From an uncultured Pelagibacteraceae bacterium (lineage in GTDB: Bacteria > Pseudomonadota > Alphaproteobacteria > Pelagibacterales > Pelagibacteraceae): a stretch of 56,565 nucleotides of DNA. Made by a program: the position numbers and the translations under genes. How positions within the stretch are numbered: position 1 is the stretch's first letter; each line of letters opens with the position of its first letter. The notes beneath the pieces were generated by a model, which did no database searches, was not told where the DNA came from, and saw only the letters and a list, made by a program, of their open reading frames with translations. Shown here piece by piece: positions 1-56,565 of the stretch. Location of the stretch: NCBI GenBank assembly GCA_902515205.1, contig CABXTU010000005.1:1-56565 (forward strand). Reading direction: 5' to 3'.

Positions 1-1010
1 AAAAGAAAAGGACCTTTCATGTAATCCATACTATCACAAGTAGGACCATAAAAATCAAAAGCAGTTAATTTTTTTGAAATAATTTTATTTGAGCTATCTT
101 TTATCATTTTTGAGGGAAAGACTATGTTTGGAGTTCCTGCGTCAAAAAGTGTGCCATAAGTACCATCATTAATATAAAGTTTTTGTTTTTTTTTAAGATT
201 TACTCTGACTATTGTTGAACCACTTTCAGCAACTAATGCTCTTCCTGGCTCACAAATAATCTCAGGTAAATTTTCTATTTTTAGATTTTTAAGTCCTTTT
301 TTAATCTCATCTATATAATTATTTAAAGACTGAGGAATTAAATCAGGGTAAATTGTTGGAAATCCTCCTCCAACATTAATATAATCAGGTATAATTTTTG
401 TTTTCTTAATTATGTTTCCTATTTCATTTATTCCTTTTGTGTAAGAAATTGGATGCATACATTGAGACCCAACATGAAAACTCAATCCTATCTTACTAGA
501 ATGTTGTTTTACTAATCTAAGTAATCCTGTTGCTTCAGAGTTTATAGCTCCAAATTTTTTTGATAAATCAATTTCAGCATGTTCATTTGAAACTGATACT
601 CTTACAAATAGTTCAAGATCTTTTGCATTACTTGTGCTTTCAATAATTTTTACTAATTCGTCTTTTGTATCCAGTGCAAATGTTTTAACTCCATATTTGA
701 AATAGGCTTCTGTAATACTTTCTCTACATTTCACAGTATGCATAAATGAACATTTAGCTGATTGACTAAATTTTCTCACTGTTTTGATTTCTTCGATTGA
801 AGCAACATCAAATTGATTAATTCCACTTTTAATAATAGTTTTAATGATTGTAGGGTGAGGATTAGTTTTAACTGCATATAAGATTTTGCCAGGAAATTTA
901 TTTTGGAAATATTTAGATGCAGAAAGAATTGAATTCTTTCTTATACAATATACTGGTTTATTTGGTCTCAGCTGATTTATTAATTGTTCAACTGACTTAA
1001 ATTTTTGCAT
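1..1010 (-). CDS. Ornithine decarboxylase-like fold III PLP decarboxylase (partial, C-terminus off the left edge)
   Basis: The minus strand is open from an ATG at 1010 to the left edge, about 336 codons, so the C-terminus is missing. The frame shows the fold III (alanine-racemase-like) decarboxylase motifs in order: YAVKTNP with the PLP lysine near residue 49, HVGSQ, INVGGGFP, CEPGRA, and GPTCDSMD close to the edge. The CDSxD form is typical of ornithine decarboxylase, whereas diaminopimelate decarboxylase usually has CESxD, so putrescine formation from ornithine is the best call. Specificity is inferred, since lysine- or diaminopimelate-active relatives share this fold. It diverges from regA across a 149-bp gap that must hold both promoters. 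Confidence 0.85.
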   Translation of the reverse strand, partial: MQKFKSVEQLINQLRPNKPVYCIRKNSILSASKYFQNKFPGKILYAVKTNPHPTIIKTIIKSGINQFDVASIEEIKTVRKFSQSAKCSFMHTVKCRESITEAYFKYGVKTFALDTKDELVKIIESTSNAKDLELFVRVSVSNEHAEIDLSKKFGAINSEATGLLRLVKQHSSKIGLSFHVGSQCMHPISYTKGINEIGNIIKKTKIIPDYINVGGGFPTIYPDLIPQSLNNYIDEIKKGLKNLKIENLPEIICEPGRALVAESGSTIVRVNLKKKQKLYINDGTYGTLFDAGTPNIVFPSKMIKDSSNKIISKKLTAFDFYGPTCDSMDYMKGPFL

Positions 1011-1159
1011 TTTATATGCTCCCTAAAAAAAATTTAACAAAAAAAAAGTCTTTTAATTATAAAAAACTTTAATAAATTGAGCAATTAATTGAATAGTTAT
1101 CTAATGTAAAGTAAATAATAATCTATTGAATAATCAAAAAAAAACCCCATATAGTAATC

Positions 1160-1723
1160 ATGAAAAACGAAACACCATTGCAAAATTTGGCTGATTTTGA
1201 CAATAAATCATTGTTAATAGTGGACGATGACAACCCTTTTAGGGAGAGATTAGCTAGAGCTATGGAAAAAAAAGGCTTTGAAGTAATTCAAGCTGAGGGT
1301 GTAAAAAAAGGAATAGATTCTGTAAATACCAAAACTCCTGGTTTTGCAGTAGTTGATTTGAGACTAGGGGATGGTAACGGTCTGGAGGTAGTGAAACAAA
1401 TTCAACTGTCTAACTCATCAAGCAGAATTATAATGTTAACAGGTTATGGCAATATTCCAACTGCTGTAGCTGCCATTAAAGAAGGAGCAATCGATTATCT
1501 TGCTAAACCTGCTGACGCTGATGATGTTGAAAAAGCCTTATTGGCAGATCCAACAAAAAAAGCAGCTCCACCAGAAAATCCAATGTCTGCAGACAGAGTA
1601 AAATGGGAACATATTCATAGAGTATTTGAGCTTTGTAATAGAAATGTTTCGGAGACCGCCAGAAGATTAAAAATGCACAGAAGAACTTTACAAAGAATTT
1701 TATCTAAAAGATCTCCTAAATAA
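1160..1723 (+). CDS. regA: RegA/PrrA/ActR-type redox response regulator
   Basis: This is a 187-residue response regulator. The receiver has the acidic pocket VDDD at 21-24, phospho-acceptor Asp66 in VVDLRLGDG, Thr94 and Lys116. A short linker leads to a Fis-type helix-turn-helix at about 155-182, with the near-invariant RegA/PrrA/ActR stretch NVSETARRLKMHRRTLQRIL. In this family the protein is phosphorylated by the membrane kinase RegB/PrrB and controls redox-responsive genes for respiration, carbon and nitrogen metabolism. No regB is adjacent in this window, so the partner must be elsewhere or off the left edge. The stop overlaps the convergent bioY by 8 bases. Identity is very secure; the regulon is inferred. 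Confidence 0.95.
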   Translation: MKNETPLQNLADFDNKSLLIVDDDNPFRERLARAMEKKGFEVIQAEGVKKGIDSVNTKTPGFAVVDLRLGDGNGLEVVKQIQLSNSSSRIIMLTGYGNIPTAVAAIKEGAIDYLAKPADADDVEKALLADPTKKAAPPENPMSADRVKWEHIHRVFELCNRNVSETARRLKMHRRTLQRILSKRSPK

Positions 1724-2264
1724 TTTTTTCATTTAAAATTTTTTTAATTAAAATTGTTAATAATGTAATTTTAGTTATTTCAGCTAATAAAAAAGGTTTT
1801 ACACCCATTTCAAAAATTGGTTTATCCCAACCTAGAAGTATCCCTAGCCACAAAACACCTAGAATATAAATTGACGAAGTAGATATAATTAACTTTGTAA
1901 AAATTGTAAGATAATTATCCTTCACTTTTACAAAAGAAGCCAAATAACAAGCAAAAAGAAATCCAACCAAATATCCCATGGTAGGTCCTGTAAAATATAT
2001 TAATCCTACCCCTTTTTCAGGAGAATTAGAAAAAACAGGTAAACCAATGATTCCTTCTAACAAGTATAGACCAACAGTTGCTAAACCTATTTTAAATCCA
2101 AAGCTTACTCCTAAAAATAAAACAACAAATGTTTGCATAGTCATTGGTACTGGATAGAATGGAATTTTGATTTTTGCAGAGATAGCTAGAGCAATTGAGC
2201 CAAGGAAAACAATTAGTAATGATTTGATTATTTTTGTTTGAGAATTTTGCTTTATTAGTTCCAT
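1716..2264 (-). CDS. bioY: Biotin transporter BioY (ECF S-component)
   Basis: This 182-residue hydrophobic protein has about six membrane segments and the BioY hallmark FYPVPMTMQTF near residues 36-46, followed by glycine-rich membrane helices. BioY binds biotin in the inner membrane; it works with the ECF ATPase/T module BioMN in some organisms and has been reported to act alone in others. No bioM or bioN lies nearby, so solitary action or a shared ECF module is inferred. It starts 46 bp from the divergent polA start. The final residues overlap the end of regA, a convergent arrangement with no room for a separate terminator. Confidence 0.93.
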   Translation of the reverse strand: MELIKQNSQTKIIKSLLIVFLGSIALAISAKIKIPFYPVPMTMQTFVVLFLGVSFGFKIGLATVGLYLLEGIIGLPVFSNSPEKGVGLIYFTGPTMGYLVGFLFACYLASFVKVKDNYLTIFTKLIISTSSIYILGVLWLGILLGWDKPIFEMGVKPFLLAEITKITLLTILIKKILNEKII

Positions 2265-2310
2265 AAAAAATAATACTCTTATTTTTATCGAGAATCTATA
2301 TTAATTTAAA

Positions 2311-5085
2311 ATGAATAAAATTCAAAAAACAGACCACTTTTATTTAATTGATGGTTCAGGCTATATATTCAGAGCATATTATGCTCTGCCTCCCTTGACT
2401 AGAAAAAGTGACGGATTACCCACAGGAGCAGTAAGTGGTTTCTGTAGCATGTTATTTAAACTCCTCGAAGATTCTAAGTCTAATGAAAATAAACAAAAGC
2501 CAACTCATTTCGCTGTAATTTTTGACTCAGCTAGAAAAACTTTTAGAAACGAAATTTATAGTAATTACAAAGCTAACCGTTCAGAAGCACCTGATGATTT
2601 AGCTCCACAATTTGAATATATAAGAAAATCTGTTTTAGCTTTCAATTTACCTTCAGTAGATCTTGCAAATTATGAAGCAGATGATCTCATAGCCACTTAT
2701 GTTGACCAAATTTTGAAAAAGGGAGCAAAAGTAACAATTGTATCTTCAGACAAAGATTTAATGCAACTATTTAAAAAGAATGTTCGAATTTTTGATCCGA
2801 TGAAAAATAAATTCATTTCTAATGAAGATGTTCAAAATAAATTTGGTGTTGACCCCTCAAAGGTTATTGATGTTCAAGCCTTAGCTGGTGATAGTAGTGA
2901 TAATGTTCCTGGAGTGCCAGGTATAGGGGTAAAAACGGCTGCAGAATTAATAAATAAGTATGGGTCTTTAGAAAAACTTTTAGAGTCTGTAACTGAGATT
3001 AAACAAAACAAAAGAAGAGAAACCTTAATACAGAATAAAGACAAAGCTATTATTAGCAAGAAATTAGTGACTTTGAAACATGATGCTCCAGTAGACAGAA
3101 TTTTATCTGAATTTAAATTGAAGGGAATAGATAAAGATAAACTTTATAAATTTTTAAGAGAGATGGAGTTTAATAGATTATTAAGCTCAGCTATATCAGC
3201 ATACGGAGAGCCTAATTTAGATAGCATTAAAAATGATGTAAAACCATTAGTAAATATAAAAGCCATTAGCAAAAAAGAATATTTTTTAATTGAGGATGCT
3301 CAAGAAATAGATAATTGGATTAAAGAAGCAGAGGAAGAGGGAGAGGTAGCTGTAGACACAGAAACAAGCTCATTAGATCCTCATCAAGCTGAATTAATTG
3401 GTATTTCATTAAGTTCAAAAATTGGTAAAGCTTGTTATATTCCTATAGGTCACAATTCAAATAAATGTATAAGCAAAGATATAGTTTTAAAAAAATTAAA
3501 ACCTTTGCTAGAAGATCCAAGTATAAAAAAGATAGGTCAAAATATAAAGTTTGATCTCATAGTTTTGTTAAAGAATGGTATTAATATTTCATCTCTAGAG
3601 GATACAATGCTTATGTCTTATGTATTGGATGCAGGAAAAAATAGACATAATATGGATACGCTCTCTGAAATTCATTTAAATCATAAAACGATTTCTTTTA
3701 AAGAATTAGTTGGCACAGGAAAAAAAGAAATTAATTTTAGTGAGGTTGATATTGAGAAAGCAAAAGATTATGCAGCCGAGGATGCAGATATAACACTTAG
3801 ATTGTACAAAAAATTTTTTAAAAGCTTAAAACAAGAAAAAATGATCAATATCTATGAAATTTTTGAAAAACCGATGATAAAAATTTTAGCCCTTATGGAG
3901 ATAGAAGGTGTCAAGATTGATAATAAATTTCTTAAAATTTTATCACTAAATTTTGAAAAAAAAATAGAAAAAATTCAAAAAGATATTTTTAAAATTTCAA
4001 AAAAAAATTTTAATATTGCTTCTCCGAAACAACTCGGAGAAATTATATATAACGATTTGAAGATTTCTGGTCTTAAAAAAACTAAGAAGGGAGGTTTTGC
4101 AACAAGTGCCTCAGTTTTAGAAGATCTTGCATTTAAAGGTAACGAATTTCCTAGATTAGTTTTAGATTGGAGACAGATTTCAAAATTAAAAAACACTTAT
4201 TCAGATTCTTTACCAGAACATATAAACCCAAAAACAAAAAGAGTTCATACATCTTTTTTACTAGCAGCTACTACAACTGGCAGATTAGCATCAAGTGACC
4301 CAAATTTGCAAAACATTCCAATTAAATCAGAAGATGGTAAAAATATAAGAAAATCGTTCATAGCTGAAAAAAACCATGTTTTAATTTCTGCAGATTACAA
4401 CCAAATTGAAATGAGAATTTTAGCTGATTTAGCAGATGTAAAAGAACTTAAAAAGGCATTTGAAAATAATGAAGATATTCACTCATTAACTGCCAGTCAA
4501 ATATTTAACATTGATATTAAAAAGATCAATCAAGATCAAAGAAGAAAAGCTAAAGCTATAAATTTTGGTATTATTTATGGTATATCTCAATATGGTCTAG
4601 CTAAACAAATAAATGTCTCTAATTATGAGGCAGAGGAATTTTTGAATTCATATTTTTCTAAATTTCCTGAAATAAAAGTTTACATGGATAAAACAATTAA
4701 ATTCTGTAGAAAAAGTGGGTACGTCAATAATATTTTCGGAAGAAAATCACATTTTATTAATATCAATGATAAAAATTACAATGTTCGTAATTTTCAAGAA
4801 CGGGCAGCAATAAATGCACCAATACAAGGATCAGCATCTGAAATTATGAGATTAGCTATGATCAGGTTAGATAAAAGATTGAATAAAGAAAAAAATCAAA
4901 AAACCAAGATGTTACTTCAAATTCATGATGAATTAATTTTTGAAACCCCAAAAGATGAGGCAAAAAAAATAAGTAAAATAATAATAGAAGAAATGACTAG
5001 TGTAGCCCAAAGTGACCAACATTCATTCTCTATACCATTGACTGTAGATTTAAATATTGGCAATAATTGGGGTGAGCTTCACTAA
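2311..5085 (+). CDS. polA: DNA polymerase I
   Basis: The 924-residue length is normal for full three-domain Pol I. The N-terminal 5'-3' exonuclease (about 1-290) includes ANYEADDLIA and the helix-hairpin-helix region GDSSDNVPGVPGIG. The 3'-5' proofreading domain (about 320-510) keeps its acidic residues: DTE near 349, the NIKFD region, and YAAEDAD near 490, so proofreading should be active. The polymerase domain shows DYNQIEMRI near 694, the O-helix RRKAKAINFGIIYG near 745 with the Phe associated with dideoxynucleotide discrimination, and IHDELIFE near 870. It fills gaps in repair and removes Okazaki RNA primers. It stands alone on its strand, 50 bp upstream of chvI. Confidence 0.98.
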   Translation: MNKIQKTDHFYLIDGSGYIFRAYYALPPLTRKSDGLPTGAVSGFCSMLFKLLEDSKSNENKQKPTHFAVIFDSARKTFRNEIYSNYKANRSEAPDDLAPQFEYIRKSVLAFNLPSVDLANYEADDLIATYVDQILKKGAKVTIVSSDKDLMQLFKKNVRIFDPMKNKFISNEDVQNKFGVDPSKVIDVQALAGDSSDNVPGVPGIGVKTAAELINKYGSLEKLLESVTEIKQNKRRETLIQNKDKAIISKKLVTLKHDAPVDRILSEFKLKGIDKDKLYKFLREMEFNRLLSSAISAYGEPNLDSIKNDVKPLVNIKAISKKEYFLIEDAQEIDNWIKEAEEEGEVAVDTETSSLDPHQAELIGISLSSKIGKACYIPIGHNSNKCISKDIVLKKLKPLLEDPSIKKIGQNIKFDLIVLLKNGINISSLEDTMLMSYVLDAGKNRHNMDTLSEIHLNHKTISFKELVGTGKKEINFSEVDIEKAKDYAAEDADITLRLYKKFFKSLKQEKMINIYEIFEKPMIKILALMEIEGVKIDNKFLKILSLNFEKKIEKIQKDIFKISKKNFNIASPKQLGEIIYNDLKISGLKKTKKGGFATSASVLEDLAFKGNEFPRLVLDWRQISKLKNTYSDSLPEHINPKTKRVHTSFLLAATTTGRLASSDPNLQNIPIKSEDGKNIRKSFIAEKNHVLISADYNQIEMRILADLADVKELKKAFENNEDIHSLTASQIFNIDIKKINQDQRRKAKAINFGIIYGISQYGLAKQINVSNYEAEEFLNSYFSKFPEIKVYMDKTIKFCRKSGYVNNIFGRKSHFININDKNYNVRNFQERAAINAPIQGSASEIMRLAMIRLDKRLNKEKNQKTKMLLQIHDELIFETPKDEAKKISKIIIEEMTSVAQSDQHSFSIPLTVDLNIGNNWGELH

Positions 5086-5135
5086 TTAAAATCTATTGCC
5101 CAATTTAGAACAATTTAGTATTTTTATATTTAAGT

Positions 5136-5843
5136 ATGCATAAACAAACAATTGCTCTTGTAGATGACGATAGAAATATTCTAACAAGTATAAGCATAGC
5201 ATTAGAAAAAGAGGGTTTTAAAGTCCAAACCTATATAGATGGTGAGAGTGCTTTGATAGGTCTTTCGAGGACTCCACCAGATTTAGCGATTATTGATATT
5301 AAGATGCCCAAAATGGATGGAGAGGAATTATTAAAAAAATTAAGAAAAAAAACTTCTTTACCTGTAATATTTTTAACTTCTAAAGATGAGGAAATAGATG
5401 AGTTACTTGGTTTAAAATTAGGTGCTGATGATTTTGTTAAAAAATCAGGAGGTTTCTCAATAAAAGTTCTAATTGAAAGAATTAGAATTCAACTAAGAAA
5501 AAAAAATACAAAAGATTTTTTTGAAGAAAACAAAAGTATTATTTCTCATGGTAAATTAAAATTAGACCCTTCCCAATTAGAATGTGAATGGAATGGAAAA
5601 CAGTTACCAGATAAACTTACAACTACAGAATTTTTATTAGTAAAAGAACTAGCAAAGCGACCAGGTATAATAAAGGAAAGAGCTCAATTAATGGATATAG
5701 CTTACAGGGAAGATACTGAAATAGAAGATAGAACTATAGACAGCCATGTGAAGAGAATTAGAAAAAAATTTAAAAAGGTTGATCCAGAATTTTCAGCTAT
5801 AGAAACCAGATATGGAAGTGGATATAGATGGAACGTTAGTTAA
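5136..5843 (+). CDS. chvI: ChvI-type response regulator (OmpR family)
   Basis: This 235-residue regulator has an N-terminal receiver with acidic pocket DDD at 10-12, phospho-acceptor Asp54 in IIDIKMPKMDG, the switch Thr81 and a conserved Lys near 102. The OmpR winged-helix domain occupies about 140-235 and ends with the family signature RTIDSHVKRIRKK and RYGSGYRW. The receiver plus the adjoining kinase match ChvI of the ChvG/ChvI system, which in alphaproteobacteria controls envelope and acid-stress genes. Its stop overlaps the chvG start in a TAATG junction, implying translational coupling. Which signal it senses in this organism is unknown. Confidence 0.92.
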   Translation: MHKQTIALVDDDRNILTSISIALEKEGFKVQTYIDGESALIGLSRTPPDLAIIDIKMPKMDGEELLKKLRKKTSLPVIFLTSKDEEIDELLGLKLGADDFVKKSGGFSIKVLIERIRIQLRKKNTKDFFEENKSIISHGKLKLDPSQLECEWNGKQLPDKLTTTEFLLVKELAKRPGIIKERAQLMDIAYREDTEIEDRTIDSHVKRIRKKFKKVDPEFSAIETRYGSGYRWNVS

Positions 5844-7384
5844 TGTTTAGTAGTTTTCTTCAAAATATCCCAATTTTAAAAAAGTTTTTATTAATAAATT
5901 TAATTTTTTTTACAATCATTGGACTATTTACATTTATTTATTTAAAGAATGTCCAACCTAATTTGATTAAAAAAAAATCTTCAAATCACATAGAAGTTAT
6001 TAATAATACTATTGATAACTTAAAAAGATTAGATGTAAAATTTGTCGAAGAAGATATAAGAAAATTTCTATTTTCTACGCGATTTCTTTTTCAAAATCTT
6101 GATAGAGTAATATTTTTTGATGATGAATTAAATTTAGTTGGAGATACAGATACACTTGACCTTGATCCCAGGTCATTTACTACAAGATTGGATACGGTAG
6201 AACTCGAAATATTAAATGAAAAAAAAACTAAAGAAATAACAGAAAAAAAAAACATAAATATTGGAACTGATAATAACGTTTCTTTGAACGATATCTTATT
6301 TGATTATGCAGGATCAAAAAATTTTGGAATACCTTTTACTTTTACTCAAGAAGATTTTAACAAATTTAAATTAACAACAATCAAAAATGTAATGCAGGAT
6401 GGAAAAAATATTGGTTATCTTGCTATAACAGAAAATGCTAATGATATTAAAGCAGCAATAAATGAGAGAAAAACCTTTGTAATTAGAACCGCAATTGCCG
6501 TAGGAATAGTAATTTTAATATTTTCTTTTGTGCTAAATAGATATTTTTTAAAACCTATAAAAAACTTGGTGAATTATACAAAAACAATAAGAATGAAAGA
6601 TACACCAATTACAAATATTGAGTCTTTAAAGTTAAGAAAAGATGAATTGGGATTATTATCAAACTCATTAGATGATATGACATTTGAATTACAAAAAAAA
6701 ATTTCACATGCTGAAAATTTTTCTACAGACTTAGTTCATGAAATAAGAAATCCTCTTGCTTCTTTAAAAAGTGCATCTGAAATTTTGCATGATACAAATG
6801 ATAGAGAACAAAGATTAAAATTAATCAATATATTAAGTCATGATGTACAAAGAATTGAGAGATTAATTACAGATTATTCACAAATGTTAAAAGATGAAGT
6901 GGCGTTAAGTAAAGAAAAGATTAAAAAATTAGATATTGAACCAATAATTAAATCGGTTGTAGATGATTTTAACAATATTTATAAATTAAAAAGAGGTATT
7001 AAAATTTTTTATGAAAATGATAGAAAAAGTAAATATTTTATTAACGGGATAGAAAATAGGATTGAACAAATAATTGCTAACCTTTTGGATAATGCAGTTT
7101 CTTTTAGTGAAGATAATAATGATGTAATTGTTAAAGTTTCTAAAACAAAAGATAATGAAGTTATTCTCAATATTTTGGATGAAGGTCAAGGATTTAAAGA
7201 AAAAAATACAAATAAAATATTTAATAGGTTTTACAGTAATAGACCTGATAAATTTGGTCAGCATTCAGGACTTGGTTTAAATATAGTTAAAAATTTGGTT
7301 GATTTACATAATGCTAGAATTAAGGCTTCTAACAGGATAGACCAAAGAGGAGCGAGTATGGAAATTATATTTCCAAAAATTTAA
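5843..7384 (+). CDS. chvG: ChvG-type sensor histidine kinase
   Basis: The 513-residue membrane kinase has a first transmembrane helix at about 14-34, a roughly 170-residue periplasmic sensor region, a second helix near 210-231 and a HAMP linker. The dimerization domain carries the phospho-accepting His near 299 in LVHEIRNPLASLKSA. The ATPase domain shows NLLDNAVSFS (N box), DEGQGF (G1) and HSGLGLNIVKNLV (G2). It should autophosphorylate and pass phosphate to ChvI, encoded directly upstream with a 1-base overlap. In many alphaproteobacteria hprK, an EIIA gene and ptsH follow; here ahcY follows after 45 bp. Pairing with ChvI is strongly supported; the stimulus is not. Confidence 0.92.
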   Translation: MFSSFLQNIPILKKFLLINLIFFTIIGLFTFIYLKNVQPNLIKKKSSNHIEVINNTIDNLKRLDVKFVEEDIRKFLFSTRFLFQNLDRVIFFDDELNLVGDTDTLDLDPRSFTTRLDTVELEILNEKKTKEITEKKNINIGTDNNVSLNDILFDYAGSKNFGIPFTFTQEDFNKFKLTTIKNVMQDGKNIGYLAITENANDIKAAINERKTFVIRTAIAVGIVILIFSFVLNRYFLKPIKNLVNYTKTIRMKDTPITNIESLKLRKDELGLLSNSLDDMTFELQKKISHAENFSTDLVHEIRNPLASLKSASEILHDTNDREQRLKLINILSHDVQRIERLITDYSQMLKDEVALSKEKIKKLDIEPIIKSVVDDFNNIYKLKRGIKIFYENDRKSKYFINGIENRIEQIIANLLDNAVSFSEDNNDVIVKVSKTKDNEVILNILDEGQGFKEKNTNKIFNRFYSNRPDKFGQHSGLGLNIVKNLVDLHNARIKASNRIDQRGASMEIIFPKI

Positions 7385-7429
7385 AGAGTTTTATTGATTA
7401 ATTAATTTTTTATTGTTAGAAGTATTTTA

Positions 7430-8716
7430 ATGGAAGATTTCAAAGTAAAAGATATATCGCAAGCAGAATTTGGGCGTAAAGAAATTTCAATAGCTGAAAG
7501 TGAAATGCCTGGTTTAATGGCCTTAAGAGAAGAATATTTGGGTAAATCACCATTAAAAGGTGCTAGGATAGTTGGTTGTTTACATATGACTATTCAGACA
7601 GCAGTCTTAATTGAAACATTAGTAGATTTAGGAGCTGAGGTAAGATGGTCGTCTTGTAATATTTTTTCAACTCAAGACCATGCTGCGGCGGCGATTGCAA
7701 AAGCTGGAGTTCCTGTTTATGCATGGAAAGGTGAAACTGAAGAAGAATATTGGTGGTGTGTCAAACAAACTATTGAGGGTAAAAAAAGTTGGAAACCAAA
7801 TATGATCTTAGATGATGGAGGAGATCTTACAGCTTTAATGCACAAAGATTATCAAGATTTGATGAAAGATATAAAAGGCTTGTCAGAAGAAACTACCACA
7901 GGTGTCTTAGCGTTAAAAAAAATGGAAAGTGAGAAAAAATTACTAGTTCCAGCAATTAATGTTAACGACTCTGTTACAAAATCTAAATTTGATAACTTAT
8001 ATGGGTGTAGAGAAAGTTTAGTTGATGGCATAAAGAGGGCTACTGATGTAATGATGTCTGGAAAAGTAGCAATAGTGGCCGGTTTTGGTGATGTTGGTAA
8101 GGGAAGTGCAGCATCTTTAAGGCAGTCAGGTGCGAGGGTTATGGTGACAGAGACGGATCCTATTTGTGCCTTACAAGCTGCAATGGAAGGTTATGAAGTA
8201 GTTACAATGGATGACATGATTAGCCAAGCAGACATTGTTGTAACCGCAACAGGAAATAAAGATATTGTAACAGCTGATCATATGAGAGAAATGAAAGATA
8301 GAGCAATTTTATGTAATATTGGTCATTTTGATAATGAAATTCAAGTAGATGCATTAAAAAATTATAAATGGGATGAAATTAAACCCCAAGTACATGAGAT
8401 AACTTTACCAAGTAAAAAAAGAATTATTTTGCTTGCTGAAGGTAGGTTGGTAAATTTAGGATGTGCAACAGGTCATCCAAGTTTTGTAATGAGTGCGTCT
8501 TTTACTAACCAGGTAATTGCTCAAATAGAGTTGTGGAATAACTATAAAAATTATGAAAAAAAAGTATATGTATTGCCTAAACACTTAGATGAAAAAGTTG
8601 CAACTCTTCATCTTAAAAAAGTAGGTGCAAAACTGACTAAATTATCTAAAGACCAAGCAGATTATATTAGCGTTGGTGTAGAAGGTCCCTACAAACCAAA
8701 TGCCTACCGCTATTAA
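7430..8716 (+). CDS. ahcY: S-adenosylhomocysteine hydrolase
   Basis: This 428-residue enzyme cleaves S-adenosylhomocysteine to adenosine and homocysteine, removing the product inhibitor of methyltransferases and feeding methionine regeneration. Visible signatures are [15 protein letters not shown] near 76-90, the NAD-binding [10 protein letters not shown] near 218-227, NIGHFDNEI near 297, and the C-terminal KPNAYRY that supplies Lys and Tyr to the cofactor site. Length and motifs are complete. It sits between chvG (45 bp upstream) and tsaE, whose start lies 17 bases inside its 3' end. The 45-bp leader is too short for a SAH or SAM riboswitch and shows no obvious hairpin. Confidence 0.97.
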
Positions 8717-9155
8717 TAGTGATATAATTGAATTATCATCTCAAGATAAAACACAGAAATTTGCAAATAAAATTTTAAAAGAAATCAAAGTTGGAGACAT
8801 AATTTTTTTATATGGGGAAATGGGTGTGGGCAAAACTACTTTTGTTAAATATTTAATTAATCAGCTTCAAAAAAGAAATAAACTAAAACTAACAGAAGTT
8901 ACTAGCCCAACATTCAGTCTATTAAATGAATATCAAATAAATGAAATAAAAATTAATCATTATGATTTGTTTAGACTTAAATCTACTGATGAATTAAAAA
9001 ATTTAGATTTATTTGCAGACAGTTCAACTACAATCACGGTTGTTGAATGGCCACAAATAATCAAAGATAAGCCAAAAAAATTGATAGAATTAACTTTTAA
9101 ATATGCAAATGATTATAAAAAAAGGTCAGTACAAATTAAAGGTTTAGATTTATAA
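8700..9155 (+). CDS. tsaE: tRNA threonylcarbamoyladenosine biosynthesis ATPase TsaE
   Basis: This 151-residue P-loop protein has Walker [10 protein letters not shown] at about 39-47, then [12 protein letters not shown] near 75 and a Walker B-like HYDLFR followed by VVEWPQ. These are the standard TsaE (YjeE) motifs. TsaE acts with TsaB and TsaD in making the t6A modification next to the anticodon of ANN-decoding tRNAs. The start is the ATG at 8700, 17 bases inside ahcY in another frame; no later in-frame start precedes the conserved core, so the overlap seems real. amgK starts 9 bases after its stop, as in the tsaE-amgK-murU block of other alphaproteobacteria. Confidence 0.93.
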
Positions 9156-9164
9156 ATTTCTTTA

Positions 9165-10112
9165 ATGAAAAATTTAGAAAAAATAAAAGGTGACGCTTCA
9201 TTTCGAAAATTTTTTAGAAAAAAAAAAAAATTTTTTACATCAGTTATAGTTTTTTCCAAAAAAGATAAGATTAAAAATCTTTTGGTATATGATGCGGTAA
9301 ATAAAATTTTGATAAAAAATAAAATTTTAGCACCAAAATTATATAAAGAAAATTATAATAAAAGTTACCTTGAAATACAGGATTTTGGAAATGATACTAT
9401 TTTTAAAATCTTAAAAAAGAACAAAAATGAAAAAATTTTTTACTATAAAAAAATAATTAAGTTATTAAATAAAATGCAGTTAATTAAAGATAAAAGTATT
9501 AAAAACTTTAAAAATAAAAATTTTAAAATTCCAAGATATGACAACAAAGTTCTTATTAGTGAAGCCTTTTTATTTTGTGATTGGTATGTAAAAAAAAATT
9601 TAAAATTGAGAAATAAGATTAAATTTATAAAAGAATTTAAAAAGATAATTAAAAAATTAGTTTTAAGTCTTAAACTGAAGAATAATGTTTTTGTTCATAG
9701 AGATTTTCATGTGTCTAATTTAATGAAAGTTGATAATCAAATTGGGATAATTGATAGTCAAGATGCAATGATAGGAAATAGAGCTTATGATCTAGCTTCA
9801 TTAATCGATGATGTAAGACTAAAAACATCATTAAAAATAAAAAAAAATATTTATAAATTGTATATTAATAAACAGAGAAAATTAGATAAGAATAAGTTTA
9901 AAAATGATTTTGAAATACTATCAATACTAAGAAATCTTAAAATAATTGGAATATTTACCCGTTTAGCATTTAGAGATGGCAAAAAAAAATATTTAAAACT
10001 AATTCCTTATGCTTGGAAATTAATTGAAGTTAGAATAAATGAAAATAAATTATTTTTAGATTTGAAACAGCTGTTAAATACTAGCTTTAAAAGAAAATTA
10101 GATGAAAATTAA
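9165..10112 (+). CDS. amgK: N-acetylmuramate/N-acetylglucosamine kinase (AmgK), aminoglycoside phosphotransferase fold
   Basis: The 315-residue protein starts KIKGDASFRKFFR, a typical AmgK opening, and carries the phosphotransferase catalytic loop VHRDFHVSNLM near 181-191 and the metal-binding GIIDSQDAMIGNRAYDLASL near 198-217. In the recycling route known from Pseudomonas and Caulobacter, AmgK phosphorylates the anomeric position of MurNAc or GlcNAc and MurU then makes UDP-MurNAc. murU begins within the last 11 bases of this gene, supporting that assignment over an antibiotic kinase. It is unusually rich in Lys, Ile and Asn. The substrate is inferred from the pairing. Confidence 0.85.
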   Translation: MKNLEKIKGDASFRKFFRKKKKFFTSVIVFSKKDKIKNLLVYDAVNKILIKNKILAPKLYKENYNKSYLEIQDFGNDTIFKILKKNKNEKIFYYKKIIKLLNKMQLIKDKSIKNFKNKNFKIPRYDNKVLISEAFLFCDWYVKKNLKLRNKIKFIKEFKKIIKKLVLSLKLKNNVFVHRDFHVSNLMKVDNQIGIIDSQDAMIGNRAYDLASLIDDVRLKTSLKIKKNIYKLYINKQRKLDKNKFKNDFEILSILRNLKIIGIFTRLAFRDGKKKYLKLIPYAWKLIEVRINENKLFLDLKQLLNTSFKRKLDEN

Positions 10113-10791
10113 TTCTGCATTAATACTCTGTGCTGGATTAGGAAAAAGATTAAATCCTTTAACAATAAAAACACCCAAACCACTCTTAAAATTAAACAAT
10201 ATTACTTTGTTAGAAAGGTGTATAAATTTAGTTATTAAGCTAAAAATTCAAAAAATTTTTTTAAATACTTTTCATTTAGGACATCAGATTTTTGATTTTA
10301 TTGAAACAAAAAAATTTCCAATTGATATTCAAATAATTGAAGATGGTAAGAATATTTTAGATACTGGCGGAGGAATACTTAATATGTCTAATCATTCTCC
10401 GTATGATGATTTATTGATTTTAAATCCTGACACAGTTTGGACCGAAAAATTTATTGATGAGATTAACGAGATGAAAGATTTTTATTTTTCAAAAAATTTA
10501 AATAACATCCTTTTAGTTACAAAAAAAATTTCGAGCTTTGATCAAAATTTAAAAGGAGACTTTGATTTAAAAAATAATTTATTATTGAAAAATGATAAAA
10601 AAGATTTCATTTATATTGGATGTCAAATTCTCAATAAGAATTTATTTAGGAGTTATAAAGTGCATAATTTTTCTATTTCTAAAATTTGGGATGAATTATT
10701 AAAGAAAAATAAATTAAATGGTTTTCAAAGTCTTAATAAATTTTATCACTTAACAAATTTAGAAACTTTTAAAAAATTAGAAGACTTTTAG
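10102..10791 (+). CDS. murU: N-acetylmuramate alpha-1-phosphate uridylyltransferase (MurU)
   Basis: This 229-residue nucleotidyltransferase has the pyrophosphorylase signature LILCAGLGKRLNPLT followed by KTPKPLL (residues 7-28), then DTGGGILNM near 89 and LILNPDTVW near 104. It would turn MurNAc-1-phosphate into UDP-MurNAc, letting recycled wall sugars bypass de novo synthesis. It overlaps amgK by 11 bases, which is the main reason to prefer MurU to mannose- or glucose-1-phosphate transferases with the same fold. The 3' end overlaps the convergent gpmA by 23 bases. In several alphaproteobacteria addB-addA come next; here they do not. Confidence 0.82.
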   Translation: MKINSALILCAGLGKRLNPLTIKTPKPLLKLNNITLLERCINLVIKLKIQKIFLNTFHLGHQIFDFIETKKFPIDIQIIEDGKNILDTGGGILNMSNHSPYDDLLILNPDTVWTEKFIDEINEMKDFYFSKNLNNILLVTKKISSFDQNLKGDFDLKNNLLLKNDKKDFIYIGCQILNKNLFRSYKVHNFSISKIWDELLKKNKLNGFQSLNKFYHLTNLETFKKLEDF

Positions 10792-11482
10792 ATCTTTTTT
10801 CATCAAGATACTTAGAAGTTATTATTTCAAGTTTTTTATTTAATTCTATGATTAGAGGATTTCCTGTAGGTATTTCTAAGTTTGGGATTTGACCATTATC
10901 TAATTTGAAAAGATACTTGCATAAGGCTCTAATAGAGTTTCCATGAGCTGAAATTAAAATGTTTTCATTTGATAATTTTTCCTGGATTTCATCTTTATAA
11001 TATTTAAGAACCCTCTCATAAGTATCTTTTAAAGACTCTGTATCTGGTATAAATTTAGAAGAAATTTTTTCATAAATTTTTATATTTAATGGATGGTAAG
11101 GACTAGCTTTATTTAGGGGTTTTGGTTTAATATCCCAAGATCTTCTAAATTCATGCACTTTGTCTTCGCCGAGTTTTTTCGCCATTTCTATTTTATTCAA
11201 ACCTGTAAGAGCTCCATAATGTCTCTCATTTAGTTGCCATGCTTTTGTAAAGTTTTTTTTACTATTTAAAACTTTTTGTATTATTTCCAAGGTATGATTC
11301 GCTCTTAGTTGAAAAGAAGAATAATAATGATCTATATTAATATTTATATCTTTTATTAAAGCACCAGCTTTTTGAGCTTCTAATTTACCTTGTTCTGAAA
11401 GATCGACGTCTACCCAGCCAGTGAATTTTTTCTCGAGATTCCAAACACTTTGTCCATGTCTTACTAATATTAAAAAACTCAT
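10769..11482 (-). CDS. gpmA: 2,3-bisphosphoglycerate-dependent phosphoglycerate mutase
   Basis: The 237-residue histidine phosphatase-fold enzyme opens with LILVRHGQSVWNLEKKFTGW, giving the phospho-accepting His8 in RHG, and has the ERHYGALTGLNK loop and SAHGNSIRAL near 180 with the second catalytic His. It interconverts 3- and 2-phosphoglycerate in lower glycolysis and gluconeogenesis. At 237 residues it is slightly shorter than the roughly 250-residue E. coli enzyme but has all signature regions. It is transcribed against murU and diverges from the VanZ-like gene across 45 bp. Family and substrate are secure. Confidence 0.95.
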   Translation of the reverse strand: MSFLILVRHGQSVWNLEKKFTGWVDVDLSEQGKLEAQKAGALIKDININIDHYYSSFQLRANHTLEIIQKVLNSKKNFTKAWQLNERHYGALTGLNKIEMAKKLGEDKVHEFRRSWDIKPKPLNKASPYHPLNIKIYEKISSKFIPDTESLKDTYERVLKYYKDEIQEKLSNENILISAHGNSIRALCKYLFKLDNGQIPNLEIPTGNPLIIELNKKLEIITSKYLDEKRSKSLLIF

Positions 11483-11527
11483 ATTGTTATTTCTAAAATA
11501 TATTTATAAATAAAACTACACAATAAA

Positions 11528-11923
11528 ATGACAAATTTTTTTTCTAAATATAAAGTAATTTTTTTTGTTATTAACTTTATACTAATTTTTTTATACCTTT
11601 TCCCAGGTAGCTTTATAGGACTCCTTGTTTATGATAACAAACAGATACAACCACAAATAACAGTAGATCTTATAATATCATCGAATCATTTTTATATTTT
11701 TATTTTTATTTCGATAATTGGTCTTTTGAGTTATTCAAAATCAAAACAACTTAAATTTTTGATTTTTTATTTGGTTTTTTTATCCATAATTCTAGAAGTC
11801 TTTCATTTAATTATTCCATACAGAAGTTTCGAATGGTCTGATCTATTTGGAAATTTCTTTGGGGTCATTGTTGTACTTTTTATTAACAATCTTATAAATA
11901 AATATGGAATATTTAAGAAATAA
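11528..11923 (+). CDS. VanZ-like small membrane protein
   Basis: This 131-residue protein has about four transmembrane helices. Near residues 92-114 it has ILEVFHLIIPYRSFEWSDLF followed by GNFFG, matching the VanZ-family pattern of an acidic residue, a conserved Pro/Arg, an Asp and an Asn-Gly pair. VanZ itself gives low-level teicoplanin resistance in enterococci; in Gram-negative bacteria the family has no settled role, so no function is claimed beyond an inner-membrane protein. It overlaps the following lipoprotein gene by 20 bases, suggesting a two-gene unit possibly connected with the cell envelope. Confidence 0.7.
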   Translation: MTNFFSKYKVIFFVINFILIFLYLFPGSFIGLLVYDNKQIQPQITVDLIISSNHFYIFIFISIIGLLSYSKSKQLKFLIFYLVFLSIILEVFHLIIPYRSFEWSDLFGNFFGVIVVLFINNLINKYGIFKK

Positions 11924-12503
11924 ATTAATAATTTTATTTTTTTTTTTATTGTTAGGATGTTCTTCGATACCTAATAATACATCCAGTAGTTGTTCTATTT
12001 TTAATGAGAGGTATCTTTGGTATAAGCATACAAAAAAAGTTGAAAAAAAATGGGGAACTCCTATTTATGTTCAGCTTGCTATAATTAAAATGGAGTCTGA
12101 TTTCGATTGGTTAGCAAAACCACCTAGAAAAAAAATTTTTAAAGTTATACCATTTAAAAGACCATCAAGTTCTTTTGGTTATTCACAAGCCGTAAAAGGA
12201 ACTTGGGATCAATATAAAAAAGAAACTGGCAATAAATTAGCTACAAGAGCAAGATTTAAAGATAGCGTTGATTTCATCGGTTGGTACACAAATAAAACAG
12301 AGTCTATTCTAAAAATTTCTAAACAAAATGCTTTTAAACAATACATCGCATATCATGAAGGATGGCGGAATTATAAATATTATAAGAAAAATAAAAAAGT
12401 TATTAGACTAGCAAAAAAAGTATCAAAACAATCTAATATTTATAAAAAACAATTATTGAAGTGTAGAAATTCTCTTAATAAAAAAAAATATATTATTTTT
12501 TAG
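11904..12503 (+). CDS. Lysozyme-fold (SLT-like) lipoprotein, putative murein hydrolase
   Basis: This 199-residue protein begins with a lipoprotein signal ending LLLGC (lipid-modified Cys at about 19). The mature part reads like a short lytic transglycosylase: IKMESDFDWLA near 62 with a candidate catalytic Glu, SSFGYSQAVKGTWDQY near 89 resembling the G(Y/L)(M/S)Q motif, and YIAYHEGWRNY near 147. It would cleave or trim peptidoglycan at the outer-membrane face of the periplasm. The C-terminus is Lys-rich. It starts inside the VanZ-like gene (20-base overlap) and overlaps the end of the convergent RND gene by 11 bases. Enzymatic activity is inferred from the motifs only. Confidence 0.75.
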   Translation: MEYLRNKLIILFFFLLLGCSSIPNNTSSSCSIFNERYLWYKHTKKVEKKWGTPIYVQLAIIKMESDFDWLAKPPRKKIFKVIPFKRPSSSFGYSQAVKGTWDQYKKETGNKLATRARFKDSVDFIGWYTNKTESILKISKQNAFKQYIAYHEGWRNYKYYKKNKKVIRLAKKVSKQSNIYKKQLLKCRNSLNKKKYIIF

Positions 12504-15500
12504 ATAATTCTTTTTTTAATTCTAAATCTATGACATCAATTCTTTTAGTATTTTTTGCTAAGGCCAAATACATTGTAGGCGTTACGTATAAAGTGAAGAA
12601 AGTTGAAATAATCATTCCTCCTAAAATTGTTGAACCCACAGCAAGTCTTGATCCTTCTCCTGCACCAGGTCCAATATTTCCAATCACTAGAGGCATCATT
12701 GCTATCATCGTACTCAGTGAAGTCATAATAATAGGCCTTAATCTTATTGAACAAGCTTCTTTGACTGCTGTCTCAATATTCTTTCCAGTAGTTCTAATTT
12801 GATTTGCATAATCTACAATTAAAATACTATTTTTTGTTGAGATACCTATAAGTATTATTAAAGCAATTTGTGAAAAAATATTAACTGAACTATTGAGGAA
12901 TAAAATAAATACTAATCCACCAAAAATAGCTAACGGTACAGTTAAAATAATTATGAATGGATGTATAAATGAATTAAATGTTGCAGCCATTACTAAATAA
13001 GCAGTTAATAAGGCTAAAGCAAATATTATAAATAATTCATTACTTGTCTCTTTTATTTCTTCAGACTTACCTTTCCAAGTAATTTGATTTTTTGGAGCTA
13101 AATCGACCATTATATTTTCTAAAAAACTTATAGCCTCAATTAAAGTATAGCCCTCATTAATATTTGCTGAGATAGTTATTGCTCTTTGCCTATTGTATCG
13201 AGAAAGTTGCTTAGCCGCACCTTCATTTTTAAAATTTACAAGATTTGCTAAAGAAATCAGTTTTCCATTAGTTTCAGAACGTACGAATATTTTTGATATT
13301 CCATCTTTATTTCTTCTATCAGATAAATATTGTTGGACAACTATAGGGTATTCCTTTCCAAGTTTATTGAAGGTTGTTATTTTCTTTCCTCCATAAAGTG
13401 TTTCAAGTGTTTCACCTATCTTTTTAGTCGAAACACCTAAATCTTTTGCCTTATTTTTATTTATTATTAATTTAACCTCAGGTTTATTTCGATTATAATC
13501 AGAGTCAATTCTTGAAAAGTTTTTATTTGATCTTAGTTTTTCAATCACTTTTTTTTGAATTTCTTCAAGTTCCTGATAAGTATTTCCATAAATAACCATT
13601 TGTACTGGCTTATTATAGTTAGATACTCTAATTGATTGAGGTGATATTGGAAAAGCTAAAGCTTGAGGTAGGGTAACTATTTTTCCAATTGCTTCTCGCA
13701 AGACAACTTCTTGACCTTTTTTTCTATTTTTCCAGTCATCAAGTAATGCAATGATTATAAAACTATTATATGAATTAGCAGAGCTTCCAAAACCAGGGAC
13801 TCTCATAATAAATCTGGAATATGGACTGTCTTTCGCTTGCAGAAGAGGTAGCAATCTAGCTTCAACTTTTTGAGCCTGCTCCTGAGTATATTCAAACGAA
13901 CTACCTTCATCTGTTGAACCAATTATCAAGTATGCACCACGATCTTCCACTGGTAATAATTCTTTTTTTGAAAAACTAAATATAAGGATTGAGGCAATAA
14001 CTATAAAAATGATAAAAATGCTAATTGATTTAGTTTTATAAATTATATTAATTAAGGTTTCTTCATAAAAACTTTTAAAACTTAAAAAAATTTTTTCAAA
14101 TTTTTGAATAAAAACTTTCTTTGATTTTTTTTTATACAAAAATTTACTTGCAAGCATTGGAGATAAAGTCAAAGCCACAAAAGATGATACAACAATAGAA
14201 AAAGATAATGCGATAGCAGTTTCCCTAAATAATGTGCCTGATATTCCTTCAATGAAAATTAATGGAAGAAAAACTGCTATTAAAATTAATGTAGTAGCTA
14301 CAATTGCAAATGAAATTTGTTTAGATCCTTTGTAAGCTGCAACTAAAGGAGTTTCACCATTTTCAATCCTTCTATATATCGCATCTGTCATTATGACTGA
14401 ATCGTCAGTTATTATTCCAATAGCTAAAATAAAGCTTAAAAGAACAAAAATATTTATTGATAGTCCAAAAATATAAAGACCCAAAAAGGAGGCCACTAAA
14501 CTTACAGGAAGAGCAATAGCGGGAACTATTACAGCTTTAAGATTACCCAAGAATAAATATATTATTAATACGACCAAGATAAATGCAATTACTAAAGTTT
14601 TATAGACTTCTTCAATAGCTGCTTCCACATAATTTGCTCTATTGAAGGAAACCCTTAGATCTAATTCTTCAGGTAAAGATTTATTAACTTCAATAATTCT
14701 TTTCTTAATATCTTTTGAAAGTTCTACAGTAGAGGCACCGCTTCTCGCATAAATACCTATCCCAACAGTCTTTAAATTAATCTGATCTTTAGTTTGAGCT
14801 TTAAATAATGTTTTTTCTGAAACAGGACCAAATTCAATATCTGAAATATCTGATAATAAAATAACTTTATTATCAGTTTTTTTAATTGGTAACTGTTTAA
14901 TAGAATTAATATCATTATATGATTTATCTAAATTAAGAGTTAAATCAATATTGTCTGCCTCTAGTGTTCCAGCTGGAAGACTTATATTCTCACCTCTTAA
15001 AGCAGATTCAACATCTTGAATTGTTAAATTATTTGCCGCAAGCTTAATAGGGTCAATCCAAACTCTTATACTAAGCTCTCTTAATCCTCCAACTCTTATT
15101 CTTCCTACATTTTTTACACTTGAAAATTGATCTATCAGGAAACGTTCAGCATAATCTCCTAATTCTAAATCGCTCCAGGTAGATGAAGATAAGGATAACC
15201 ACATTGTAGTTGTAAAACCAGCTGCCCTTTTTAATATTTGAGGAGGGTCAGACTCTAACGGTAAGTTATCTACAATTCTCGCTACTCTTTCTCTGACATC
15301 ATTCGCAGCATTATCTAAGTCTATAGAGGTTTCAAACTCTATGTTTATGGTACTTCTGCCATTTTCAGATTTAGAGTCGATATTTTTAATTCCTTCTGCT
15401 CCTCCAATAACATCTTCAACAACTTGAGTTACTTCTTGATCTACAATAGATGCAGCTGCAGATTTGTAGTCTACCTGTACTTGAACTACTGGTGGCTGTA

Positions 15501-15621
15501 TACCGTTGGGAAGTTCTCTGACAGGCAATTTCCAAAAAACGAACAAGCCAAAAATAATTAGAATTAAAGACATTACCCAAGAAACGGTCGGTCTTTTAAT
15601 ACTTAGTTCAGTAATAAACAT
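12493..15621 (-). CDS. RND-family efflux transporter, inner-membrane pump subunit
   Basis: The 1042-residue length is standard for HAE1/AcrB-type pumps. The start MFITELSIKRPTVSWVMSLI is the typical first helix. Helix 4 holds the proton-relay pair in ILAIGIITDDSVIMTDAIYR, and helix 10 holds the matching Lys in IGISTKNSILIVDY, so it should be a working proton-driven pump. Two large periplasmic loops and 12 membrane helices can be traced. The start lies directly after the membrane fusion protein gene, and msrA and sseA lie farther upstream on the same strand. No TolC-like outer-membrane gene is nearby. The substrate cannot be told from sequence. Confidence 0.93.
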   Translation of the reverse strand: MFITELSIKRPTVSWVMSLILIIFGLFVFWKLPVRELPNGIQPPVVQVQVDYKSAAASIVDQEVTQVVEDVIGGAEGIKNIDSKSENGRSTINIEFETSIDLDNAANDVRERVARIVDNLPLESDPPQILKRAAGFTTTMWLSLSSSTWSDLELGDYAERFLIDQFSSVKNVGRIRVGGLRELSIRVWIDPIKLAANNLTIQDVESALRGENISLPAGTLEADNIDLTLNLDKSYNDINSIKQLPIKKTDNKVILLSDISDIEFGPVSEKTLFKAQTKDQINLKTVGIGIYARSGASTVELSKDIKKRIIEVNKSLPEELDLRVSFNRANYVEAAIEEVYKTLVIAFILVVLIIYLFLGNLKAVIVPAIALPVSLVASFLGLYIFGLSINIFVLLSFILAIGIITDDSVIMTDAIYRRIENGETPLVAAYKGSKQISFAIVATTLILIAVFLPLIFIEGISGTLFRETAIALSFSIVVSSFVALTLSPMLASKFLYKKKSKKVFIQKFEKIFLSFKSFYEETLINIIYKTKSISIFIIFIVIASILIFSFSKKELLPVEDRGAYLIIGSTDEGSSFEYTQEQAQKVEARLLPLLQAKDSPYSRFIMRVPGFGSSANSYNSFIIIALLDDWKNRKKGQEVVLREAIGKIVTLPQALAFPISPQSIRVSNYNKPVQMVIYGNTYQELEEIQKKVIEKLRSNKNFSRIDSDYNRNKPEVKLIINKNKAKDLGVSTKKIGETLETLYGGKKITTFNKLGKEYPIVVQQYLSDRRNKDGISKIFVRSETNGKLISLANLVNFKNEGAAKQLSRYNRQRAITISANINEGYTLIEAISFLENIMVDLAPKNQITWKGKSEEIKETSNELFIIFALALLTAYLVMAATFNSFIHPFIIILTVPLAIFGGLVFILFLNSSVNIFSQIALIILIGISTKNSILIVDYANQIRTTGKNIETAVKEACSIRLRPIIMTSLSTMIAMMPLVIGNIGPGAGEGSRLAVGSTILGGMIISTFFTLYVTPTMYLALAKNTKRIDVIDLELKKELSKK

Positions 15622-16491
15622 TTATTTACTTATAGGTTTTATTTTACCTTGCGGTCTGACCTTCTTTAATCCCTCAGCCACAATAATATCTCCTTCTTTT
15701 AATCCAGAGATAATTTCAATGTTTTTATTAGCTCTTTTTCCTGTGACTACTTCAATTTTATTAGCAGTATTTTCTTTGGAAATTTTATAAACATATGATT
15801 TATCTCCTTCAACCATAACACTTGTATCAGGAATACCTAATGAATTTCTTAAATTAAACTTAACACCAACCTCTAGTAAAGACCCTGAGATCAATTCTAA
15901 ATTTTTATTTTCTATTTTTATTCTAGATAATAAACTTCGAGTATCTGCATTAATTCTACTAGAAACAAAATCTATTTCTCCCTGGAAAATTTTATTTTTA
16001 AAACTAGATAGTTTGACCTCTACTGGTAAGCCTTTTTTAATTGAGGCGGAATAATTTTCTGGAATTTTTATATCAGAATATATTGTTGAATTATCATCAA
16101 GAGTTATGATGAATATGTTATTTGATACAAGTATATCTTCAGTTAAACCAGTGTATCCTAAAACCCCATTAAATGGAGCTAAAATATTTCCACTTTTCAA
16201 TTTTATTAAAATATCACCTTTCTTAACTTTATCCTTTAAATTCAAATCTTCAAAAAGATCATCTTTTTTAATTTTAAAAGTTTTAGATCTTTTTGATATA
16301 GCTGTTCCAAATGTTTCTATTTTTTCTGAAAATTCTTTTTTAACAACTTCTGTGACTATTACTCCTGGAGGAGGGCGTTTGCTAAATTTTTTCTTAAAGT
16401 GATTACCAATCATTAATCTTCCAATAATTACGATTGCTATAATTAAAAAAAATATCGATATTATAGAAATAATTTTTTTTGATCTTTTCAT
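15622..16491 (-). CDS. Periplasmic membrane fusion protein (RND adaptor) lacking the coiled-coil hairpin
   Basis: This 289-residue adaptor has an N-terminal membrane anchor (about 7-29). The lipoyl halves KVKKGDILIKLKSG and NILAPFNGVLGYTG are joined directly; in AcrA-like proteins a helical hairpin of tens to about 100 residues separates them. Beta-barrel and membrane-proximal parts follow, with ISGSLLEVGVKF and IISGLKEGDIIVAEGLKKVR. In canonical pumps the hairpin tip contacts TolC, so this adaptor probably works with a different or no channel contact, as proposed for the hairpin-less BesA of Borrelia. It is followed with no spacing by the RND pump and preceded by sseA with a 6-base gap. Confidence 0.88.
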   Translation of the reverse strand: MKRSKKIISIISIFFLIIAIVIIGRLMIGNHFKKKFSKRPPPGVIVTEVVKKEFSEKIETFGTAISKRSKTFKIKKDDLFEDLNLKDKVKKGDILIKLKSGNILAPFNGVLGYTGLTEDILVSNNIFIITLDDNSTIYSDIKIPENYSASIKKGLPVEVKLSSFKNKIFQGEIDFVSSRINADTRSLLSRIKIENKNLELISGSLLEVGVKFNLRNSLGIPDTSVMVEGDKSYVYKISKENTANKIEVVTGKRANKNIEIISGLKEGDIIVAEGLKKVRPQGKIKPISK

Positions 16492-16497
16492 ATTAAG

Positions 16498-17313
16498 TTA
16501 AATTATGCCGTATTCAGCCCAAGAGCCATCATAAATACAAGGGAGATATTTATCATTTATTAAAGAATAAGCTAGTGCCAAAACACACGCAGTAACTCCA
16601 GATCCACATGAAAAAACTATATTCTTTTCATTTTCATTTTTATAGCAAGTTTCAAAAACTTTTTTCAGATCTTTCGAATTTTTAAAAGTTTTATCATTAT
16701 TTAAACATAATTTAAAAGGTATACAAAAAGAATTTTTGATACTTCCACTTTTTAAACCCTGTCTTGGTTCAGTTATTTTTCCCTCAAACCTCTCTCTACT
16801 TCTAGCATCTATCACTTTAAATTTTTGAGTATTAATATTTTGGTCGATCATTTTTTTGTCTTTGATTAATTTTTTTTTTTCAATAGCTATGTAATTGGAT
16901 ATTTTTATTTCTGTTAAGTCATTTGTAATTTTTCTTTTTTCCTTTATCCATTTTTCAAAACCACCGTTCAAAACACTTACCAACTTAGGGTTATGTCCAA
17001 AATAGATAAAATTAAACCAACATCTACAAGAACTTATTACATCTGAATTATCATATATAACTATATTATCTCCATTATTTATTCCCATTCTTGATACTAT
17101 TTTTTCCCAATCATTTTTTTTAACCATCATATGAGGAAGTTTAGTATTTTTTTTTGAATTATTATCTAAATCAAAAAAAATAGCATTTTGAATATGTCGA
17201 TTTTTGAATTCATGAAAACCATTTCTTTTAGTTTGAGGCATGTGCCAAGAACAATCAATAATTTTTACATTTTTAAGATTTTTATCTAACCAGTCAGTTT
17301 CTACTAAAGACAT
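16498..17313 (-). CDS. sseA: 3-mercaptopyruvate/thiosulfate sulfurtransferase (tandem rhodanese)
   Basis: The 271-residue protein contains two rhodanese domains. The N-terminal, inactive one has WLDKNLKNVKIIDCSWHMP and HIQNAIFFDLD; the C-terminal, catalytic one carries the active-site loop CGSGVTA with Cys236. CG(S)GVTA is the loop typical of mercaptopyruvate sulfurtransferase, while rhodaneses with CRKGVT prefer thiosulfate. It would move sulfane sulfur from mercaptopyruvate to thiols or cyanide. It lies 1 base after msrA and 6 bases before the adaptor gene, so co-transcription with both is likely. The choice of donor rests on the loop only. Confidence 0.9.
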   Translation of the reverse strand: MSLVETDWLDKNLKNVKIIDCSWHMPQTKRNGFHEFKNRHIQNAIFFDLDNNSKKNTKLPHMMVKKNDWEKIVSRMGINNGDNIVIYDNSDVISSCRCWFNFIYFGHNPKLVSVLNGGFEKWIKEKRKITNDLTEIKISNYIAIEKKKLIKDKKMIDQNINTQKFKVIDARSRERFEGKITEPRQGLKSGSIKNSFCIPFKLCLNNDKTFKNSKDLKKVFETCYKNENEKNIVFSCGSGVTACVLALAYSLINDKYLPCIYDGSWAEYGII

Positions 17314-17314
17314 A

Positions 17315-17758
17315 TTATCTTTTCTCTAAATATTTCTGGTGATACTCTTCTGCAGGACAATAATTTTTTAATAATGAGATTTTAGTTACAACTTTTCCTG
17401 ATAATCTTTGATCTACATCTTTTAATATTTCTTCGGCTATTATTTTTTGTTTATTATTAAGATAAAAGATTTCACTTCTATACTGTGTACCAAAATCTGG
17501 CCCTTGAGAATTTAAAGTAGTAGGATCGTGAATTTGAAAAAAAGTTTTTAAAATTTTTTCGTAAGTTATAATTTTTTCATCAAAATCTAGTTTAACGACT
17601 TCAGCATGATTTGTTTTACCAGTACAAACTTCTTTATAGGTAGTGGTGGGTGTATTGCCTCCACAATATCCAACCTCTGTTTTAATGATACCCTCAATTT
17701 TGCTAAACCTTATTTCAGGCCCCCAAAAACATCCTAATGCTAAAACTGCTATTTCCAT
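17315..17758 (-). CDS. msrA: Peptide-methionine (S)-S-oxide reductase
   Basis: This 147-residue enzyme has the catalytic GCFWGPE motif with Cys10, then VGYCGGNTPTTTYKEVC and HAEVVKLDFDE, IHDPTTLNSQGPDFGTQYRS, and a C-terminal CPAEEYHQKYL. It reduces the S-epimer of methionine sulfoxide in proteins and free methionine. The protein is shorter than many MsrA enzymes but the core is complete. It is the first gene of a minus-strand unit running through sseA, the adaptor and the RND pump, starting 35 bp from the divergent DMT gene. Cytosolic location is expected because no signal peptide is visible. Confidence 0.95.
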   Translation of the reverse strand: MEIAVLALGCFWGPEIRFSKIEGIIKTEVGYCGGNTPTTTYKEVCTGKTNHAEVVKLDFDEKIITYEKILKTFFQIHDPTTLNSQGPDFGTQYRSEIFYLNNKQKIIAEEILKDVDQRLSGKVVTKISLLKNYCPAEEYHQKYLEKR

Positions 17759-17793
17759 TGATTATGATTTAAATTAATTTACAAATTATTCAT

Positions 17794-18678
17794 ATGCTTA
17801 GTAAAAATCAATTAGGTTTTTTGTACATGTTTATGTCCATTTGTGCGTTTTCTTTAATGGATATTATAGTTAAATGGTCAGTTGATTATCCCATTGGACA
17901 AGTACTATTTTTTAGAGGTTTTTTTGGTATTATTTTTTATTTTTTTATCATTCCTAAAGACAGACTGCATAATTTTTATCAAACTAAAAGACCAGGACTA
18001 CATTTTTTAAGATGTGCATCAGGATTAATTGCTTTAGTCTCAATTTTTATTGCTTTAAGAGAATTACCTTTAGCAACAGTTGTAAGTATATCTTTTGCTG
18101 CTCCAATATTTACAACAATCTTTTCAATCTTTTTATTAAGTGAAAAAGTTGGAATTTTTAGGTGGTTAGCAGTGATAATAGGTTTTTTTGGTATTTTAAT
18201 TATAACCGAACCTGGAATAAGTGAATTAAATATTTATTACATCTTTCCAATAATTTTTTGTTTAGGACTGTCTTATGTAGCAATAACTATTAGACAACTA
18301 TCTTCGACTGAACCTGTCTGGTTAATTTCTTTTTATTTTTCTTTATCTATAACTTTATTAAGTTTTTTTACTATTCCACAAGGATGGGTGATGCCTAGCT
18401 TAAATCATGTAATTCTATTATCTCTAATTGGTATATTTGGAGGAGTTGCAAATTTATGGTTGAGTCAATCCTATAAATATTCAGAAGTTTCACTTGTAAC
18501 CCCTCTAAAATATCTAGCTTTAGTTTTTGCTATAATCTTTGGTTATTTTATTTGGGATGAGATTCCTACTATTAAAACATTAATTGGTGCTCTTTTAGTA
18601 ATTATTTCAACATTAATTATCTTTAGAAGGGAAATTTATAAAAAAAATATTATTACCTCTGAGAAATTAAATGACTAA
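17794..18678 (+). CDS. DMT superfamily (EamA) transporter
   Basis: The 294-residue protein has about ten membrane helices arranged as two EamA repeats (roughly 8-140 and 150-285). Typical motifs are FFRGFFGIIF after helix 2, SISFAAPIFTTIFSIFLLSEKVG at the end of the first repeat, and PLKYLALVFAIIFGYFIWDEIPT in the second. DMT proteins export or import small metabolites such as amino acids; members resembling this one are often labelled S-adenosylmethionine or drug/metabolite carriers, but the substrate cannot be assigned. Its last bases overlap the start of the glycosylase gene by 8. Confidence 0.85.
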   Translation: MLSKNQLGFLYMFMSICAFSLMDIIVKWSVDYPIGQVLFFRGFFGIIFYFFIIPKDRLHNFYQTKRPGLHFLRCASGLIALVSIFIALRELPLATVVSISFAAPIFTTIFSIFLLSEKVGIFRWLAVIIGFFGILIITEPGISELNIYYIFPIIFCLGLSYVAITIRQLSSTEPVWLISFYFSLSITLLSFFTIPQGWVMPSLNHVILLSLIGIFGGVANLWLSQSYKYSEVSLVTPLKYLALVFAIIFGYFIWDEIPTIKTLIGALLVIISTLIIFRREIYKKNIITSEKLND

Positions 18679-19306
18679 AGTTCCTAAATATTGGAATAAA
18701 GCAAAAAAATTTTTATCTAGAAAAGATAAAGTTATGTCTAGATTGATAAGAAATTATAAAAGTCCATCTGAAACTATTTTAACATCGAGAAGAGACATTT
18801 TTTTTTCATTGTGCAAAAGTATAATAGGGCAACAAATAAGTGTTGCTGCGGCTAATTCTGTTTTCTTAAAATTTAAAAAAAAATGTAATAACAAGATTAG
18901 TGCTAAGGTAGTCTCAAAATTAACATTCTCTCAAATTAAAAGTTGTGGATTAAGTCGTCAGAAAGTAATTGGAATAAAAAGTTTATCAAAACAAACATTG
19001 AATAAATCATTTAATCCAAGATTGATATCAAAAATGTCTGATGAAAATGCTATAATTTATTTATCTCAACTAAAACAAATTGGGAGATGGTCTGCTGAAA
19101 TGATCTTATTATTTACATATAATCGATCAAATATTTGGCCTGTGCAAGATATTGGTTTATTAAGGGCTATTTCAAAGAATTATAAAAAAAAATATTTGCC
19201 CCCTGAAAAGTTTATAAGAATTTTGAAAAAAAGATTTTCTCCTTATTGTTCAGTTGCAACATGGTATTTATGGAGAAGTATAGATCCTGAACCAATACAG
19301 TATTAA
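18671..19306 (+). CDS. DNA-3-methyladenine glycosylase II-like (HhH-GPD) repair enzyme
   Basis: This 211-residue protein has the HhH-GPD fold: SLCKSIIGQQISVAAANSVF near 54-73, the helix-hairpin-helix LKQIGRWSAEMIL near 132-144, and the catalytic Asp160 in WPVQDIGL. There is no C-terminal FeS cysteine cluster, so it belongs to the AlkA/3-methyladenine side rather than endonuclease III or MutY. It would excise alkylated purines from DNA in the cytoplasm. It is translationally coupled to the DMT transporter (8-base overlap) and ends against a convergent DUF1330 gene with a 4-base overlap. Confidence 0.88.
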   Translation: MTKVPKYWNKAKKFLSRKDKVMSRLIRNYKSPSETILTSRRDIFFSLCKSIIGQQISVAAANSVFLKFKKKCNNKISAKVVSKLTFSQIKSCGLSRQKVIGIKSLSKQTLNKSFNPRLISKMSDENAIIYLSQLKQIGRWSAEMILLFTYNRSNIWPVQDIGLLRAISKNYKKKYLPPEKFIRILKKRFSPYCSVATWYLWRSIDPEPIQY

Positions 19307-19590
19307 TTACCCTCAACAATTTGGTGATGTCTAATTGCGTGACCTTTAAGAATATCATGAGCTTCTTGATACTCTTTAGAGTCATAACACCTTAAAGCGG
19401 AATTATAATCATGAAATTCAACTACAACAATTCTTGGAGAATCAATTCCATCATTAGTCCTATTTTTTCCACCTCTAACCAGGAATTTTCCATAAAATTT
19501 TTCTATAGCTGGCTTTGCTTTAAGAGCATACTCCTTTAGTTTTTCTGTATCAATAATCTTTTCATAAATGCACACCCAATAAGCTTTCAT
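19303..19590 (-). CDS. DUF1330 domain protein
   Basis: The 95-residue protein fits the DUF1330 family, a small ferredoxin-like alpha/beta dimeric fold: it starts MKAYWVCIYEKIIDTEKLKEY, has FLVRGGK near 37, RIVVVEFHDYNSALRCYDS near 53 and YQEAHDILKGHAIRHHQIVEG at the end. No enzymatic role has been established for the family. A good ribosome-binding site, AGGAG, precedes the ATG. The 55 bp between this gene and the next upstream on the same strand hold only A/T tracts and no visible hairpin. Confidence 0.85.
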   Translation of the reverse strand: MKAYWVCIYEKIIDTEKLKEYALKAKPAIEKFYGKFLVRGGKNRTNDGIDSPRIVVVEFHDYNSALRCYDSKEYQEAHDILKGHAIRHHQIVEGN

Positions 19591-19645
19591 AACTCTCCTT
19601 TTTTAAATTTTTTTTTAAATCGGCTTGATTTATTATTTATCAACT

Positions 19646-20536
19646 TTAGTCTATCCATTCTTGATAACTTTTCAAATTATCTTGTAAAAATTTTGGTAAT
19701 CTGTCCAATGGATACTTTTCAAGTTTGCTTCCGTTTCCAATTTTATTGACTCTTTTATCTACTTTTAAATCATATATTGCTTTTTTATTTTTTATTATCT
19801 CATCAATTACGTCTATCGAAATAGGATTTTCATCAAATTCTCTATGATGAAGATAAGACTTTAATTTATGCTGAATTTCTGAAGCAGTTTTAACATTTGT
19901 AAAGTGCCAACCACCATTATTAATAATTTTAATATCAATAAATTTTGTTTTTGAAAAAAAAACATCTAAACGATAGAAAGGAAATTTTCTGTCTTTTATA
20001 TTTCTTAACCACTGAGGTGTTTTCAAATATTTTTTTTTGCAACCTTTAGTACCTGTCCAATTTAAATTTGGTAAATAAAGATTAAGTTTGTAATACAATA
20101 TATCTTGTTTAAATAAAATTATCTTTTGATTAATTTTATCAAGATCTAAATTTTTTAAGTTAGGAATTTCATCTAAGTCTGAAATTAAAATCATATCGTC
20201 ATTTTTTGCCTCATTTAAACCATTAATTATAAAGTTTCTTTGACCATTTTCCCTGTAAAGAGCATTTAAAATATATTTTCTAGATTTCTCACTTTCAGTA
20301 TCATTACTTAAGATTTCTTCTATGTTTTCAGGTCTTTTATCATAAATAAGGTATATTATTTTTTTTTTGAATTTTTCAAATTTTTTATGATTAAATAATA
20401 ATTTTCTTTTATCCCCTCTATGATTGAACGTACTTTCAACTATAACAAAATAATCAACATATTCGTTAAGTGTATTTAGTCTTAAGTCTAAGACTACGTC
20501 TTCATCAAAATACATAAAACAATCAAAAATTTTCAT
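19646..20536 (-). CDS. Family 17-type glycosyltransferase
   Basis: This 296-residue protein opens MKIFDCFMYFDEDVVLDLRL and has VDYFVIVESTFNHRG near 27-41, the acidic LISDLDEIPN near 116-125, and GGWHFTNVKTASEI near 208-221. These match glycosyltransferase family 17, whose eukaryotic members add bisecting GlcNAc. In bacteria such genes usually serve surface polysaccharide or protein glycosylation. Donor and acceptor are unknown. There are no membrane helices or signal, so a cytosolic sugar-transfer step is expected. It lies apart from the lipid A genes at 50-56 kb and diverges from the phosphoribosyltransferase across 33 bp. Confidence 0.85.
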   Translation of the reverse strand: MKIFDCFMYFDEDVVLDLRLNTLNEYVDYFVIVESTFNHRGDKRKLLFNHKKFEKFKKKIIYLIYDKRPENIEEILSNDTESEKSRKYILNALYRENGQRNFIINGLNEAKNDDMILISDLDEIPNLKNLDLDKINQKIILFKQDILYYKLNLYLPNLNWTGTKGCKKKYLKTPQWLRNIKDRKFPFYRLDVFFSKTKFIDIKIINNGGWHFTNVKTASEIQHKLKSYLHHREFDENPISIDVIDEIIKNKKAIYDLKVDKRVNKIGNGSKLEKYPLDRLPKFLQDNLKSYQEWID

Positions 20537-20569
20537 AATTTCTTTTTAATCTTTTTTATTTTCTTTTAT

Positions 20570-21106
20570 ATGATAAAAAAATCCATGGCTGATAAATTAA
20601 TTGTAAGTTTTCAAGAATACACTAAAATTGTCGAGAAGTTGGCTCTTCAAATTCATAATAACTATAAACCAACAGTTCTTGTCGGAATTATGAGGGGTGC
20701 AGCACCCATAATCGATATTCTTTCTAGAATTTTGAAACTTCCAATAGCTTATATAGTTATACAAAGTTACTCAGGAAAAGGTGTAGAGGATCAACAAGGC
20801 CAGCTTATGTTTGCCAGAGAAATAAGCTCTTTAGCAAATAATGAAGATTTTAATAAAGTACTCTTAATTGACGACCTATCAGATACCGGTCTAACTCTTA
20901 ATAAAAGTATAGAGTGGTTGAGAAGTTATGGACCAACTAAAGATTTTATAAAAGAGGTTAAAACAGCTTGTTTGTGGAAAAAGAAATCATCAACTTTTGA
21001 GCCAGATTTTTGTCCCATTAGATTAGACTCTGATCCATGGATTGTTCAGCCCACTGAGCATTATGAAGAACTATCTATTAAGGATATTATCGAAAAAAAT
21101 AAATAG
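20570..21106 (+). CDS. Purine phosphoribosyltransferase (xanthine/hypoxanthine-guanine type)
   Basis: This 178-residue type I PRTase has the PRPP-binding VLLIDDLSDTGLTL near 104-117 and LVGIMRGAAPIIDIL near 37-51. Its end, DPWIVQPTEHYEEL, resembles the Gpt/XPRT-like COG2236 group. It would convert a purine base plus PRPP into the nucleotide. A purine permease converges on it from the other side, which supports salvage. Two in-frame ATGs exist, at 20570 and 20585; neither has a clear ribosome-binding site, so the first is kept with reserve. The stop codon lies within the left arm of the shared terminator hairpin. Confidence 0.82.
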   Translation: MIKKSMADKLIVSFQEYTKIVEKLALQIHNNYKPTVLVGIMRGAAPIIDILSRILKLPIAYIVIQSYSGKGVEDQQGQLMFAREISSLANNEDFNKVLLIDDLSDTGLTLNKSIEWLRSYGPTKDFIKEVKTACLWKKKSSTFEPDFCPIRLDSDPWIVQPTEHYEELSIKDIIEKNK

Positions 21107-21132
21107 GGATAATTTTAAAACTATCCCTATTT
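21101..21132. terminator. Bidirectional hairpin terminator between PRTase and purine permease
   Basis: A perfect 11-bp inverted repeat, AAATAGGGATA and TATCCCTATTT, encloses a 10-base A/T loop. A and T runs flank it on both sides, so it can act as an intrinsic terminator for both converging genes. The left arm includes the TAG stop of the phosphoribosyltransferase. Confidence 0.8.
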
Positions 21133-21146
21133 ATCAAATCTTTTAT

Positions 21147-22457
21147 TTATGCAACTACAAAACTTACAACACTAAGAATTGCAATAACCCATATAGCAGG
21201 TGAAGTAGTTGAAAACTTACCAGTAAATATTTTAATTAAAGCATAAGATACAAATGCTAAAGCAATGCCATTACTAATACTATAAGTTAAAGGCATTGTT
21301 ATCATTGCAAGTATTGCTGGAGCAGATTCTGAAATATCATTCCACTCTATATCAGTAATATTTTTGATAAAAAGAACCGATACAAAAAGTAAGGCAGCAC
21401 CATCTATTTGTTTTGGCAAACTAGTAGCTAGTGGTGCAAAAAATATACATGCTAAAAACAGTAGGCCAATTACTAAAGAAGTCATTCCAGTTTTGCCACC
21501 AGCTTTTACACCAGCTCCTGACTCTACGTAACTTGTAACAGTTGATGTCCCCATCATTGCACCAGCCACTGTGCTTACACTATCAGATAACATAGCTTTG
21601 TTTATATCTTGAACTTTTCCATCTTTACCAACCTTACCGGCAACATTTGCTACAGAGGTCAAGGTCCCCGCTGTGTCAAAGAAGTCTATAAATAGTAAAG
21701 TAAATATCACAGTAGACATACCTGCTGTCAAGGCTGCTGATAAATCAAATTCAAAGAGATAAGTCATTGGTGGTGGTGAACTTGCAATACCGTTAAATTT
21801 TGCAAGTCCAGCGGCCCATGCAATAATACTAAAAACTAGAATACCTATAATAATATTTCCTTTTACATTCATTTTATCTAAAACAATTATCGCTATAAAA
21901 GTTGCACATCCAAGAAGAACTAAAGGATCCCCTAAGTTTCCTAGCTGCACTAATGTGACTGGATTATCAACTACAACTTCCATTATTTGTAATCCAATTA
22001 TTGCTAAGAATAATCCTATACCTGCTCCTATTCCTAATTTTAAACTTCTAGGAATTGAATTAATCAACCAAGCTCTAATTGGAGTTAATGATATAATCAA
22101 AAATAGGACTCCAGCAACTAATACCGCTCCTAAAGCTTCTTGAGGTGAGTAACCCATTCCACCACAAACTCCGAAAGCAACGAAAGCATTAATACCCATA
22201 CCAGGCGCCAGACCTATTGGCCAAGTTTTCCCATAAAATGCCATTATGAAGCAAGCTAAAGAAGTAGCTAAAATTGTTGCTGTATATACAGCGCCGAAAT
22301 CAAAGAAACCTTTATCCGGTCCGGCAAATTCCCCAGATAATATGAATGGATTTAAAAACATTATATAAGCCATAGTCAAAAAAGTAGTTGTCCCGGCTAT
22401 AACTTCAGTTTTAAAATCTGTTTTATGTTTTTTGTAATTAAAATAATTTTCGAGCAT
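21147..22457 (-). CDS. NCS2/AzgA-type purine permease
   Basis: This roughly 436-residue membrane protein has about 13 hydrophobic segments and NCS2 (AzgA branch) motifs: TTFLTMAYIMFLNPFIL near the start, GLAPGMGINAFVAFGVC near 85, IDFFDTAGTLTSVAN near 255 and TSTVTSYVESGAGVKAGGKTG near 305. AzgA proteins carry guanine, hypoxanthine or adenine with protons. I use the ATG at 22457 because a strong AGGAGG lies just upstream of it; a TTG at 22472 would put that site inside the coding region. Convergence with the phosphoribosyltransferase suggests uptake followed by salvage. Confidence 0.9.
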   Translation of the reverse strand: MLENYFNYKKHKTDFKTEVIAGTTTFLTMAYIMFLNPFILSGEFAGPDKGFFDFGAVYTATILATSLACFIMAFYGKTWPIGLAPGMGINAFVAFGVCGGMGYSPQEALGAVLVAGVLFLIISLTPIRAWLINSIPRSLKLGIGAGIGLFLAIIGLQIMEVVVDNPVTLVQLGNLGDPLVLLGCATFIAIIVLDKMNVKGNIIIGILVFSIIAWAAGLAKFNGIASSPPPMTYLFEFDLSAALTAGMSTVIFTLLFIDFFDTAGTLTSVANVAGKVGKDGKVQDINKAMLSDSVSTVAGAMMGTSTVTSYVESGAGVKAGGKTGMTSLVIGLLFLACIFFAPLATSLPKQIDGAALLFVSVLFIKNITDIEWNDISESAPAILAMITMPLTYSISNGIALAFVSYALIKIFTGKFSTTSPAIWVIAILSVVSFVVA

Positions 22458-22583
22458 TTTTCCTCCTATCAAATGACCAATATTCGATTCTTTTAATAAT
22501 TACCTTTTAAAAACGTTATTTATTCACATATTTCAACTGAGAAGTTTATATTTATGCTTTAATTAGACTGTTATTATTTATTT

Positions 22584-22889
22584 ATGCAAAAGATAAAACT
22601 TTTTCTGCTTAGTTTTTTTATAATAATCATATTATCAGGTTGCAAGACTATTAAAGAAAAGACTGATGCCATAGTAGAAAAAGAGAATAAAAAATTAAGT
22701 AAATTTATTGGAAAATCTTCAAATATCTTACAGACAGATCTTGGCAAGCCTGATGAGAATTTTAAAAACGAAAGGGGCAATATAGTGTTTGTTTATAATA
22801 CCAAAAAATATGGAATTCCTTGTGAAAGAAGATTTGAAATAGACACTAAATCCGTGGTTGTTGGGTTTGTATCTAATGGATGTTTTTAA
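22584..22889 (+). CDS. Small lipoprotein of unknown function
   Basis: This 101-residue protein has a lipoprotein signal, LLSFFIIIILSGC, placing the acylated Cys near residue 20. The mature part has a charged helix, then LQTDLGKPDENFKNERGN and IVFVYNTKKYGIPCERRFEID, and a final GCF. The pattern of LG.P......G....W/Y.Y recalls the SmpA/OmlA (BamE-like) fold found in small outer-membrane lipoproteins, but the resemblance is weak. Two cysteines in the mature part could pair. It is followed by its own terminator and is divergent from the purine permease. Not confidently placed in any family. Confidence 0.7.
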   Translation: MQKIKLFLLSFFIIIILSGCKTIKEKTDAIVEKENKKLSKFIGKSSNILQTDLGKPDENFKNERGNIVFVYNTKKYGIPCERRFEIDTKSVVVGFVSNGCF

Positions 22890-22893
22890 ATTA

Positions 22894-22918
22894 CTTGCGG
22901 AGACAAAAACTCCGCAAG
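22894..22918. terminator. Hairpin terminator between the lipoprotein and hsp20
   Basis: A perfect 9-bp stem, CTTGCGGAG with CTCCGCAAG, and an ACAAAAA loop lie 5 bases after the lipoprotein stop, between two converging genes. The stem is strikingly GC-rich for this genome. No long T run follows on either side, so its efficiency is uncertain. Confidence 0.65.
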
Positions 22919-22930
22919 CAAAGTTTCCGC

Positions 22931-23377
22931 TTATTTAATTTCAATAAGTTTTTTCTTTTTATGTTCAGGAATAATTCTTTCACATGATATTGTTAAAAGA
23001 CCATCTTTAAGCTCAGCATCATTTACTTTTACATCATCTGCTATAGTAAACGATCTTGCAAATTGTCTTTGAGAAATACCTTTATGAATTATTTCACCAT
23101 CACCATCTTTATTGTTTAATTTATTAACTTGTTTAGTTCTCACAGTTAATAAGTTATCCTCAAATTCAACTTCAACATCTTTTTTATTAAAGCCAGCTAA
23201 AGCAACTTCAATTGCGTAGTTATCTTTTCCAACTTTTCTAATGTTGTATGGTGGGTAATTTGACTGCATTGTCATTGCACCATTACCTAGTAAATTTTCA
23301 AATTGATCGAACATGTCGTCAAAACCAATAGAAAAAGGCCTAAGTGAATTAAATATAGATAAATCTTTACTTGTCAT
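22931..23377 (-). CDS. Small heat shock protein, Hsp20/IbpA family
   Basis: The 148-residue protein has an N-terminal FDDMFDQFENLL segment and an alpha-crystallin domain at about 40-135: YPPYNIRKVGKDNYAIEVAL, AGFNKKDVEVEFEDNLLTV, and the late GLLTISCER followed by an IPE-type tail resembling the I-x-I/V anchor. This is the class A/IbpA-like form common in proteobacteria. It holds unfolding proteins for DnaK/ClpB. The ATG has a strong AGGAGG, and that site lies in a predicted ROSE-type thermometer. A sigma-32-like promoter sits farther upstream, so two layers of heat control are likely. Confidence 0.95.
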   Translation of the reverse strand: MTSKDLSIFNSLRPFSIGFDDMFDQFENLLGNGAMTMQSNYPPYNIRKVGKDNYAIEVALAGFNKKDVEVEFEDNLLTVRTKQVNKLNNKDGDGEIIHKGISQRQFARSFTIADDVKVNDAELKDGLLTISCERIIPEHKKKKLIEIK

Positions 23378-23382
23378 TATTT

Positions 23383-23430
23383 CCTCCTTTGTTAAGCAAG
23401 TTTATTGGTATGCCCCATTAGGCGACATAC
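23383..23430 (-). promoter_or_regulatory. ROSE-like RNA thermometer in the hsp20 leader
   Basis: In the mRNA, CUUGCUU (from 23400) can pair with AAGGAGG (to 23383) across an AACA loop, hiding the whole Shine-Dalgarno sequence. The pairing places a G opposite a G and a U opposite a G, the weak pairs that mark the UUGCU/AGGAG hairpin of ROSE elements. Just upstream, 23408-23430 folds into a second stem, GUAUG...CAUAC with inner GCC/GGGG pairing. ROSE elements are known for hsp20 genes of alpha- and gammaproteobacteria. I read this by eye; no folding energy was computed. Confidence 0.72.
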
Positions 23431-23438
23431 TAAAGTTT

Positions 23439-23465
23439 ATGTGGGTACTAATTAAATATTTTCAA
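23439..23465 (-). promoter_or_regulatory. Sigma-32-like promoter of hsp20
   Basis: On the minus strand TTGAAA and CCCACAT are separated by 14 bases. This is close to the enterobacterial sigma-32 form TTGAAA-N11-16-CCCATNT, with one extra or changed base in the -10 box. It lies about 60-90 bases upstream of the hsp20 ATG, so the transcript would include the complete predicted thermometer. Confidence 0.5.
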
Positions 23466-23475
23466 TATATTTAAA

Positions 23476-25551
23476 TTAATTTTTTTTCGATATTTTTAAA
23501 GCAAAAGCATAATCTAAAGCAATTTCTTCTATTGCTCCATCTCTTCCAGACTTTCCACTATGGCCGGCATCCATCTCAGTTTTTAAAAGAAGTAAATTAT
23601 TATCTGTTTTGAAATCCCTTAACTTTGCTGTAAATTTTGCTGGTTCATCAAATAATACACGGTTATCACTTAAGCTAGTTGTAATTAATATGTGAGGGTA
23701 ATCCATCTTTTTTATATTATTATAAGGAGCATATGAAAATATGTAATCAAAATGATCTTTATTATCTTTTGCATTACCAAACTCATCGAATTCACCAACT
23801 GTCAAGGGCAAAGAATGATCAAGGTTAGTAGTTAAGGAATCTACAAATGGGACTGCCATTATAACTCCTAAAAATAAATCAGGACTTTGATTTAATACTG
23901 CTCCCATTAATAATCCTCCAGCAGAACCGCCCATTCCAATTATTTTACCCTTTGAGGAATAATTATTTTCTACTAAATATCTAGCTGCATAAATATAATC
24001 TTCAAATGTATTTTTTTTATTAGTAAGTTTACCCTCCTTCCACCACTTCATTCCTTTTTCCATTCCACCTCTTATGTGGGCTGTTGCCCAAATTATATCT
24101 CTGTTAATAAGACTTAATCTTGTCGAAGAAAAACCAGGACTCATTGAGTTTCCATAAGAACCATAGCCGTATAAAAGTAAATTCGCAGTTCCATCTATCT
24201 TAGTTTTTTTATGTCTAGTTATAGTTAAAGGGACCATCCTTCCATCATGTGATTTAAATTCAATTCTTTCCACAATATAATTATCAGGATTGTGTCCTGA
24301 TGGAATTTCTTGCTCTTTAACTAATCTTTTAGATTTATTGGATAAATTATACGAATAAACTCTTGATGGGGTCTTGGGTGAAGAATAACCAAGATAAACT
24401 TCATCGGTATTTTTATCTTTTTGTTTAAAAGATATATTAGGTACGTAAATTTTTTCATCAGAAAAAATTAATTCCTCCTCAACATTTGTATTGATATTTC
24501 TCAAAAACAACTTGTCTAATGCATCTGAAGTTTCAGATCTAATTATCCAATCTTTTAAAAAATAACATCCACCAATTAAAACTTCTTTTTTTGGAGAAAC
24601 GAAAGGTTTCCATTTTTGTTGGTTTAAACTATCGGATATATCGATTTTAAAATCTTCTGCATTTTTATTGGTATGATTATAAAACTTATCATTCCATGAA
24701 TTTACTGAGTAAAGAATTCCCTTTTCTCTTTTATTAATTAATTTTGGAGATGGTTTTTTCTCGTTTACACCAAAATAATATTGTTCCGAAGTATTATGAT
24801 CAGAAGAATATATAAAATAATATTTTTCATCAGAACTTAAACCTATACTTACAGTAAAAGCTTCATTTTTTTCTTCAAATATTATTTCATCTTCATTTTT
24901 AAAATTTCCTATTTCGTGTCTTAAAATTTTTCTCGGTCTATGATTTTCATCTAATTTTGAATAAAAAATATATTTATCATCTAAGCTAAAGGTTATATTT
25001 CCAGATGTATCTTTAATTTCTTTTGTAATAATTTTATTTGAAACTATATCTCTCAAATAAATGGTATAATATTCTGATCCCTTAATATCTAAAGAATACC
25101 CTAGTAACTTGTCATTATGACTAACTTCTAAATCACCAATACCAAAATATTCTACACCAAGTTTTTCTTTTTCTTTATCCCCATTCCAAATTTCCTCTAT
25201 CTTGTTTTTACCATTTTTTTTTCTAAGTTTTATAGAATAATTACCTTTTGTTGTTGTTTTAGTCCAATATTCATAAGTATGATCTTTATAAGGAAGAGAT
25301 TCGTCATCAAGTTTAATTCTGGCTTTAATTTCGTCAAACAGTTTTTTTTGTAATTCTTTGGTGTCTTTTAAATGGTGATCAGTATATTCGTTTTCTTTAG
25401 AAAGATACTCTTCTACTTCAGGGTCTAATTTGGTTTTATCTTTTAAAACTTCCAAAATATTATCTTGATGTACCCAACTATAATTGTCCTCCCAGGTTGT
25501 GCTGTGGCAAGATTTTATTTCTAGTTTTTTTCTAAGTTGTGGTACTTTCAT
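23476..25551 (-). CDS. ptrB: Oligopeptidase B (S9A serine peptidase)
   Basis: At 691 residues this is full length for oligopeptidase B. An N-terminal seven-blade propeller (about 70-410) leads to an alpha/beta-hydrolase domain with the nucleophile in GMGGSAGGLLMG near 542, Asp in SLSDNRVLFDEP and His in DAGHSGKSGR. It cleaves short peptides after Arg or Lys in the cytoplasm and would help recycle peptide nitrogen. The GYGSYG and HIRGG signatures of the S9A family are also present. Its start is only 15 bp from the divergent J-domain gene, so both promoters must extend into coding sequence. Confidence 0.95.
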   Translation of the reverse strand: MKVPQLRKKLEIKSCHSTTWEDNYSWVHQDNILEVLKDKTKLDPEVEEYLSKENEYTDHHLKDTKELQKKLFDEIKARIKLDDESLPYKDHTYEYWTKTTTKGNYSIKLRKKNGKNKIEEIWNGDKEKEKLGVEYFGIGDLEVSHNDKLLGYSLDIKGSEYYTIYLRDIVSNKIITKEIKDTSGNITFSLDDKYIFYSKLDENHRPRKILRHEIGNFKNEDEIIFEEKNEAFTVSIGLSSDEKYYFIYSSDHNTSEQYYFGVNEKKPSPKLINKREKGILYSVNSWNDKFYNHTNKNAEDFKIDISDSLNQQKWKPFVSPKKEVLIGGCYFLKDWIIRSETSDALDKLFLRNINTNVEEELIFSDEKIYVPNISFKQKDKNTDEVYLGYSSPKTPSRVYSYNLSNKSKRLVKEQEIPSGHNPDNYIVERIEFKSHDGRMVPLTITRHKKTKIDGTANLLLYGYGSYGNSMSPGFSSTRLSLINRDIIWATAHIRGGMEKGMKWWKEGKLTNKKNTFEDYIYAARYLVENNYSSKGKIIGMGGSAGGLLMGAVLNQSPDLFLGVIMAVPFVDSLTTNLDHSLPLTVGEFDEFGNAKDNKDHFDYIFSYAPYNNIKKMDYPHILITTSLSDNRVLFDEPAKFTAKLRDFKTDNNLLLLKTEMDAGHSGKSGRDGAIEEIALDYAFALKISKKN

Positions 25552-25566
25552 AAAAAAGAAACTTAT

Positions 25567-26070
25567 ATGAATATTTTAATATATACACTGGTCATATTAA
25601 CAATTTTTTATTTCCTTTTGAAGTTTGTTAGTAATATTTCCTCAAAAAAGATATCAAAAAGTTTAAGATTAATAACTATTTCAGGATTATTTGTTTTAGC
25701 AATTCTATTTGCGATAGGTGGGAAGTTTTTGTTAACTTTGCCATTAACACTAGCAAGTTTAGCTTTATTAAAATTAAAAGGTTTAACCTTATTTCAAATG
25801 ATATCTTTGTATAGATTAATACAAACATTAAAAAAGTCTGGAAGATTTTCTTTTAATCAATCTCAAAATAACAATATGTCAACTATGTCAGTTAATGAGG
25901 CATATAAGATTTTAAATTTAGATCAAAAGAAAAAAATTACAAAAGAAGATATAAATAAAGCCTACACAAAAATACAAAAAAAAATTCATCCTGATATTTC
26001 ACCAGAAACAGCCAGGTTATCTACATTAGTGAATGAAGCGAGAGATGTATTATTAAAAGATTTTATATAA
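25567..26070 (+). CDS. Membrane-anchored J-domain protein (DjlA/TIM14-like)
   Basis: This roughly 167-residue protein has two or three N-terminal hydrophobic helices (about 1-75), a linker, and a C-terminal J-domain-like segment: VNEAYKILNL, a helix, then KIHPDISPETARLSTLVNEARDVLL with the HPD tripeptide. The short J domain at the C-terminus behind membrane helices resembles bacterial relatives of mitochondrial TIM14/Pam18. It would recruit DnaK to the inner membrane. I use the ATG at 25567; an upstream TTG at 25537 would overlap ptrB and has no homologous look. The 3' end overlaps the convergent GT9 gene by 8 bases. Confidence 0.8.
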   Translation: MNILIYTLVILTIFYFLLKFVSNISSKKISKSLRLITISGLFVLAILFAIGGKFLLTLPLTLASLALLKLKGLTLFQMISLYRLIQTLKKSGRFSFNQSQNNNMSTMSVNEAYKILNLDQKKKITKEDINKAYTKIQKKIHPDISPETARLSTLVNEARDVLLKDFI

Positions 26071-26989
26071 AATTTTTTATTTCTTTAATTACCATTTCCA
26101 CTGTTATAGAATTTGGATTTAACTTTGATCCATGATCTATTTCATTAATATCCACATTTGGTGGAATAATCCTTTTTTGATTTTTGCTGTAATCTGAATA
26201 GGCTTTTGGGGTATCTAGTAAAATTACAAAACTAGGCTTATTCATTTGACTTGAAACATGATGACCAAAAGAGTCATTCCCAATAAAAATATCACTACAA
26301 TAAATATAATAAATTATTTCAGACACATCTTTAGTTGCTAAAGACATACAATTATTTTTCCCTATCTCTTCAATTATTTTTTCGGCGTCATTTTTATCAT
26401 TTGGTCCGCAAAGTAAATAAAAATAAAAATCATTTAATTGATTTAATTTTTTAATTAATTTAATAAAATTACCATAACCCCATTTAGTCGTAGGGCCTGA
26501 TGAGCTAATTCCTAGAATTATCTTTTTGTGATTGTTAATTTTATATTTTTCTAATTTCGAATGATTAATTAAAATTTTAGTCTCTGTGGGACAATTTTCA
26601 ATATTAAGTGAATTTTCGGTAAATTTTTTTGCTGCTTCTACAAGATGTAAATTTTTTTTGTTTAATAATGGATAATGATAAATATTTTTAATCCCAGCTA
26701 ATTTACTTGACAAATAATGTCTAACGCTTGGATAAAAAATAAAGATATTTTCAAAATTAAATTTTTTAATGAAATTTGATAGTTTAAATAAATCGAAGAA
26801 TTTTCGATGAAATTTATCTAGATAAATTACCTCTTTAAAAGAAGGGTCATCTTTTAAAACTTTATCTAAATTAGGACACAAGGTAATTAAACTTATAGGT
26901 CCAAATTTTTTTGCAATTTGATGACAATAGCTAAGATGCAATAAATTCGCACCAAGTCCTTTGTAACTTAAAAAAATTCCTGTTTTCAT
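26063..26989 (-). CDS. Family 9 glycosyltransferase (heptosyltransferase-like)
   Basis: This 308-residue protein has the GT9/heptosyltransferase layout: an N-terminal Rossmann domain starting TGIFLSYKGLGANLLHLSYC, and a C-terminal donor-binding domain with ILGISSSGPTTKWGYGNF near 155-172, YFYLLCGPNDKNDAE and IFIGNDSFGHHVSSQM near 235-250. The GNDSG-like motif is GNDSFGHH here. In the family it transfers heptose or a related sugar to lipid A core or another surface glycan. The exact sugar is unknown. It is not near the lipid A genes at 50-56 kb and shares a short gap with the divergent DapA-family gene. Confidence 0.82.
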   Translation of the reverse strand: MKTGIFLSYKGLGANLLHLSYCHQIAKKFGPISLITLCPNLDKVLKDDPSFKEVIYLDKFHRKFFDLFKLSNFIKKFNFENIFIFYPSVRHYLSSKLAGIKNIYHYPLLNKKNLHLVEAAKKFTENSLNIENCPTETKILINHSKLEKYKINNHKKIILGISSSGPTTKWGYGNFIKLIKKLNQLNDFYFYLLCGPNDKNDAEKIIEEIGKNNCMSLATKDVSEIIYYIYCSDIFIGNDSFGHHVSSQMNKPSFVILLDTPKAYSDYSKNQKRIIPPNVDINEIDHGSKLNPNSITVEMVIKEIKNFI

Positions 26990-27028
26990 ATAAATAACTT
27001 TTCTATTATACTTAATTAAAAAAAATTT

Positions 27029-27913
27029 ATGTCAAAAATTAAAGGGATATATGCAGCAGGAATGACAGTCTTAAATACAGATTTAAGTCTTAATGTTAAA
27101 AAAACAATCTTACATTCAGAAAAAATTATCGAACAAGGTTGCCATGGGGTAGCAATTTTTGGAAGTACCGGTCAAGCACAACTTCTTTCAATTTCAGAAA
27201 AAATAGATTTATTAAATAAACTTTCCTTAAGTAATTATAAAAAAAATTTTTTGATTGGTACTGGTTTAAATTCCTTAGGTGAAATTATTAATATGATGAA
27301 AATAGCTTTGTCTTTAGGCTTTAATAAATTTTTGATTATGCCACCTGCTTATTACAAATATGGAGATGGAGAGGTAATAAATTTTTATACTAAAATAGTA
27401 GAGGCTAATCCTGATAGTGAACTTATCCTTTATAACTTTGAAAAACTTTGTGGATACAAATTCAGCTTGGATTGCATAAAAGAACTTGTGAAAAGATTTC
27501 CCGATCAAATAATTGGAGTTAAAGATAGCTCATATAATTTATTTGAAAATTTAAAATTGGAGAATTTTTCAGTTTTACCTGGTTCTGAATTAAAATTGTT
27601 AGAGGGTCTGGAATTAGGTTGCTCTGGTATAATTTCCGCTACTTGTAATGTAACAGCAATATTAGCTAGAAAGGTTTATGATGATTTTCTTTTAGGAAAT
27701 GAGCAAGAATATAATAAAAAATTATGTAAAGTAAGAAGTTCATTTGATAAATATAATTTAATTTCTAGTCTGCACACTTATTATTCCCAAAAAGAAGAAA
27801 TCTATAAAAATATATTACCTCCTTTGAGTTTACTAAATAAAAATGAAGAAAAAAATTTAATGGAAACTTTAAATGGATTAAATTTTTCAACAAGTTCAAC
27901 TTTAGCAGCCTAA
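27029..27913 (+). CDS. DapA-family (dihydrodipicolinate synthase/N-acetylneuraminate lyase) aldolase or lyase
   Basis: This 294-residue TIM-barrel enzyme keeps the Schiff-base Lys in IIGVKDSSYN and the Tyr in ILYNFEKLCGYK. The usual GTTGE loop reads GSTGQ (AIFGSTGQAQLLS), and the Arg that DapA uses after YN-x-P to bind its substrate carboxylate is not visible. A pyruvate-type aldolase or lyase other than true DapA is therefore more likely, for example acting on a keto-sugar acid; this is inference. Its stop overlaps the cfa start in a TAATG junction, so the two are coupled. Confidence 0.8.
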   Translation: MSKIKGIYAAGMTVLNTDLSLNVKKTILHSEKIIEQGCHGVAIFGSTGQAQLLSISEKIDLLNKLSLSNYKKNFLIGTGLNSLGEIINMMKIALSLGFNKFLIMPPAYYKYGDGEVINFYTKIVEANPDSELILYNFEKLCGYKFSLDCIKELVKRFPDQIIGVKDSSYNLFENLKLENFSVLPGSELKLLEGLELGCSGIISATCNVTAILARKVYDDFLLGNEQEYNKKLCKVRSSFDKYNLISSLHTYYSQKEEIYKNILPPLSLLNKNEEKNLMETLNGLNFSTSSTLAA

Positions 27914-29100
27914 TGTATCTTGCGAGGTTTTTAAATAAAGTTTTTAAAAAAGGTGGTTTTATTTTAACTGATGCTAATTTAAAAGATTATATAATTGGAA
28001 ATCCTAATTCTAAGCCTATTAAGTTAAAAATTTTAAATAAAAGACTTCATTATAAATTATTATTCCATCCTGATTTATATTTTGGAGAAGCTTATACCAA
28101 CGGTGAGATAGTTATTGAAAACGGAACTCTTACAGATTTTTTAGATTTAGCTCTAGAGAACTTTGGAAGAGGGGAATTAAATTTTTTCAGTTATTTAATA
28201 AACAGACTTAAAGGATCTTATAGGTATCTAACAAATTTTAATTTTATTAAAAAATCAAAAATGAATGTATCACATCATTATGATATTTCTGATGATTTAT
28301 ATGATCTATTTTTAGATCCAAAAAAACAGTACTCTTGTGCTTATTTTGAAAATGAAAATGATACCTTAGAAACTGCTCAAAACAAAAAAATTCAACATAT
28401 AATTAAAAAACTTAATATTAAAGAAAATCAAAAAGTACTAGATATAGGTTGTGGTTGGGGTTCATTGGCAATTGACATAGCAAGGAGTGCTAAATGTGAA
28501 GTTACAGGAATAACACTTTCAGAAAATCAATTAAATTATTGTAATAAAAAAGCAAAAGAAATGAATTTAGAAAATCAGGTTAAATTTAGATTAATGGACT
28601 ACAGACAGTTATCAGAAAAATTTGACAGAATAGTAAGTGTTGGAATGTTCGAACATGTTGGCCGAAAATTTTACAAAAAATTTTTTAAACAGATTGAAAA
28701 TTTGCTTAATTATAACGGAGTTTCTCTAATTCATACAATTGGGTCTGTTAACCCACCAAGAGACCCACATCCCTGGATAACAAAATATATTTTTCCTGGA
28801 GGATATACCCCAAGTTTGAGTGAAGTAACTACTCCTATAGAAAAAGCAGGTTTAATAGTAACTGATATTGAGGTTTTGAGGCTTCACTACTCTCATACTC
28901 TGAGACATTGGAAAGAAAATTGTATTAAAAACAGAGAAAAAATTATCAAAATGTTCGATGAAAAATTTTTTAGAATGTGGGAATTTTACCTAACAGGATG
29001 TGAGATGGCATTTAAGTGGGGTGATCAAGTTGTATACCAATTTCAACTTACAAAAAACTATACTTCAACTCCTGTGACGAGAGACTATATTTATCAATAA
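27913..29100 (+). CDS. cfa: Cyclopropane-fatty-acyl-phospholipid synthase
   Basis: The 395-residue protein has the Cfa/mycolic-acid cyclase layout: an N-terminal lipid-binding region with GEAYTNGEIVIENGTLTDFL near 55, then NVSHHYDISDDLYDLFLD, and the SAM-binding loop VLDIGCGWGSLAIDIA near 176-191. It also has the later GMFEHVGRKFYKKFF and IHTIGSVNPPRDPHPWITKYIFPGG with the Cfa-type active-site residues. It adds a methylene from SAM to unsaturated acyl chains of membrane phospholipids, usually raising stress tolerance. It is coupled to the DapA-like gene upstream and followed 29 bp later by the lysine-rich gene. Confidence 0.93.
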   Translation: MYLARFLNKVFKKGGFILTDANLKDYIIGNPNSKPIKLKILNKRLHYKLLFHPDLYFGEAYTNGEIVIENGTLTDFLDLALENFGRGELNFFSYLINRLKGSYRYLTNFNFIKKSKMNVSHHYDISDDLYDLFLDPKKQYSCAYFENENDTLETAQNKKIQHIIKKLNIKENQKVLDIGCGWGSLAIDIARSAKCEVTGITLSENQLNYCNKKAKEMNLENQVKFRLMDYRQLSEKFDRIVSVGMFEHVGRKFYKKFFKQIENLLNYNGVSLIHTIGSVNPPRDPHPWITKYIFPGGYTPSLSEVTTPIEKAGLIVTDIEVLRLHYSHTLRHWKENCIKNREKIIKMFDEKFFRMWEFYLTGCEMAFKWGDQVVYQFQLTKNYTSTPVTRDYIYQ

Positions 29101-29129
29101 ATTATTGATAAGGTTGTTTCTTCTCAGAA

Positions 29130-30326
29130 ATGAAAAAAAAACAAAAAAAATCTAAAAAAAAGAGGAAAATATTAAAAAAAACAAAAACTTATATAGCCTC
29201 AAGTAGACTAAAAAAAAATAAAAAGAGAACAAAAAAATTAAAAAAAAAAAGAGTTATTAAAAAAAAAAAAATTAGATTTAAAAAATTAAAAAGAGACAAT
29301 TACTTAACTCAGATTAAAAAAACCCAAAATGAGAGTATAATTCTAAAATTTGTAAAATTTCAATTATCTCTAAAATCTCAATTTAATTTTAAATTCAATT
29401 TTAGTTTAGAAAAACATATTCAAGGTTTTTTTGACAAAATTTCAGAAACAATTTCAAGTTACAAAGTTTTAAAACTTAATGAAAAAAGAAGAATAAAAAT
29501 AGAAAAAATTGAAAAAGAGAGAGAAGCAAAAATTGAGTTGATAAAAAATAAAGAAGAGCAAGAGGCTCTAAGAGTTAAATTAAAAGAACAAACACTCAAA
29601 GAAGAAGTTAGGTTAGAAAAACAAAGAGTAAAAGATATAAAATTATTTTTAAGAAAAGAACAAGCGATTTTAAGAATTGAACAAGCAGAAAAACAAAAAC
29701 AATTTTTAAAACAATTAAAACTAGATAAACAAATTGAAAAATTCAGAATAAGAGAAGTCAAGGAACTTGAAAAGCTGGAGAAAATTTCATTAAAAGAAAA
29801 AAGAGAAGATTATGCAGGATTACAAGATAGAATTGATAAACTTAAAGAAAAATACCGTTTACTTCGAGATCAAAAAATTAAAGAAAGAGTTGAAGCTCTA
29901 GGAGTTAAACTTCAAGGTAATGAAGATAGAGAAACTTTATTAGAAAAAGAAAAAATATATACTTTAGAAAGACAAAAAATTGAGTTTGCTTTAGAAAGTT
30001 TTTATAGAAGTGCTAGCAGTTTGGTATTTCAGTTAAATAAAAGACATATTACTCGAGACATGTCTATTTTTCGATGTATAGATAGACGATTTGAAACTGG
30101 AGAAGTTTTTATTAAATGGGACGAGTCACTAGATGAGGATTGGTTATTATTAATTTATATAAAAAATAATTCTCCAAATGAAGGAATTGTAATTGAAGAT
30201 AAAACCAATCCTGAAAAAAATCTGTCTCATGAGTTTAGAAATGTGGATATATTCAAAGCCTCAGATACCATGGTAGACTCTTTAACGCAACTCATTGCAA
30301 GGAAAAGAGCCAAAAATAATAATTAA
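29130..30326 (+). CDS. Lysine-rich coiled-coil protein of unknown function
   Basis: The 398 residues fall into three parts. Residues 1-65 are extremely basic, mostly Lys with some Arg and Thr, and could bind nucleic acid or acidic membrane. Residues about 110-260 form a long Glu/Lys/Leu/Arg coiled coil (heptads such as EKERE, LKEQTLKEEVRLEKQ). Residues about 285-398 look like a globular domain with FYRSASSLVFQLNKR, DRRFETGEVFIKWDES and DWLLLIYIKNN. No family recognised. It follows cfa and precedes a small membrane protein on the same strand. A-rich DNA could make it seem falsely coding, but the third part has normal composition and a clear start. Confidence 0.75.
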   Translation: MKKKQKKSKKKRKILKKTKTYIASSRLKKNKKRTKKLKKKRVIKKKKIRFKKLKRDNYLTQIKKTQNESIILKFVKFQLSLKSQFNFKFNFSLEKHIQGFFDKISETISSYKVLKLNEKRRIKIEKIEKEREAKIELIKNKEEQEALRVKLKEQTLKEEVRLEKQRVKDIKLFLRKEQAILRIEQAEKQKQFLKQLKLDKQIEKFRIREVKELEKLEKISLKEKREDYAGLQDRIDKLKEKYRLLRDQKIKERVEALGVKLQGNEDRETLLEKEKIYTLERQKIEFALESFYRSASSLVFQLNKRHITRDMSIFRCIDRRFETGEVFIKWDESLDEDWLLLIYIKNNSPNEGIVIEDKTNPEKNLSHEFRNVDIFKASDTMVDSLTQLIARKRAKNNN

Positions 30327-30356
30327 ACATTTATATTTAATTAGGTATTATCTCAT

Positions 30357-30650
30357 ATGATTTTAGGATCTGCTTTTTTAATAATTTTATATTTAGTTTT
30401 TAGATATATTATTTCTTGGATTACATATTATAACAATCTAGACTCAAGACTTGGAGATAGCACATGGAGATTTACTTACGATTATCCTGTAGTAGGTGAG
30501 AGAGATATTTCTGATTTGGATGATAAAGATTTTGTCAGATTAAGAAGAAAAAAAAATAAGATTATATTATTAATGTATTCTTTAGTTTTGGTTATGTTTA
30601 TATCTTCTATGTCTTTACTGAGTAAATTTTTACTATTTTTCTTTAGTTAA
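30357..30650 (+). CDS. Small membrane protein of unknown function
   Basis: The 97-residue protein has a hydrophobic helix at about 1-25, a charged loop (GDSTWRFTYDYPVVGERDISDLDDKDFVRL, quoted in pieces here as GDSTWRFTYDYPVV and DLDDKDFVRLRRKK), and a second helix at about 68-96. Two membrane passes with a conserved-looking acidic loop between them are all that can be said. It begins 30 bp after the lysine-rich gene, so the two may be co-expressed. It overlaps the convergent thiol oxidoreductase by 8 bases. Confidence 0.6.
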   Translation: MILGSAFLIILYLVFRYIISWITYYNNLDSRLGDSTWRFTYDYPVVGERDISDLDDKDFVRLRRKKNKIILLMYSLVLVMFISSMSLLSKFLLFFFS

Positions 30651-30996
30651 ATTTTTTCAATTGTTTTTTATTTTTGAGATATAGAAAAAAAGCTATTATT
30701 TCATATACAACAGCAAATATATTAAAGATGATTGGTAATTTAAAAAAGTTATAAAGAAATTTATACTTTGGCATTTTTTTCCACAATAATAGAAAAGCCT
30801 CTGCGCCTCCTAAAACTTTTTCACCATCTTTAATATGAAGTCTTCTTAAGAGTTGTTTGCTATCTTTAGATGTTTCTTTTTCAGCTAATTGATTATCTGT
30901 AATGTCAACCCAATCAATTTCCTCTATTTTTTGCTTCTTATAAAGGTCAATTTCAGCCTTACAAATTTTACAGGAATTATTAAAATAAACTTTCAT
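30643..30996 (-). CDS. DCC-family (DUF393) thiol-disulfide oxidoreductase-like protein
   Basis: This 117-residue protein starts MKVYFNNSCKICKAEIDLYK, giving a CxxC pair at Cys9 and Cys12 in a thioredoxin-like beginning, followed by IDWVDITD and a LHIKDGEKVLGGAEAFLLLW segment. These are DCC-family features (named for conserved Asp-Cys-Cys, although the Asp is Asn here). The end has a hydrophobic helix that may anchor it. The family is thought to be redox-active but has no established substrate. It diverges from tldD across 94 bp. Confidence 0.82.
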   Translation of the reverse strand: MKVYFNNSCKICKAEIDLYKKQKIEEIDWVDITDNQLAEKETSKDSKQLLRRLHIKDGEKVLGGAEAFLLLWKKMPKYKFLYNFFKLPIIFNIFAVVYEIIAFFLYLKNKKQLKKFN

Positions 30997-31090
30997 AATA
31001 GGTTAAATTATTACTAATTTGTCTAATTAATGTACATGCGTAAAATACTCTAGTTGAAAAATCTATGAAACTATTTATTTAATAGAAATT

Positions 31091-32503
31091 ATGAGTAATT
31101 TCTTCGATAAATCTGACCTGTCTAGAAGTGAAGCCGAAAATATTGTTTCGGAGACTTTGCAAAAATGTGATGATGGTGAATTATACCTTGAAAATTCTAA
31201 GTCAGAGTCAATTTTATTGGACGACAATAAAATAAAAAACTCCAGCTATAATTCAGATTTAGGATTTGGACTTAGAGCTATTTCTAATGAAATAGTTGCA
31301 TATTCACACTCAAATGAAATTTCAAAAAGTTCTTTAGAGCAATCTTCAGAAAATTTAAAATCAACACTAAAATCTGCTAAGGGCACTTATAATCACGAAA
31401 TTCCTAAATCAAATAAAAAATATTATGATAATATTAACCCTATTGAACAAAAGTCATTTAATGAAAAAATTAAAATACTTAATGAAGTAAATAAATATTT
31501 ACGTTCAAAAGATAGTAATGTTAAACAAGTTACTGCTAATTTTTTGGGAGAACAAAAATCTGTAGAAATAATTAGATCTGGTGGTGAAACTTTATCAGAT
31601 GTCCGTCCTTTAATAAGATTCAATGTATCAGTCATGCTTGAGAAAAATGGACGAAAAGAAACAGGGGTATATGGAGTTGGTGGGCGACAATCTTATGAAT
31701 CATATCTGAAAGATGACAATTGGAAAAGCGTTTGCGACGAAGCTTTAAGAATAGCATCAGTAAATTTAGAAAGCAAACCAGCACCAGCTGGTGAAATGAA
31801 AGTTGTATTAGGACCAGGCTGGCCAGCGATATTAATTCATGAAGCTGTTGGTCATGGTTTAGAAGGAGATTTTAATAGGAAAAAAACTTCAGCTTTTCAC
31901 AATCTAATGGGCCAAAAAGTTGCAAGTGAAGGAGTTACAATTATTGATGATGGTACGATTGATAATCGAAGAGGCAGTCTTACGATTGATGATGAGGGAA
32001 CACCAACAGAAAGAACTGTTTTAATTGAAAATGGAATTTTAAAAAATTTTATGCAGGATAGATTAAATGCAAATTTAATGAAAACTAAATCTACTGGTAG
32101 TGGAAGAAGAGAAAACTACAGACACATCGTTCTGCCAAGAATGAGAAATACGATGATGCTTAGCGGCAAACAAACCCAAGATGAAATGATAAAAGCTGTC
32201 GATAAAGGTATTTTTGCAGTAAGTTTTGGTGGAGGACAAGTTGATATTACATCTGGAAAATTTGTTTTTAATTGCACAGAAGCTTATGAAATCATTAACG
32301 GTAAAATTGGATCTCCAATAAAAGGAGCAACATTAATAGGGGATGGTCCTTCAATTTTAAAAGAAGTTTCTATGGTTGGGAATGATATGATGATGGATCC
32401 TGGTATCGGAACATGTGGTAAAGCTGGCCAAGGTGTTCCTGTAGGTGTTGCGCAACCGTCCATATTAATTAATAAGATGACTGTTGGCGGTACAAAACTT
32501 TAA
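31091..32503 (+). CDS. tldD: Metalloprotease TldD
   Basis: This 470-residue protease subunit contains HEAVGHGLEGDF near 251-262; the HExxxH supplies two zinc ligands, and the later GTCGKAGQGVPVGVAQP region near 447 is typical of TldD. With TldE (PmbA) it forms a heterodimer that degrades unfolded peptides and, in E. coli, matures the modified peptide microcin B17. pmbA follows with no gap (TAA then ATG), so equal synthesis is likely. No modified-peptide gene is next to it, so a general peptide-turnover job is inferred. Confidence 0.95.
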   Translation: MSNFFDKSDLSRSEAENIVSETLQKCDDGELYLENSKSESILLDDNKIKNSSYNSDLGFGLRAISNEIVAYSHSNEISKSSLEQSSENLKSTLKSAKGTYNHEIPKSNKKYYDNINPIEQKSFNEKIKILNEVNKYLRSKDSNVKQVTANFLGEQKSVEIIRSGGETLSDVRPLIRFNVSVMLEKNGRKETGVYGVGGRQSYESYLKDDNWKSVCDEALRIASVNLESKPAPAGEMKVVLGPGWPAILIHEAVGHGLEGDFNRKKTSAFHNLMGQKVASEGVTIIDDGTIDNRRGSLTIDDEGTPTERTVLIENGILKNFMQDRLNANLMKTKSTGSGRRENYRHIVLPRMRNTMMLSGKQTQDEMIKAVDKGIFAVSFGGGQVDITSGKFVFNCTEAYEIINGKIGSPIKGATLIGDGPSILKEVSMVGNDMMMDPGIGTCGKAGQGVPVGVAQPSILINKMTVGGTKL

Positions 32504-33820
32504 ATGGTTAAGGATCAAGAATTTTTAGAAAAAAAAGCCTCATATTGTCTAGGTTTAGCAAAAAAACTAGGTGTGACTGAGTCCAGTGTAATTGTTAACA
32601 ATTCGGTTTCTGAAACTGTTAATTTCAGAAATCAAAAATTAGATGAGTCTAATAGATCAGATAACCTCGGTATAGTTATTACTACCTTTATTGGTAAAAA
32701 AAAATCATCAATATCTTCATCAAATTTATTAAATGATAATTTGAATATTTTAATTGAAAAATGTGTTGAGACAACAAAAAATACTCCTGAGGATGAATTT
32801 AACTCTTTACCTGACAAAAATTTATTAGCAAAAGAATTGAAAGATTTAGATCTGTATGACGATACTCATATAGAGAACGATGAAAAAATAGATTATTTGA
32901 AAAAATTAGAAGCTTCTGCTTCAAGCAATAAAAAAATTGTAAATACTGAGTCAAGTTTTTCACAAAATAAATCAAATTTTATTTTAGCTAATAGTGAAGG
33001 TTTCTGTGATGGGTACAAAACCTCTTCATTTACATCATCAAGCGTGGTGGTTGCAAAAGATCATAACAGTATGGAGAGAGATTATGAGTATTCTAGCAAA
33101 TGCTTTCTTAAAGACTTAGATGACTCAGAAGAATTAGGAAAATTAGCTGCAGACCAAACCATCAGAAAACTAAGTCCTAAAAAAATAGGAAGTGAAAAAA
33201 TTGCTATAATTTTTGATAAAAGAATTGCCAAGGGAATATTAAGTTCTTTTGCAAGTGCTATTTCTTCATCAGCAATATCTAGAGGAACTTCATTTTTAAA
33301 GGATAAGATAAATCAAAAAATTTTTTCTGGCATAATAAATGTTATTGATAAACCAGATATATTAAAGGGCTTAGGTTCAAGGAGTTTTGATAGTGAAGGA
33401 GTAAAGACAGAAACCCTAAATTTAGTAGAGCAAGGAGTCTTAAAAAATTATCTTATAGATACTTATAACGGAAAAAAGTTAAATCTTAAATCAAATGGAA
33501 GATGTGGGGGGAGTAGTAATCTTTATTTTGAAAATGGAAATATTAATTATCAAGACTTATTGAATTCTAATTCTAAAACTCTCTATATTACAGAAACTAT
33601 AGGACATGGAAGTAACGTTGTAACAGGTGATTACTCAGTTGGTGCAACAGGATTTTTGGTTGAAAATGGAGAATTTAAGTATCCAATAAATGAATTTACA
33701 ATAGCAGGTAATTTTAAGGATATGTTTCAAAATATTACTTTAGCTAACGACTTAGATTTTAGATATGCAACTAATTCACCAACTATGATGATTGAAGGAA
33801 TGGTTGTTGCAGGTAAATGA
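32504..33820 (+). CDS. pmbA: TldE/PmbA partner subunit of TldD
   Basis: This 438-residue protein shares the TldD fold but has no HExxxH motif, as expected for TldE/PmbA. The C-terminal half carries the family signature SNGRCGGSSNLYFENG near 328-343 and GATGFLVENGE near 380, leading to ANDLDFRYATNSPTMMIEGM. In the heterodimer it encloses the TldD active site. It follows tldD with no intervening base and its stop overlaps the start of the FAD enzyme (ATGA), so the three genes may be one transcript. Confidence 0.94.
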   Translation: MVKDQEFLEKKASYCLGLAKKLGVTESSVIVNNSVSETVNFRNQKLDESNRSDNLGIVITTFIGKKKSSISSSNLLNDNLNILIEKCVETTKNTPEDEFNSLPDKNLLAKELKDLDLYDDTHIENDEKIDYLKKLEASASSNKKIVNTESSFSQNKSNFILANSEGFCDGYKTSSFTSSSVVVAKDHNSMERDYEYSSKCFLKDLDDSEELGKLAADQTIRKLSPKKIGSEKIAIIFDKRIAKGILSSFASAISSSAISRGTSFLKDKINQKIFSGIINVIDKPDILKGLGSRSFDSEGVKTETLNLVEQGVLKNYLIDTYNGKKLNLKSNGRCGGSSNLYFENGNINYQDLLNSNSKTLYITETIGHGSNVVTGDYSVGATGFLVENGEFKYPINEFTIAGNFKDMFQNITLANDLDFRYATNSPTMMIEGMVVAGK

Positions 33821-34788
33821 TTGATTTTTGTGTAATTGGCTCTGGTATCTCCGGAGCTACTATTGCAAATCTTTTAAGTAAAAAATACTCTGTAATTTTG
33901 TTTGATAAGGGTAGGGGTCCAGGAGGTCGTGCATCCTTTAAAAGAATAAAAGGTAAAATAGGCTTTGATCATGGAACTCAATATATTTCACCAAAAACAA
34001 AAGAATTTAAAAAATTTACCAAAGATTTAATTAAAAAAAGAATTTTAAAGATTTGGGGTGGTAAGCATGTTTTTCTTAGTTCAAAAAAAAAGAACAATAA
34101 AAATCATCTAAAAATTGTAGGTAAAAATGGAAATAATGATATTAGTAAATATTTATTAAAAAAAATTAATTGTAATTACCAGAGTGAACTGAAAAAAATT
34201 TATTATAAAAATAAATTTTGGTATTTATTATTTGATAATGGAAAAATAGAAACTAGTAAAAATATAATCTTAACCTTTCCTTTTCCTCAATTAAAAAAAC
34301 TTTCTAAAAAATTTATTAATAATTCTTTTTTAGATAAATCGATAAAGATGGATGCAAATATTACAACGATGATTGCAATAAAAAAAAATAAGAAATCAAA
34401 CAGTAGTTACTTCTTTGATGACCCAATTTTAGGTTGGGCTGGTAATGAAAATTCAAAAAAAAGATTTAACTCAAAATATGATCTATGGACTCTTCAAAGC
34501 ACATTTAAGTGGGCTAACAAAAACATTAATCAAAATAAGAATAAAAAAAAAGAGAACTCAAAAGTTATGATTGATAAATTTTTTCAGCTTTCAAATATTA
34601 AAAAAACGAAAATTAATTATTCTCTCAACCACGGTTGGAAATATTCATCAAATTCGAAACCATTTAGTATCAAAAGCTATTGGGATCCTAAGAAAAGATT
34701 GGGTATTTGTGCTGATTGGTTCGTAGGACCTAGACTAGAGTCAGGTTGGATTAGTGCACACAACTTATTTAAAAAAATTTCAAGATAA
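33817..34788 (+). CDS. Renalase-like FAD/NAD(P)-dependent oxidoreductase
   Basis: This 323-residue flavoprotein starts with the dinucleotide-binding IDFCVIGSGISGATIANLL, then VILFDKGRGPGGRASFKR, and has GFDHGTQYISP near 48, a pattern seen in the renalase/COG3380 group. A C-terminal WKYSSNSKPFSIKSYWDP and GICADWFVGPRLESGW resembles the flavin-binding end. Renalase-type enzymes oxidise misformed NAD(P)H isomers in characterised cases; whether this one does is unproven. Its 4-base overlap with pmbA suggests co-translation. It is unusually rich in Lys and Asn even for this window. Confidence 0.85.
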   Translation: MIDFCVIGSGISGATIANLLSKKYSVILFDKGRGPGGRASFKRIKGKIGFDHGTQYISPKTKEFKKFTKDLIKKRILKIWGGKHVFLSSKKKNNKNHLKIVGKNGNNDISKYLLKKINCNYQSELKKIYYKNKFWYLLFDNGKIETSKNIILTFPFPQLKKLSKKFINNSFLDKSIKMDANITTMIAIKKNKKSNSSYFFDDPILGWAGNENSKKRFNSKYDLWTLQSTFKWANKNINQNKNKKKENSKVMIDKFFQLSNIKKTKINYSLNHGWKYSSNSKPFSIKSYWDPKKRLGICADWFVGPRLESGWISAHNLFKKISR

Positions 34789-34789
34789 T

Positions 34790-35470
34790 TTATTCAAAAT
34801 TTTTTAATTTATATTCCCAATTACCCATTCTTGAATAGGATACCTTTATAATCCTTAAGTTTTTTGGATCATACCAGATATTAAAATCTAATCTTTTGTC
34901 TTTAGGTATACTCATGTCTTTAGATCTGAGTGTAAAACGATCAACATCATAAATTTTTTCATAAAGCTCAATTTTTTCTTTTCCTACAAAAGTAACCACT
35001 TGTCCTTTAATACTACCTGAGATTGGACTTATTTGAGTACCAGCTTGTAAAATTTTGTGATTCCACCAATTTCCAATCACATTATTAATTGAGGCTTCAC
35101 CACTATAAGAGGAGCCATTAATATCAAATTTTTTACTTTTTTTATTAAAAATTAAATTTACAAACTTTTCTTTATCATTTTGTAAAGTTTTAGATTTAAA
35201 TAAAACTAGTTGATCTTTGACATATTTTTCCTCACTATAACCTTCTACTTGAAAAATTGTTGCCCCTAAAAGTTTTACTGAAAATTTGAGTTGATTAGAA
35301 ACAACTGTTTCATCTCCATTTCTCTTAAAAAAATAATTATTATAACCAATAAGCTCACCATTTCTAAAAATCTCCATCTCAATTTTGTTATATTTAATGT
35401 AATGTCCAATATGAGCGATTGAATTTGTTGGATAAATTAAGAGTAATAGTGTGATTATAATTTTTTTCAT
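34790..35470 (-). CDS. DUF6134-like exported protein
   Basis: The 226-residue protein has an N-terminal signal, IIITLLLLIYPTNSIAHIGH, with a likely cleavage after Ala near 19. The remainder is beta-rich: IFRNGELIGYNNYFFKR, a central GSSYSGEASINNVIGNWW near 118-135, and a late RLDFNIWYDPKNLRIIKVSY. This pattern matches the DUF6134 family of periplasmic proteins of unknown role. It ends 1 base away from the convergent flavoprotein. It stands alone on its strand. No enzyme function is claimed. Confidence 0.7.
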   Translation of the reverse strand: MKKIIITLLLLIYPTNSIAHIGHYIKYNKIEMEIFRNGELIGYNNYFFKRNGDETVVSNQLKFSVKLLGATIFQVEGYSEEKYVKDQLVLFKSKTLQNDKEKFVNLIFNKKSKKFDINGSSYSGEASINNVIGNWWNHKILQAGTQISPISGSIKGQVVTFVGKEKIELYEKIYDVDRFTLRSKDMSIPKDKRLDFNIWYDPKNLRIIKVSYSRMGNWEYKLKNFE

Positions 35471-35520
35471 TTAATAATTAGTTTAATAGACTTTTTTAAC
35501 AATAGAAATAACTTATTAAA

Positions 35521-36168
35521 ATGTTTTTAAAAATTAAGAAAATACCAAGGGTCAATTGGAGTTCTGATAAACCTTATAATTTTAAACCAAAATTTTCTAC
35601 GTTCTTTTTTTTATGTTTTGGTTTAACTTTATTTGGTCTAGGCGAAGGTCTGCTAATTGTATCATTTATGGGTGCTTCTCCTTGGAGTGTTTTAGCGCAA
35701 GGTATTTCTCTAAATGTTAATTTGAGCATAGGAACAATTACATTATTAATAAGTATTGCAGTTTTAATTTTGTGGATTCCTCTTGGTCAAATACTAGGAA
35801 TAGGAACAATATTTAATGCATTAATAATTGCATTGATGATTGATCTTTGTATAAAATTTATCCCAACACCATCTAATTATATTTATCAATTAATTTTAGC
35901 CATTGTTTCTGTAATTACAGTTGGTATTGGAGGTGGTATTTATTTGGTCTCTAATCTTGGAGCAGGACCAAGAGATGGATTAATGATTGGTCTACAAAAA
36001 AAAACAAATTTACCTGTTGCTGCTGTTAGAGCTTTTTTAGAAATCTCAGTTGTTAGCATCGGATGGTATTTAGGTGGAACAGTAGGTATTGGAACTTTAT
36101 TATTTGCTTTTGGAATTGGCCCTTGCATTGCTCTAGGATTATATTTAGTTGCTAAAATATTTAATTAA
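35521..36168 (+). CDS. YczE/YitT-like integral membrane protein
   Basis: The 215-residue protein has about five or six membrane helices and two similar glycine/Pro-rich motifs, FMGASPWSVLAQGIS near 49-63 and NLGAGPRDGLMIGLQ near 145-159, which mark the YczE family of membrane proteins. The family has unknown transport or regulatory roles. It is divergent from the DUF6134 gene across 50 bp, and its last 4 bases overlap the convergent typA gene. No partner genes suggest a function. Confidence 0.8.
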   Translation: MFLKIKKIPRVNWSSDKPYNFKPKFSTFFFLCFGLTLFGLGEGLLIVSFMGASPWSVLAQGISLNVNLSIGTITLLISIAVLILWIPLGQILGIGTIFNALIIALMIDLCIKFIPTPSNYIYQLILAIVSVITVGIGGGIYLVSNLGAGPRDGLMIGLQKKTNLPVAAVRAFLEISVVSIGWYLGGTVGIGTLLFAFGIGPCIALGLYLVAKIFN

Positions 36169-37991
36169 GCTGCGGCCCCTGATTTTTCATTTCTTTTTCT
36201 ATCATGCGGATCAAGAATAGCTTTTCTTAATCTACAAGACACAGGTGTAATTTCAAGAGCTTCATCTGAATTCAAAATACTTAGTTGTTCTGCTATTGAC
36301 ATTTTTCTGACTGGTGTAAGAACAACATTTTCGTCAGTGCCTTGAGTTCTCATATTAGTTAACTTTTTACCTTTCATTACGTTAATTATCATGTCTCCTG
36401 GTTTAGGAGATAATCCAACTATCATCCCTGGATAAACTGGATCGTTATGAGTTACAAACATCTCACCTCTTGCTTGCAGATTGAATATTGCAAAAGCAAC
36501 AGCCTTTCCTTGTTCCATTGATATTAAAGCTCCATTTCTTCTACCTTCCATTTCTCCCTCAAAAGGACCATAGTTATGAAAAATTCTGTTTATTACTCCA
36601 TTTCCTTTTGTAAGTGTAAGAAATCTACCATTATAACCCATCAATCCTCGTGTTGGAGCATGAAATATTAATCTCTTTTTCTCTTTACCAGTATCTTTTA
36701 ATTCTATTAATTTACCTTTTCTTCTATTCATTGAGTCTATTATTTTTGAAGAATATTCTTCGTCAAGATCAATTGTAATTTCTTCTATTGGTTCGAGTTT
36801 TTTACCACTATCGTCTTTTTGAAATAAAACTTTTGGAGGGCTAATGGTTAGTTCAAATCCTTCTCTTCTCATTTGAGTAAGAAGAATTTCAAGCATAAGT
36901 TCACCTCTACCACTTACTACAAAAGAATCATTTTTATCATTTTCTGAAAAAGTAATTCCCACGTTATTTTGTGCCTCTTGAATCAGTCTGTCTCTAATTT
37001 GTGTACTTGTGAGTTTTTTTCCTTCGGTACCAGCTAATGGTGATGTATTAACTGTAATAGTAATTGACATTGTTGGAGGATCAATTGGTGTAGCTGCAAT
37101 CGGTTTGTAAACCTCTAAATCACATATTGTATCTGCTACGTTTGCTTTTTCCAAACCCGCAACAACAACGATATCACCTGCTTCACCAACCTCAATGGGA
37201 ACTTTTTTAGTACCTTCATATCTGAAAATTTTAGTAAGTCTCCCCTCATCCACTTTATCACCTTTTAAATTTATCGCCTTAATAGCCTGATTTGCTTTTG
37301 CCGTACCTTGAGCAATTCTACCAACCAAGCTTCTTCCTAAAAAATTGTCTGCATAAAGAAGTGTGGAAAGCATGGCAAACGGTTTCGACTTATCTAATTC
37401 TGCAGGTTTTACGTGCTCAATAATTTGATCTAAAAGTGGATTTAGGTTTTTTCTAGAACCATCTAACTCTTTATCAGCCCATCCAGATCTTCCACTAGCA
37501 TACAAAACTGGAAAGTCTAATTGTTCTTCATTTGCATCTAAACTCACAAATAAATCAAAAGTTTCATCTAAAACCTCATTTGCTCTTTGATCAGATTTAT
37601 CTAATTTGTTAATAACTACAATTGGTTTTAAGCCCTGTTTTAAAGCTTTTGATAATACAAATTTTGTTTGAGGCATTACACCTTCAGCTGAGTCTATTAA
37701 TAATAAAGCCCCATCAGCCATGCTCAACACTCTCTCAACTTCTGCTGCAAAATCTCTGTGACCGGGAGTATCGATAATATTGATTCTTGAGTTTTTCCAG
37801 TTAATTGAAGCTGGTTTTGCTAAAATTGTTATCCCTCTTTCCTTTTCAAGTTCACCAGAGTCCATTAATCTTTCATCAATAATTTCGTTTTCTCTAAATG
37901 ACCCACTTTGTTTCATTAAATTATCGATTAAAGTAGTTTTGCCATGATCAACATGGGCAATAATAGTGATGTTTCTGATATTGTTGCTCAT
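36165..37991 (-). CDS. typA: Ribosome-associated GTPase TypA/BipA
   Basis: This 608-residue translational GTPase has G1 AHVDHGKTTLIDNL near 12, the switch with RGITI near 52-57, G3 DTPGHRDF near 74, and G4 NKLDK near 130, followed by elongation-factor-like domains and a C-terminal RGELMLEILLTQMRREGFEL and GEMEGRRNGALISMEQGKA typical of BipA. It helps large-subunit assembly and growth at low temperature and under stress in studied bacteria. Length is normal. It diverges from rhlE over a 190-bp gap, a pairing of two ribosome/RNA-related genes. The C-terminus overlaps the YczE-like gene. Confidence 0.96.
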   Translation of the reverse strand: MSNNIRNITIIAHVDHGKTTLIDNLMKQSGSFRENEIIDERLMDSGELEKERGITILAKPASINWKNSRINIIDTPGHRDFAAEVERVLSMADGALLLIDSAEGVMPQTKFVLSKALKQGLKPIVVINKLDKSDQRANEVLDETFDLFVSLDANEEQLDFPVLYASGRSGWADKELDGSRKNLNPLLDQIIEHVKPAELDKSKPFAMLSTLLYADNFLGRSLVGRIAQGTAKANQAIKAINLKGDKVDEGRLTKIFRYEGTKKVPIEVGEAGDIVVVAGLEKANVADTICDLEVYKPIAATPIDPPTMSITITVNTSPLAGTEGKKLTSTQIRDRLIQEAQNNVGITFSENDKNDSFVVSGRGELMLEILLTQMRREGFELTISPPKVLFQKDDSGKKLEPIEEITIDLDEEYSSKIIDSMNRRKGKLIELKDTGKEKKRLIFHAPTRGLMGYNGRFLTLTKGNGVINRIFHNYGPFEGEMEGRRNGALISMEQGKAVAFAIFNLQARGEMFVTHNDPVYPGMIVGLSPKPGDMIINVMKGKKLTNMRTQGTDENVVLTPVRKMSIAEQLSILNSDEALEITPVSCRLRKAILDPHDRKRNEKSGAAA

Positions 37992-38086
37992 AAATTGTGG
38001 CTCTTATACATTAATTCTTTGATTTGAAAAATTAAAAAATAGTTAATATTTATTAGATAAATAAGGTTAAATAAAAAATTCATTTC

Positions 38087-38114
38087 TTGTCATTGTTTTA
38101 AAAACATATAGATA
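38087..38114 (+). promoter_or_regulatory. Possible sigma-70-type promoter of rhlE
   Basis: TTGTCA at 38087-38092 and TAGATA at 38109-38114 are spaced by 16 bases in the 190-bp typA-rhlE gap. A start about 7 bases downstream would give a leader of around 60 bases. The -10 box matches weakly and the sequence is AT-rich, so many alternatives exist. Nothing else is recognisable in this gap. Confidence 0.3.
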
Positions 38115-38181
38115 TCGCAATAAAACTAGAGACAATAATTAATCAAAGACTTACTTTCAAAATATAATTTTTAATCATTAA

Positions 38182-39666
38182 ATGGAAAATTTTAGGTCAA
38201 TAAAAATAGAAGATTCATTAAAAAACTCATTATCTAAAATGAATTTTATCAAGCCAACACCTATTCAAGGTATGGCTATTCCAGTTGCATTAGAAGGCAA
38301 AGATATTTTAGGTACTGCTCAAACAGGGACAGGCAAAACATTAGCTTTTAGCATACCTTTAATTAATAAATTAATTTTAGATAAAAATGCTTTTGCATTA
38401 GTTATGTGCCCAACAAGAGAATTGGCGTCACAAGTAATGGAAGCAATTAAAAGCATTATAAGTGACAAGATCAATATCAAAACAGCCTTATTAATTGGTG
38501 GTGAGTCTATACAAAAGCAACTTAGACAACTGGGTAATAGGTCTAGAATTATAGTTGGAACACCTGGTAGAATTAATGATCATTTAAAAAGAAGAAGTCT
38601 TAACTTATCAGCAACAAAGTATTTAGTTTTAGATGAAACTGACAGAATGCTTGATATGGGTTTTGCTCCACAAATTGAAATGGTTTTAAAATTTATACCT
38701 AAAAATCATCAAACGTTATTATTCTCAGCAACTTTACCTCAAAACATTTTAAGAATTTCAGAAAGATATTTAAATAAACCTGAGAGAATATCCTCTGGGT
38801 CTACTTCAATACCAGTTGCAAAGATCAAGCAAGAGGCTCTCCAAGTTTTTAAAGAAAATAAGTATGATCAATTAATAGATCAATTTTTATTAAGAAAAGG
38901 ATCTATTTTAGTTTTTGTTAAGACTAAAAGGAACGCTGATAAGATGGTTAAGCGTCTTAAAGAGGAAGGTCATTCCGCAGATGCAATTCATGGAGATCTT
39001 CGTCAAAGTAAAAGGGATCGTGTAATTAACTCTTTTAGAAAAGGTTTAAAAAGGATTTTGATTGCAACTGATGTAGCAGCAAGAGGTCTAGACATTCCAC
39101 TAATTCAACACGTAATCAATTACGATTTGCCACAAGTTCCAGAGGATTATGTTCACAGAATTGGAAGAACCGCAAGAGCGGGATCAGAGGGGTCTGCATT
39201 AACCTTTCTAACACCAGATGATAGATTGATGTGGAATTCTATTAATAAATTGATAGACCCAAATTTTAAATCTGTTTTAGATGGTTCAAGAAAGAATTCA
39301 AAAATCAAAAAAAGAGAAAAGAGGTCAAATAATAAAAAAAGAAAATTTAGGAAAGATAAAAAATTTAATTTAAAAGATAAACAAAAAGTATTTGAAAAAA
39401 AAAAACGAGATAGGGGAAAAAGAAATGAAGAAAAAAAATATTTTGATTTTAAAGGAAAGAAAAATTTTTTTAAAAAGAAACATATAAAACCACCAGGATT
39501 TACTAATAACCCTAAGTATTTTGGAAAAAAACCTTTAGAAAACTATTCTTCAAGTGATAAAAAAGAAAGTTATAGTTTTAAAGGTAAGAGGAAATTCAAA
39601 AACAGAAGTAATAGACCTAAACAATTTACTTTCAAAAAGTTTAATAAAAAAAGAAAAAAATTTTAA
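38182..39666 (+). CDS. rhlE: DEAD-box-family RNA helicase, RhlE type
   Basis: This 494-residue helicase has KPTPIQ (Q motif), AQTGTGKT near 46-53, PTRELASQ, TPGR, a motif II written DETD at about 151-154 (usually DEAD), LLFSATLP, ATDVAARGLD and HRIGRTARAG. The core ends near 360 and is followed by a basic, Lys/Arg/Phe-rich tail of about 130 residues that probably binds RNA. RhlE helicases remodel ribosomal RNA and structured mRNA. The DETD change keeps the catalytic acidic residues. Its end overlaps a tiny convergent basic ORF by 4 bases. Confidence 0.93.
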   Translation: MENFRSIKIEDSLKNSLSKMNFIKPTPIQGMAIPVALEGKDILGTAQTGTGKTLAFSIPLINKLILDKNAFALVMCPTRELASQVMEAIKSIISDKINIKTALLIGGESIQKQLRQLGNRSRIIVGTPGRINDHLKRRSLNLSATKYLVLDETDRMLDMGFAPQIEMVLKFIPKNHQTLLFSATLPQNILRISERYLNKPERISSGSTSIPVAKIKQEALQVFKENKYDQLIDQFLLRKGSILVFVKTKRNADKMVKRLKEEGHSADAIHGDLRQSKRDRVINSFRKGLKRILIATDVAARGLDIPLIQHVINYDLPQVPEDYVHRIGRTARAGSEGSALTFLTPDDRLMWNSINKLIDPNFKSVLDGSRKNSKIKKREKRSNNKKRKFRKDKKFNLKDKQKVFEKKKRDRGKRNEEKKYFDFKGKKNFFKKKHIKPPGFTNNPKYFGKKPLENYSSSDKKESYSFKGKRKFKNRSNRPKQFTFKKFNKKRKKF

Positions 39667-39776
39667 GTTTTTTTAGATTTTTCTTTTTTAAATTTTCTTT
39701 TTTCTTTTAAACTAAATTTTGGTTTTTTATTTACACTTGAGTCTTTAAAAGATTTACCACTATATCGTTTGGACAT
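39663..39776 (-). CDS. Candidate 37-residue basic peptide downstream of groEL
   Basis: An uninterrupted 38-codon frame starts at ATG 39776 and ends TAA at 39663. The product starts MSKRYSGKSFKDSS, continues KKPKFSLKEKRKFKKEK and ends KKT, with 17 Lys or Arg in 37. Its KPKxSLKEKRxxKK pattern resembles short basic peptides annotated in some proteobacteria. A TATAAT box lies at 39792-39797, inside the T tract of the groEL terminator, which would give a leader of only about 10 bases. There is no clear ribosome-binding site. It may be an A-rich accident, but its Ser/Tyr/Val/Asp-containing start is not low complexity. Confidence 0.45.
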   Translation of the reverse strand: MSKRYSGKSFKDSSVNKKPKFSLKEKRKFKKEKSKKT

Positions 39777-39800
39777 GGTATTATTTTAACTATTATAAAA

Positions 39801-39828
39801 AAAAAGGGCAGTAAAAACTGCCCTTTTT
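39801..39828 (-). terminator. Intrinsic terminator of groESL
   Basis: The minus strand forms a 12-bp stem, AAAAAGGGCAGT with ACTGCCCTTTTT, over a 4-base loop, followed by a run of Ts. It lies about 27 bases past the groL stop. Loop plus T tract make it a textbook terminator. Confidence 0.88.
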
Positions 39829-39854
39829 AAATTTTTTTTGAGATTACTGGGGGA

Positions 39855-41534
<1,680 letters not shown>

Positions 41535-41539
41535 TTAGA

Positions 41540-41830
41540 TTATTTACTTGAAATTCCCATAATGTCAGACTCTTTCATTATGCTATATTCTTTGCCATCA
41601 ATTTTTACTTCTGTTCCTGACCATTTTCCAAATAAAACCTTATCACCAACCTTGACATCCATTGGAATTGTTTTTCCATCTTCGGTTTTTGCACCTCCAC
41701 CGATAGCAACAACTTTTCCTTCTTGAGGTTTTTCTTGTGCTGTATCTGGAATTATAATTCCACCAGCAGTTTTTTCACTGGAATCTAAAACTTCGATTAA
41801 AACTCGATCATGTAACGGTCTAAATTTCAT
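41540..41830 (-). CDS. groS: Co-chaperonin GroES
   Basis: This 96-residue protein starts [20 protein letters not shown] and has [18 protein letters not shown] (the mobile loop that contacts GroEL) near 22-39 and a final [19 protein letters not shown]. It caps the GroEL ring as a heptamer. A strong AAGGAG precedes the ATG. It is the first gene of the groESL pair, and a sigma-32-type promoter sits about 25-55 bases upstream of its start. Confidence 0.98.
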
Positions 41831-41856
41831 AAATTCTCCTTTATAATATGATCTTC

Positions 41857-41884
41857 ATATAGAGATTGGCATTACTATTTCAAG
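41857..41884 (-). promoter_or_regulatory. Sigma-32 (RpoH)-type promoter of groESL
   Basis: CTTGAAA and TCTATAT on the minus strand are spaced so that CTTG is followed 17 bases later by the -10 box. This closely fits the alphaproteobacterial RpoH form CTTG-N17-18-CYTATNT, missing only the first C of the -10 box. Transcription would start around 41850, giving a leader of about 20 bases. No CIRCE inverted repeat is visible here, so HrcA control is unlikely. Confidence 0.75.
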
Positions 41885-41953
41885 ATATAGTTCAAAATAA
41901 GTTAGTTAAAAATTAAGGGAATTTAGGGATTTTATGGGTTATAGATTATTTTG

Positions 41954-42772
41954 ATGACAAAAAATTTAGATAAAGAGGGACTTAGCTCTATAGTTGACAA
42001 CTACCAACTGTTTTATGTGGATTTATGGGGGGTAGTTCATAATGGTGTCTTTCTTCATAAGGAGGCCATTAAAGTTTTAAAAGAGATAACTAAAAAAAAT
42101 AAGGATTACATCCTACTCACTAACGCACCAAGACCTAACAATATAGTGAAATCATTTTTAGAAAAATTAGGTATGGAAAAAGAAATTAGAGATCACGTTT
42201 TTACTTCTGGAGATGCAGCTTTAAGTTACTTAAAAAAAAATTTATTCAATAAAACTTTTTTCCATGTTGGTCCCCCTAGAGATTTTGATCTATTTGAAGA
42301 TTTTAAAAAAATGGAAACAAATGATATTAAAGATTGTGAGTACATTTTGTGTACAGGGTTGTTTGACGACCATGATAGAGATTTAAATTTTTACAAAAAT
42401 TTATTCGAAAAAAATTTATCTAAAAAGATGATTTGTACAAATCCTGATTTAATTGTTGATAGAGGAAACAAGAGAGAATTGTGTGCAGGATCAGTTGCGA
42501 TGGTATTTGAAAAAATGGGTGGCAAAGTTGTTTATTTTGGGAAACCTTATCCAGAGGTTTATAATCAATCAATCGATAATAAAAACAAAAAGATATTATC
42601 AATTGGTGATAATTTAAATACAGATATAAAAGGTGCAAATCTTTTAAATTTTGACACTTTAATAATAACAAATGGAATACATAAAAATGAAATTAAAGAA
42701 AAAGGAATTGAACAAATATCAAAATCTTATGAAACAATCTGTAACTATATGCAATCAGAATTAAAATGGTAA
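41954..42772 (+). CDS. HAD-superfamily class IIA hydrolase (TIGR01459 type)
   Basis: This 272-residue phosphatase-like protein has motif I FYVDLWGVVHNG, motif II LLTNAPRPN, the Lys in FGKPYPEVYNQS near 195 and motif III LSIGDNLNTDIKGAN near 216-230. The class IIA cap between motifs II and III resembles NagD-type and TIGR01459 proteins, which often sit beside ribF in alphaproteobacteria as here. It may dephosphorylate a small metabolite; the substrate is unknown, though a flavin-pathway link is tempting. I use ATG 41954 instead of the TTG immediately before it. It overlaps ribF by 7 bases. Confidence 0.85.
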   Translation: MTKNLDKEGLSSIVDNYQLFYVDLWGVVHNGVFLHKEAIKVLKEITKKNKDYILLTNAPRPNNIVKSFLEKLGMEKEIRDHVFTSGDAALSYLKKNLFNKTFFHVGPPRDFDLFEDFKKMETNDIKDCEYILCTGLFDDHDRDLNFYKNLFEKNLSKKMICTNPDLIVDRGNKRELCAGSVAMVFEKMGGKVVYFGKPYPEVYNQSIDNKNKKILSIGDNLNTDIKGANLLNFDTLIITNGIHKNEIKEKGIEQISKSYETICNYMQSELKW

Positions 42773-43692
42773 GATCGATTAATATATATAATAATTTTAA
42801 TATCAAATCTACTCACCAAAAATCTATAATTTTGATTGGTAATTTTGATGGGCTACATTTAGGACACCAAAAATTATTTAGTTTAGCAAAGAAATATAAA
42901 AAAAAATATTCCTCAAAAATCGGAGTTTTAACTTTTGAACCAATGCCTAAAATGTATTTTAATAAAGATATCAAAAATTTTAGGATAGCTAATCAAAAAC
43001 AAAAAATAGATCTTTTAAAAAAACAAAGTGTTGATTTTATCATTGTAAAAAAATTTAATAGAGAATTCTCTAATACAAAATCAATTGATTTTATTAAAAA
43101 CATATTATCTAAAAAATTAAAAGCCAAGTTTATTTTTGTTAGTCATAATTTTAGATTTGGAAACAAAAGAGAAGGGACTGTTAAGCAATTAGTGGATAAT
43201 CAGAAACAGTATAATTTTAAAATAATTAAACCTATGCCTTTATTAAATAAAAAAAAGATAGTTTCATCCACTATAATTAGAAATTATTTGCAAAGAGGAA
43301 AATTAAAAGAAGTTAATAAATTTTTAAATAGAAATTGGTCTATACAAGGAAAAGTACAAAAAGGTAGAAAACTAGGAAAAAAAATCGGCTTCCCCACTGC
43401 AAATATTGATATCAGAGACTCTGTTTTAGCATGTCCAGGTGTATATAAGGTAAAAACAAAAATACAAAAAAGTTTTAAATATATAAAAGGCATAGCAAAT
43501 ATAGGTTTTAGACCTACTTTCAGTGGAAAAAAAATATTATTAGAAGTTCATTTATTCAATTTTAATAGAAATCTATATAATAAGAATTTAACAGTTGAAT
43601 TTTTAAAATTTATTAGAAAAGAAAAAAAATTTAAAGATATTAAACAATTAAAAAAACAAATTAGTAAAGACATTAAAGTGGCAAAAAAATAA
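42766..43692 (+). CDS. ribF: Bifunctional riboflavin kinase/FAD synthetase
   Basis: The 308-residue enzyme has an N-terminal FAD synthetase module with IGNFDGLHLGHQKLF near 24-38 and SHNFRFGNKREG near 126, and a C-terminal riboflavin kinase module with KIGFPTANIDI near 206-216 and GIANIGFRPTF near 242. It makes FMN and then FAD from riboflavin. It is coupled to the HAD gene upstream (7-base overlap) and abuts ileS (ATG directly after its stop), an order known in many bacteria as ribF-ileS-lspA. Both activities are supported by intact motifs. Confidence 0.96.
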   Translation: MVRSINIYNNFNIKSTHQKSIILIGNFDGLHLGHQKLFSLAKKYKKKYSSKIGVLTFEPMPKMYFNKDIKNFRIANQKQKIDLLKKQSVDFIIVKKFNREFSNTKSIDFIKNILSKKLKAKFIFVSHNFRFGNKREGTVKQLVDNQKQYNFKIIKPMPLLNKKKIVSSTIIRNYLQRGKLKEVNKFLNRNWSIQGKVQKGRKLGKKIGFPTANIDIRDSVLACPGVYKVKTKIQKSFKYIKGIANIGFRPTFSGKKILLEVHLFNFNRNLYNKNLTVEFLKFIRKEKKFKDIKQLKKQISKDIKVAKK

Positions 43693-46407
43693 ATGAGTAA
43701 AGACCAAATAAACCTTCCTAAAACTGCTTTTTCTATGAAAGCCAATTTACCAATTAGAGAACCGGTAATTTTAGAATTATGGAATAAAATTAATCTTTAC
43801 AAAGAATTGAGAAATTCTAGAAAAGGAAAAGAAAAATTTGTCCTTCATGACGGCCCTCCTTATGCTAATGGAAATATTCATATGGGCACAGCTTTAAATA
43901 AAATTCTGAAAGATATAATAGTAAAATTTCATCAAATGGATGGAAAAGACTCAGTTTATGTTCCAGGCTGGGATTGTCATGGATTGCCAATTGAGTGGAA
44001 AATAGAGGAACAATATAAAAAAAATAAAAAGAATAAAAATGAAGTTCCTGTCGTTGAATTTAGAAAAGAATGCAGAGCATTTGCTGAAAAATGGATTGGT
44101 GTGCATAAAGAACAATTTAAAAGATTAGGAGTTATTGGGGACTGGGAAAATTATTATTCTACAATGAGCTATGATGCTGAGGCTCAGATTGTAAGAGAAC
44201 TTGGAAAATTTTTAAAAGAAGGAAGTCTTTATAAAGGGTTTAAACCAGTATTGTGGTCTACAGTAGAAAAAACTGCCTTAGCTGATGCTGAAGTTGAATA
44301 TCAAGATCATAAGTCAGATACTATTTATGTTTCTTTTCCTGTTAAATCATCAAATATAAAAGAGGTAGAAAGCGGTAATATTATCATATGGACAACAACT
44401 CCTTGGACAATACCTGCAAACAAAGCTTTAGCTTTTAATGAAAGTTTAGAATATCTATTAATTGAAATAAATGACAATGGTGACTTTAAAGATAAAAAAA
44501 TTGTCATTGCAGAAGCTTTACTAGAGTCTGTAATTAAAAACTGTGAAATAAAAAAATATAAAACAATAAAAAAATTTAAGGGTAAACAGCTTAATGGTAC
44601 AATTTGTAATCATCCTTTTCTAGAACTGGGATATGATTATGAAATACCAATGTTAGAAGCACGTTTTGTTACAACAGAACAAGGTACTGGAATTGTTCAT
44701 TGTGCACCGAGCCATGGACCAGACGATTTTAATCTTTGTTTAAATAATGGAATCAAAGCTATAGAGACAGTTGACGGTGATGGCAAATATACAAAAAATG
44801 TTTCTTTATTTGAAGGTATTCATATTTTTAAAGCTAATCCTATAGTTATAGAAAAATTAAAGACTCAAAAAAAACTTCTTAAAAATGGTGAGCTGATACA
44901 TTCTTACCCACATTCTTGGAGATCAAAAGCACCTTTAGTTCATAGGGCAACACCCCAGTGGTTTATTTCCATGGAGAGTCATAAACTTAGAGATAAAGCT
45001 TTAAAAGCAATCGATGAAACAACTTTTTACCCAAGTAAAGGAAAAGAAAGATTAAAATCAATGATCGAAACAAGACCAGATTGGTGTGTTTCGAGGCAAA
45101 GGGTTTGGGGAGTCCCTTTACCAATTTTTGTTAATAAAAAAACTAATGAAATTTTGATAGATAATGAGGTTTTTGAAACAATCGCAAAAATTTATGAAAA
45201 AGAAGGCTCGGATTGTTGGTTTTCTGATGACCCTCAAAAGTTTTTGGGCAAAAAATATAAGTCAGAAGATTTTGTGAAATTAAGCGACATAGTAGAAGTA
45301 TGGTTTGATAGTGGGTCTACTCATTCTTTTGTGTTGGAGAAAAGAGCAGATCTTAAATGGCCTGCTTCAATGTACTTAGAGGGTTCAGACCAACATAGGG
45401 GCTGGTTCCATTCATCTCTGTTGCAGTCTTGTGGAACTAGGGGCAGGGCTCCATTTGAATCGATATTGTCCCACGGTTTTGTTGTCGATGGCAAGGGTCT
45501 TAAAATGTCGAAATCATTAGGAAATGTAATTGCACCAGAAGATATTCTAAAAAAATATGGAGCAGATATTTTAAGAATTTGGGTTGCCTCATCAAATTAC
45601 GCTGAGGATTTAAGAATAGATTATTCTATTTTAGATCAACATTCAGAGTCTTATCGTAAAATTAGAAATACCTTTAGATATTTGTTAGGAAATCTAAATG
45701 ACAAATTTACAGATAAAGGTTTTGAGGAATTAAATATAGAAAAATTACCTGAACTTGAGCAATATATGCTTCATAAAGTATTTTCTTTAAACAATAGATT
45801 TATTAATTATTTCAAAAATTATGATTTTCATAATCTTTATAAAGAACTATTAAATTTCTGCACTGTAGATCTATCAGCATTTTATTTCGATATAAGGAAA
45901 GATACCTTATATTGTGATCCTATAAATTCAGTTAAAAGACAATCAAGTATCGTTGTTTTAAATGTATTATTAAATTCATTATTAAAATGGTTTGCTCCTA
46001 TACTTTCATTTACTACTGAAGAAATTTATCAATTAATTTCTAAAAAAAATAAAAGTATTCATTTAGAAAAGTTTTTAGATTTCCCCAAAAAATTTGAAAA
46101 TAAAAAGATTGCTGAGAAATGGTCAGAATTAATAAAAATTAGAGAAATTTGTAATATTAGCATAGAGGAAAAAAGAACAAGTAAAGAAATAGGTTCAAGT
46201 CTTGAGGCAGAGCTTCAAATAAAACTAAACAACAAATTTAAACAAATTGTAAAGAATGTAGATTTATCAGAGTTATGCATAACCTCTAAAGCAGAGATTA
46301 ATTTTGATGATCAAAGTGATATAGATGTTGTAACTCAAAAGGCATTGGGCAATAAATGTCCGGTCTGTTGGAAAATTAGTCTTGATCCTTGTGAGAGACA
46401 TCCTTAA
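43693..46407 (+). CDS. ileS: Isoleucyl-tRNA synthetase with a compact C-terminal zinc knuckle
   Basis: This 904-residue class I synthetase has YANGNIHMGTALNKILKDI near 56-74 (the HIGH motif reads HMGT), the editing domain with TTTPWTIPANKALAF near 235, and LKMSKSLGNVI near 604. The C-terminus has CxxC at 889 and 892 and CxxH at 900 and 903, only 7 residues apart; the usual bacterial zinc finger has two separate CxxC pairs with a longer loop. It charges tRNA-Ile. It lies between ribF (no gap) and lspA (TAATG overlap). Length is somewhat below the roughly 940 residues of E. coli. Confidence 0.97.
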   Translation: MSKDQINLPKTAFSMKANLPIREPVILELWNKINLYKELRNSRKGKEKFVLHDGPPYANGNIHMGTALNKILKDIIVKFHQMDGKDSVYVPGWDCHGLPIEWKIEEQYKKNKKNKNEVPVVEFRKECRAFAEKWIGVHKEQFKRLGVIGDWENYYSTMSYDAEAQIVRELGKFLKEGSLYKGFKPVLWSTVEKTALADAEVEYQDHKSDTIYVSFPVKSSNIKEVESGNIIIWTTTPWTIPANKALAFNESLEYLLIEINDNGDFKDKKIVIAEALLESVIKNCEIKKYKTIKKFKGKQLNGTICNHPFLELGYDYEIPMLEARFVTTEQGTGIVHCAPSHGPDDFNLCLNNGIKAIETVDGDGKYTKNVSLFEGIHIFKANPIVIEKLKTQKKLLKNGELIHSYPHSWRSKAPLVHRATPQWFISMESHKLRDKALKAIDETTFYPSKGKERLKSMIETRPDWCVSRQRVWGVPLPIFVNKKTNEILIDNEVFETIAKIYEKEGSDCWFSDDPQKFLGKKYKSEDFVKLSDIVEVWFDSGSTHSFVLEKRADLKWPASMYLEGSDQHRGWFHSSLLQSCGTRGRAPFESILSHGFVVDGKGLKMSKSLGNVIAPEDILKKYGADILRIWVASSNYAEDLRIDYSILDQHSESYRKIRNTFRYLLGNLNDKFTDKGFEELNIEKLPELEQYMLHKVFSLNNRFINYFKNYDFHNLYKELLNFCTVDLSAFYFDIRKDTLYCDPINSVKRQSSIVVLNVLLNSLLKWFAPILSFTTEEIYQLISKKNKSIHLEKFLDFPKKFENKKIAEKWSELIKIREICNISIEEKRTSKEIGSSLEAELQIKLNNKFKQIVKNVDLSELCITSKAEINFDDQSDIDVVTQKALGNKCPVCWKISLDPCERHP

Positions 46408-46889
46408 TGCCAGATTATTTAAACAAAAGATTTTTCATTAATTTTATTATTATTGCATCTATCTTTAGTTTAGATAGAATTTCAAAAGTTTACGTTATTT
46501 TTCTTTATGATAGAAACTCATCTTTGAATTTATTTACATCTAAATTTTTAGATATAAATTTAATATGGAATGACGGAATAGCTTTTGGTTTATTTTCTTT
46601 TGATGAAAGAATTTATTATAACATCTTAACTGTATTAATATTAATAATTACTCTAATAATCTTTTGGATGATTACTAGGACCAAGGGTTTAGAAAAGTTA
46701 GCTTTTTTAATGATTTTTGGGGGATCTCTTGGGAACATTTTTGATAGAATTTTCTACTCATCGGTGCCAGATTTTATAGATTTTCATTTTAATAATTTTC
46801 ATTGGTTTATATTTAATGTAGCTGATATATTTATTACTATAGGTGTAATAATGTTAATTATGTTAGAAATATTCAAAAAAAAAATATGA
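46407..46889 (+). CDS. lspA: Lipoprotein signal peptidase (signal peptidase II)
   Basis: This 160-residue inner-membrane aspartyl protease has four helices. SLDRISKVYVI lies near 20, LIWNDGIAFGLF near 50, and the catalytic region GGSLGNIFDRIFYSSVPDFI and FNVADIFITIG supplies the two catalytic Asp residues (in FDR and VAD). It removes signal peptides from prolipoproteins after lipidation, including those encoded at 11904, 22584 and 46886. It overlaps ileS by one base and the following lipoprotein gene by four, so the coupling is tight. Confidence 0.96.
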   Translation: MPDYLNKRFFINFIIIASIFSLDRISKVYVIFLYDRNSSLNLFTSKFLDINLIWNDGIAFGLFSFDERIYYNILTVLILIITLIIFWMITRTKGLEKLAFLMIFGGSLGNIFDRIFYSSVPDFIDFHFNNFHWFIFNVADIFITIGVIMLIMLEIFKKKI

Positions 46890-47197
46890 AAAAAATTTTT
46901 CTTGTTTTATCTTTCATTTTATTTTTAACTGCTTGCCAGTCTGCTAAAGATGCACTCACATTAAAAAAAAAAAACAGTGGGGATGAATTTTTAGTCGAAA
47001 AAAAAAGTCCATTAGTTCTGCCTCCTGATTATGGAGAGCTTCCTGAGCCTGGTAAAGTTTCAAATATTAAAGAAGAGAGTAATGTTGATGATGATATTCA
47101 AATTACTCTAAGTGATATTGGTTTAATCAACGAAAATAAAATTATAAATAGTGAGCCAACCTCAATAGAAAAATCCGTTTTAGACAAAATAGAATAA
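46886..47197 (+). CDS. DUF3035 lipoprotein, possible BamF
   Basis: This 103-residue protein has a clean lipoprotein signal, VLSFILFLTAC (Cys at about 17). Shortly after comes SPLVLPPDYGELPEPG, the proline-rich signature of DUF3035, a motif shared with BamC and with the alphaproteobacterial lipoprotein BamF of the outer-membrane assembly machine. The rest is acidic and probably disordered. It directly follows lspA with a 4-base overlap, as in other alphaproteobacteria. Membership in the BAM complex is inferred from family reports, not from the sequence itself. Confidence 0.78.
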   Translation: MKKIFLVLSFILFLTACQSAKDALTLKKKNSGDEFLVEKKSPLVLPPDYGELPEPGKVSNIKEESNVDDDIQITLSDIGLINENKIINSEPTSIEKSVLDKIE

Positions 47198-47209
47198 CTT
47201 CAAAAACAG

Positions 47210-48364
47210 ATGTTAACTAAGAATATTAATCTTAAATTTTCAAAAACTTTAAAAAAAAATAAAAAAATATTTGATAAATTAAAGATATTGTTCGAGAAAA
47301 AAAATCAAATCTTAAATTCTTTTGGTAACCAATATAAAGATTCTTTTAAAAAAAAAGATATAATTAAGTTTAAAGATTATCAAAATGTCACAGTAATAGG
47401 AATGGGTGGATCCGTTTTAGGCGCAAGAGCTATTTATAATTTTTTGAAAAGTAAAATCAAAAAAGAATTTACTTTTAAAGATGATTTTAATTTAGAGAAT
47501 ACAAGTAAGAAAAAAAAATTAAATTTGGTAATTTCTAAATCTGGAAATACATTAGAAACAATTTCAAATGCAAATGTGATGATAAATAAAAAGCACTCAA
47601 ACATTTTTATTACTGAAAATAAAAATAGTTATTTGATGAATTTAGCAAAAAAGTTAAAAGCTGAAATTATACATCATAACAATTTTATTGGAGGAAGGTA
47701 TTCAGTCCTTTCTGAGGTAGGGATGTTACCTGCTAGTTTAATGGGTTTAAATGTGAATAAATTTAGAAGATTTAACGAACTTATTAAAAATAAAAGTTTC
47801 ATCAATTCCTTAGTTATAAATGTCTCAAATATAATGCAACAAATTAAAAAAAAAAAATTAAACTCAATAGTATTAAATTATGATACAGACTCATCTGACT
47901 TATTTGCCTGGTATCAACAACTTGTTGCAGAAAGTCTTGGTAAAAAAGGAAAAGGAATATTTCCAGTGATATCAAATATGCCTAAGGACAATCATAGTTT
48001 AATGCAATTATATTTAGATGGGCCAAAGAATAGTTTTTATACATTCTTTTACTTAAAAGAAAAATTTTCTAAAAGAATTATAAATAGAAATATATTAGAC
48101 ACACATAAGTATTTAAAAGGAAAAAATTTGAGTGAAATCAAACATTCTCAATATTTAGCAACATTAAAGGTATTTAAAGATAAAAATATTCCTTACAGAT
48201 GTTTTGAAATTTTTAGAAAAAATGAAGAAACTTTAGGAGAATTATTTACTTTTTTTATGCTTGAAACAATCTTAATAGGAAAAGTTATGAGTTTAAATCC
48301 TTATGATCAGCCGGCAGTTGAATTGATAAAAGTAAATACAAAAAAAATTTTAATTAAATCTTAA
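47210..48364 (+). CDS. pgi: Glucose-6-phosphate isomerase (short form)
   Basis: At 384 residues this is much shorter than the 549-residue E. coli enzyme but has the PGI core: VTVIGMGGSVLGARAI near 60, LVISKSGNTLETISN near 105, GGRYSVLSEVGMLPAS near 162, LVAESLGKKGKGIFPV near 240, DNHSLMQLY near 262 and the C-terminal NPYDQPAVELIK. It interconverts glucose- and fructose-6-phosphate. It starts 12 bases after the DUF3035 lipoprotein and overlaps rsmD convergently by 4 bases. The catalytic Glu, His and Lys appear to be kept, so activity is expected. Confidence 0.92.
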   Translation: MLTKNINLKFSKTLKKNKKIFDKLKILFEKKNQILNSFGNQYKDSFKKKDIIKFKDYQNVTVIGMGGSVLGARAIYNFLKSKIKKEFTFKDDFNLENTSKKKKLNLVISKSGNTLETISNANVMINKKHSNIFITENKNSYLMNLAKKLKAEIIHHNNFIGGRYSVLSEVGMLPASLMGLNVNKFRRFNELIKNKSFINSLVINVSNIMQQIKKKKLNSIVLNYDTDSSDLFAWYQQLVAESLGKKGKGIFPVISNMPKDNHSLMQLYLDGPKNSFYTFFYLKEKFSKRIINRNILDTHKYLKGKNLSEIKHSQYLATLKVFKDKNIPYRCFEIFRKNEETLGELFTFFMLETILIGKVMSLNPYDQPAVELIKVNTKKILIKS

Positions 48365-48921
48365 TTACCCACTATTATCTTCGAAATACCATATCTACGA
48401 GTATCTATAATATTTAATTTATTAGTGAGTATTAAATCATCCTTTTTATGCCTATGAATGATAATTAGTCCATTTTTAGATAAAATTTGCTCATCTTTAA
48501 TTTCATTAACAAGCAAATTAATTCTATTTTCTTTATATGGAGGATCAATAAAAATTAGATCAAATTTTGATGTAAAATCTCTTTTATAATTTAGAATTTT
48601 AAAACAATCTTTTTCAAGAATAGTACATTTGTCAAATATGTTTAAAGTTGAGATATTTTTTTTTAAAGTCTTCAACGCTTCAAAATAGTTTTCAATAAAA
48701 AAAACATTTTTTGCACCTCTTGAAATGCATTCAATTCCAAATGCTCCTGAACCTGAAAATAAATCTAATATATTTGCATCTTTAAATTTAAAATAAATTT
48801 GGTTGGAATGTTCTAAAAAATTAAAGATAGATTCTTTTACTAAGTCTCTAAGAGGTCTTGTGTTTTTATCTTGAGGTAAAAAAATTTTTTTTCCCTTTAA
48901 GTTTCCTCCAATAACTCTCAT
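48361..48921 (-). CDS. rsmD: 16S rRNA (guanine966-N2)-methyltransferase RsmD
   Basis: This 186-residue methyltransferase starts MRVIGGNLKGKKIFLPQDKN and has TRPLRDLVKESIFNFL near 22-37, the SAM-binding LDLFSGSGAFGIECISRGA near 52-70, and the catalytic IFIDPPYKENR near 123-133. These match RsmD exactly. It methylates G966 of 16S rRNA on the assembling small subunit. Its start overlaps the purD stop by one base on the same strand, so both probably lie on one message. Confidence 0.95.
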   Translation of the reverse strand: MRVIGGNLKGKKIFLPQDKNTRPLRDLVKESIFNFLEHSNQIYFKFKDANILDLFSGSGAFGIECISRGAKNVFFIENYFEALKTLKKNISTLNIFDKCTILEKDCFKILNYKRDFTSKFDLIFIDPPYKENRINLLVNEIKDEQILSKNGLIIIHRHKKDDLILTNKLNIIDTRRYGISKIIVGN

Positions 48922-50183
48922 TATTTAATTACTTTAAATCCAATATCTCTTCTATAAAAACCTTCTTTCCAATCAATTTTTTCTATGAGTTTTACAGCTT
49001 GGTTTCTGCAAGATTTGAAGTCTTTAGATTTAACTACAAAATTTAAAACTCTACCACCATTTGAAAAAATCTTATTCTTTTTTTCAATTGTGCCTGCATG
49101 AAATATAAATTGATTTTCAGTTAAATCTATATTTTTGATATTAAAAATTTCTAAATTTTTCCTGTAATCTTCGGGATATCCTTTAGAACACAAAACGATA
49201 CACAACGACTTATCATTGAACCATTCAATATTTGTTCCTATTAAATTTTCATTGATACAAGCTTCTATTATTTCTGCAAAATCACTTTTCAACCTTGGTA
49301 AGATTGTTTGACATTCAGGATCACCCATTCTCACATTATACTCGATTAGAAATGGCTCACCTTTTACAATCATTAGACCGGCGTATAAAAAACCTTTAAA
49401 ACTCGTATTTAAATCTTTGAGCCCTTTAAGTGTTGGTTTTATTATTTGATCTAAAATTTTTTTGTTTAAAATCTCATTATCTAATTTGGATGGAGAATAG
49501 GCGCCCATTCCTCCTGTATTTTTACCTTTATCTCCCTCTCCAACTCTTTTGTGATCTTGGGCAGTACCAAATTTTTTGAAATTTTTACCATCACAAATAA
49601 CAAAAAAACTCATTTCTTCACCAACAAGAAACTCTTCAATCAAGATTTTCTCTGCCTTGCCAAATTTTCCTTCAAAAATATCTTTTACAGCCACTGAATA
49701 ATCAGCCTTATCATTACAAATGTAAACTCCTTTTCCAGCCGCAAGTCCATCTGCCTTAATTACTACAGGAAGATTACAATTTTCCAAAAATGATAACGCA
49801 TCTTTTGAATTTATAAATATTCCAAAATCTGCAGTGGGTATATTATATTCTTTGCACAAATTTTTTGTAAAAGTTTTGGAGCCTTCTAATTTAGAGCATA
49901 ATTCGTTTGGACCAAAAACTTTAATATTATACTTTTCTAAATAGTCAACAATTCCCTCTACTAATGGTTTTTCCGGTCCTACTATAACAATATCGATTTG
50001 GCTTTCTAAAATGAAATCTTTTATTTCTTTAAAATTATTAAGATTTATTTCTATGTTCTCTGCAATTGATTTAGTGCCTGCATTACCCGGAAAACAGTAA
50101 ATTTTACTCACTTTTTTTGACCTATTTAGTGCTATACATAAAGCATGTTCTCTTCCACCACTTCCCAAAATTCCAACTTTCAT
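48921..50183 (-). CDS. purD: Phosphoribosylamine-glycine ligase
   Basis: This 420-residue ATP-grasp enzyme has VGILGSGGREHALCIAL at the start, VIKADGLAAGKGVYIC near 140-155, QDHKRVGEGDKGKNTGGMGAYSP near 207 (quoted to show GDKGKNTGGMG), and IEYNVRMGDPECQTIL near 283-298. It makes glycinamide ribonucleotide, the second step of de novo purine synthesis. Length is normal. It diverges from the DUF2093 gene across 21 bp and is followed by rsmD with a 1-base overlap. The window thus has a de novo purine gene and a separate salvage pair at 20-22 kb. Confidence 0.97.
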   Translation of the reverse strand: MKVGILGSGGREHALCIALNRSKKVSKIYCFPGNAGTKSIAENIEINLNNFKEIKDFILESQIDIVIVGPEKPLVEGIVDYLEKYNIKVFGPNELCSKLEGSKTFTKNLCKEYNIPTADFGIFINSKDALSFLENCNLPVVIKADGLAAGKGVYICNDKADYSVAVKDIFEGKFGKAEKILIEEFLVGEEMSFFVICDGKNFKKFGTAQDHKRVGEGDKGKNTGGMGAYSPSKLDNEILNKKILDQIIKPTLKGLKDLNTSFKGFLYAGLMIVKGEPFLIEYNVRMGDPECQTILPRLKSDFAEIIEACINENLIGTNIEWFNDKSLCIVLCSKGYPEDYRKNLEIFNIKNIDLTENQFIFHAGTIEKKNKIFSNGGRVLNFVVKSKDFKSCRNQAVKLIEKIDWKEGFYRRDIGFKVIK

Positions 50184-50204
50184 ATAATAATTTATAAACT
50201 AAAA

Positions 50205-50405
50205 ATGTTTAAAAAATTAGCAAAAATAAAATATTTACCAAACAATTTTAAAGTTATTCAAGATGGTGATCATGTGGTTTGTGCAATTTCAGGAAAAAAA
50301 ATATCTTTAGATAATCTTACTTATTGGAATGTTGATCTACAAGAGCCTTATTTTTCTCATATAGAGGCTTCGTTGAAAAGAGAAGAATTAAATAAAAAAA
50401 AATGA
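50205..50405 (+). CDS. DUF2093 protein
   Basis: This 66-residue protein has the alphaproteobacterial DUF2093 pattern: KIKYLPNNFKVIQDGDHVVC, then AISGKKISLDNLTYWNVDLQ, EPYFSHIEAS and a Lys-rich end. I start at ATG 50205, since family members begin just before the AKIKYL-like motif; an earlier ATG at 50145 would run through the start of purD. The single Cys and the AISG turn are conserved in the family but no function is known. It ends immediately before the convergent acyltransferase gene. Confidence 0.85.
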   Translation: MFKKLAKIKYLPNNFKVIQDGDHVVCAISGKKISLDNLTYWNVDLQEPYFSHIEASLKREELNKKK

Positions 50406-51266
50406 TTATTTCCAACGGTCATGAGACCAAATCCATTGATCTGGATTTTTTGAAATCATTCTTTCTAATATTTTGTTTAATTCAAACGATATTTGTTCAA
50501 TAGATAATTTTTGATCGAATTCTATTGGTTTTTCAATAGATAATTTAAAATGAATTTTATTAAATCTTTCTATGTAAACTGGAACAATTTTATAACCATA
50601 TTTTTTGGTTAGTTGAGCAGGAATAGTGGTAGTTTTTGCTTGACGATTAAATAATTTAATAGATTCACCTTCACTTACTCTTTGATCAATCATTAAAGCT
50701 ACTGAAACATTTTTTTTTAATAGATTAATCAAATTTCTTGTCCCACTTTTACCTTTTTTAACTTGGTTTTTGCATATATATTTTTTTCTTAGTCTTTCCA
50801 TTATGATATTTAAAAATGGATTGTTAAGAGGCCTGTAAATAGCAGATAGATTTATACCTGCCTTTTCTATTTCCATGGCCATTAGTTCAAAATTATTAAA
50901 GTGACCTGATATAAAAATAGCTTGCTCATTGTTTTTTTTTATTTCTTCTAAAAAATTTAAACCTCTAATTTCTAAAAAATGATTTAAATTATTGTTTCTA
51001 AATTGACGTAAAAACATATACTCGGATAATATTCTTCCATAATTTCCCCACATATTATCTATTATCTTCTTTCTATCTTCCATTGAAAAACCAATATTTG
51101 ATTTTTCGAGATTATCTATAATTTTTGAATTAGATCTGAAAAAAGGGCCAAATTTTTTTCCAACAATCTCTCCCAAGTTAGAAGCATTTTTAAATCCAAT
51201 AATTTTAAAAATAAAAAAAAAGGTAATTATAAAAATAAACTCAAAGATGTATTTAATTATTTTCAT
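50406..51266 (-). CDS. Lipid A acyltransferase (LpxL/HtrB family)
   Basis: This 286-residue membrane acyltransferase has an N-terminal anchor, IKYIFEFIFIITFFFIFKII, the catalytic SGHFNNFELMAM near 119-130 with the HX4E pair, YRPLNNPFLN near 143, and VALMIDQRVSEGESI near 190. It adds a secondary acyl chain to Kdo-containing lipid A on the cytosolic face of the inner membrane. It overlaps lpxK by 4 bases and is the last gene of the ubiA-msbA-waaA-lpxK-lpxL run. Which chain it transfers (LpxL or LpxM role) is not decided by sequence. Confidence 0.9.
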   Translation of the reverse strand: MKIIKYIFEFIFIITFFFIFKIIGFKNASNLGEIVGKKFGPFFRSNSKIIDNLEKSNIGFSMEDRKKIIDNMWGNYGRILSEYMFLRQFRNNNLNHFLEIRGLNFLEEIKKNNEQAIFISGHFNNFELMAMEIEKAGINLSAIYRPLNNPFLNIIMERLRKKYICKNQVKKGKSGTRNLINLLKKNVSVALMIDQRVSEGESIKLFNRQAKTTTIPAQLTKKYGYKIVPVYIERFNKIHFKLSIEKPIEFDQKLSIEQISFELNKILERMISKNPDQWIWSHDRWK

Positions 51267-52192
51267 AAATATTTCTTTATTAAGTTTTCAAATTCTTCTA
51301 TATTTTGAATTTCTAGACTTACTTCAATATAATCACAAAGCTTTTTTTGTTGATCACTCATTCTAAAATAGTCTTTTTCAGTAGTAAGCGGTTTTGTTGA
51401 TTTGTCTCCTAGAATTTTATCAAAATCATTTTGAGAATATTCATAATGATCAGGGAATGATAATGATCTTTTAATTTGAATATTATTTTCTTTTAATAAT
51501 TCAAAAAAATTCTGTGGGTTTCCTATTCCAGCAAATGCTGTAATTTCTTTGTGTTGAAAATTTGTTATATTCTTAATTTTGTATTTAGAATAAAATATAG
51601 ATATTTTTCTATCCTGTCCCAAACTTTCATTTATTTTTTTTTCAAATTCTAAATTTTTATCACCATTGATAACAATACAATTAGCTCTTTTGATTGCGTT
51701 AAAATTTTCTCTTAAGGGCCCAGACGGTAATACAAAACCATTTCCTATCAATTGTTTTGAATTAAAACATAATATTGAAAAATCTGGTTTGACTGAAAAA
51801 TCTTGAAACCCATCATCTAAAATTGCAACATCATGCTTATTTTCTATACATAAATAAATACATTCTTTTCTACTCATACCTGTGAATATTTTGCCAGTTT
51901 TTTTGAGCATTTTTATTTCATCATATAAATAATCATAAGATTTTTTTATATATGCAGGTTTCTTTTGAAAAGATTTAGTAATATTAAAAACCTCCCTTGC
52001 TAGTGGAGTTTTTCCTGTTCCTCCAAGGTAGATATTACCTATACAAATAATGGGTATTTGAAATTTTTCTCTAGTTTTAAAGATTCTTAATAAAAAAATA
52101 GAAAGTAAAAATATGAGAGAAAAAGGAAATAGCAAGATTGATAAAATTGAAACTTTTTGATAATCCCAGAATTTAGGTTTTTTAAATTTCAT
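51263..52192 (-). CDS. lpxK: Tetraacyldisaccharide 4'-kinase
   Basis: This 309-residue P-loop kinase starts with a short membrane helix (about 14-35), then has ICIGNIYLGGTGKTPLAREV near 49-68 containing Walker A, AILDDGFQDFSVK near 119, and NGFVLPSGPLRENFNAIKRA near 151-170. It phosphorylates the 4' position of the lipid A precursor, using ATP at the inner membrane. Its stop overlaps the start of the acyltransferase gene by 4 bases; its start lies 1 base from the end of waaA. The order matches the lipid A pathway. Confidence 0.95.
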   Translation of the reverse strand: MKFKKPKFWDYQKVSILSILLFPFSLIFLLSIFLLRIFKTREKFQIPIICIGNIYLGGTGKTPLAREVFNITKSFQKKPAYIKKSYDYLYDEIKMLKKTGKIFTGMSRKECIYLCIENKHDVAILDDGFQDFSVKPDFSILCFNSKQLIGNGFVLPSGPLRENFNAIKRANCIVINGDKNLEFEKKINESLGQDRKISIFYSKYKIKNITNFQHKEITAFAGIGNPQNFFELLKENNIQIKRSLSFPDHYEYSQNDFDKILGDKSTKPLTTEKDYFRMSDQQKKLCDYIEVSLEIQNIEEFENLIKKYL

Positions 52193-52193
52193 A

Positions 52194-53435
52194 TCAAATT
52201 ATTAATTCAATTTCTTTAAATGTTAAATCTAAAATCTTTTTACCAACTAAGTTCAATTTTTTTTGTATTTTTTTTGAGTTTATTTTTTTTTTAAATAGAG
52301 AGTTTAAAGTATTTATCATTTGTCTTTGATTTGTTATTTTTTGGGATATTCCGTTAATTCTTAAGAAATAATAAATCTCTTTAAAATTTGAAATATTTGG
52401 TCCATGAAAAACATTACATCCAAACCTTGTTGCTTCTAGCGGGTTCTGTCCACCATGATTTATTATAGAACCACCAAGAAATACATTTTTACAATAATTG
52501 TAGAAAGTTTTTGTTTTACCGTAAGTGTTTACAATATAAATGTCTGTATTTTTGTCAATTTTTTTACTTGATGAATGTGTATGAATTTTTAGGTTTAACC
52601 CCTTAAGTTCATTTTCAATTTTGTTTACCCTCTCAATATGTCGAGGGATAATTATAGTAAGAAGATTTTTATATTTTTTTTTTAATTTTTTATGTACTAA
52701 TCCACAGAATAATTCTTCAGAATTATGTGTACTTGATGCACACCAAACCTTTTTTGTTGAAATAAATTTTTTGAATTTATCGTCAATCTTTATATTTTCC
52801 TGTTCTGATTGGGAAAATTTAAGGTTTCCAATAAATTTAACTTTTTTAACTCCTAGATTTTGAAGATATTTTTTTGACTCAGCATTTGATGCTAAACATA
52901 AATTTAATTTACTAAAAATATAATTTGAAAATTTTAAAATACTTTTCCATCTTTTAAATGTTTTTTTTGTAATTCTTCCATTTATTAAATTAATTTTAAT
53001 ATTTTTTTTTTTTAAATTTAAAATCATATTTGGCCAAACTTCAGAATCTATAAAAAATACTGATGATGGTCGCCAATAATTTATAAATTTTTTAGTTAAA
53101 AAATTAGTATCAATGGGAAAAAATTGATGAACTACTTTTTTAATTTTAAGTTTTTCAATAACTTTTGATGAACTTAAAGTATTAGATGTAATTAAAATTT
53201 GCTTAACTTCACTATTTTTTCCAATTTTTTCCAACAAAGGTATTATGCTTTGTATTTCGCCTACACTAGCTCCATGGAACCAAATAACTTTACCGTTGAC
53301 TCTTCTTTTGGAAAAAAAACATAGCTTCTCTTTAAATCTTTCAACACTTTCTTTTTTTTTCAATAGTCTAATTAAAATAATAATAGGAGAAATTATAAAT
53401 ATAAAATTAATTAATATTCTATATAAAAAAATCAT
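52194..53435 (-). CDS. waaA: Kdo transferase (3-deoxy-D-manno-octulosonic acid transferase)
   Basis: This 413-residue GT-B enzyme begins with a membrane helix and has VIWFHGASVGEIQSIIPLL near 50-68 with the catalytic Glu, SVFFIDSEVWPNMILNLKKK near 123, and the donor-binding GGSIINHGGQNPLEATRFG near 321-339. It transfers one or two Kdo residues to lipid IVA. It overlaps the msbA end by one base and abuts lpxK, so the cluster acts as one unit. The number of Kdo residues added is not predictable here. The protein is very rich in Lys, Ile and Asn. Confidence 0.95.
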   Translation of the reverse strand: MIFLYRILINFIFIISPIIILIRLLKKKESVERFKEKLCFFSKRRVNGKVIWFHGASVGEIQSIIPLLEKIGKNSEVKQILITSNTLSSSKVIEKLKIKKVVHQFFPIDTNFLTKKFINYWRPSSVFFIDSEVWPNMILNLKKKNIKINLINGRITKKTFKRWKSILKFSNYIFSKLNLCLASNAESKKYLQNLGVKKVKFIGNLKFSQSEQENIKIDDKFKKFISTKKVWCASSTHNSEELFCGLVHKKLKKKYKNLLTIIIPRHIERVNKIENELKGLNLKIHTHSSSKKIDKNTDIYIVNTYGKTKTFYNYCKNVFLGGSIINHGGQNPLEATRFGCNVFHGPNISNFKEIYYFLRINGISQKITNQRQMINTLNSLFKKKINSKKIQKKLNLVGKKILDLTFKEIELII

Positions 53436-55174
53436 TATGATTTTTTAATTTGTTTCTCATAAAAGTTTTTATAAATATCTGAAGTGTTTAGCAATTCATT
53501 ATGCTTGCCTTCGTTAGCAACTTTACCTTTGTCAATAACATAAATCTTATCAGCATTTAATATTGTTGAGAGTCTATGAGCTATCACAATAGTCGTTCTC
53601 CCTTTAGTTAAAAATTGTATAGCTTTTTGTATTTTACTTTCTGTTTCTGCATCTAGAGAAGAGGTAGCTTCATCTAACAATATTATTGGAGTTTTTTTAA
53701 GTATTGCTCTAGCTATAGTCAGTCTTTGTTTTTCACCTCCAGAAAGTCTCACTCCATTTTCGCCAATTATTGTATCGTATTTTTTAGGAAGCTTTTCAAT
53801 GAATTCACTGGCAAAAGAATTTTGGGCTGCTTCTAAAATCTCTTCTTCAGTTGCGTCTGAATTCGCATAGAGTATATTATTTTTTATTGTGTCATCAAAT
53901 AAAGCAGTGTCTTGACCAACAAGAGAGATATTTTTTCTTAGTGAATAAATTGTAGAGTCATAAATCGATTGACCATCTATTTTTATTTTACCAAAATCAA
54001 TATCATAAAATCTTGGAATTAAATTTAAGATAGTTGATTTACCAGCCCCACTATGACCCACTAAAGCTGTCATTTGTCCCCCTGGAATATTCAAATTAAC
54101 GGAATTTAAAATTTGGTTATTATCTTTTTGATACCTAAATTCAACATTTTCAAAATTAATTTCTCCTTTATTTATAATTAATTCTTTAGCATTATCTATT
54201 TCCTTGATTTCATGAACCTTATCAATTATCGGCAAAACTCTTTTTGCTCCAGCTAATCCTTGATGGATCGTAATATTTAAGGTGGCAAGAGATCTAACGG
54301 GTTGGTAAGCGAGCATCATAGCTGCTAAAAAAGAAAAAAAATTACTTACTTTAAGCTCATCACTCACAACTAATTTTGCAGAGATAAAAATTAATATTGC
54401 AATCATAATTCCAGTTAATCCCTCCATGATTGGTGAAGCTCTTACATAAACAATATTAATTTTTTTATTCAATTCCTTTAAATTAAAGATAAATTCATCT
54501 GCTCTTTTTTTTTCATAATTTTCTTTTTGAAAAATTTTTAAAATTCTGTGGTTTTTGAAAATTTCGATCAAATATGAGGTTAATGTTGCTGCTTTTTGCA
54601 TTTGTTGTGTTGATACTTTTCCAATCCTTTTACCAAGAGATTTAGCCGCATAACTAGCTAAAGGAATCATAATTATAGCTATTAAAGATAATTTCCAATT
54701 TTGATAAAACATCACAGCCAAAAGTCCAATTAGTGTTAGGCTATCTTTAAATAAATTTAATATTGCTGTACTAACCAAGCTAATAATCATATTTACATCA
54801 TTGCTTAAATTTGTAATAAATTTTCCCGAGTGTTCTTGATCTACTAATTGAGTATCTGCATTAATTAAAGAGGAGAACATGTCTGTCTGAATATCTCTCC
54901 TTACCTCTTCTGCAACATTAATCATAATTATTTTTGCTAAATAAAGAGACGATCCTTTCACTGCAAATGCTATAACTATACATATTGGTATGATATAGAG
55001 TAAAGTACTTGACTGTTTAATAAAGAGTTCATTAATAGCAGGGTCGAGTAGATAAGCTATAGAGGATGTGCTTCCCGCCAACAACAAAGTAAAAAAAACT
55101 GAAATTAATATGTTTCTTAAATATTTTTTTGTATAATCGTTGTATAATCTTTTTAAAATTTGAATATTTGTCAT
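53435..55174 (-). CDS. msbA: Lipid A flippase-type ABC transporter, MsbA
   Basis: This 579-residue half-transporter has six membrane helices in the first 320 residues and an ATPase domain with Walker A VGHSGAGKSTILN near 375, the signature VRLSGGEKQRLTIARA near 478 and Walker B PIILLDEATSS near 500, then the switch IAHRLSTI. Its position between ubiA and waaA within lipid A genes supports MsbA, which flips core-lipid A across the inner membrane, over a drug or peptide exporter. It is followed by waaA with a 1-base overlap and sits 3 bases after ubiA. Confidence 0.92.
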   Translation of the reverse strand: MTNIQILKRLYNDYTKKYLRNILISVFFTLLLAGSTSSIAYLLDPAINELFIKQSSTLLYIIPICIVIAFAVKGSSLYLAKIIMINVAEEVRRDIQTDMFSSLINADTQLVDQEHSGKFITNLSNDVNMIISLVSTAILNLFKDSLTLIGLLAVMFYQNWKLSLIAIIMIPLASYAAKSLGKRIGKVSTQQMQKAATLTSYLIEIFKNHRILKIFQKENYEKKRADEFIFNLKELNKKINIVYVRASPIMEGLTGIMIAILIFISAKLVVSDELKVSNFFSFLAAMMLAYQPVRSLATLNITIHQGLAGAKRVLPIIDKVHEIKEIDNAKELIINKGEINFENVEFRYQKDNNQILNSVNLNIPGGQMTALVGHSGAGKSTILNLIPRFYDIDFGKIKIDGQSIYDSTIYSLRKNISLVGQDTALFDDTIKNNILYANSDATEEEILEAAQNSFASEFIEKLPKKYDTIIGENGVRLSGGEKQRLTIARAILKKTPIILLDEATSSLDAETESKIQKAIQFLTKGRTTIVIAHRLSTILNADKIYVIDKGKVANEGKHNELLNTSDIYKNFYEKQIKKS

Positions 55175-55177
55175 AAT

Positions 55178-56047
55178 TTAAAATTTAACTTTACCAACTA
55201 GTAGTGAAATAAAAACAAGAAAACCTAATATATTATTTGATTTAAATATTTTTAAACAAATTAGTGGGATTCTAACATCAAGTTTTTTAAGTTGAAAATA
55301 AAACATCTGAAAAATTATTAAAATTAAAAATAAAAAATACAAACTATTTAAGCTCATTAAATATCCAATCATTAATAAAGAAATTATAAATATTGAGTAA
55401 CATAAGTATAAAAAGGAGTATGGGTTATCTTTAAATTTAATTGAGGTTGATTTAAGTCCAATTATTTCATCATCTTTAATGTCTTGATATCCATATATTG
55501 TGTCGTAGCCTAGTGTCCAAAATATGGCCCCTAAGTAAAAAATTAATGGAACCAAGCTTATGTTTTCATTAATCGATGTCCATCCTAAGATTAATCCATA
55601 ATTGAAAGTCACACCTAAAAAAAGTTGAGGCCAGTAAGTATATCTTTTCATAAGAGGGTATGTGAAAGCTAAAGGCATTGACGCCAGAGCTAAAAAAATT
55701 GTTAAATTATTGAAATTTAAAAGGACTAAAAGTGCAAACAAACAAAGGCAAGCAGCATAAAATATTCCTTGGAATATTGATAATTTTCTTGAGGCTATTG
55801 GCCTATTTTTCGTTCTAGAAACTCTTTTGTCATATTTTCTATCTAAAATATCATTCACTATGCATCCTGCAGATCTCATGAAAACAGAACCAAGAAAAAA
55901 AAATATTAAATAAGTAAAAAAAACATTTAAATTATCGGTAAAATCATAGACAATTACCAATCCCCATGAACAAGGCCAAAATAACAACATATAACCAATA
56001 GGTTTTTTTAATCTGGTGAGTTCAATAAATAAATTTAGCTGGTTCAT
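55178..56047 (-). CDS. ubiA: 4-hydroxybenzoate polyprenyltransferase
   Basis: This 289-residue membrane prenyltransferase has about eight helices and the two Asp-rich loops: IVNDILDRKYDKRVSRTKNR near 64-83 and GYQDIKDDEIIGLKSTS near 179-195. It links a polyprenyl chain to 4-hydroxybenzoate in ubiquinone synthesis. It lies 3 bases upstream of msbA on the same strand, an apparent fusion of quinone and lipid A genes in one operon that is likely positional rather than functional. The gap to the divergent DUF2721 gene is 54 bp. Confidence 0.94.
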   Translation of the reverse strand: MNQLNLFIELTRLKKPIGYMLLFWPCSWGLVIVYDFTDNLNVFFTYLIFFFLGSVFMRSAGCIVNDILDRKYDKRVSRTKNRPIASRKLSIFQGIFYAACLCLFALLVLLNFNNLTIFLALASMPLAFTYPLMKRYTYWPQLFLGVTFNYGLILGWTSINENISLVPLIFYLGAIFWTLGYDTIYGYQDIKDDEIIGLKSTSIKFKDNPYSFLYLCYSIFIISLLMIGYLMSLNSLYFLFLILIIFQMFYFQLKKLDVRIPLICLKIFKSNNILGFLVFISLLVGKVKF

Positions 56048-56101
56048 AAAAAAAATTACTTGTAAATAGCAAAGGCAACCTTGATAATCAAATTGATTCG
56101 T

Positions 56102-56509
56102 ATGAATATAGATTATACTGTAACAGCTTTGATGTTTCCTGCTATCCCCCTAATTATGGGTGTGTATTCTAATAGATTTCATACTTTAAGTTCTCTTATA
56201 AGAAAAATACATGATGAGTATGTATTTGAAAAACATACGCCTCCTGAATGGAAAGATCAACTGATCAATCTAGATAATAGAATTAGCGTCTTAAAATATA
56301 GTATTTTATTTGCAGCGTTTGGTTTTTTATTTAATATGCTTACTGTATTTGGCCTTTACTTAGATGAACTCTTTATTGCTAGAGTAATATTTGGTTCGTG
56401 TTGTTTATCTATGATGATTTCAATTATATTTTTCATTAGAGAAATTCAAATCTCAACAAAAGCATTAAAACTTCATTTATCAGATATGGATATAAAATTT
56501 AAGGAATAA
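56102..56509 (+). CDS. DUF2721 membrane protein
   Basis: This 135-residue protein has helices near 8-24, 65-92 and 95-120, and a cytoplasmic stretch with SNRFHTLSSLIRKIHDEY near 20-37, typical of DUF2721: R-x-x-x-L...R.L. No role is established for the family. I use ATG 56102; an upstream TTG at 56081 is less likely. It diverges from ubiA and its end overlaps the incoming minus-strand quinone oxidoreductase by 11 bases. Confidence 0.82.
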   Translation: MNIDYTVTALMFPAIPLIMGVYSNRFHTLSSLIRKIHDEYVFEKHTPPEWKDQLINLDNRISVLKYSILFAAFGFLFNMLTVFGLYLDELFIARVIFGSCCLSMMISIIFFIREIQISTKALKLHLSDMDIKFKE

Positions 56510-56565
56510 TAACTGCTGGACCAGTTAACAATCTAGCTTCTAAATCTTTGTGTGCTTGAGCAGCA
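56499..56565 (-). CDS. NADPH:quinone oxidoreductase-type protein (partial, C-terminal 21 codons)
   Basis: The right edge holds the end of a minus-strand gene, stop TAA at 56499-56501. The last residues read AAQAHKDLEARLLTGPAVII, then P, which fits the C-terminal AHRxLExRxTxGxxVLxP motif of the zinc-less medium-chain quinone oxidoreductases (Qor/YhdH-like). The rest lies off the window. It overlaps the DUF2721 stop by 11 bases. Confidence 0.7.
   Translation of the reverse strand, partial: AAQAHKDLEARLLTGPAVIIP

Follow-up and report, generated by a model that had tools for sequence, protein, structure and literature searches.

A short two-hairpin leader of probable ROSE type behind a heat-shock promoter at the hsp20 gene of a Pelagibacter-type SAR11 genome

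SAR11 bacteria make do with two sigma factors and a very small number of regulators, and nearly their whole proteome is reportedly expressed continuously (PMC13198564). The first-pass annotation of the window, by which we mean the whole stretch of 56,565 nucleotides analysed here, nevertheless proposed that its hsp20 gene is controlled by a ROSE-type RNA thermometer behind a sigma-32 promoter. The question is whether the hsp20 leader carries such an element. The surrounding assembly is a Pelagibacter-type SAR11 genome of 0.99 Mb in 42 contigs, about 83% complete, with an RpoH-like gene and a second sigma-70-family match, which agrees with the published count of two sigma factors in SAR11 (PMC13198564).

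The whole arrangement of promoter, leader and hsp20 start spans 23466-23372 on the minus strand, and the promoter lies directly after an upstream 691-aa ORF that stops at 23476 (Table 1). The TTGAAA-N14-CCCACAT promoter proposed upstream of the leader was found at its place. In relatives the -35 box is mostly CTTGAAA and the -10 box CCCATAT-like, with near-constant spacing. Judged by its CTTGAAA/CCCATNT-like boxes, its heat-shock spacing and the presence of RpoH in the genome, the promoter is of the sigma-32 (RpoH) type, and its activity would depend on RpoH.

Table 1. Coordinates and descriptions of the features discussed in the text.
Feature	Position	Strand	Description
hsp20 gene	22931..23377	-	148 aa, HSP20/alpha-crystallin family; Pfam PF00011, E 4e-17
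hsp20 start codon ATG	23377-23375	-	6 nt after GGAGG
-35 box ATTGAAA, sigma-32-type promoter of hsp20	23460..23466	-	from sequence; kept in relatives
-10 box CCCACAT of the hsp20 promoter	23439..23445	-	from sequence; 14 nt downstream of TTGAAA
Predicted hsp20 5' leader, 55 nt	23378..23432	-	start at ~23432 inferred from promoter spacing
Hairpin I, GUAUGUCGCCUAAUGGGGCAUAC	23408..23430	-	nine pairs, bulged G23423, loop UAAU; RNAfold, covariation, near-identity to Rhizobium ROSE
Hairpin II, CUUGCUUAACAAAGGAGG, proposed sensing hairpin	23383..23400	-	anti-SD CUUGCUU 23400-23394, loop AACA, AAGGAGG 23389-23383
Competitor AAGUAAA	23366..23372	-	complementary to anti-SD; AAGUAAG in nearly all relatives
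ROSE-like dnaK leaders (L263, L268, L277, L301, L304)			~55-63 nt directly upstream of dnaK
Family f2 leaders (L151-L160, L166-L195, L228-L233)			CTTGAAA- or ATTGAAA-type promoter upstream

RNAfold of the 55-nt leader gave hairpins I and II exactly, as both the MFE and the centroid structure, with a folding energy of -14.1 kcal/mol at 37 C. The fold had a z of -2.85 against dinucleotide shuffles, and only 2 of 200 shuffles folded equally well. Hairpin II is formed by the pairs C23400-G23383, U23399.G23384, U23398-A23385, C23396-G23387, U23395-A23388 and U23394-A23389, with G23397 standing opposite G23386. Both parts of the structure proposed earlier, the sequestration of AAGGAGG by CUUGCUU through an AACA loop with G opposite G and an imperfect stem upstream of it, were therefore recovered, the latter as hairpin I.

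Conservation was assessed in leaders drawn from relatives in genera g1 to g7 of the window's own family, with duplicates collapsed wherever distinct counts are given. Hairpin I was present in 193 of 193 leaders, a number that includes some repeats from two overlapping collections (92 distinct hairpins I), and all nine pairs were intact in 163. In a diverse set of 34 leaders, its lower helix was 98% paired, with double-sided changes at 5 of its 8 pairs, and the tip pair likewise changed on both sides. Double-change cells in this set numbered 40, compared with 10.4 in shuffles. The covariation score of hairpin I was 0.406 versus 0.225 for shuffled alignments, none of 500 shuffles reached it, and slid registers all scored far lower. 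The arms of hairpin II are nearly invariant among family leaders, so that covariation backs hairpin I and not the sensing hairpin. Hairpin II had 80.9% paired cells in the set of 34, a figure that arises partly from MAFFT shifting a CCUUGCU variant by one base. The anti-SD motif reads UUGCU in nearly all leaders and UCGCU in g3 and in family f2, and U(U/C)GCU is a hallmark of ROSE elements (PMC3669281).

The Rfam models gave a divided answer. No Rfam family matched at its gathering score anywhere in the window, and a search of the window's own genome with ROSE_3 returned no matches. Under an E-value threshold, however, ROSE_3 (RF02523) aligned end to end (1-69/69) at 23431-23372 with 17.3 bits, its gathering score being 43. 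The alignment takes in the bulged-G hairpin I and the SD hairpin and ends just past the start codon; its E-value was 0.79 for 4227 families and 0.9 kb, or about 6e-4 by our own arithmetic when only the three ROSE families are counted. End-to-end ROSE_3 matches below threshold were also found at the same place in two further leaders (L004 and L207), and the best intermediate match was in another alphaproteobacterium (L260, 28.6 bits). The Infernal comparison suggested by the first-pass annotation thus gave no hit at the gathering score and an end-to-end match of 17.3 bits below it. That annotation had held that the lack of a significant covariance-model hit, or of compensatory changes in relatives, would speak against a ROSE element: a hit at the gathering score is indeed lacking, but compensatory changes are present, in hairpin I. 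Since a gathering score is a curated threshold and not a biological definition of ROSE, the missed threshold fits a diverged, shortened and AT-rich member of the group.

Kinship with other ROSE elements was examined with a covariance model built from SAR11 leaders only (R1), which was applied to 289 alphaproteobacterial genomes. Beyond the order itself, R1 gave 24 matches at E up to 0.1, and 13 of them lay directly before heat-shock genes (nine hsp20, three dnaK and one RpoH-like), as did all of the seven best. The heat-shock identity of the matched genes was established by Pfam for six proteins and read from sequence for the rest. An extended model (R2) was run on 385 genomes; ten of its matches had no part in building it, and eight of these ten stood before heat-shock genes (four hsp20, two dnaK, two RpoH-like). 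Eleven hsp20 leaders from plasmid records served as a positive control, eight of which reach an Rfam ROSE gathering score. R1 matched the Rfam-positive ROSE of Rhizobium leguminosarum (L286) with 24.1 bits and an E-value of 2.7e-4, a match explained by a first hairpin nearly identical to that of SAR11. R1 matches to the ten remaining plasmid leaders, the majority of which are Rfam-positive ROSEs, were weak (L292, 13.3 bits) or absent, indicating that the SAR11 form is clearly diverged. R1 was also weak and often off-target on family f2 leaders because these have three hairpins, and f2 was assessed by fold and sequence instead. Over the window's own genome, as far as it is complete (~83%), R1 found no further good-scoring site, the next having 21.1 bits and an E-value of 0.11.

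Several leaders of related form were noted in the course of these searches. In five other alphaproteobacterial genomes, dnaK is preceded by a ROSE-like leader of two hairpins whose hairpin I has a bulged G (Table 1); in one of these leaders (L263) the SD hairpin is extended, AUAAUUU[G]CC...GG AGAUUAU. ROSE-like leaders also precede an RpoH-like gene in three alphaproteobacteria (L274, L302 and L305; sigma-70 domains were confirmed for L274 only), an arrangement in which a thermometer would govern the heat-shock sigma factor itself. In family f10, the ROSE-like hsp20 leaders (L259, L262, L264, L298) are without a CTTGAAA promoter; upstream of them stand TTGACA and TGTCAATATGACA-like repeats instead.

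Taken together, covariation, the U(U/C)GCU motif with G opposite G, the cross-order model matches, the sigma-32 promoter and the RpoH-like gene support the ROSE assignment. The leader precedes hsp20, has two hairpins of which the last encloses the SD, carries the motif, and is related in sequence and structure to accepted members through the match of R1 to L286; its Rfam score lies below the gathering score. We consider it very probable that the hsp20 leader is a short two-hairpin RNA thermometer of ROSE type behind a heat-shock promoter, as had been proposed, with its temperature response deduced from these comparisons. Because the architecture matches the short ROSE of Pseudomonas, we expect transcription to be driven by RpoH and the SD hairpin to melt in SAR11 as well. 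Heat would raise hsp20 transcription through RpoH (sigma-32), from a start site predicted by promoter spacing. In the transcript, hairpin I would act as a stable 5' scaffold, and hairpin II, through its weak A-U, G.U and G-opposite-G pairing, would keep the SD closed at normal seawater temperature. Warming would then open hairpin II and allow the ribosome to bind.

Two other accounts of the hairpins were weighed against this one. Complementarity that arose by chance in AT-rich sequence would agree with the lone weak Rfam score; the compensatory changes, the occurrence of hairpin I in 193/193 leaders, the z of -2.85 and the cross-order matches at heat-shock genes all argue against it. We regard chance as extremely improbable and rejected it, as the covariation of hairpin I was equalled in 0 of 500 shuffles. 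The hairpins might instead be functional without sensing temperature, as an mRNA-stabilising 5' hairpin with a constitutive translation brake, or as a site for a protein or sRNA. Members of the order experience a narrow range of temperatures, and mRNA protection by a stable 5' hairpin has been discussed for hairpin I (PMC3669281). Folding across temperatures, which the first-pass annotation had suggested as a check, is also in keeping with this reading: the ViennaRNA series from 5 to 45 C had no clear melt and no sharp opening of the leader, in calculations where the competitor described below was present and the non-canonical G.G is poorly modelled, and about 40% of SD bases were unpaired throughout 5-45 C when the coding sequence was included. 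With these limits of the calculation, the series neither establishes nor refutes melting of the SD hairpin. A role without thermosensing is nevertheless unlikely in view of the specific ROSE motif, the kinship with ROSE elements, the heat-shock promoter and the restriction of model matches to heat-shock genes.

A third account would refine the thermometer more than it would compete with it. The early coding sequence contains a stretch complementary to the anti-SD (Table 1), which the first-pass annotation did not mention, and the leader may be bistable, its anti-SD pairing either with the SD (the ROSE state) or with codons 2-5; we hold this to be a serious possibility, slightly on the doubtful side. 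In the second state the SD would lie in a loop, with the AUG region and the early codons in or beside the stem, and the coding sequence would be part of the switch: it could bring the opening temperature down as an anti-anti-SD, or serve as a second lock that is stable in the cold. The strongest sign of it comes from codons 2, 3 and 4. Among 116 distinct hsp20 genes of Pelagibacter whose products begin with MTSKD or MTSRD, these codons read ACA, AGT and AAG at frequencies of 1.00, 1.00 and 0.99. No others among the 111 conserved degenerate codons (median 0.77) vary as little, and the three are mostly rare synonyms, AGT and AAG accounting for 5% and 20% of synonyms elsewhere in hsp20. The third bases of all three lie within AAGUAAG, a stretch whose complementarity to CUUGCUU includes one G.U. 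At 30 C, this competing helix was predicted to exceed hairpin II in strength by 2-4 kcal/mol in the majority form and in that of g5, and genus g2, with a different N-terminus, has an independent 11-pair version. Two states are also suggested by the opening costs, since the real codons reduced that of the SD at 20 C (1.7 versus 5.1 kcal/mol for synonymous variants) while making the whole start region costlier to open (10.0 versus 8.5). Several observations count against a bistable leader. The window genome has AAA at K4, the one such codon, and the competitor is therefore weakened in that genome (competing helix -2.2, hairpin II -4.05 at 30 C); the helix is absent in f2, L147 and L149 and weak in g3. 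A leader-coding sequence duplex as strong as that of hsp20 was found in 2 of 50 window ORFs, a null set that replaced a first one with only 3 SD-bearing ORFs. The total folding energy of the start region went only mildly beyond synonymous shuffles (mean z -0.79), so that codon invariance and SD opening cost carry the case for the competitor, codon constraint most of all, and codons 2-4 could be fixed for some other reason. A ROSE variant whose sensor reaches into the coding sequence, with synonymous sites fixed for RNA structure across Pelagibacter, is thus put forward tentatively. As a separate observation, one subgroup (L083, L090, L092-L105, L224, L234, L240) has GGAGUAAAUAUG in place of GGAGGAUAUUAUG in the SD region, and the GAGUAA beside its SD is likewise a complement of UUGCUU, which may provide a third register.

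Other heat-shock genes of SAR11 were compared with hsp20. The groES gene is preceded by a CTTGAAA promoter and by a short leader that is unstructured once the -10 box is counted as untranscribed. An SD hairpin predicted there by RNAfold was rejected: its 5' arm UCUCU, the only partner for the SD, lies in the presumed -10 box and should not be transcribed. The contrast drawn earlier, with groESL having a promoter alone, therefore holds. No ROSE-like element was seen in the dnaK and rpoH leaders of the window's own genome. Divergent additional Hsp20 genes occur in two SAR11 assemblies (L162, the second Hsp20 of G129, and L163 of G057); the L162 leader has no ROSE-like element, and R1 matched neither of the two.

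The SAR11 hsp20 leader is thus probably ordinary in kind, a diverged and short new member of ROSE, and possibly a variant through its coding-sequence competitor. The element is unannotated by Rfam and was not found in the SAR11 literature searched, including the main text of Meyer 2009 on structured RNAs of Pelagibacter, where heat shock, thermometers and hsp are not mentioned; an earlier survey, as cited in PMC3669281, lists more than 40 ROSE candidates and may cover Pelagibacter. Despite sparse regulation, heat control of SAR11 hsp20 appears to have kept two layers throughout the order. The leader makes RNA thermosensing tuned to seawater temperature directly open to test in bacteria that rank among the ocean's most abundant, and shows that the Rfam ROSE models miss AT-rich members. 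The coding-sequence competitor, if true, would be a new way of tuning a thermometer.

The closest known counterpart in architecture is the short ROSE of Pseudomonas ibpA, which has two hairpins in a 61-62 nt leader, U(U/C)GCU, a free AUG and a sigma-32 promoter, and for which temperature-dependent translation through melting of hairpin II was shown (PMC3669281). The SAR11 leader has the same short two-hairpin architecture, and its temperature response is predicted from sequence. It differs from the Pseudomonas element in being AT-rich, in having fewer pairs in hairpin II and in the bulged G of hairpin I, which is common to alphaproteobacterial ROSE; most SAR11 relatives add the coding-sequence competitor. 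The likeness to alphaproteobacterial ROSE (RF00435) lies in the UUGCU/UCGCU anti-SD, the position before hsp20 and hairpin I, which reads CUGUCGGCCGCCUGAUGGGGCCGACAG in Rhizobium leguminosarum (L286) and is near-identical, CUGUCGGUCGCCUUAUGGGGCUGACGA, in the SAR11 leader L141. Unlike RF00435-type elements, the leaders of the window's family lack the middle hairpin and fall below the Rfam threshold. Family f2 of the same order, however, retains three hairpins, most of which have a bulged G, and its SD hairpin, AAUCGCUUAAGGAGGAUU, hardly varies.
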